Source of the DNA: a virus
Length of the DNA stretch: 24,852 nt
Reading direction: 5' to 3' (one strand)
Virus record (IMG/VR): IMGVR_UViG_3300044796_000046
Location: 1 to 24,852 of that record
The number at the start of each line of letters is the position of its first letter. Within the stretch, counting starts at the first letter, position 1. A program made the position numbers and the translations under genes. A model generated the notes under the pieces. The model saw only the letters and a program-made list of their open reading frames with translations, made no database searches and had not been told where the DNA came from. This document shows positions 1-24,852 of this stretch, piece after piece.

Positions 1-68
1 ATACCCACACCCATCCCCATGCCCACACCAATACCCATTCCCACACCCATCCCCATTCCCTTTAGCTT

Positions 69-72
<4 letters not shown>
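1..72 (-). CDS. Glycine-rich repeat protein, second tandem copy (partial, runs off left edge)
   Basis: The ATG at 72..70 overlaps the TGA of the preceding gene (ATGA), so translation is probably coupled to it. The 24 visible codons begin MKAKGNGDG and continue as Gly-X dipeptides. The first 25 nt (48-72) are identical to the first 25 nt of the upstream paralogue (311-335), which marks this as a tandem duplicate. There is no clear SD of its own, as expected for a coupled start. The 3' end lies outside the window. Function unknown. The opposite strand reads as a Pro-rich ORF, but only this strand has the start/stop chain. Confidence 0.5.
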
Positions 73-331
<259 letters not shown>

Positions 332-335
<4 letters not shown>

Positions 336-367
336 GGGGGCTCCTCTGATACATGTGTATCAGTCAT
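332..367 (-). CDS. Candidate 11-aa coupled leader ORF (MTDTHVSEEPP)
   Basis: The ATG at 367..365 overlaps the TGA of the 333-aa gene (ATGA), and its own TGA overlaps the ATG of the Gly-rich gene (ATGA). An AAGAGG SD-like stretch lies about 7 nt upstream. The dyad at 346-363 is read through as DTHVS. It could be a leader peptide passing ribosomes from the 333-aa gene to the Gly-rich gene. It could also be only a by-product of the dyad, the SD and two overlapping codons. Without conservation data this stays a candidate. Confidence 0.35.
346..363. repeat. Dyad repeat copy 1, CTGATAC-ATGT-GTATCAG
   Basis: Seven-bp perfect arms around a 4-nt centre. It ends 10 nt before the ATG of the Gly-rich gene on the minus strand, with that gene's AGGAG in between. 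One of seven copies, all in the leftward block. Confidence 0.8.
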
Positions 368-1365
368 TTTAGTACCTCTTTGTCTTTGTTTATATTCAGC
401 CCATCTATTAACCCCTTAAATGCCACACTACGTTCTGATACAAATGTATCAGCTTCCTGCCGTACGGGTTCTAGCGCCGCCCATTTCTTTTTCCTGCCAC
501 GTTTCTTTTTCATTCCCATGACTTTCATATCTGCCGGCCACCCCGCAAGAATCGCGTTATTTCTGCCCGCGCTTATCCTGCTAGATATGGCACGCTTGGC
601 AAGGGCTGCATCCTGCTTAGTTTTAGTGGCTGTTATGTCTGCATCCTGTTGTGCTGCCAGTGCCTTCTCAGCTTGCGTTAAGGGTGCTCTCTGCACCACA
701 TCAGATGGCTCCAGCACAAACCTAGGCAGTTTCTTTTTAACGAGCGTGAGCTCTTTATACGTGGCGCGGGCTGTGTCCACGGCATTTATGCTTACAAGCG
801 CCAGCCATTCATCGATTGGCACAAACACGCCACTACGCAGGCTTTCTGACCAGTTCCTAAATAATCCCGCAGTAGCTCTCAGGCTGTTATATGCCCCCGT
901 CTTGCGCGTTAGTTCCAGAGACATTTCAACTTTAAGGATAGTATCCCACACTGTGTTTAAGTACAGGTTAACAGCGGGTTCATTCCATTGGGAGTTCTTA
1001 GTACTCACATACCGCTTCACTACTCGCAAGTCAGTGAGAGCTTTCTTTAAGCGTTTATCCCATTGCTTAGCCCACATTTCCCTAGTGTTTAGTGTCGCCT
1101 TTTCCTTTAATACCACTCTTGATAGGTCGAGGCGAGCTTTATTTCCCGCAGTTTTATCTGCTAAATAAATATTTAATGCTTGGTTTGGGGTTATCCCGCG
1201 TGTTGGTTTACGTCCGCAGGTGTTGCAAACCGGGTTTTCTTTGTATTCTAATTTGCGTACGCGCTCTTTGTTTTTATTAATAACAACATGAAAAACATTG
1301 CGCATAAAGCGCACTCGAGGCTTTTCTTCGCCACATACTGAGCATATCTTCTTGATTTCACTCAT
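364..1365 (-). CDS. Hypothetical protein with N-terminal zinc-finger-like Cys pairs and basic AT-hook-like stretch, 333 aa
   Basis: The start chosen is MSEIKK (1365), 8 nt after TAGGAG; a longer in-frame start at 1383 lacks an SD. C8-x2-C11 and C47-x2-C50 could together bind one zinc. The middle is Lys/Arg-rich and mainly helical. Residues about 225-285 are Ala/Gln/Lys-rich. Residues 286-294 (KKKRGRKKK) resemble an AT-hook or a nucleic-acid-binding basic patch. The dyad at 435-452 is read in frame as ADTFVS (about residues 305-310). The TGA overlaps the next start (ATGA). The Cys pairs plus basic patch suggest nucleic-acid binding; this is inference and no family is recognised. A possible promoter lies at 1426-1454. 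Confidence 0.8.
   Translation of the reverse strand: MSEIKKICSVCGEEKPRVRFMRNVFHVVINKNKERVRKLEYKENPVCNTCGRKPTRGITPNQALNIYLADKTAGNKARLDLSRVVLKEKATLNTREMWAKQWDKRLKKALTDLRVVKRYVSTKNSQWNEPAVNLYLNTVWDTILKVEMSLELTRKTGAYNSLRATAGLFRNWSESLRSGVFVPIDEWLALVSINAVDTARATYKELTLVKKKLPRFVLEPSDVVQRAPLTQAEKALAAQQDADITATKTKQDAALAKRAISSRISAGRNNAILAGWPADMKVMGMKKKRGRKKKWAALEPVRQEADTFVSERSVAFKGLIDGLNINKDKEVLK
435..452. repeat. Dyad repeat copy 2, CTGATAC-AAAT-GTATCAG
   Basis: This is the only copy clearly inside a longer coding sequence, the 3' end of the 333-aa gene. It is 67 nt before the next candidate start at 367. Confidence 0.8.
843..858. repeat. 16-nt dispersed repeat, matches 2345-2360
   Basis: TTTCTGACCAGTTCCT occurs identically here (inside the 333-aa gene, coding RNWSE) and at 2345-2360. 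Its core GACCAGTTCCT recurs at about 2796-2806, where it provides the SD of a small gene. It may be a scrap of the duplicated module described for the 33-bp repeat loci. Confidence 0.5.
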
Positions 1366-1425
1366 TGTTTTCTCTCCTAACATAAAATAATTTGGCTGCT
1401 TGGTTGTGATGTGCCCTAGACATGC

Positions 1426-1454
1426 ACTTTACAGAGTTTGATAGAAGAAAGCAA
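1426..1454 (-). promoter_or_regulatory. Possible sigma70-like promoter for the 333-aa gene (leftward)
   Basis: On the minus strand TTGCTT (1454-1449) is followed after 17 nt by TAAAGT (1431-1426). This places a start site about 50 nt before the gene's SD. Match to consensus is moderate and the region is AT-rich, so chance is a real alternative. Confidence 0.35.
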
Positions 1455-1457
1455 CCT

Positions 1458-1486
1458 TTGAATTGAGGACTATCTTCACCTATAAA
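1458..1486 (+). promoter_or_regulatory. Possible sigma70-like promoter (rightward), divergent from the previous one
   Basis: TTGAAT (1458-1463), a 17-nt spacer, then TATAAA (1481-1486). The predicted start is near 1493 and runs into a gene-free interval that ends in a terminator-like hairpin at 1829-1864. Confidence 0.35.
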
Positions 1487-1569
1487 AAAAACTTCACCCC
1501 CACGGCATATGCCCTACTGGCGGGTTTTAACAGGCACATAGCCCTTATTACCTACACGTTTTAGAATTT

Positions 1570-1591
1570 TATATACATATATATGTATATA
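1570..1591. repeat. 22-bp perfect A/T-rich palindrome
   Basis: Two 11-nt arms (TATATACATAT and its complement) abut with no spacer, inside an A/T-dominated 120-bp stretch. Candidate cruciform, protein-binding site or DNA-unwinding element. Confidence 0.7.
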
Positions 1592-1828
1592 GTGTGTGTT
1601 TATTATTTATTGTTTTAGAAAGAAAGAAAAAAAGTTAGTTAGTATATATATATAAATTTCTAATACTAGTATATATATAGGGCCATGCTTGGCTAATGCT
1701 TAATAGGCATGCGGGTTTGCGGGGGGCTGGTGATGATAATAATGTGCTAGATGCCACCCAACTGTCCACATGAAAAAAAACGTATCTCGACCAAAACCTT
1801 GGTAAAACCCTAGGCATGCGGGTCTTGG

Positions 1829-1864
1829 GGGTGCACGGGCCTAGAGCCTCGATGCACCCTTTTT
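1829..1864 (+). terminator. Rightward rho-independent terminator-like hairpin with no gene before it
   Basis: GGGTGCA (1829-1835) pairs with TGCACCC (1853-1859). The loop can pair further (GGC/GCC), and TTTTT follows at 1860-1864. On the minus strand no T run follows the stem, so it would act on rightward transcripts. All neighbouring genes run leftward. Confidence 0.5.
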
Positions 1865-1881
1865 GTAACGCTTTGATACAT

Positions 1882-2178
1882 TTATGCTCTTACGTCACCT
1901 GCTCTACGGAAAGCGTCGGCAAGCGGTGTTGGCTTATGTTGCTTGGCTTCCATTTTGTTTGCCGCGTCCAGTAGGTCTAGCTCTATGGCCCAGTACAGCG
2001 ATTGGGTTATGAGGTCTGTGGCGGACAGGCGTGCGGTCTGTGCTACTTCGGCGGCAACGCGTAAATGCTTGCGGTGTTCGTAGGGATGGTCAAGCATGGG
2101 TAGGATTACGGAGAGGTCTTCTTTTAAGTGTGCTGGAAGGCCTTTGTTTTCTTTGATGAATTTGATTGTGTTGTTCAT
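1882..2178 (-). CDS. Hypothetical protein, 98 aa
   Basis: Starts MNNTIKFIKENKG with AAGGAG 7 nt upstream. Dyad copy 3 lies 36 nt before the start. The sequence is predominantly helical and mixed-charge, with His-containing basic stretches, and has no Cys motif, membrane segment or recognisable enzyme motif. It lies downstream of the 33-bp repeat locus in the leftward block and is followed by the gene-free interval. Coding is supported by SD, length and normal composition. No family recognised. Confidence 0.75.
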   Translation of the reverse strand: MNNTIKFIKENKGLPAHLKEDLSVILPMLDHPYEHRKHLRVAAEVAQTARLSATDLITQSLYWAIELDLLDAANKMEAKQHKPTPLADAFRRAGDVRA

Positions 2179-2202
2179 GATGTTGCTCCTTGTTGTCGTT
2201 GA

Positions 2203-2388
2203 TTAAGTCGTTGGCTGATACATTTGTATCAGCTTTGTTTCACTTTCCAAACACCCTTGCTCACGCCGGTGTTCACTTTCCAAACACCCTTGCTCACGCC
2301 GGTGTTCACTTTCCAAACACCCTTGCTCACGCCGGTGTTCATATTTTCTGACCAGTTCCTTGGTTCCTGATACAAATGTATCAGCCAT
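2203..2388 (-). CDS. Candidate small protein made of three 11-residue repeats (EHRREQGCLES)
   Basis: Reads MADTFVSGTKELV, then three EHRREQGCLES units encoded by the 33-bp tandem repeat, then a tail through dyad copy 3. The same peptide frame is used in the better-supported gene at 2622-2795, which favours this frame. There is no good SD before the ATG, which sits at the edge of dyad copy 4. A competing ORF in another frame (2229-2342, 37 aa, starting MNTGVSKGVWKV) has AAGGAA 13 nt upstream and its ATG 24 nt after the dyad. One or neither may be translated; the region could be a decayed copy of the 2622-2837 module. Confidence 0.3.
   Translation of the reverse strand: MADTFVSGTKELVRKYEHRREQGCLESEHRREQGCLESEHRREQGCLESETKLIQMYQPTT
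2215..2232. repeat. Dyad repeat copy 3, CTGATAC-ATTT-GTATCAG
   Basis: Perfect 7-bp arms. Located 36 nt upstream of the 98-aa gene (1882-2178) on the minus strand. Confidence 0.85.
2241..2341. repeat. 33-bp tandem repeat, three identical copies
   Basis: Copies start at 2241, 2274 and 2307 with a strict 33-bp period and no visible divergence. The unit runs from CACTTTCCAAAC to CGCCGGTGTT. The period is a multiple of three, so every frame stays open across it. The same unit recurs at 2731-2787. Absence of variation between copies indicates recent expansion or active homogenisation. Confidence 0.95.
2345..2360. repeat. 16-nt dispersed repeat, second copy
   Basis: Identical to 843-858. It lies between dyad copy 4 and the 33-bp repeats. 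On the minus strand it holds AAGGAACTGGTC, the same SD-plus-spacer used at 2796-2806. Confidence 0.5.
2367..2384. repeat. Dyad repeat copy 4, CTGATAC-AAAT-GTATCAG
   Basis: Perfect arms. It stands 24 nt before an ATG at 2342 on the minus strand, the same distance as copy 5 from its gene, which supports duplication of a whole dyad-SD-repeat module. Confidence 0.85.
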
Positions 2389-2436
2389 GCTCGGGATAGA
2401 ATCCCGCCGGCGGTGCGTAGAGCGTCCTTGGCGCTG

Positions 2437-2619
2437 TTAGTGGGGTTGAATGAATGGATGGATACGTTTGCGCTTGTAGACGGGCACAGGCGCGATTGTG
2501 GTGGGTTTGAAGGCGGCTTCAGCTTCAGCCAGGTATGGCGAGCGGAAGGGATGGTGGTGCGGTGCAGCATGAAGATTTGTTTCAAGTGTCCAGTATTTTG
2601 TGTATGGCTTGGTGTTCAT
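2437..2619 (-). CDS. Hypothetical basic protein, 60 aa
   Basis: Starts MNTKPYTKYW with AGAGGA about 8 nt upstream; that SD overlaps the stop of the preceding gene (2622-2795), an operon-style junction. The protein is rich in His, Pro, Lys and Arg (AAPHHHPF, then VYKRKRIHPF) and has no Cys or membrane segment. An ORF on the opposite strand covers the same DNA but lacks a comparable start signal. Function unknown; the basic C-terminal half could contact nucleic acid, which is a guess. Confidence 0.6.
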   Translation of the reverse strand: MNTKPYTKYWTLETNLHAAPHHHPFRSPYLAEAEAAFKPTTIAPVPVYKRKRIHPFIQPH

Positions 2620-2621
2620 GG

Positions 2622-2795
2622 TTAAAATCCTCTGATTAGTGCATCGATTGTTAGGGCGATTAAGCCCACGATTGAGATTGTCCAGACTAGCTTGTCACCT
2701 ATGCTGTACGGTTCGTTTGGTTCATTTCTGAACCCTTGCTCACGCCGGTGTTCACTTTCCAAACACCCTTGCTCACGCCGGTGTTCATTTCCCAT
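2622..2795 (-). CDS. Small single-pass membrane protein with 11-residue repeats, 57 aa
   Basis: The start MGNEHRREQG was chosen because AAGGAA lies 6 nt before it; a longer upstream extension would read through dyad copy 5. Residues 4-21 are 1.7 units of the EHRREQGCLES repeat. A linker rich in Asn, Glu and Pro follows, then a hydrophobic helix (about residues 36-53, KLVWTISIVGLIALTIDALI) ending in RGF. The layout is a charged repetitive N-terminal segment on a C-terminal anchor. Its stop overlaps the SD of the next gene. Small anchored phage proteins often act on host membranes or exclusion, but nothing specific is shown here. Confidence 0.65.
   Translation of the reverse strand: MGNEHRREQGCLESEHRREQGFRNEPNEPYSIGDKLVWTISIVGLIALTIDALIRGF
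2731..2787. repeat. 33-bp repeat, second locus (about 1.7 copies)
   Basis: One full and one 5'-truncated copy of the unit found at 2241-2341. Both loci lie immediately downstream (minus sense) of a dyad and an AAGGAACTGGTC box. Confidence 0.9.
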
Positions 2796-2808
2796 GACCA
2801 GTTCCTTA

Positions 2809-3009
2809 TTAACGTTGGGCTGATACATTTGTATCAGCCGTATTGCAGACAGATTCCCGCGCAATCAATCGTTTACCTAGGGCTTGGTTGCCTGTTGGTA
2901 TGAATTGAGGCGCATCTAGGCAGTAGTCTTTGACGCCTGTTTCCTGCCCGTAATCTGGGCGTATTCCCTTTTCTTTGTATCCTTGCCGGATGTAGTTAGG
3001 TCTATACAC
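2809..3009 (-). CDS. Hypothetical protein, 66 aa, GTG start
   Basis: The GTG at 3009..3007 has GGAGG about 4 nt upstream, and it overlaps the end of the preceding gene (GTGTATAG), so the two are probably coupled. The protein begins (M)YRPNYIRQGYKEKG, contains two Cys and is basic. It ends ADTNVSAQR, where ADTNVS is encoded by dyad copy 5. No domain recognised. Confidence 0.6.
   Translation of the reverse strand: MYRPNYIRQGYKEKGIRPDYGQETGVKDYCLDAPQFIPTGNQALGKRLIARESVCNTADTNVSAQR
2820..2837. repeat. Dyad repeat copy 5, CTGATAC-ATTT-GTATCAG
   Basis: Perfect arms, 24 nt upstream of the membrane-protein start at 2795. It also forms the last codons of the 66-aa gene. Confidence 0.85.
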
Positions 3010-3181
3010 GAAGCCTCCATTTAGGTTGTTGAGATTGGATGTGCTGGTTTATTGTCGTGGGTACTGTGATTGTGCCCATCAGCCCCATTATTTCAGAGCG
3101 CACAGATTGGAGCGCCGTACTAAGCGCGGTTTCTTTGTCTTTCAGGGCAGTGTATTTATCCCAATTAGTTAGGTTGCTCAT
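3002..3181 (-). CDS. Hypothetical protein, 59 aa
   Basis: Starts MSNLTNWDKYTALKD with a near-ideal GGAGGT 7 nt upstream, and dyad copy 6 is 21 nt before the ATG. An upstream in-frame ATG inside the dyad (MYQH...) was rejected because it would place the SD within the gene. The N-terminal 40 residues look helical with heptad-like hydrophobics, and the C-terminus is basic (QQPKWRLRV). Its stop overlaps the GTG start of the 66-aa gene. Confidence 0.7.
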   Translation of the reverse strand: MSNLTNWDKYTALKDKETALSTALQSVRSEIMGLMGTITVPTTINQHIQSQQPKWRLRV

Positions 3182-3202
3182 GGTAATCACCTCCAGGTTG
3201 TG

Positions 3203-3221
3203 CTGATACACGATGTATCAG
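3203..3221. repeat. Dyad repeat copy 6, 5-nt centre
   Basis: CTGATAC-ACGAT-GTATCAG. The arms are unchanged but the centre is one base longer than in copies 1-5. It is 21 nt before the start at 3181. Confidence 0.85.
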
Positions 3222-3251
3222 CGGTTTGTTAAGGTGTGACGCTTTGGTATT

Positions 3252-3340
3252 GTGATGGGGTTATGCTTAACTATAACTTTGAGGTTATGCTGTGCTGATG
3301 AGCCATAATTGTTGGGTTATAATTAGCTTCGCCCCATCAC
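3252..3340. repeat. Long-range inverted repeat GTGATGGGG / CCCCATCAC in an intergenic gap
   Basis: Nine-bp perfect arms at 3252-3260 and 3332-3340 enclose 71 nt with several GGTTAT-type words. The pair lies between the stop of the 141-aa gene and dyad copy 6, so it would be in the leftward transcript. It could be a structured leader or a processing element; no T run follows either arm. Confidence 0.4.
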
Positions 3341-3362
3341 GCTGCCGAGTAACGCTGTAAAA

Positions 3363-3788
3363 CTATTTCCAGTCACGCAGGAACTTAGCTTTTTCGGCTT
3401 TACTCATACCAAGATTATTCACGTACTTAAGCGCCAGTGCCACTTTGTCTTTTTCTACCTGCGTAGCATTGCTACTCTTACCTTCTAGCGGCTTAGCGAT
3501 GATCCGGCGCCACTGTTGATACGCAGATATGTCACGCAATTTAGAATCATACTTGTCAGGACTGCCTTTCCAAAACCGGGGGGTAATTGTTGTACTATCG
3601 GCAAACTCTGCATAGCACTCGTATTGGGCTTTGAAGTCTTCTACCCAAACGAGTAGACAATCACGACCTACAGTTTTACCCGCAATATTGCTATCCCAAT
3701 GGTTATCCCCTTCTTCAGAGCTACTTAACATTTTCCGTAAAAAAGGCGAAAAAGCTTTAGCTTCTTTAACTGATAGTGCTTTTTTCAT
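3363..3788 (-). CDS. Hypothetical protein, 141 aa, first gene of the leftward block
   Basis: The start MKKALSVKEAKAF was chosen for the TAGGGG-type SD upstream and because dyad copy 7 lies 23 nt before it; a longer in-frame start at 3836 would run through the dyad. The protein has an acidic N-terminal half with Trp-containing segments (HWDSN, VWVEDF) and a Lys-rich helical C-terminal half ending KFLRDWK. There are two Cys without pairing, and no signal peptide. As the promoter-proximal gene of the leftward set it may be made early. No family recognised. Confidence 0.75.
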   Translation of the reverse strand: MKKALSVKEAKAFSPFLRKMLSSSEEGDNHWDSNIAGKTVGRDCLLVWVEDFKAQYECYAEFADSTTITPRFWKGSPDKYDSKLRDISAYQQWRRIIAKPLEGKSSNATQVEKDKVALALKYVNNLGMSKAEKAKFLRDWK

Positions 3789-3811
3789 GATATAAACCCC
3801 TAAGTAAATTA

Positions 3812-3830
3812 CTGATACATGATGTATCAG
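3812..3830. repeat. Dyad repeat copy 7, 5-nt centre
   Basis: CTGATAC-ATGAT-GTATCAG, 23 nt before the 141-aa gene. This is the outermost copy; beyond it, to the right, no full dyad occurs in the window. Confidence 0.85.
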
Positions 3831-4070
3831 AGCCACAGAGCGATTGCCCTATGTAACCCCAATCCATAGCAACCATTATCCATAAGTGTAGTTCTGTATA
3901 CCTAGATACCTGACCCCACAGTGTACGTATAACCCCTTTTATGTGGGTGCTGTGGCATGGTGGTAAGAACAGGAATCCCCAACCACACCACATAATTGTC
4001 TAAAATATGTATAAAACTAGACTTCGTAATCCCGCACTCTTTGTCTAAAAGTTGACATCATCAACCACAC

Positions 4071-4109
4071 AAAAAAAGCCCCAGGAGTGCCAAGCACTGC
4101 AACTGGGGC
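4071..4109 (-). terminator. Strong leftward rho-independent terminator
   Basis: GCCCCAG (4078-4084) pairs with CTGGGGC (4103-4109), with an inner AGTGC/GCACT stem (4086-4090, 4094-4098). On the minus strand the stem is followed by seven T (4077-4071). No leftward gene lies to its right in the window, so it probably blocks antisense transcription entering the leftward block. It could also serve transcripts from a circular or concatemeric genome. Confidence 0.75.
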
Positions 4110-4163
4110 GAGGGGGACGGGGAGATCCCAACTACAAGGAGAAACCATTGCACAATAGCATAA

Positions 4164-4171
4164 AAGGAGGT
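4164..4171 (+). promoter_or_regulatory. Near-perfect SD (AAGGAGGT) with no ATG/GTG/TTG at usable distance
   Basis: The nearest credible codon is ATT at 4174. From there an 18-codon ORF ends at TGA 4228-4230, overlapping the terminase small-subunit start at 4223. It might be a leader ORF with a rare ATT start coupled to the terminase, or a relic. Confidence 0.3.
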
Positions 4172-4222
4172 ACATTAAAACCACTTTAACAACAACGGGA
4201 TGCGTAAGTACCCCGCAAATAC

Positions 4223-4891
4223 ATGTTTGAAGACCTGGTATCTGGTGCTATTGAGGCGGGGGCGTTCATCCCGGAGATACTGTCTTCGCCAAAAACAGGC
4301 TTCACAGCAAGCCAAAAAGTTTCCGCTTCAGATGAACTGGATGCTAAGTTCCGCACTGCGCAATGGATAAAAGAGCTAGGTGGCAGCACCGAAGAAGAAG
4401 CCCTGGAAGAAATCCGGCAACGTGAAATGATAGAAATACACCACGAAGTAGGCGATGCCTTTGCAGCCTTTACCTCCCCTGAAGCTACAGAGCAAAGCAA
4501 AAAAAATGCCGTAGCCACCTTGAAGACCCCCGCCGTGGTGCGAGAATTGGTGGGCATGCTCACTGCATACAACTGGGCCTTCGTAGAACAAGCCCAGGAA
4601 ATCAGAAGCTACCTTGTATCAGAGCTATTAAGTGAGGTTAAAGACAATAAAGATGCCAAAATACGCTTAAAGTCCATAGAACTACTCGGAAAGGTTACAG
4701 AAATTGGCTTATTTACCGAAAACATCAAGGTAGAGAAGAAAAACATGTCCGATATAGAGCTGGATGAAGAGTTAAAGCAGCGTTTAGCTCAATATGCGTC
4801 GTTTTCCAGAGCCCCAGAAGTGGTGGATGGGGAAATAATCCCCCAAATACCAGAAATTATTGTAGAAACAGAGCTAAAAGATGCTGAATAA
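4223..4891 (+). CDS. terS: Terminase small subunit (probable), 222 aa
   Basis: It would recognise the packaging site and hand DNA to the large subunit. Assignment rests on position (it overlaps the terminase large gene by 11 nt) and on a helical, acidic protein carrying the pattern LLGKVTEIGLFTEN (about residues 154-167) followed by an acidic/Lys-rich tail, as seen in podovirus-type small terminases. The start is uncertain: the ATG at 4223 has no SD, and a TAA lies five codons before it in frame, so no longer form exists. Translation may depend on the strong SD at 4164-4171. Confidence 0.7.
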   Translation: MFEDLVSGAIEAGAFIPEILSSPKTGFTASQKVSASDELDAKFRTAQWIKELGGSTEEEALEEIRQREMIEIHHEVGDAFAAFTSPEATEQSKKNAVATLKTPAVVRELVGMLTAYNWAFVEQAQEIRSYLVSELLSEVKDNKDAKIRLKSIELLGKVTEIGLFTENIKVEKKNMSDIELDEELKQRLAQYASFSRAPEVVDGEIIPQIPEIIVETELKDAE

Positions 4892-7364
4892 TGCTCAGAT
4901 TGACGATATTGTCTCAGGTAAAATTCCACTATCAGCCCTTAGCAGCGCTGAAAAACAACGTATTATTGACCTTTTAGACGAAAAAACACAGCGTTTACAG
5001 GCAGATACAGCTAAAATTGACTTGATACAGTTTGCTCACGCAGTTTATCCGGGGTATTCTGTAGGTGCGCACCATAAGCGCATGGCTGAACTGTTCAAAG
5101 CCGTAGCGGACGGTACCAAAAAGCGCATAATCATTAACATAGCCCCACGTTTTGGTAAATCAGAACTAACATCGTATTTATTCCCTGCATGGTTCCTGGG
5201 CCAGAAGCCAGATGCTAAAATCATCATGGCAACCCATACTGCGTCCCTCTCCGAAGATTTTGGCCGGCGCGTACGGAATCTTATAACCACTCCTGAGTAC
5301 CAGCGCATATTCCCAGGCACGCAGTTGTCTGGCGATTCAAAGTCGGCCGGCGCATGGAACACCTCTGCTGGTGGTAAGTACTACGCCGTGGGTGTGGGGG
5401 GTGCGCTGGCTGGACGTGGTGCAGATTTATTGGTAATTGACGACCCCCACGCCCTTGAAGTTAGCACATTGGTGGCCACTACTCAGGGGTTTAAAACTGT
5501 ATCAGACTTGAAGGTTGGCGATTTTGTATTTGGCCCAGATGGTGTACCAACAGAGGTTCTTAGTAAGTCTATGGTTTGGGATGATAGGCCACTATATGAA
5601 GTTGCTACGAACGATGGGGAGATTATTAAGTGTGATGGTGGCCACCTGTGGAACTACCGTTCTGACACCAAACTTTTCGCACGTCACAAAAATAGCACTG
5701 CCAGGGACTTGGCTTACTGGGATAAAACTAGCCTACCGTGTATGCCACGGCACAAAGCCGTTGAGTACGCAGAACAGACACTCCCAATAGACCCCTACAT
5801 ATTAGGCGCATGGTTAGGAGACGGCACTTCTAGTTTGGGCAGAATGACTTCTCATCCAGACGATGCGGTGTTTATGCGGGGGCAGTTCATAGCTGCTGGA
5901 TACACGACTACAACACATAAAGACTTGTATTCTTTTGGGGTACTAGGGCTACGAGCTCAACTAACAGCCCTTAATGTGCTGAATAATAAGCACATACCAG
6001 AAGCATACTTGATAGGCAGTGTAGCCCAGCGTATAGCGCTTCTACAAGGGCTAATGGACACAGACGGCACCTGCACAGAAGCGGGGCAGTGCAGCTTTCA
6101 AAACACCAACCACACACTCGCACTAGGGTTTCGTGAGCTGCTACAAAGTTTAGGCGTGAAAGCAAGAATGTGTGTTTATGAAGATAAAAGGGGGCGGCAC
6201 GCATCTCGTAAACTAGACTATAGGATTAATTTTAAGCTTAAAGACTCTTTCAGAATGCCTAGAAAGAATACACGCACTTTCACCCCCACAGATAAGCAGT
6301 GCAGATCTTTTACTGTACGCATGCTGGAAGAAAAAGGGAGTGTGCAGTGTATAACGGTAGCTCGTAAAGACGGGTTGTTTCTAGTTGGCCGAGGGTATGT
6401 CGTAACGCATAACTCAGAACAAGATGCCAGATCGGGCACTAAGACAGTCTTTGATCAGGCGTGGATGTGGTATCAGACAGGCCCACGGCAGCGGTTAATG
6501 TGGGGTGGGGCCATTATTTTGGTTATGACCCGGTGGTCAGCCGTAGATTTAAGTGCCAGGCTGCTGGAGTACCAGGCCAAGAACCCTAACGCAGATCAGT
6601 GGGAAGTGATTGAGTTTCCCGCGATACTACCAAGCGGTAAAAGCCTGTGGCCTGAAAAGTGGCCAGTGGAAGAACTGCTCAAAACTAAAGCCACCCTGGA
6701 TGCCCAGTATTGGAATGCGCAGTATCAGCAACAGCCCACCTCCGAAGAAGCGGCGATAATTAAAAGGGAGATGTGGCGCGAATGGGCGTCGGACACGCCC
6801 CCGTTGTGTACGTTCATACTGCAGAGCTGGGATACAGCACATGAAACAAAAACCTCAGCTGACTTTTCAGCATGCACCACTTGGGGGTTGTTTATTAATG
6901 AAAATGAAGGTGATACCATGCACATTATCCTGCTGGACGCCTTCAAGGGCAGGTATGAGTTCCCTGAGCTAAAGAAGAAAGCCTATGAAGCATACAAGGA
7001 GTGGGAGCCGGATATTTGCATAATTGAAAAGAAAGCGGCGGGAGCTCCATTAATACAAGAGCTTAGACGTGCTGGCATACCAATTTCAGAGTATAGTCCT
7101 AGCAGGGGTAACGACAAGACTGTGCGGATTAACGCCGTGGCCGATGTGTTTGCATCAGGTAAGGTCTGGGCTCCAGCCAAACGGTGGGCTCGAGATGTCA
7201 TAGAAGAAATGGCGGCATACCCACAAGGCGAGCACGATGATCTGGCAGACACTACGACACAGGCAATACTGAGATTCAGGCAAGGGGGGTTTATCCCGCT
7301 GCCAGCAGATGAGAAAGATGAACCTAATTCATTCCGGTCAGTACGCCGGACACCTTACTACTAG
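4881..7364 (+). CDS. terL: Terminase large subunit with in-frame intein, 827 aa precursor
   Basis: ATP-driven DNA-packaging motor and nuclease. Exteins are residues 1-190 and 512-827, about 506 aa after splicing, which is normal for the family. A Walker A-like motif APRFGKSE lies at 88-95 and Walker B plus catalytic acidic residues LLVIDDPH at 183-190. The C-terminal nuclease shows SWDTAHETKTSADFSA, then DICIIEKKAAGAPL and the late HDDLADT, matching the acidic clusters of the RNase H-like fold. The intein (191-511) enters directly after DDPH, so an unspliced product should be inactive. The gene overlaps terS; the portal follows after 8 nt. Confidence 0.96.
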   Translation: MLNNAQIDDIVSGKIPLSALSSAEKQRIIDLLDEKTQRLQADTAKIDLIQFAHAVYPGYSVGAHHKRMAELFKAVADGTKKRIIINIAPRFGKSELTSYLFPAWFLGQKPDAKIIMATHTASLSEDFGRRVRNLITTPEYQRIFPGTQLSGDSKSAGAWNTSAGGKYYAVGVGGALAGRGADLLVIDDPHALEVSTLVATTQGFKTVSDLKVGDFVFGPDGVPTEVLSKSMVWDDRPLYEVATNDGEIIKCDGGHLWNYRSDTKLFARHKNSTARDLAYWDKTSLPCMPRHKAVEYAEQTLPIDPYILGAWLGDGTSSLGRMTSHPDDAVFMRGQFIAAGYTTTTHKDLYSFGVLGLRAQLTALNVLNNKHIPEAYLIGSVAQRIALLQGLMDTDGTCTEAGQCSFQNTNHTLALGFRELLQSLGVKARMCVYEDKRGRHASRKLDYRINFKLKDSFRMPRKNTRTFTPTDKQCRSFTVRMLEEKGSVQCITVARKDGLFLVGRGYVVTHNSEQDARSGTKTVFDQAWMWYQTGPRQRLMWGGAIILVMTRWSAVDLSARLLEYQAKNPNADQWEVIEFPAILPSGKSLWPEKWPVEELLKTKATLDAQYWNAQYQQQPTSEEAAIIKREMWREWASDTPPLCTFILQSWDTAHETKTSADFSACTTWGLFINENEGDTMHIILLDAFKGRYEFPELKKKAYEAYKEWEPDICIIEKKAAGAPLIQELRRAGIPISEYSPSRGNDKTVRINAVADVFASGKVWAPAKRWARDVIEEMAAYPQGEHDDLADTTTQAILRFRQGGFIPLPADEKDEPNSFRSVRRTPYY
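5451..6413 (+). mobile_element. Class 3 intein with LAGLIDADG homing endonuclease (321 aa, inside terL)
   Basis: Intein residue 1 is Ala (ALEVSTLV) in place of Cys or Ser, the start typical of class 3 inteins. The class-defining W-C-T set is present: Trp67 and His65 in block B (GGHLW), Cys300 in block F (VQCITV) and Thr319 in block G (VVTHN). The C-terminal His320-Asn321 and Ser+1 are intact. The endonuclease shows two LAGLIDADG-type motifs: LGAWLGDG (intein 118-125) and LLQGLMDTDG (about 197-206). In class 3 inteins the block F Cys makes the first branched intermediate, in contrast to residue 1 of ordinary inteins. All key residues are present, so both splicing and homing look functional. 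Confidence 0.95.
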
Positions 7365-7372
7365 GATAAATC

Positions 7373-10147
7373 ATGGCCATAACTAAACCCCTCTACACAA
7401 GCCCTATGCGCAGACTGGAGAATGAACCAGACGAATCAGGTGTGGAAATTGAGATTGACGATCCTGATGCTGTAGTTGAAGTAGAGATTGATGCGAGTGA
7501 TGAAGATTCTTTTACTGCGAATCTGGCAGAGCACTTGGAGAAAGGCGTGCTTACCACGCTGGGTTCAGACTTGATGGAAGATATAGAAAACGATAAGCGC
7601 AGCAGGTCAGAGTGGGAGAAGACATACAAAGAAGGCATCAAGCTCATGGGCTTGGGCTATGAAGAACGTACTGAACCGTGGGATGGCGCGTGCGGAATAT
7701 TCCACCCCATGATCACAGAAGCAGTAGTAAGGTTCCAGGCTGAAACAATAATGGAGACATTCCCAGCTGGCGGCCCAGTAAAGACCCACATCTTAGGCGA
7801 CATAACCCCAGAAAAAGAAGATGCAGCCTCCCGCGTTGAAGAGGATATGAACTATATTCTCACGGAAAAGATGCCCGAGTTTCGTCCTGAGCATGAACGG
7901 ATGCTGTGGAATTTGGCTACGGCGGGATCTGCGTTCAAGAAAGTGTATGAAGATGCTGGGCTCAACCGCCAGACGTCAGTATTTGTACCAGCAGAAGACG
8001 TGTACCTGCCATACGGCACATCGGAAATAACGACATGCGCACGCGTAACCCATGTGATGCGCAAGACGAAGCATGAACTTGAACGCCTGATTTACAATAA
8101 ATTTTACATAGATTTTGACATCGGTGATCCTGTTCAGATGCGGGTGGATGATGTTCAGCGTGCCAAAGATAAAGAGACTGGGTTAAATCCAATCAATGAT
8201 GAACGCCACACGTTGTTTGAGTGTTTAGTGGATATTGACTTGCCTGGGTTTGAAGACAAAGATAAAAATGGGGAGCCAACAGATTTGGTATTGCCCTACG
8301 TAGTTACGATGCTGGCAGACGGTAAAGTTATTGCAGTGCGACGTAACTGGAGAGAAGATGATAAGGATAAGATTCGGCGTCAACACTTTGTACACTACCA
8401 ATACATACCTGGCTTCGGAGCATATGGATTTGGGTTAATTCATTTGGTAGGCGGTTTCGCTAAGAGTGCCACTTCGTTAACACGGCAACTAGTTGATGCT
8501 GGCACACTGGCTAATTTGCCAGGGGGTCTTAAAACTAAAGGCTTGCGCGTAAAAGGTGATGACACTCCTATAGCACCGGGAGAGTTTCGTGATGTGGATG
8601 TGGGCAGTGGAACAATCCGCGATAACATCATGCCATTGCCATATAAAGAACCTAGTGGCACGCTGTTTCAGTTGCTGGGCACCATCATTGAAGAAGGGCG
8701 GTCTTTTGCATCCAGTAGCGATGCGTTGATTCCTGATTTAAATAACCAAGGCCCTGTTGGATCTACCTTAGCTATTTTAGAACGCCAGTTGAAAGTTATG
8801 TCTGCAGTACAAGCGCGAGTGCACTACGCGTTTAAGCAAGAATTGCAGTTGCTAGCTGAGATCATAAAGAACAACGCCCCAGAAGATTATGAGTTCACGC
8901 CACCTAAAGGCAAGACAGCCAAGCGTGAAGATTATGGTGATACAGATATATACCCTGTATCAGATCCTAACGCCTCAACTATGGCCCAGCGTGTAGTGCA
9001 GTACCAAGCTGCCATTCAGATGTCTACTACAGCTCCACAGATTTATGACTTGCCGCACTTGCACCGTCAGATGCTAGGGATACTCGGTATTAAAAACGTA
9101 GACAAGATAATTCCTGATAATGATGATAGTAGGCCTACAGACCCAGTGACAGAGAATCTGAACGCGCTTGAGTGTAAACCGCTTAAAGCTTTTATAGCAC
9201 AAGACCATCAATCCCACATCCAAGTACATCAGATGGCTATGCAAGACCCCATGGTGCAGCAGTTGATTGGGCAGAACCCACAGGCACCAGCCATACAAGC
9301 CGCATTACAAGCGCATATTACCCAGCACGTTGGGTTTGAGTATCGGGCACAGATGCAGTTGGCCATGGGCTTTAACTTGCCATTGCCTGATGATGAGATT
9401 CCTCCAGAGATGGAAGTGCAGTTGTCTAAAATGCTAGCGCAAGCGGCACCACAAGTACTAGCGCAGTCACAACAGATGGCTGCTCAGAAACAAGCTCAGC
9501 AGAACCAGCAAGATCCTGTTATTCAAGCTCAGTTGCAAGATCAGAAGATTGCTCAAGGTGAACTCGATCGTAAGAAGCAGAAAGACATGCAGGACTTCCA
9601 GATTGCTCAGAAGCGGCTACAGATAGAAGAGGCCAGGGCTACGGCTGATGGGCAGGCTAAAGTAGCGCAGGTTCAAGTGGATAAGGACAAGATGGAGAAG
9701 GATCTGCAGTTTAAGGGCACGCAGATGGGAATAGACATGGCGCACAAGAAAGCGCAACTAAACTCTACTGAGAAACAAACAGGGCTGCAGACTGGGGTGG
9801 ATATTTCCAAGCATAAAGCCGAGATGCAGGATCGGCAGGCTGCACGCCAAGACGCACATAAGAAGCAGAAACATGAGCATGCCCATGGCGCGGCGCTGCA
9901 GATAATGCAGCATGGCCAGGATAATGAGCAGCAGAATCAAGAACATACGCATAAAGAAGGCTTGCAGATACTACATCACGGTCAGAATGCCGACCAACAA
10001 AGCGCAGAACGCGCCCATGGGATCGCCCAACAAAGCGCAGACCACGCCCATGAGGCAGGTCAACAAAGCGCTGATCATGCGCAGCAGTTAGAAATGCAGT
10101 TAAATGAACCAGAACCAGCGCCAGCCAAAAAGGGGGCAGGTGAATGA
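7373..10147 (+). CDS. Portal protein (P22-like), 924 aa
   Basis: Dodecameric ring at the capsid vertex through which DNA passes; it docks terminase and the tail. SD AGGA precedes MAITKPLY. Residues 1-55 are acidic. About 60-640 form the portal core, with motifs typical of P22-type portals: EPWDGACGIFHPMITEAVVRF, PAEDVYLPYGTS, YIPGFGAYGFGLIHLVGG and SSSDALIPDLNNQGPVGSTLAILE. Residues about 690-920 are an unusually long Gln/Lys/Ala-rich coiled-coil tail ending in His-rich 11-residue repeats. In P22 an extended C-terminal helical barrel reaches into the capsid, so this tail may do the same (inference). The stop overlaps the next start (ATGA). Confidence 0.9.
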   Translation: MAITKPLYTSPMRRLENEPDESGVEIEIDDPDAVVEVEIDASDEDSFTANLAEHLEKGVLTTLGSDLMEDIENDKRSRSEWEKTYKEGIKLMGLGYEERTEPWDGACGIFHPMITEAVVRFQAETIMETFPAGGPVKTHILGDITPEKEDAASRVEEDMNYILTEKMPEFRPEHERMLWNLATAGSAFKKVYEDAGLNRQTSVFVPAEDVYLPYGTSEITTCARVTHVMRKTKHELERLIYNKFYIDFDIGDPVQMRVDDVQRAKDKETGLNPINDERHTLFECLVDIDLPGFEDKDKNGEPTDLVLPYVVTMLADGKVIAVRRNWREDDKDKIRRQHFVHYQYIPGFGAYGFGLIHLVGGFAKSATSLTRQLVDAGTLANLPGGLKTKGLRVKGDDTPIAPGEFRDVDVGSGTIRDNIMPLPYKEPSGTLFQLLGTIIEEGRSFASSSDALIPDLNNQGPVGSTLAILERQLKVMSAVQARVHYAFKQELQLLAEIIKNNAPEDYEFTPPKGKTAKREDYGDTDIYPVSDPNASTMAQRVVQYQAAIQMSTTAPQIYDLPHLHRQMLGILGIKNVDKIIPDNDDSRPTDPVTENLNALECKPLKAFIAQDHQSHIQVHQMAMQDPMVQQLIGQNPQAPAIQAALQAHITQHVGFEYRAQMQLAMGFNLPLPDDEIPPEMEVQLSKMLAQAAPQVLAQSQQMAAQKQAQQNQQDPVIQAQLQDQKIAQGELDRKKQKDMQDFQIAQKRLQIEEARATADGQAKVAQVQVDKDKMEKDLQFKGTQMGIDMAHKKAQLNSTEKQTGLQTGVDISKHKAEMQDRQAARQDAHKKQKHEHAHGAALQIMQHGQDNEQQNQEHTHKEGLQILHHGQNADQQSAERAHGIAQQSADHAHEAGQQSADHAQQLEMQLNEPEPAPAKKGAGE
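9995..10093 (+). repeat. 33-nt (11-residue) repeat in portal C-terminus, three degenerate copies
   Basis: CAACAAAGCGC recurs at 9995, 10028 and 10061. It encodes QQSAERAHGIA, QQSADHAHEAG and QQSADHAQQLE. An 11-residue period is the hendecad of right-handed or straight coiled coils. Similar but weaker 11-residue periodicity precedes it. Confidence 0.8.
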
Positions 10148-10338
10148 AAACAGTACTAGAGGTACTGCAGGATCAGTTGAAGGAAGCAGAAGATGTGCGG
10201 AAAGAAGAAGTTTTACGAGGTATGTTCAAGACTTATGATGAATACCGGTATGCCTGCGGTATTTTGAGGGGTCTTGCTTTAGCACTCGATGCTGTAAAAG
10301 CCATCGCCAAAAATCAAGAGGAGTCTGATAATGAGTAG
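10144..10338 (+). CDS. Hypothetical small helical protein, 64 aa
   Basis: The start overlaps the portal stop (ATGA), with GGCAGGTGA just upstream; the stop overlaps the next gene by 8 nt. The sequence (MKTVLEVLQDQLKEAEDV... to KNQEESDNE) is a short, charged helical protein with heptad-like Leu spacing. Its position between portal and GroES-like gene suggests a role in head assembly, but there is no motif to support this. Function unknown. Confidence 0.75.
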   Translation: MKTVLEVLQDQLKEAEDVRKEEVLRGMFKTYDEYRYACGILRGLALALDAVKAIAKNQEESDNE

Positions 10339-10735
10339 GATTGCACTAATAAACCCCATAAATAACGAAGAACCGGCTCCAGATGCAGATAAAGCTCAGC
10401 AGTTGCCTGACCCAGCAGGCTGGAAATTGTTATGCGCATTGCCGGAAGTGTCTGAAAACGTTGAAGGTTCTGATACTTTGGTACGCCCAGATCAGTACCG
10501 TAGGGAAGATGAAATTGCTACAGTGGTGCTGTTTGTCGTTAAAGTAGGTCCCACTGCATACAAAGATGCCAAGTTTGAAGGTGTTGCATGGTGTAAAGCA
10601 GGTGACTTCATCATAGTACGTACCTATTCCGGCACGCGCTTTAAAATACATGGGCGCGAATTCCGCATGATTAATGATGATCAGGTAGAAGGTACTGTTC
10701 AGGATCCACGTGGATTATCACGGCACCACGTTTAA
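10331..10735 (+). CDS. GroES-like co-chaperonin domain protein, 134 aa
   Basis: Residues about 60-125 follow the Cpn10 pattern: TVVLFVVKVGP, then WCKAGDFIIVRTYSGTRFKI, then GREFRMINDDQVEGTV. This parallels the GroES core (KVGDxVLF...YAGTEVKxDGEEYLIMxExDILA). GAGGAG lies 7 nt before the ATG. Phage GroES analogues such as T4 gp31 pair with host GroEL to fold capsid protein; the place between portal and scaffold genes fits that role. The N-terminal 40 residues are acidic and Pro-rich, not part of the usual fold. The mobile loop that contacts GroEL is not obvious, so chaperone activity is likely but unproven. Confidence 0.75.
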   Translation: MSRIALINPINNEEPAPDADKAQQLPDPAGWKLLCALPEVSENVEGSDTLVRPDQYRREDEIATVVLFVVKVGPTAYKDAKFEGVAWCKAGDFIIVRTYSGTRFKIHGREFRMINDDQVEGTVQDPRGLSRHHV

Positions 10736-10762
10736 TTGCCGCGCATTTAGAGGAGTTTGACC

Positions 10763-11731
10763 ATGGCTGAAGCAGCTGCAGTAAAACCCGTAGAAGGTGA
10801 AGCTTTTACATTCCCAGATGAAACTGGGGGTAAGGTTGCATTCTCTATTGAAGAGGATACGCCGACAAATGTAGAGGTTATCGATGATACCCCGCCAGAC
10901 GATCGAGGCCGAAAGCCCCTAGCAAAGCCCGTAGAAGACCCCACGGATGAAGAACTGCAGGCTTACAGCACCCAGGTAAAAGAACGAATCAGCGAATTAA
11001 CGCATGCTCGGCATGATGAACGCCGCGCAAAAGAGCAGACTACCCGTGAAAAAGTGGAGTTAGAACGATATGCGCAGCAAATTCTTAATGAAAACAAGCA
11101 GTTAAAAGAATATGTAACCAACGGCCAGCAGGCTTATGGGCAGGTGGCCACGGCCGGCGCACAGGCTAAACTAGATATTGCTAAGGCAAAGTTCAAAAAA
11201 GCGCACGAAGATTTTGATACTGATGCTCTTGTTGCAGCGCAGGAAGAAATGCTAGCGGCACAAATGGAGTTAGCCCAAGCGAAGAGTTTTAGGCCGGCCC
11301 CTTTACAACCCATTGAAACTCCTGTATATAATAATCAACAGCAACCAGAATCACCTAGGGTTGACGAGAAAACTGCCAAGTGGCAAGCTCGCAATCCATG
11401 GTTTGGCGATACAGACATCCCAGACCATGAAGAAATGACTTCCGTGGCTCTGATAGCGCATAAGCAGTTAGTTCACTCCGGGGTTGATCCCCGCTCTGAC
11501 GAGTATTTCAAGAAAATTGATGCTCGCGTTCGCGCACGGTTTCCTTCTTATTTCGAGGAAAACGGCCAGTCTCCTGAACCATCCAAAAGGCAAGGAAGTG
11601 TTGTGGCTCCGGCCACCCGCTCTACAGCCACGCGGAAAGTTGTGCTTACTAAGACACAGGTAGCTTTGGCTAAACGCTTAGGTGTGCCTTTAGAAGAGTA
11701 CGCTAAACAAGTAGCTAAACAACAAGGTTAA
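10763..11731 (+). CDS. Scaffolding protein (probable), 322 aa
   Basis: The ATG at 10763 was chosen, with AGAGGA about 8 nt upstream; a TTG two codons earlier is less likely. The N-terminal 65 residues are acidic. Residues about 70-180 are strongly charged coiled coil (HARHDERRAKEQTTREKVE and on). A Pro/Gln linker (185-210) follows, then a folded part with KWQARNPWFGD, and a basic C-terminus (KVVLTKTQVALAKRLGVPLEEYAKQ). A coiled core with a basic capsid-binding end, placed between portal and capsid genes, is the scaffold pattern. Assigned by position and architecture, not by a unique motif. Confidence 0.7.
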   Translation: MAEAAAVKPVEGEAFTFPDETGGKVAFSIEEDTPTNVEVIDDTPPDDRGRKPLAKPVEDPTDEELQAYSTQVKERISELTHARHDERRAKEQTTREKVELERYAQQILNENKQLKEYVTNGQQAYGQVATAGAQAKLDIAKAKFKKAHEDFDTDALVAAQEEMLAAQMELAQAKSFRPAPLQPIETPVYNNQQQPESPRVDEKTAKWQARNPWFGDTDIPDHEEMTSVALIAHKQLVHSGVDPRSDEYFKKIDARVRARFPSYFEENGQSPEPSKRQGSVVAPATRSTATRKVVLTKTQVALAKRLGVPLEEYAKQVAKQQG

Positions 11732-11745
11732 TAAGGAGCATTAAA

Positions 11746-12183
11746 ATGGCTAGAACCGAAAGAGAGATGAGTGCCCGTGATAAACATACGCGAGACGGTG
11801 ATGTATACACGCCTCCCGGTACGCTGCCAGAACCAACGCCAGAACCAGGCTGGGTTTTTAGGTGGATTGCAACACACGTTATGAGTAAGCCAGATAACTC
11901 TAATGTCTCCAAAAGAATGCGTGAAGGCTGGGAGCCCGTAAAGGCTGTTGACCAACCGCAGATGGAAGTTTTGGGTGATGCATCAGGCAACATCGAAATA
12001 GGTGGGCTGATGCTGTGTAAAGCGCCGGAAGAGAAAATGCTTAGCCGCAACCGTTATTATGAGAAGCAAGCTGAGAACCAGATTGTTTCTGTAGACAATA
12101 GTTTTATGCGAGAAAGTGACCCGCGCATGCCTTTATTCAAGGATCGCAAATCAAAAATCACTTTCGGAACTGGTGATAATTAA
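11746..12183 (+). CDS. Head-operon hypothetical protein, 145 aa
   Basis: AAGGAG lies 7 nt before MARTEREMSARDK. The N-terminal part is charged, then come a Pro-rich segment (TPPGTLPEPTPEPG), a W-rich core (GWVFRWIATHVM, REGWEPVK) and an acidic/basic tail. No signal peptide or membrane helix. Located between scaffold and capsid-associated genes in the same transcript. Likely a head-assembly or minor virion protein by context; function unknown. Confidence 0.7.
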   Translation: MARTEREMSARDKHTRDGDVYTPPGTLPEPTPEPGWVFRWIATHVMSKPDNSNVSKRMREGWEPVKAVDQPQMEVLGDASGNIEIGGLMLCKAPEEKMLSRNRYYEKQAENQIVSVDNSFMRESDPRMPLFKDRKSKITFGTGDN

Positions 12184-12198
12184 CTTTAGGAGCTTCAA

Positions 12199-12903
12199 AT
12201 GGCTAAAATCGCAAGTCCTTTCGGCTTACGTCCTATTAGCCTCATTGGATCGCAAGTGTTCAATGGGGGCGGAATTCGTGAATATCCGCTGACTGCTAAT
12301 AATACTTATGCTTTTTTCAATGGTGATATGGTTGTTACAGCTGCTGGTGTTCCCGCACCTTATACGGCAGCAGCAAGCGGCCCTACTACTACAACTTCTG
12401 GTCTGGTAGGTGTTTGCGTTGGTGTACGTTATCAACTAGCTGCCGGTAACAGTCTTGGGTATCCTCTGTATGCGCAGTATCTGCCAGCCAATGCAATTAC
12501 GGCCGGCTATACCAACATCTTCATTCGCGTTGTAGAAGATCCTGACCAACTGTATCTGATCCAGTCTGATGGCACTACCTTCACGGGTATGTCTAACCCA
12601 ATCGCTTTTGCTTACGGCGTTCCTGTATTACCAATCGGGCTTAACGCTCAGTTAGTAGTTCCTACTTCTACGGCCGACGTGCACCGTGGTAGTACTACTA
12701 CAGGTAATGCTCTGTGGGCTTTGGCGGCTTCTTCAGCATCAGCATCTACTGCAACTTACGCAGTACGTATTGTTGATTTCCTGAACAGTAACCAGACTGT
12801 ACCTGGCGCTGCAAACTTTGAGAGTGTGAATGATCTGTACCCTGAAGTGATTGTGAAGTTCAACTTCGGTGTGCATTCTTATTACAACTCAACCCCTAAC
12901 TAA
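12199..12903 (+). CDS. Capsid-associated / decoration-type protein, 234 aa
   Basis: TAGGAG is followed by MAKIASPFGLRPISLIG. This opening and the Gly/Thr/Ser/Tyr-rich, beta-strand-like body are typical of the structural protein found directly before the major capsid gene in many uncultured podo- and siphoviruses. The sequence has almost no Cys or Lys and many small residues, as in surface-exposed virion proteins. It probably coats or stabilises the capsid. The exact class (decoration, head fibre, minor capsid) cannot be decided here. Confidence 0.7.
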   Translation: MAKIASPFGLRPISLIGSQVFNGGGIREYPLTANNTYAFFNGDMVVTAAGVPAPYTAAASGPTTTTSGLVGVCVGVRYQLAAGNSLGYPLYAQYLPANAITAGYTNIFIRVVEDPDQLYLIQSDGTTFTGMSNPIAFAYGVPVLPIGLNAQLVVPTSTADVHRGSTTTGNALWALAASSASASTATYAVRIVDFLNSNQTVPGAANFESVNDLYPEVIVKFNFGVHSYYNSTPN

Positions 12904-12914
12904 GGAGTTTTATA

Positions 12915-13826
12915 ATGGCTATTTCACGATCGCAACTGTTAAAAGAACTCCTTCCAGGGCTGAATGCCTTGTTTGGGTTGGAATATAAGCGCTACGGCGA
13001 AGAGCATAAAGAGCTCTACGAAGAAGAAACTTCTGAACGTAGCTTTGAAGAAGAAACCAAACTGTCCGGTTTCAGCGCTGCACCTGTGAAGGTTGAAGGT
13101 CAAGGCATCGACTACGATACCGCACAAGAAGCGTGGACGACTCGGTATCAACATGAAACCGTTGCTTTGGGTTTTGCAATCACCGAAGAAGCTATCGAAG
13201 ACAATTTGTACGATAGTCTGTCAGCTCGGTACACCAAGGCTCTGGCTCGTGGTATGGCATACACCAAACAGGTTAAGGCTGCATCTATCCTTAACAACGG
13301 CTTTACTACCGGCTACAACGGTGGCGATGCTGTGCCCTTGTTCTCTGCCTCACACCCTTTGATTGGCGGCGGCGTAAATGCTAACCGTCCTGCAGCAGGT
13401 GTGGATTTGAATGAAACGGCTATTGAAGCTGCTACCATTCAAATTGCTGCTTGGACAGATGAACGCGGCTTGTTGCTTGCTGCTAAACCCAAGAAGTTAG
13501 TTATTCCTCCAACACTGCAGTTCGTTGCTACCCGTTTGCTGGATACTAAGCTGCGTGTAGGAACTACTGACAATGACATCAGTGCCATTAATAACAACGG
13601 CACCGTTGCAGAAGGCTACGTTATCAATCACTTCTTGACTGACGTAAATGCTTGGTTCCTCACCACTGATGTGCCAAATGGCTTGAAGCACTTTGTTCGT
13701 ACACCTCTGCAGAATTCCATGGATGGCGACTTCGACACAGGCAACGTGCGGTACAAGAGTCGTGAACGGTATAGTTTTGGCTGGTCTGATCCTTTGGGTG
13801 TTTGGGGTTCACCTGGCTCTTTCTAG
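12915..13826 (+). CDS. Major capsid protein (HK97 fold, Mu gpT-like), 303 aa
   Basis: Forms the icosahedral shell. The start MAISRSQLLKELLPGLNALFGLEY is preceded by AAGGAG. Helical N-terminal region with EETSERSFEEETKLSG, then the conserved RYQHETVALGFAITEEAIEDNLYD, KQVKAASILNNGF, PLFSASHP and late KKLVIPPTLQFVATRLL. This succession is that of gpT-like major head subunits. The C-terminus RYSFGWSDPLGVWGSPGSF also fits. A strong terminator follows immediately, ending the head operon at its most abundant product. Confidence 0.92.
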   Translation: MAISRSQLLKELLPGLNALFGLEYKRYGEEHKELYEEETSERSFEEETKLSGFSAAPVKVEGQGIDYDTAQEAWTTRYQHETVALGFAITEEAIEDNLYDSLSARYTKALARGMAYTKQVKAASILNNGFTTGYNGGDAVPLFSASHPLIGGGVNANRPAAGVDLNETAIEAATIQIAAWTDERGLLLAAKPKKLVIPPTLQFVATRLLDTKLRVGTTDNDISAINNNGTVAEGYVINHFLTDVNAWFLTTDVPNGLKHFVRTPLQNSMDGDFDTGNVRYKSRERYSFGWSDPLGVWGSPGSF

Positions 13827-13855
13827 GTAAAATATAGGCAAAAGCTGGCGGTATG

Positions 13856-13888
13856 GTGGGGGTGTAAAAACCCCCACTTTTTTATTTT
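13856..13888 (+). terminator. Rho-independent terminator after the major capsid gene
   Basis: GTGGGGGT (13856-13863), a 6-nt loop and ACCCCCAC (13870-13877) form a perfect 8-bp G/C-rich stem, followed by TTTTTTATTTT. It separates the capsid gene from the homing endonuclease gene. Confidence 0.92.
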
Positions 13889-13948
13889 AAAATAGGGCTT
13901 GTATTATACAAAGCAGTGAGATAAAGTAGAGCCAACACAGGGAGCTCT

Positions 13949-15514
13949 ATGGTCACTATTCTCGCAGTACTGTCGAAATTTCCTAAAGAAGTTCGCAGCA
14001 GGTATGATTTTACGCACGCACTGTATACAGGTGCACTAGTCCGCATTGAAAACGTAGTCTGCCAACATCACGGTGTTTTTTCTCAGTATGCCGCGCAGTT
14101 TAGAAAAGGGCGTGGGTGCCCCCAATGCGGCGGTGAGCAGCGAGCAAATTCCAGAAGGACCTCAGTAGTAGACTTCATACAGCGGGCAAAAACTGTGCAT
14201 GGGGATAAGTATGGGTATGTACAAGTAGAATATAAAAATGCATGGACGCCGATTACATTGGTGTGCTGCATGCACGGCACATTCTTAATTCGCCCACAAA
14301 AGCATCTAGATGGCCAAGGCTGCCCTCAATGTGGCGCAGTGTTAAGGGGGCACCGGAAAGATGTTAAAGGCGCTTCCAAGCTATCTGCTGCCACTAAAGT
14401 GGCTAAATTTGCAGCAGTCTTTGCTAAAACAGCTGGTAAAGTGCACTCAAATGCCTATGACTACAGTAAAGTTAGATACGCAAAAGCGCAGGCTAAGGTA
14501 GAAATAGTATGCAACAAGCACGGTTCTTTTTGGCAAACTCCTGAGCACCACATTAAACGTGCGTATGGGTGTCCACAATGCGCACATAACGTGTCTAAAG
14601 TCGAAGTGGAAATAGCCCGCTTTTTAGAAATATTTACCCCTGTTATTCGTCGAGACCGTTCTTTAATAAAACCTAAAGAACTGGATATTTTTTTACCAGA
14701 GCATAAAATTGCCGTAGAGTATTGCGGCATGTATTGGCATTCTGCTTTTTCTGCCAAGGATGATGTGCTGTTTAGGTCTAAACACATTAGTAAATACCAG
14801 GCCGCACGTGATGCTGGGATTAAACTCATAACACTTTATGAAACGGACTGGAGAGACCATAAACCACAAGTAAAGCGGCTGCTTAGAAACCTTGTAGGAA
14901 AAAGCAGAGGGAAACTTATGGCTAGAAAGTGTTGTATAAAACATGTACTACACGGAGAGGCGCGCAGTTTCTTTGAAGCGTACCACCCTCAAGGAGGGGA
15001 TGGGGTGGGCGAGCATTATGGACTTTTTTGGAAAGATAAAATAGTTGCATGCATGCGCTTTACTTTAGGCGGCAATGACAGGGGGCGTGGTGCTAAAGAT
15101 CGGGTATGGACTTTAAGTAGATTTGCTACAAGACTTTCAGTTGTAGGAGCAGCTTCTAGACTATTTTCAGCTTTTGTGAAGGAACATAATCCAGCGCTAG
15201 TAAAGTCTTTTAGCGATAATAGGTTGTTTACTGGGGGTATGTATAGAAAACTAGGCTTTAATCTAGAGGAGGAAAGCGGTGCAGATTATTCTGTATGGTC
15301 AGAGAAACGGCTAGAACTTAAACCTAAGTCCCATTTCCAGCGCAGGTATCTAGAGAAACGTCAGAAAGAACACGGTTTTATTGCAGATTTTAACCCCGGT
15401 AAAGATGTACGAACAGAGCGTGACGTGACGTTTGAGCTTGGCTGCGGGCGAATTTATGATTGCGGAAAGAAACGGTGGATGTGGCTTGCGAAAGACCTAA
15501 ATTTCCCTGGTTGA
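13949..15514 (+). CDS. Free-standing Vsr-type homing endonuclease, 521 aa
   Basis: Three repeats of a zinc module lie at about 37-60, 105-128 and 187-211. Each reads C-x-x-HG-F to GCPQC, the DNA-contacting repeat of this endonuclease class. Residues about 216-300 match a Vsr/EDxHD-like nuclease: KPKELDIFLPEHKIAVEYCG, then YWHS and GIKLITLYETDW. Residues about 335-440 resemble the GNAT-like C-terminal domain often fused to it (RFATRLSVVGAASRLFSAF, FSDNRLFTGGMYRKLGF). The end RIYDCGKKRWMW is also typical. GGGAG precedes the ATG. It stands between the capsid terminator and the next virion gene, so it is a mobile gene whose likely homing target is the adjacent DNA. Confidence 0.88.
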   Translation: MVTILAVLSKFPKEVRSRYDFTHALYTGALVRIENVVCQHHGVFSQYAAQFRKGRGCPQCGGEQRANSRRTSVVDFIQRAKTVHGDKYGYVQVEYKNAWTPITLVCCMHGTFLIRPQKHLDGQGCPQCGAVLRGHRKDVKGASKLSAATKVAKFAAVFAKTAGKVHSNAYDYSKVRYAKAQAKVEIVCNKHGSFWQTPEHHIKRAYGCPQCAHNVSKVEVEIARFLEIFTPVIRRDRSLIKPKELDIFLPEHKIAVEYCGMYWHSAFSAKDDVLFRSKHISKYQAARDAGIKLITLYETDWRDHKPQVKRLLRNLVGKSRGKLMARKCCIKHVLHGEARSFFEAYHPQGGDGVGEHYGLFWKDKIVACMRFTLGGNDRGRGAKDRVWTLSRFATRLSVVGAASRLFSAFVKEHNPALVKSFSDNRLFTGGMYRKLGFNLEEESGADYSVWSEKRLELKPKSHFQRRYLEKRQKEHGFIADFNPGKDVRTERDVTFELGCGRIYDCGKKRWMWLAKDLNFPG

Positions 15515-15624
15515 CCTAGATATTAAAAAGGAGTATACCTATATAAACCTGGGTGATTGCCCTGCCAAACTGCCCCAGCAGACGATGCAACGACGGCAAG
15601 GGTGCTTTTGCATAAGGAAAAATC
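15515..15624. other. 110-bp gap after the homing endonuclease
   Basis: AAAAAGGAG at 15525-15533 looks like an SD but is followed by no ATG. An in-frame stretch can be read from there almost to the next gene. It may be a leader, or the 5' remnant of a gene cut off by endonuclease insertion. The next gene has its own SD (AAGGA, about 15615-15619). Confidence 0.35.
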
Positions 15625-16338
15625 ATGGCTCGTACCTCGTTCACAGGCCCGATTCTGACGGGCTCTATTCGTCAAGGCGCTCTTCGTAATGTAGGCTATA
15701 CCACGCTTACCCAGTCAGCAGTGCTAGATCTGTCCGTAACCAACGCAGCTACTGCCAACTATGCTGGTGCATCTACAATATTTGTAACTAATAACTACGT
15801 CAATGGCGGTAGTGGCCAGAACCTGGCAGCTAATGTTTACACCCCATCGGCATCTGTATACCCTTCAATAGTGCAAGCAATCCCAGCTGATGCAGCCACA
15901 CGCATTTATCGCGGCGTGGTTATGTACTTGCCCTTTAATAGCACAATTACCGCTATTAACATTTCTTGTGGTGTTGTTCCTGCTGTTGCTGGTGGTACTG
16001 CGGTGCTGACTACTTTGATTCCATACGTGTCAAATAACTACACTGCCGCTGCCGGCACGCCTACATATGCTCTTACGAGCGCTGTTACGGCAGTAGGTTC
16101 TCAAGCTCTTACGGCAGCTACAGTTACTGAACTGGCTAACTTGAATGCTACTAGCACTGATATTCTGCAAGCGAATGCGCCTAGTCTGTCTCAGGTTGTG
16201 TTTACGCTGGCTATTGTAGGAACTACGCTTACTTCAGCCACATCACTGGCAGGGTTGTTTTACTTGAACGTACAGTACACTCAAGCTGACAATAATCTGG
16301 GTAATTCAACTACTTACCCCTACTTAGTTGCTGATTAA
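15625..16338 (+). CDS. Virion structural protein (probable), 237 aa
   Basis: Starts MARTSFTGPILTGSIRQG with AAGGA 8 nt upstream. The composition is dominated by Ala, Thr, Val, Ser, Asn and Tyr with almost no charge and one Cys, alternating as beta strands throughout. This is typical of phage surface or fibre-like proteins next to the capsid gene. It has no recognised enzymatic domain. It begins a new run of small virion genes that continues to 17106. Could be a head fibre or decoration protein. Confidence 0.65.
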   Translation: MARTSFTGPILTGSIRQGALRNVGYTTLTQSAVLDLSVTNAATANYAGASTIFVTNNYVNGGSGQNLAANVYTPSASVYPSIVQAIPADAATRIYRGVVMYLPFNSTITAINISCGVVPAVAGGTAVLTTLIPYVSNNYTAAAGTPTYALTSAVTAVGSQALTAATVTELANLNATSTDILQANAPSLSQVVFTLAIVGTTLTSATSLAGLFYLNVQYTQADNNLGNSTTYPYLVAD

Positions 16339-16350
16339 TAGGAGATAACC

Positions 16351-16548
16351 ATGGCACATAAAAACGCAGATGGAATGGAAGAAAAAGGTGGCCCAAAACA
16401 TAAGATGCACCACGAGCATGTGATGGACGAGCATGCTGCTGGGGGCCACATCCACAATGTTGATCATGTTGAAAAGTTTTATGGCGGCAATGGCCATGAA
16501 CATGAGCAGCATAAAGTGAAGAAAATGAAACATGGTGGCTCTTGCTAA
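16351..16548 (+). CDS. Histidine-rich small protein, 65 aa
   Basis: TAGGAG is followed by MAHKNADGMEEKGG. Thirteen of 65 residues are His, in clusters such as HKMHHEHVMDEH, GHIHNVDH and GHEHEQH, with a single terminal Cys (KKMKHGGSC). Clustered His with Asp/Glu suggests metal binding. The C-terminal KKMKHGG resembles the KKGG-type tail motif of the small proteins at 18805-19428. Its place among virion genes suggests that it is packaged or helps assembly. Function unknown. Confidence 0.7.
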   Translation: MAHKNADGMEEKGGPKHKMHHEHVMDEHAAGGHIHNVDHVEKFYGGNGHEHEQHKVKKMKHGGSC

Positions 16549-16558
16549 GGGGTAAAAC

Positions 16559-16885
16559 ATGCGTGCTTCTTATCAAACTGTTACGGGTGTTGGGGTATCA
16601 AACCCTGTGCCGCTGGACAACTACATTTCGCCTTTCAATGTAGGGTTCGGAAACGCTGTTACTGGCACTGCTACGTACTCGATACAACATACGTTCGACG
16701 ACGTGTTCGCTGCTGGGTTTAATCCCTCTACAGCTGTTTGGTATAACCACCCGACTGTGGCTGCGCAGACTACTAATATGGATGGCAACTATGCATTCCC
16801 GGTAGCAGCTGTAAGGCTTAATTTAACTTCTGGTTCAGGTTCTGTTACGACTACATTCATACAAGCTGGGCGTCCGGGTAACTAA
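16559..16885 (+). CDS. Small virion-type protein, 108 aa
   Basis: MRASYQTVTGVGVSNPVPLDNYISPFNVGF, a neutral beta-rich sequence with GTATYSIQHTFDDVFAAG and a Ser/Thr/Val-rich end. It starts 11 nt after the His-rich gene, with GGGG upstream. Proteins with this opening occur in phage structural clusters and are generally uncharacterised virion components. Assigned by composition and context. Confidence 0.65.
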   Translation: MRASYQTVTGVGVSNPVPLDNYISPFNVGFGNAVTGTATYSIQHTFDDVFAAGFNPSTAVWYNHPTVAAQTTNMDGNYAFPVAAVRLNLTSGSGSVTTTFIQAGRPGN

Positions 16886-16887
16886 TA

Positions 16888-17106
16888 ATGCCTATAGGAT
16901 CTAGTGGAGTTGCTAATTTCGCTAATACGCAGCCGGGGACAGCTGAAAATGTAGTTGCTGATGTTAATTTTATAAACCCTTATGGCGAAAATGTAGCAGG
17001 TGGGGGTGTAGTGTGTATGTTTTCTGATATAGCTAGTGTTGGAGATTTGTTGCAGGAATCAGGGTTTCATTTGCTACAGGAAAACGGGTTCCTTATTCTT
17101 CTTTAA
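16888..17106 (+). CDS. Small virion-type protein, 72 aa
   Basis: The ATG follows the previous stop by two bases (TAATAATG), so it is translationally coupled. The N-terminal 50 residues are neutral and Gly/Asn/Val-rich. The end has two copies of a LLQE-x-GF unit (LLQESGFHLLQENGFLILL), a motif often seen in short phage structural proteins. Function unknown. Confidence 0.6.
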   Translation: MPIGSSGVANFANTQPGTAENVVADVNFINPYGENVAGGGVVCMFSDIASVGDLLQESGFHLLQENGFLILL

Positions 17107-17119
17107 ATGAGGTGTTATT

Positions 17120-18211
17120 TTGGCTGATGCAAAGATCTCGGCACTCCCCGTTGCAGGTGCTCTTACAGGTGCTGAATTAGTTCCTATAGTGCAGTCTGGA
17201 GTTACAGACCAAACTACGGTGGGGGCTATACTATCTTCTGGGCTGGCTATAGGAACCCCATCAAGCGGCATAGCGACCAATATAACGGGACTACCTATAA
17301 GCACGGGTGTATCGGGTCTAGGTACAGGCGTTGCAACTGCGCTGGCTGTTAATGCTGACGCAGCGGGTGGCTTCAAAAAATCTGGCGGTTCAGGAACTTT
17401 CGCCACAATCAACGCCACAACGCCCGCAGTCGGCACAACGGCTTTCATCACTGACGTAGGGGTTAATGGTAGTCAGTGGATTTACAACGGAGCGAAATGG
17501 GCACCAATAAATGGTTCTGTTGTCCTTGAACAAAATGGCATGGTATGGTTTAGCCCACAAACAGGCTCATTATCAGCAGGCGGTGCTTTAACAGGTATCA
17601 CAGTCCCTGCGGACATACAAACTTCAAAGGGGTGGATTTGGCTTCCGGTAAATATAGTGGCAGCATCATCTGCTGCTGGTTGGCGTTATATTGTATTTGC
17701 ATCCACTACTACAGCAACAGTCTATCTTGACCAACCTTCTGCAACATTTCCGGTCGTATGGCCTGCAAGTCCTACTTCCGTAACAGCGGGGCAAGGGGCT
17801 TATTCTGGGATTTCGGGATATGGTGCTGCAACATTACCTACAATAGCAGTTCCCGGCAACGCAATGGGGAAAAATGGCAGCATAATCATGGAAGCCTATG
17901 GCTCAGGTAGTTTTGGTGGCACAAGTGTTATTGGTATGTTATTTGGCAGTAACATAAACGAATCGGCTCCCAACGGCAGCGGAACGCAATTTGTGTTTAT
18001 TAAGTCTAATGTAACAAATTCTGGCGTTACAAATGTGCAGAAAGCTGTAAGTATTACAAATACAGGTGTCGCAAATGGAAGTAGCTTAAATAACTTTACA
18101 CAAGATACAACGGCAAATTTTACAGTAGCTGCGAGTATGCGGCAAAACACAGCTACGCTGTATAGTTATTTTACGACTATCACATTTACTTTGTTAAATG
18201 ATGGCCAATAA
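17120..18211 (+). CDS. Tail- or head-fibre-like protein, 363 aa, TTG start
   Basis: The TTG at 17120 is preceded by GAGGTG, and the resulting N-terminus (M)ADAKISALPVAGALTGAELVPIVQ is a well-known opening module of phage fibre proteins, which decides this start. A Gly/Ser/Thr-rich beta region follows, with a TINATTPAVGTTAFITDVG segment and a long low-charge C-terminal domain. It probably forms an elongated virion appendage that contacts the cell surface; the C-terminal domain would be the receptor-facing part (inference). The stop overlaps the next start (TAATG). Confidence 0.75.
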   Translation: MADAKISALPVAGALTGAELVPIVQSGVTDQTTVGAILSSGLAIGTPSSGIATNITGLPISTGVSGLGTGVATALAVNADAAGGFKKSGGSGTFATINATTPAVGTTAFITDVGVNGSQWIYNGAKWAPINGSVVLEQNGMVWFSPQTGSLSAGGALTGITVPADIQTSKGWIWLPVNIVAASSAAGWRYIVFASTTTATVYLDQPSATFPVVWPASPTSVTAGQGAYSGISGYGAATLPTIAVPGNAMGKNGSIIMEAYGSGSFGGTSVIGMLFGSNINESAPNGSGTQFVFIKSNVTNSGVTNVQKAVSITNTGVANGSSLNNFTQDTTANFTVAASMRQNTATLYSYFTTITFTLLNDGQ

Positions 18212-18501
18212 TGCCCCGCCACCTATACATCCTTGGTGCGTTGTTACTTGGGGGGTGTGCTCATGCGCCTGTACCCGTGGATAAGCTGTACCCCGGCGTG
18301 CTGATTCATCGGAGTGAGGTTTCAGCCGATAGCCTTTGGCAAATATGTCATAACGCCACCGACATGCAACCCGGCAGAACGGCAGACGCTTGTAGTTTTA
18401 ATTGGGGCAACGGAACGTGCGATATTTTCACGCTGCATAATCCACAGGACACACCGCTTGCCGTAGAATTTAGAAACTGTTTTAGAATGAAGGGTGTGTA
18501 A
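18211..18501 (+). CDS. Lipoprotein with cysteine-rich mature domain, 96 aa
   Basis: The N-terminus MPRHLYILGALLLGGC is a type II signal peptide with lipid-attachment Cys16. The mature part has four more Cys (46, 61, 70, 90) that could form two disulfides, which implies a periplasmic location in a Gram-negative cell. It overlaps the fibre gene upstream (TAATG) and the membrane-protein gene downstream (TAATG). Phage lipoproteins can be outer spanins or superinfection-exclusion factors. Spanins are usually shorter and Pro-rich, so exclusion or envelope modification is equally possible. Confidence 0.75.
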   Translation: MPRHLYILGALLLGGCAHAPVPVDKLYPGVLIHRSEVSADSLWQICHNATDMQPGRTADACSFNWGNGTCDIFTLHNPQDTPLAVEFRNCFRMKGV

Positions 18502-18803
18502 TGAAAATGCCACTGGATGATGAAAATTCGTTAAGCACATACCCACAGATAGAAAGAAGAGAGGCTGTTACTAAAGAAGACATGCTTCATTCAATGCGCA
18601 GAGTTGTTAAAGAAGCCATAGCTACGGCTCCACAACTATCAGCAGAAGAAGCAGAATGGGTGCGGGCAGCGATAAAAATACAGGCACAAAGAATAGCTCT
18701 CAGGAAGGCAATAATTGAAAAAACGTTTGTAGGGTTAGTTTGGGCAGCCATAGTTGCTACAGGTACATATGTAGCGAATTATTTTCACTCACATTGGATA
18801 TAA
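18501..18803 (+). CDS. Small membrane protein with C-terminal anchor, 100 aa (holin-like candidate)
   Basis: Starts MKMPLDDENS, coupled to the lipoprotein stop (TAATG). Residues 20-72 are an amphipathic, charged helix-rich domain and about 75-94 form a single transmembrane helix (TFVGLVWAAIVATGTYVANYF) with a short His/Trp tail. Many phages carry such a protein near fibre genes, sometimes annotated as a holin. One C-terminal helix with a long cytoplasmic domain is unlike classical two- or three-helix holins, so this is tentative. Confidence 0.65.
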   Translation: MKMPLDDENSLSTYPQIERREAVTKEDMLHSMRRVVKEAIATAPQLSAEEAEWVRAAIKIQAQRIALRKAIIEKTFVGLVWAAIVATGTYVANYFHSHWI

Positions 18804-18804
18804 A

Positions 18805-19209
18805 ATGAAAAAGCGCTCTGAAGGTAAAGCTCGTGATGCCATGATGCAGCAGGCCCTACAACAAGCAGCCATGCAACAAGCTGCTCAACAACAAGGGGGC
18901 CCTCCTCCCGGTGCAGCCCCACAAGGCCCACCTCCTGGTATGGGTGCTCCTCCTCCCGGTGCTGGCGGCCCTCCTGGTATGAAGAAAGGCGGTGCTGTTA
19001 GGAAAATGGCTGACGGCGGCAAGGTTAGTAAAGAAGATCCTGAAATTGAAGCCGGCGAAAAGAAAATGAAGTTTGGTGAGCATGCTGATCAGAAGAAAGG
19101 CTACACTAAAGCTAAAGAACCTGCGATGAAGAAAGGTGGCGCTGTTAAACGGTTCTCTCGCGGTGGTGGTATTGAAATTAAAGGTAAGACTCGTGGGCGT
19201 ATTTGCTAA
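18805..19209 (+). CDS. Low-complexity Gln/Pro/Gly-rich protein with KKGG tail motifs, 134 aa
   Basis: MKKRSEGKARDAMMQQ, then an Ala/Gln tract, a Pro-Pro-Pro-Gly tract (about 31-60), then basic segments: MKKGGAVRKMADGGKVS and, at the end, MKKGGAVKRFSRGGGIEIKG. The terminal motif is repeated in the next gene. The intrinsically disordered, strongly basic character suggests a nucleic-acid or capsid-interior partner; this is inference. The start directly follows the previous stop. Confidence 0.7.
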   Translation: MKKRSEGKARDAMMQQALQQAAMQQAAQQQGGPPPGAAPQGPPPGMGAPPPGAGGPPGMKKGGAVRKMADGGKVSKEDPEIEAGEKKMKFGEHADQKKGYTKAKEPAMKKGGAVKRFSRGGGIEIKGKTRGRIC

Positions 19210-19428
19210 ATGGCACGGGGCCAAAATCAGACTACCAACATTCTGGCTAATAGTGTTTTGCCAGCCGATGCCTCACAGTCTTTGTTTGCGCCAGATATGA
19301 CACCAGCTCCACTACCAAGTGCACCACAGTCTGCCAACAATGCTTTTAAGAAAGGTGGGAAAGTGAAAAAGTTTGCTCGTGGTGGTGGTATTGAAACCAA
19401 GGGCCGTACAAAAGTGAGGTTCGTATAA
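19210..19428 (+). CDS. Small protein sharing the KKGG tail motif, 72 aa
   Basis: The ATG abuts the previous TAA (TAAATGG). The N-terminal 45 residues are neutral and disordered-looking (MARGQNQTTNILANSVLPAD). The C-terminal 27 match the end of the upstream protein: FKKGGKVKKFARGGGIETKG, then basic residues. The shared tail suggests a common binding partner or a packaging tag. Function unknown. Confidence 0.7.
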   Translation: MARGQNQTTNILANSVLPADASQSLFAPDMTPAPLPSAPQSANNAFKKGGKVKKFARGGGIETKGRTKVRFV

Positions 19429-19607
19429 TGGCTAAGAACTGGATCGCGGGTGCAATCGGTAAAAAAGGGGCACTGCACGAAAAATTAGGAGTGCCTAAAG
19501 GTGAAAAAATACCTGCCAAGAAAATGGCTAAAGCAGCTAAGTCTTCTGGGAAACTAGGTAAAGAAGCACGCTTGGCAGAAACTTTAAAGGGCTTTAAGAA
19601 GAAATAA
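19428..19607 (+). CDS. Small basic helical protein, 59 aa
   Basis: Starts (TAATG junction) MAKNWIAGAIGKKGALHEKLGV and continues PKGEKIPAKKMAKAAK to ETLKGFKKK, stopping at TAA 19605-19607, whose last base is the first of the next ATG. It is strongly basic. This type (KNWIAGA...GALHxxLGVPxGxKIPxKK) recurs next to connector genes in uncultured phages as a conserved hypothetical. Probably a virion or assembly protein that contacts DNA; inference. Confidence 0.75.
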   Translation: MAKNWIAGAIGKKGALHEKLGVPKGEKIPAKKMAKAAKSSGKLGKEARLAETLKGFKKK

Positions 19608-20344
19608 TGGCTACAGAAACTACATCCGGCACAACACTATTTAATCCAGATCTTAATGACACCTTTGAAGAGGCTTTTGAGAGAGCTGGGTCTGAGTTAC
19701 GTAGTGGGTATGATTTTCGTACTGCCCGTCGCTCTTTAAATTTTCTACTTACTGAGTGGGCCAATCTCGGCATAAATTTGTGGACGATAGTAGAAGGTGA
19801 ACAGGTTTTAGTTCAAGGACAAATTACATATGATCTTCCTATTGATACTGTAGATCTTATTGAGCATGTCATTCGTAGTAATGCCGGGCAGACAAACAAC
19901 CAATCAGACATAACCATAAGTCGTATTTCTGTTTCTACGTACGCAACAATACCTAACAAGCTAGTACAAGGACGGCCCGTACAGGTGTGGATTAACCGCC
20001 AATCAGGGCAATCTTATCCAACAGGAAGCACCCCAGACTATAACCCCCAGTTCACGGTGTGGCCTGCACCAGATGGGACACAGCCATGGGTATTTCATTA
20101 CTGGCGCTTGCGCAGACTGCAGGATGCTGGTAGTGGTGTTAATGTGCAAGATATTCCGTTCAGGTTCCAGAATGCCCTTGTAACAGGATTGTCCTACATG
20201 CTGTCATTAAAGCTGCCCAATGCAGACCCACAACGTATTGCTGGGCTAAAAGGCATGTATGCTGAAGCACTACAGCTAGCTATGGACGAAGATCGCGAAA
20301 AGGCCCCCATACGGTTTGTACCGCGCAATATGATGATGAATTAA
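19607..20344 (+). CDS. Head-tail connector / adaptor protein (P22 gp4-like candidate), 245 aa
   Basis: MATETTSGTTLFNPDLNDTFEEAFERAG, then SGYDFRTARRSLNFLLTEWANLGINLWT (residues about 33-60), a signature of podovirus adaptor proteins that bind beneath the portal. A beta region with TYDLPIDTVDLIEHVIR follows, then FTVWPAPDGTQPWVFHYWRLRRLQD and a helical C-terminus. It would extend the portal channel and join the tail tube. Coupled to the previous gene by TAATG. Assignment is by motif pattern and position. Confidence 0.7.
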   Translation: MATETTSGTTLFNPDLNDTFEEAFERAGSELRSGYDFRTARRSLNFLLTEWANLGINLWTIVEGEQVLVQGQITYDLPIDTVDLIEHVIRSNAGQTNNQSDITISRISVSTYATIPNKLVQGRPVQVWINRQSGQSYPTGSTPDYNPQFTVWPAPDGTQPWVFHYWRLRRLQDAGSGVNVQDIPFRFQNALVTGLSYMLSLKLPNADPQRIAGLKGMYAEALQLAMDEDREKAPIRFVPRNMMMN

Positions 20345-20346
20345 TA

Positions 20347-20721
20347 ATGGGCAATAAATTCAGTTCTGGTAAGAACAGCATAGCGGAATGCGATCGTTGT
20401 GGTCAACGCTATATGCTAAAAGAGTTGAAGCCAGAGGTGATAAAGACTAAAATCACAAACATAATGGTATGCCCAACTTGTTGGGACCCTGATCAACCGC
20501 AGCTACTTCTGGGTATGTACAGTGATGTTTTTTTAGATCCGCAGGCAGTACGCAACCCACGGCGCGATTTAAGTTTAGAATACCCAACAACGCGCATAGC
20601 ATCACGAACATTGGAATGGGGCTTTGCACCAGTAGGGCTTCAGGGGGACATGTTTAAGTATATGCCAAATTCTTTGGTAGGTAGTGGTGCTGTAGGCACT
20701 GTAATTATTACAACTTCGTAG
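20347..20721 (+). CDS. Zinc-ribbon phage protein, 124 aa
   Basis: CDRCG (Cys15, Cys18) and CPTCW (Cys42, Cys45) make a four-Cys zinc ribbon in the first 50 residues. The rest includes LLLGMYSDVFLDPQAVRNPRRD and a neutral Gly/Val-rich end. This arrangement is a conserved hypothetical beside adaptor genes in many uncultured phages. It may stabilise the connector or bind DNA in the virion. Starts two bases after the adaptor stop (TAATAATG). Confidence 0.75.
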   Translation: MGNKFSSGKNSIAECDRCGQRYMLKELKPEVIKTKITNIMVCPTCWDPDQPQLLLGMYSDVFLDPQAVRNPRRDLSLEYPTTRIASRTLEWGFAPVGLQGDMFKYMPNSLVGSGAVGTVIITTS

Positions 20722-20730
20722 GAGAGCATC

Positions 20731-20913
20731 ATGAGTAGAAAAGAAGATGGGATTGCTAAGAAAGGCAAAACGAAATCAACGGGTGCCAAGATTGATGGGC
20801 CTAGTGTGGGTGAAGAAACAGGCGGTAAAAAGTCTGTTGGGCGCTCCCAAGAAACTACTAAGGCTATAGGTCGTGGTTTGGCTAAACTAGCGTTCCTTAA
20901 GGGGAGTAAATAG
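20731..20913 (+). CDS. Small basic Gly/Lys-rich protein, 60 aa
   Basis: AGGAG is followed by MSRKEDGIAKKGKTKSTGAK. Lys, Gly, Ser and Thr dominate. The ending AIGRGLAKLAFLKGSK is a short amphipathic helix. One of four small basic proteins around the connector genes. Disordered and DNA-binding-like in composition; function unknown. Confidence 0.65.
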   Translation: MSRKEDGIAKKGKTKSTGAKIDGPSVGEETGGKKSVGRSQETTKAIGRGLAKLAFLKGSK

Positions 20914-20914
20914 C

Positions 20915-21088
20915 ATGAGTAAAGCTAAAGGTGATAACTTACCAGGTAAAGAAATTCCTGCGTACCGCACTCCAGAACTACAGAGCGGAAAGCCTGTTCG
21001 TGAAGGAGATCCAAAAACAGACGGTATTAAACAACGTGGGCATGGTGCGGCTACTAAAGGCATCATCTCACGCGGCCCCATGGCTTAA
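20915..21088 (+). CDS. Small protein ending in RG-rich motif, 57 aa
   Basis: Begins one base after the previous stop region (TAGCATG): MSKAKGDNLPGKEIPAYRTPE. The end HGAATKGIISRGPMA resembles a recurring G-rich C-terminal tag of phage virion proteins (xGAAxxGxxxRGPMA). GGGGAG upstream serves as SD. Function unknown; basic, probably disordered. Confidence 0.65.
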   Translation: MSKAKGDNLPGKEIPAYRTPELQSGKPVREGDPKTDGIKQRGHGAATKGIISRGPMA

Positions 21089-21097
21089 GGATTATTT

Positions 21098-22015
21098 GTG
21101 AACTACATACAACTAGCCCAGGCAATTCAGGACTATGCTGAAAACACGGAGCAGCTATTTGTAGCTAATATAGCCACCTTCGTAGAAGAGGCAGAACTGC
21201 GCATATACAATTCTGTACAATTACCAGCGCTACGCAAGAATGTTACAGGCACCATAACAGCCCTAAATCAATATTTAGCTCTTCCTATAGATTGGCTATC
21301 AACATACTCTATAGCTGTTATAGATGCTAGTGGTAACTATTTTTACTTGCTTGATAAAGATGTGAATTTTATTCGGGAGTCATACCCTAGCGTTGGATCA
21401 TTTGGGCAACCTAAGCACTACGGTGTTTTTGGTTCTCAAGCATCTAATGCTAACATAATGACTCTACTTTTAGGGCCAACACCGGACCAAAACTATAATA
21501 CTGAATTACACTATTTTTACTACCCGCCTACTATAGTACAAGGTGTTATTAGTGCTTTTGGTGGTACCACTGGTGGTTCTTTATACACAAACGGCACTTT
21601 TGAAAACATCCCACTAACAGGTGGTTCTGGCAGTAACGCTACTGCTACTATAACTGTTTTAGGGGGCATTGTTACTGCGGTAGTTGGTAATAGTGGTGGT
21701 TCATTATATGTTCCTGGGGATGTGCTTAGTTTTAATGTGTCTAGTATTGGTGGTTCAGGTGCTGGATTTTCTATACCTGTAGCCAGTGTTTCTAATGCTT
21801 CAGGGCATTCATGGCTTGGCGATAACTATGACTCTGTGTTGTTCTACGGGGCGATGCGTGAGGCTTGCATATTTATGCGTCAAGAACAAGATGTAGTGGC
21901 TAACTACGAAAATAAATACCAAGAAGCAATGTCAGAGCTTAAGAGATTAGGTGATGGGCTACAGCGCGGTGATGCGTATAGAGATGGCCAGACGAAACTT
22001 AGGGTGCGTACATGA
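21098..22015 (+). CDS. Tail-tubular / connector protein with inserted beta domain, 305 aa, GTG start
   Basis: The GTG at 21098 has AAGGA 7 nt before it. Residues 1-147 and about 235-305 together look like a podovirus connector or gp11-like protein (YIQLAQAIQDYAENTEQLF, EEAELRIYNSVQLPALR, ALPIDWLS, then DSVLFYGAMREACIFMRQE and a charged C-terminal helix). Residues about 148-231 are a Gly/Ser/Thr-rich beta segment with two GGSLY units that interrupts this frame. The insertion has the composition of a virion surface domain. The stop overlaps the next start (ATGA). Confidence 0.75.
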   Translation: MNYIQLAQAIQDYAENTEQLFVANIATFVEEAELRIYNSVQLPALRKNVTGTITALNQYLALPIDWLSTYSIAVIDASGNYFYLLDKDVNFIRESYPSVGSFGQPKHYGVFGSQASNANIMTLLLGPTPDQNYNTELHYFYYPPTIVQGVISAFGGTTGGSLYTNGTFENIPLTGGSGSNATATITVLGGIVTAVVGNSGGSLYVPGDVLSFNVSSIGGSGAGFSIPVASVSNASGHSWLGDNYDSVLFYGAMREACIFMRQEQDVVANYENKYQEAMSELKRLGDGLQRGDAYRDGQTKLRVRT

Positions 22016-22428
22016 GTGGGATAACACAGACACAATGTACGCAGCTAAAATTAGACCTGCTAAGCAGCTATTTTACTTCAGGTTCTTTTAAACTTGCGCT
22101 TTATGGGTATTCAGCAGCATTAGACAATACAACTACTGCATATACAACAGTAGGTGAGATTACAGGAACTGGCTATACAGCCGGAGGTGCGGCTCTTACA
22201 GTAATACCACCAGCAGCAGATTCTGTAAGTAATACTGCATACGTATCGTTTCAACCAGTGACTTGGACTCCAGCATCTTTTACGTGTGTGGGGGGCTTGA
22301 TATATAATGCAACAACAGGCCATGCAGTATGTGTTTTAAGTTTTGGATCCATAAGGACTGCCTCAAATTCATTTACGGTTACTTTTCCAACATTTGCAGC
22401 ATCTACTGCAATTATCCGCATAAGCTAG
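22012..22428 (+). CDS. Virion structural protein (beta-rich), 138 aa
   Basis: Coupled start (ATGA). MSGITQTQCTQLKLDLLSSYFTSGSFKLALY, then TTVGEITGTGYTAGGAAL and SFTVTFPTFAASTAIIRIS. This pattern (short helix, then YTT-x-GE-x-x-G-x-GYTAGG) is common in uncultured phage structural clusters near adaptor genes. It probably belongs to the tail or a decoration layer; function not established. Confidence 0.7.
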   Translation: MSGITQTQCTQLKLDLLSSYFTSGSFKLALYGYSAALDNTTTAYTTVGEITGTGYTAGGAALTVIPPAADSVSNTAYVSFQPVTWTPASFTCVGGLIYNATTGHAVCVLSFGSIRTASNSFTVTFPTFAASTAIIRIS

Positions 22429-22436
22429 GAGCTATC

Positions 22437-23015
22437 ATGAGTGACGAAAAAACAAGTATGGGTGATTCTGTAGATGCTACAGTGACCCGAAATGCAGGCC
22501 AACTGGACATATTTAGTCTTTTGGGCGAATACAAGGCAGAGTGCTATGGGCCTGATGGTATTTTAAAGTGGGCTGACGTCATTACGAATCTGACTACTAA
22601 TCCTGGGCGGGTTTTGATTATGAACTCCCTTGGGGGTAATACTGCTTCAGGCGCAGTGGTAATGGGATTGAAAGGCACAGGGGCTGCAGCATATACAGAT
22701 ACACAAGCATCGCACGCAGCTTGGCTTGAAGTTGGTGGGGCGAATGCTCCTACATATTCAGGCACCCGCAAGACTCCTGCTTTTAGTGCTGCAACCAATG
22801 CAAATCCATCTGTGCTAGCAACTAGTGCGGCAGTTATATTTAGCATGACGGGCTCAGGCACCGTAACAGGGGCATTTATTAACTTAGGCGGTTCGGCAAC
22901 TATTGATAATACTACAGGAACTTTATTTAGTGCTGGTGATTTTACTGCAGGTTCTAAAACAGTGTCTTCAGGCGATACGATAAACGTTACTTACACATTA
23001 TCTGCTGCTGGTTAA
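22437..23015 (+). CDS. Virion structural protein, 192 aa
   Basis: The start MSDEKTSMGDSVDATV was chosen for TAGGAG 5 nt upstream; a longer ORF reaching back to 22329 would overlap the previous gene by 100 nt. The central part (GPDGILKWADVITNLTTNPGRVLIMN) and the late INLGGSATIDNTTGTLFSAGDFTAG match a widespread phage virion protein pattern. The body is beta-rich with little charge. Likely a tail or baseplate-like surface protein; precise role unknown. Confidence 0.75.
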   Translation: MSDEKTSMGDSVDATVTRNAGQLDIFSLLGEYKAECYGPDGILKWADVITNLTTNPGRVLIMNSLGGNTASGAVVMGLKGTGAAAYTDTQASHAAWLEVGGANAPTYSGTRKTPAFSAATNANPSVLATSAAVIFSMTGSGTVTGAFINLGGSATIDNTTGTLFSAGDFTAGSKTVSSGDTINVTYTLSAAG

Positions 23016-23028
23016 CTAGGAGCATGCA

Positions 23029-24183
23029 ATGACTCTAGTTCTTGCCGACCGTGTTTTAGAAACTGCCACTTCTCCTGGTACGGGAGCGGTCAGCTTGCTG
23101 GGGGCTACTACGGGGTATCAGTCGTTTTTGACGGGCGTTGGTAATGGCAACACTACTTACTATGCCATAGTTGATCAAGCGGGCGCTAACTGGGAAGTAG
23201 GGCTTGGTACCTATAATTCGACAGGTAGTGTACTAACACGAACAACTCCTTTGTCTGGCAGTGCTGCAACTCCTGTTAATTTTGTTGCTGGCACACAGAA
23301 TGTCTTTGTAGCCTACCCCGCAGAAAAAGCAGTTTATCAGGGTGGTCCTTTGTCGGCTACTTCTGTTACAACACCTATTATAGAAAGTGCAACCACATTA
23401 CAACTCCAAACTAACGGCACAACAACAGCAGTAACGATAGATGCTCTTCAGAATGTGGGTATTGGTGTTACGCCTAGTACTTGGACTACTGGAACTAACA
23501 TATTACAAATAGGTTCAAAATCCTCCTTATGGCAAGGTGCAGGAGGGGGTATCAATGTAAGTAATAATTATTATATTACAAGCGGCGGGGTATATACTTA
23601 CCTTACTACGGGGTATGCGTCCTTATACAGCCAAAGTAATGGAACGCACGCTTGGTCTACAGCACCATCAGGGACGGCAGGAACAACAGCAACATTTACT
23701 ACTGTTATGTCATTAGATGCTAGTGGTAATTTACTCTTAACTAATGGTACTCAAGTTTTGAATGGCTCAACTACGGTCTTCGCTGCTGCTCTAACAAATG
23801 CAAAAGAACTCGTAAATATCATCGCAGCTGCCCCTGCCGCAACTCAAAATATCTATTTTAATCTCGGTGCTGTACAGTATTGCACCACAACAGCAGCTAA
23901 TAATTTTGTATTGAATTTTGCCATGTCGGCGGGGACGGCACTTAATACCGCAATGGCTGTTGGTGATTCAGCAACCTTCGCTTTTAAGACTGTGCAAGGC
24001 ACTACGGCTTATTATTGTACTTCAATCACTGTTGATGGTACCGCAACGGGTGTGACTACTAAATGGGTTGGCGGTGCGCCAATAGCAGGTAATGCTTCGG
24101 GTTGGGATTACTACACGGGCAACATTATTAAAACCGCGTCGGCAACTTATGACGTTGCAGTACAACTGTCGCAGGCTAAATAA
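23029..24183 (+). CDS. Tail fibre / spike-type protein, 384 aa
   Basis: TAGGAG is followed by MTLVLADRVLETATSPGTGAVSLLG. Residues 1-105 form a recurrent fibre N-terminal module (VLADRVLET, GYQSFLTGVGNGNTTYYAI, WEVGLGTY, TRTTPLSGSA, FVAYPAEKAVY). Residues about 120-150 (LQTNGTTTAVTIDALQNVGIGVTPSTW) start a beta-helical shaft-like middle. The last 130 residues form a separate beta domain. It probably trimerises and binds the host surface. The N-terminal module would attach to the virion and the C-terminus would be the variable receptor part (inference from fibre organisation). Confidence 0.8.
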   Translation: MTLVLADRVLETATSPGTGAVSLLGATTGYQSFLTGVGNGNTTYYAIVDQAGANWEVGLGTYNSTGSVLTRTTPLSGSAATPVNFVAGTQNVFVAYPAEKAVYQGGPLSATSVTTPIIESATTLQLQTNGTTTAVTIDALQNVGIGVTPSTWTTGTNILQIGSKSSLWQGAGGGINVSNNYYITSGGVYTYLTTGYASLYSQSNGTHAWSTAPSGTAGTTATFTTVMSLDASGNLLLTNGTQVLNGSTTVFAAALTNAKELVNIIAAAPAATQNIYFNLGAVQYCTTTAANNFVLNFAMSAGTALNTAMAVGDSATFAFKTVQGTTAYYCTSITVDGTATGVTTKWVGGAPIAGNASGWDYYTGNIIKTASATYDVAVQLSQAK

Positions 24184-24184
24184 A

Positions 24185-24852
24185 ATGCCTTTCTTAAGCA
24201 CATTAGGCGCAGCATCCGCTAGAGGGTTCGGGATGCTTATATCTGCGGCGTCAAGACTCCATGCCATCGCAGTGGCTCATGACATCACCCCATGGGTATC
24301 CGCTTACCCTTGGTCGGGGAGCGGCTTTGGCACCAAGTTCACCAATCCCGGAACGCTACCTGCTAGCACCGGGTATGGTGTTGCGTTCACTGCGGCTGGT
24401 GATGCCATCGCAGTGGCTCATGACATCACCCCATGGGTATCCGCTTACCCTTGGTCGGGGAGCGGCTTTGGCACTAAGTTCACCGATCCCGGAACGCTGC
24501 CTACTAGCACCGGGCGTGGTGTTGCGTTCACTGCGGCTGGTGATGCCATCGCAGTGGCTCATGCCAACTCCCCATACGTATCAGCTTACCCTTGGTCGGG
24601 GAGCGGCTTTGGCACCAAGTTCACCAATCCCGGAACGCTACCTGCTAGCACCGGGTATGGTGTTGCGTTCACCGCGGCCGGTGATGCCATCGCAGTGGCT
24701 CATGCCACCTCCCCATACGTATCCGCTTACCCTTGGTCGGGGAGCGGCTTTGGCACCAAATTCACCAATCCCGGCACGCTACCTACTAGCACCGGGCGTG
24801 GTGTTGCGTTCACCGCGGCCGGTGATGCCATCGCAGTGGCTCATGCCAACTC
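24185..24852 (+). CDS. Tandem-repeat virion protein, propeller-like (partial, runs off right edge)
   Basis: ATG one base after the fibre stop: MPFLSTLGAASARGFGMLIS, an opening (LGAASARGFG) common to phage tail proteins. From about residue 26 it consists of 47-residue units, AIAVAH...PWVSAYPWSGSGFGTKF...NPGTLP...GVAFTAAGD, four full and a fifth begun at the edge. Blades of this length with periodic aromatic and Gly residues suggest a beta-propeller-type repeat fold. It probably is a receptor-binding or tail-tip protein; repeat number and C-terminus are unknown because the window ends. No SD, so translation is probably coupled to the fibre gene. Confidence 0.8.
   Translation, partial: MPFLSTLGAASARGFGMLISAASRLHAIAVAHDITPWVSAYPWSGSGFGTKFTNPGTLPASTGYGVAFTAAGDAIAVAHDITPWVSAYPWSGSGFGTKFTDPGTLPTSTGRGVAFTAAGDAIAVAHANSPYVSAYPWSGSGFGTKFTNPGTLPASTGYGVAFTAAGDAIAVAHATSPYVSAYPWSGSGFGTKFTNPGTLPTSTGRGVAFTAAGDAIAVAHAN
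24261..24852 (+). repeat. 141-bp tandem repeat, four full copies plus start of a fifth
   Basis: ATGCCATCGCAGTGGCTCAT begins at 24261, 24402, 24543, 24684 and 24825, a constant 141-bp period. The copies differ by only a few bases, mainly at the segment after GCTCAT (GACATCACC, GCCAACTCC or GCCACCTCC) and around GGGTATGG/GGGCGTGG. The array continues beyond the window. Confidence 0.97.

Follow-up and report, generated by a model that had tools for sequence, protein, structure and literature searches.

Two short loci on the minus strand of an IMG/VR virus record (locus 1, about 2229-2384; locus 2, 2622-2839) each carry a dyad, the box AAGGAACTGGTC and 33-bp repeats, which raises the question of whether they are copies of a self-contained module or parts of something wider. 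The whole stretch analyzed, hereafter the window, is a 24,852-base fragment read on one strand. Its structural genes (terminase with an intein, portal and capsid) lie to the right, and small leftward ORFs of no assigned function occupy 1-3.8 kb. Searches of the left-block proteins against Pfam and PHROGs gave no matches, and neither did Rfam and tRNA scans of the window. The large terminase (4881-7364) is split by an intein that carries a LAGLIDADG endonuclease domain, an insertion absent from most relatives examined. A 141-bp tandem repeat (4.2 copies, 24261-24852) reaches the contig end, and a CCCATA/CCCACA microsatellite at 1-340, just behind dyad 1, reads on the minus strand as a Gly-rich sequence (MKAKGNGDGDG...).

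A search of the window found seven copies of the dyad, CTGATACA-N2/3-TGTATCAG, with perfect arms in every copy; five have a 2-nt center and the other two a 3-nt center (Table 1). All seven were found inside the leftward gene block at 346-3830 (~3.5 kb), with zero in the remaining 21 kb; the chance expectations for the two spacings are 0.09 and 0.08 matches. For six of the seven copies an ATG follows 10-36 nt past the dyad, mostly with ribosome-binding-like sequence in between, and no box between dyad and ATG is conserved across the window copies. The dyad was also considered as a promoter -10 element, a reading that fails because GC-rich versions such as GGTTCAGCCTGAACC exist. An exact search of IMG/VR with the window dyad returned 35 stretches with one site apiece, which is consistent with chance.

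Table 1. Dyads, boxes, repeats and small leftward ORFs in the left part of the window
Feature	Position	Strand	Remarks
Dyad 1, CTGATACA-TG-TGTATCAG	346..363		ATG of leftward 88-aa ORF ~10 nt away
Dyad 2	435..452		within 3' end of leftward 339-aa ORF; without clear gene start behind
Dyad 3	2214..2233		~36 nt before ATG of 98-aa ORF; its TGA is also the stop of the 37-aa ORF
37-aa putative ORF	2229..2342	-	built of repeat (MNTGVSKGVWKV...)
33-bp tandem repeat, locus 1	2239..2341	-	3.1 identical copies; unit of eleven codons
Box AAGGAACTGGTC, locus 1	2350..2361	-	AAGGA rather distant from ATG for a ribosome-binding site
Dyad 4 (locus 1)	2367..2384		24 nt before an ATG
57-aa ORF	2622..2795	-	N-terminus repeat-encoded; C-terminal segment hydrophobic (judged by eye)
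33-bp repeat, locus 2	2731..2790	-	about 1.7 copies
Box AAGGAACTGGTC, locus 2	2796..2807	-	SD-like AAGGA, well placed before ATG at 2795
Dyad 5 (locus 2)	2818..2839		24 nt before an ATG
Dyad 6	3202..3222		3-nt center; ~21 nt before ATG of 59-aa ORF with good SD
141-aa ORF	3363..3788	-	first leftward gene, adjoins terminase genes; positional candidate for dyad-binding regulator
Dyad 7	3812..3830		3-nt center; 23 nt before ATG of 141-aa ORF

The order of dyad, box and repeat described in the initial annotation was confirmed on the minus strand at both loci. An equal dyad-to-ATG distance had also been claimed, and each dyad does lie 24 nt from an ATG, but the gap between dyad and box measures 5 nt at the first locus and 12 nt at the second. 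The dyad/box arrangement is therefore not rigid, and with this 7-nt difference the equal distance rests on two different, nonhomologous ATGs; the homologous ATG (ATGAACACC) lies 24 nt from the dyad at locus 1 and 31 nt at locus 2. Box and repeats align without gaps between the loci (93% over 76 nt), and both frames across them stay open at each locus (KELV...EHRREQGCLES and RNWS...MNTGVSKGVWKV). The frame linking dyad and repeat differs between loci, as had been stated, but box and repeats lie in the same frames, so the similarity there could reflect a single coding frame. Such a frame could not explain the shared dyad, and the proposal that a duplicated DNA arrangement keeps its dyad as nucleic acid rather than as protein was supported.

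The exact box AAGGAACTGGTC is present at these two loci only. The 23-nt repeat core occurs in five copies compared with 0 in 100 shuffles, and an exact search of IMG/VR for the 33-bp repeat gave no match. Its identical copies suggest recent expansion, in line with the original proposal, with assembly error as the alternative. The repeat keeps the reading frame and is probably a minisatellite in small ORFs, outside the regulatory device. The copying of the two-locus module is a local duplication of a type also met in relatives, with duplicated dyad-plus-leader pieces in L071, L051, L133 and G001. Sixteen identical bases, AGGAACTGGTCAGAAA, were also noted in the 339-aa ORF (about 843-858, minus strand) and in locus 1 (2346-2360, minus strand), in the same frame (RNWSE) at both places and with a score above all 60 shuffles, a comparison made only after the match had been noticed. 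Because this sequence recurs in-frame in the 339-aa ORF, the box may be a copied piece of coding sequence rather than a dedicated ribosome-binding box.

Relatives were gathered by portal and terminase searches of IMG/VR, GTDB genomes and named phages and were scanned blindly for repeated perfect dyads. Dyad families were found at 17 of 101 loci, then at 13 of 156 further loci, and in none of the shuffled sequences. When only loci extending 3 kb or more to the left of the terminase were counted, a phage-specific perfect dyad with at least three copies was present in 26 of 81 left arms compared with 0 of 70 structural arms and 0 in 243 shuffles. The 81 include a few records that overlap and come from the same phage (e.g. 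L076/L270), so independent families are slightly fewer, and the strict rule misses some carriers (L242 and L095 fall below its threshold). The word differs between most phages, with both halves changing together and symmetry kept. Words with a 3-nt center include TGAGACA-N3, ACCCTGA-N3, GGTTCA-N3, CAGACA-N3 and TTTCGTA-N3; further arms are TGATACA, TGGGACA, ACCCTCA, CTAACA, TCTGACA, CGTATTA and others, and many arms end in CA beside the center. Arms are common to L072/L081, to G001/L164 and to L084/L085/L294/L095, and center length varies by one base within the window and a few relatives (e.g. L095). A self-contained dyad-SD-repeat module, as in the initial annotation, is not supported by these results: the dyad is found phage-wide before most leftward genes, and the dyads of relatives differ in sequence and come without the 33-bp repeat.

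On the 67-kb contig G001, TTCGTAC-N-GTACGAA occurs 16 times, and 15 of these copies fall within the leftward early arm, at 5.5-14 kb. Pag-Yong1 (L057, OL906435), an isolated phage of Planktothrix, carries GGTTCA-N3-TGAACC; scored against the deposited annotation, 12 of its 16 best sites lie no more than 60 nt before annotated starts, compared with 10% of random positions, and the distances peak at 20-29 nt. Rightward structural genes of this phage are preceded by three of the sites, at 9-12 nt, which ties the association there to gene starts and not to one strand. The Pag-Yong1 record names Planktothrix as source, and the genome has a G+C content of 0.69, which is high for this genus; the host assignment may merit checking.

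A MoxR-DUF3150-VWA gene set was found together with dyads in G001, G002, G004 (three dyad copies only, AT-rich), G005 and Pag-Yong1, the last having no MoxR match in the gene-set comparison and an ATPase annotated there in its record. Neither dyads nor the gene set were found in the sequence examined of G003, DSL-LC04, HTVC027P, CRP-902 and GB2A, and shared ancestry may explain the co-occurrence. The fraction of leftward genes was discarded as a correlate of dyads, as arms with and without them overlapped when a crude gene caller was used. Integrase (Phage_integrase) had no match in the genomes of seven relatives, which leaves immunity of the lysogenic kind without support.

At the DNA level, a reading of the dyads as operators is well supported by the sequence patterns: carrier genomes hold many perfect copies, mainly in the leftward non-structural arm and usually just before gene starts, the halves co-vary between phages, and the flank pattern is typical of dimer half-sites. 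With a probability of about 0.6, the dyads would be operators in double-stranded DNA, recognized by a dimeric regulator of leftward genes that the phage itself encodes, in a stoperator-like layout and presumably acting in repression. One regulator per phage would bind all its dyads and turn down or stagger leftward transcription, either by covering the transcription start or by blocking polymerase within the operon as stoperators do, and regulator and dyads would co-evolve to give most phages a private word. At the two loci, a piece with dyad, box and repeats would have been copied nearby, after which the 33-bp array would have changed copy number. Several observations count against operators: no sigma-70-like promoter was seen near the dyads, 55 of 81 left arms lack a family by the strict rule, and a one-base variation in the center is unusual for a rigid dimer.

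The strongest case for RNA, or for a flexible dimer, comes from those alternating center lengths, as a loop is free to vary in length in the way seen in the window and L095. The dyads could be intercistronic stem-loops in leftward mRNA, where they would bind a translational regulator or serve to protect or process the message, and they often lie between stop codon and SD; we nevertheless consider this unlikely. Folding of leader RNAs does yield the dyad stem (z about -1.3 to -3.6), but any perfect DNA dyad folds as RNA, so these scores prove little. Symmetric conserved bases were found outside the often-unpaired positions in L072, L081, L133, L051, Pag-Yong1, L263 and L288, giving half-site patterns such as AACT-N-RCAGACA (L072, L081), A-N-CGTAGTG (L133) and T-NN-GGTTCA (Pag-Yong1). 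They fit two protein subunits, since a stem has no reason to keep them. G-U accounted for 12 of 30 one-mismatch dyad copies, not clearly above the share expected if transitions dominate. Flank symmetry and the lack of a clear G-U preference favor protein dimers on DNA over RNA hairpins, and the location of some Pag-Yong1 sites within coding sequence counts against both readings. Two leaders behind dyads in L071 (3690-3766 and 4630-4702) have ~45 nt in common with paired changes in the stem (TGATCTG/CAGATCA vs CAGTCTG/CAGGCTG), possibly a real RNA hairpin.

Local duplication at the two loci and at the dyads of relatives, like the indels between dyads in cluster O phages (PMC4351075), would suit recombination boundaries, with dyads as short shared gene-edge sequences that promote exchange or duplication of small gene cassettes. 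As any repeat would recombine, and perfect symmetry and the joint change of halves are left unexplained, this is distinctly improbable. Host transcription factor sites, for which differing hosts could account for the differing words, are a poorer explanation still, given the number and perfection of copies within one genome arm and the fact that each contig with the window dyad among other IMG/VR records has just one site. The least probable reading is that of centromere- or origin-like sites to which a replication or partition protein would bind; the repetition of one dyad within part of the genome would agree with it, but the dyads are spread before gene starts rather than clustered, and no ParB-family gene (ParB_N) was matched in the seven genomes.

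For the operator reading, position offers a lead to the binding protein, as the first leftward gene, which adjoins the small terminase, is a candidate regulator. This gene is common to phages with the same arms (L127/L164 and L072/L081), and a related gene is found in L084/L085/L294; the others, including the window (3363-3788), have an ORF of roughly 125-280 aa there. Across the group, sequence similarity of the first-leftward proteins is very weak. The candidate shows no recognized domain, its AlphaFold model from the window is poor (pLDDT 56), and the moderate model from the L294 group (pLDDT 77), helical in its N-terminal part and ending in a pair of helices after a disordered linker, had no fold match among solved structures, all of which weigh against the operator model. 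Pfam and PHROGs searches of 103 left-arm proteins of relatives returned MoxR/VWA/DUF3150 and HNH types and no clear shared regulator. Two other binders were set aside: a family with a winged-helix-like fold, judged from sequence (G001, G002, G004 and L068), was not found in dyad-bearing G005 and Pag-Yong1, and HTH_3 proteins were found in G001 and G004 only.

The closest precedents are the dyads of cluster O and the stoperators of cluster A. Cluster O mycobacteriophages (Corndog and relatives) carry 34 near-invariant copies of the 17-bp dyad TGTTCGG-N3-CCGAACA, about a third of them inside genes and the intergenic ones mostly in the leftward arm; their function is unknown, and a dimeric protein was suggested (PMC4351075). 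They share with the dyads here the many perfect copies per genome and, in several cases, the 7-3-7 layout, repeated many times in L045, L046, L051, L072, L081 and others, whereas the window mixes 2- and 3-bp centers. The cluster O arms occur in none of the dyad families found, and those unrelated siphovirus-type mycobacteriophages use one word cluster-wide, whereas in the present terminase-defined group most phages have their own. Cluster A stoperators are 13-bp, asymmetric, monomer-bound sites of temperate phages, mostly in one orientation and in many copies genome-wide, with a consensus that shifts between relatives together with the immunity repressor, which binds them and halts transcription (PMC6550527, PMC9283540). 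Many copies with a phage-specific consensus are found here too, but all sites are dyads rather than asymmetric 13-bp sites, and the prophage-maintenance genes of a temperate phage (integrase or parABS) are not indicated, as seven relatives gave no Phage_integrase or ParB_N match. The extended start-associated sequences (ESAS) of cluster K mycobacteriophages are inverted repeats just before non-structural gene starts, with imperfect 17-bp arms, a spacer of mostly 4-13 bp and a subcluster-specific consensus; they accompany an asymmetric 13-bp SAS located at the start codon (PMC3203893). They resemble the present dyads in placement and in a word that varies between relatives, but here no 13-bp SAS and no conserved dyad-to-ATG box were found.

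No description of the dyads in this phage group was found in the open-access literature searched. The ordered duplication is real and, as far as was searched, opens onto a wider, undescribed feature of the group, whose sequence suggests rapidly evolving binding sites for a regulator protein of the phage. More tentatively, and with considerable doubt, a large group of podovirus-like phages may share one modular regulatory device, in which most early genes are preceded by a symmetric operator. Almost every lineage would have changed the word along with an unrecognized dimeric regulator encoded beside the terminase genes, and a flexible linker in that regulator might accommodate the differing center lengths. 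Tests are practical, since Pag-Yong1, an isolate that carries the feature, is publicly available as a record. Some 25 operator words in one phage group would form a natural series suited to studies of regulator and site co-change, and the dyads would offer a quick route to early operons, and possibly to exclusion or immunity groups, in uncultured phages.
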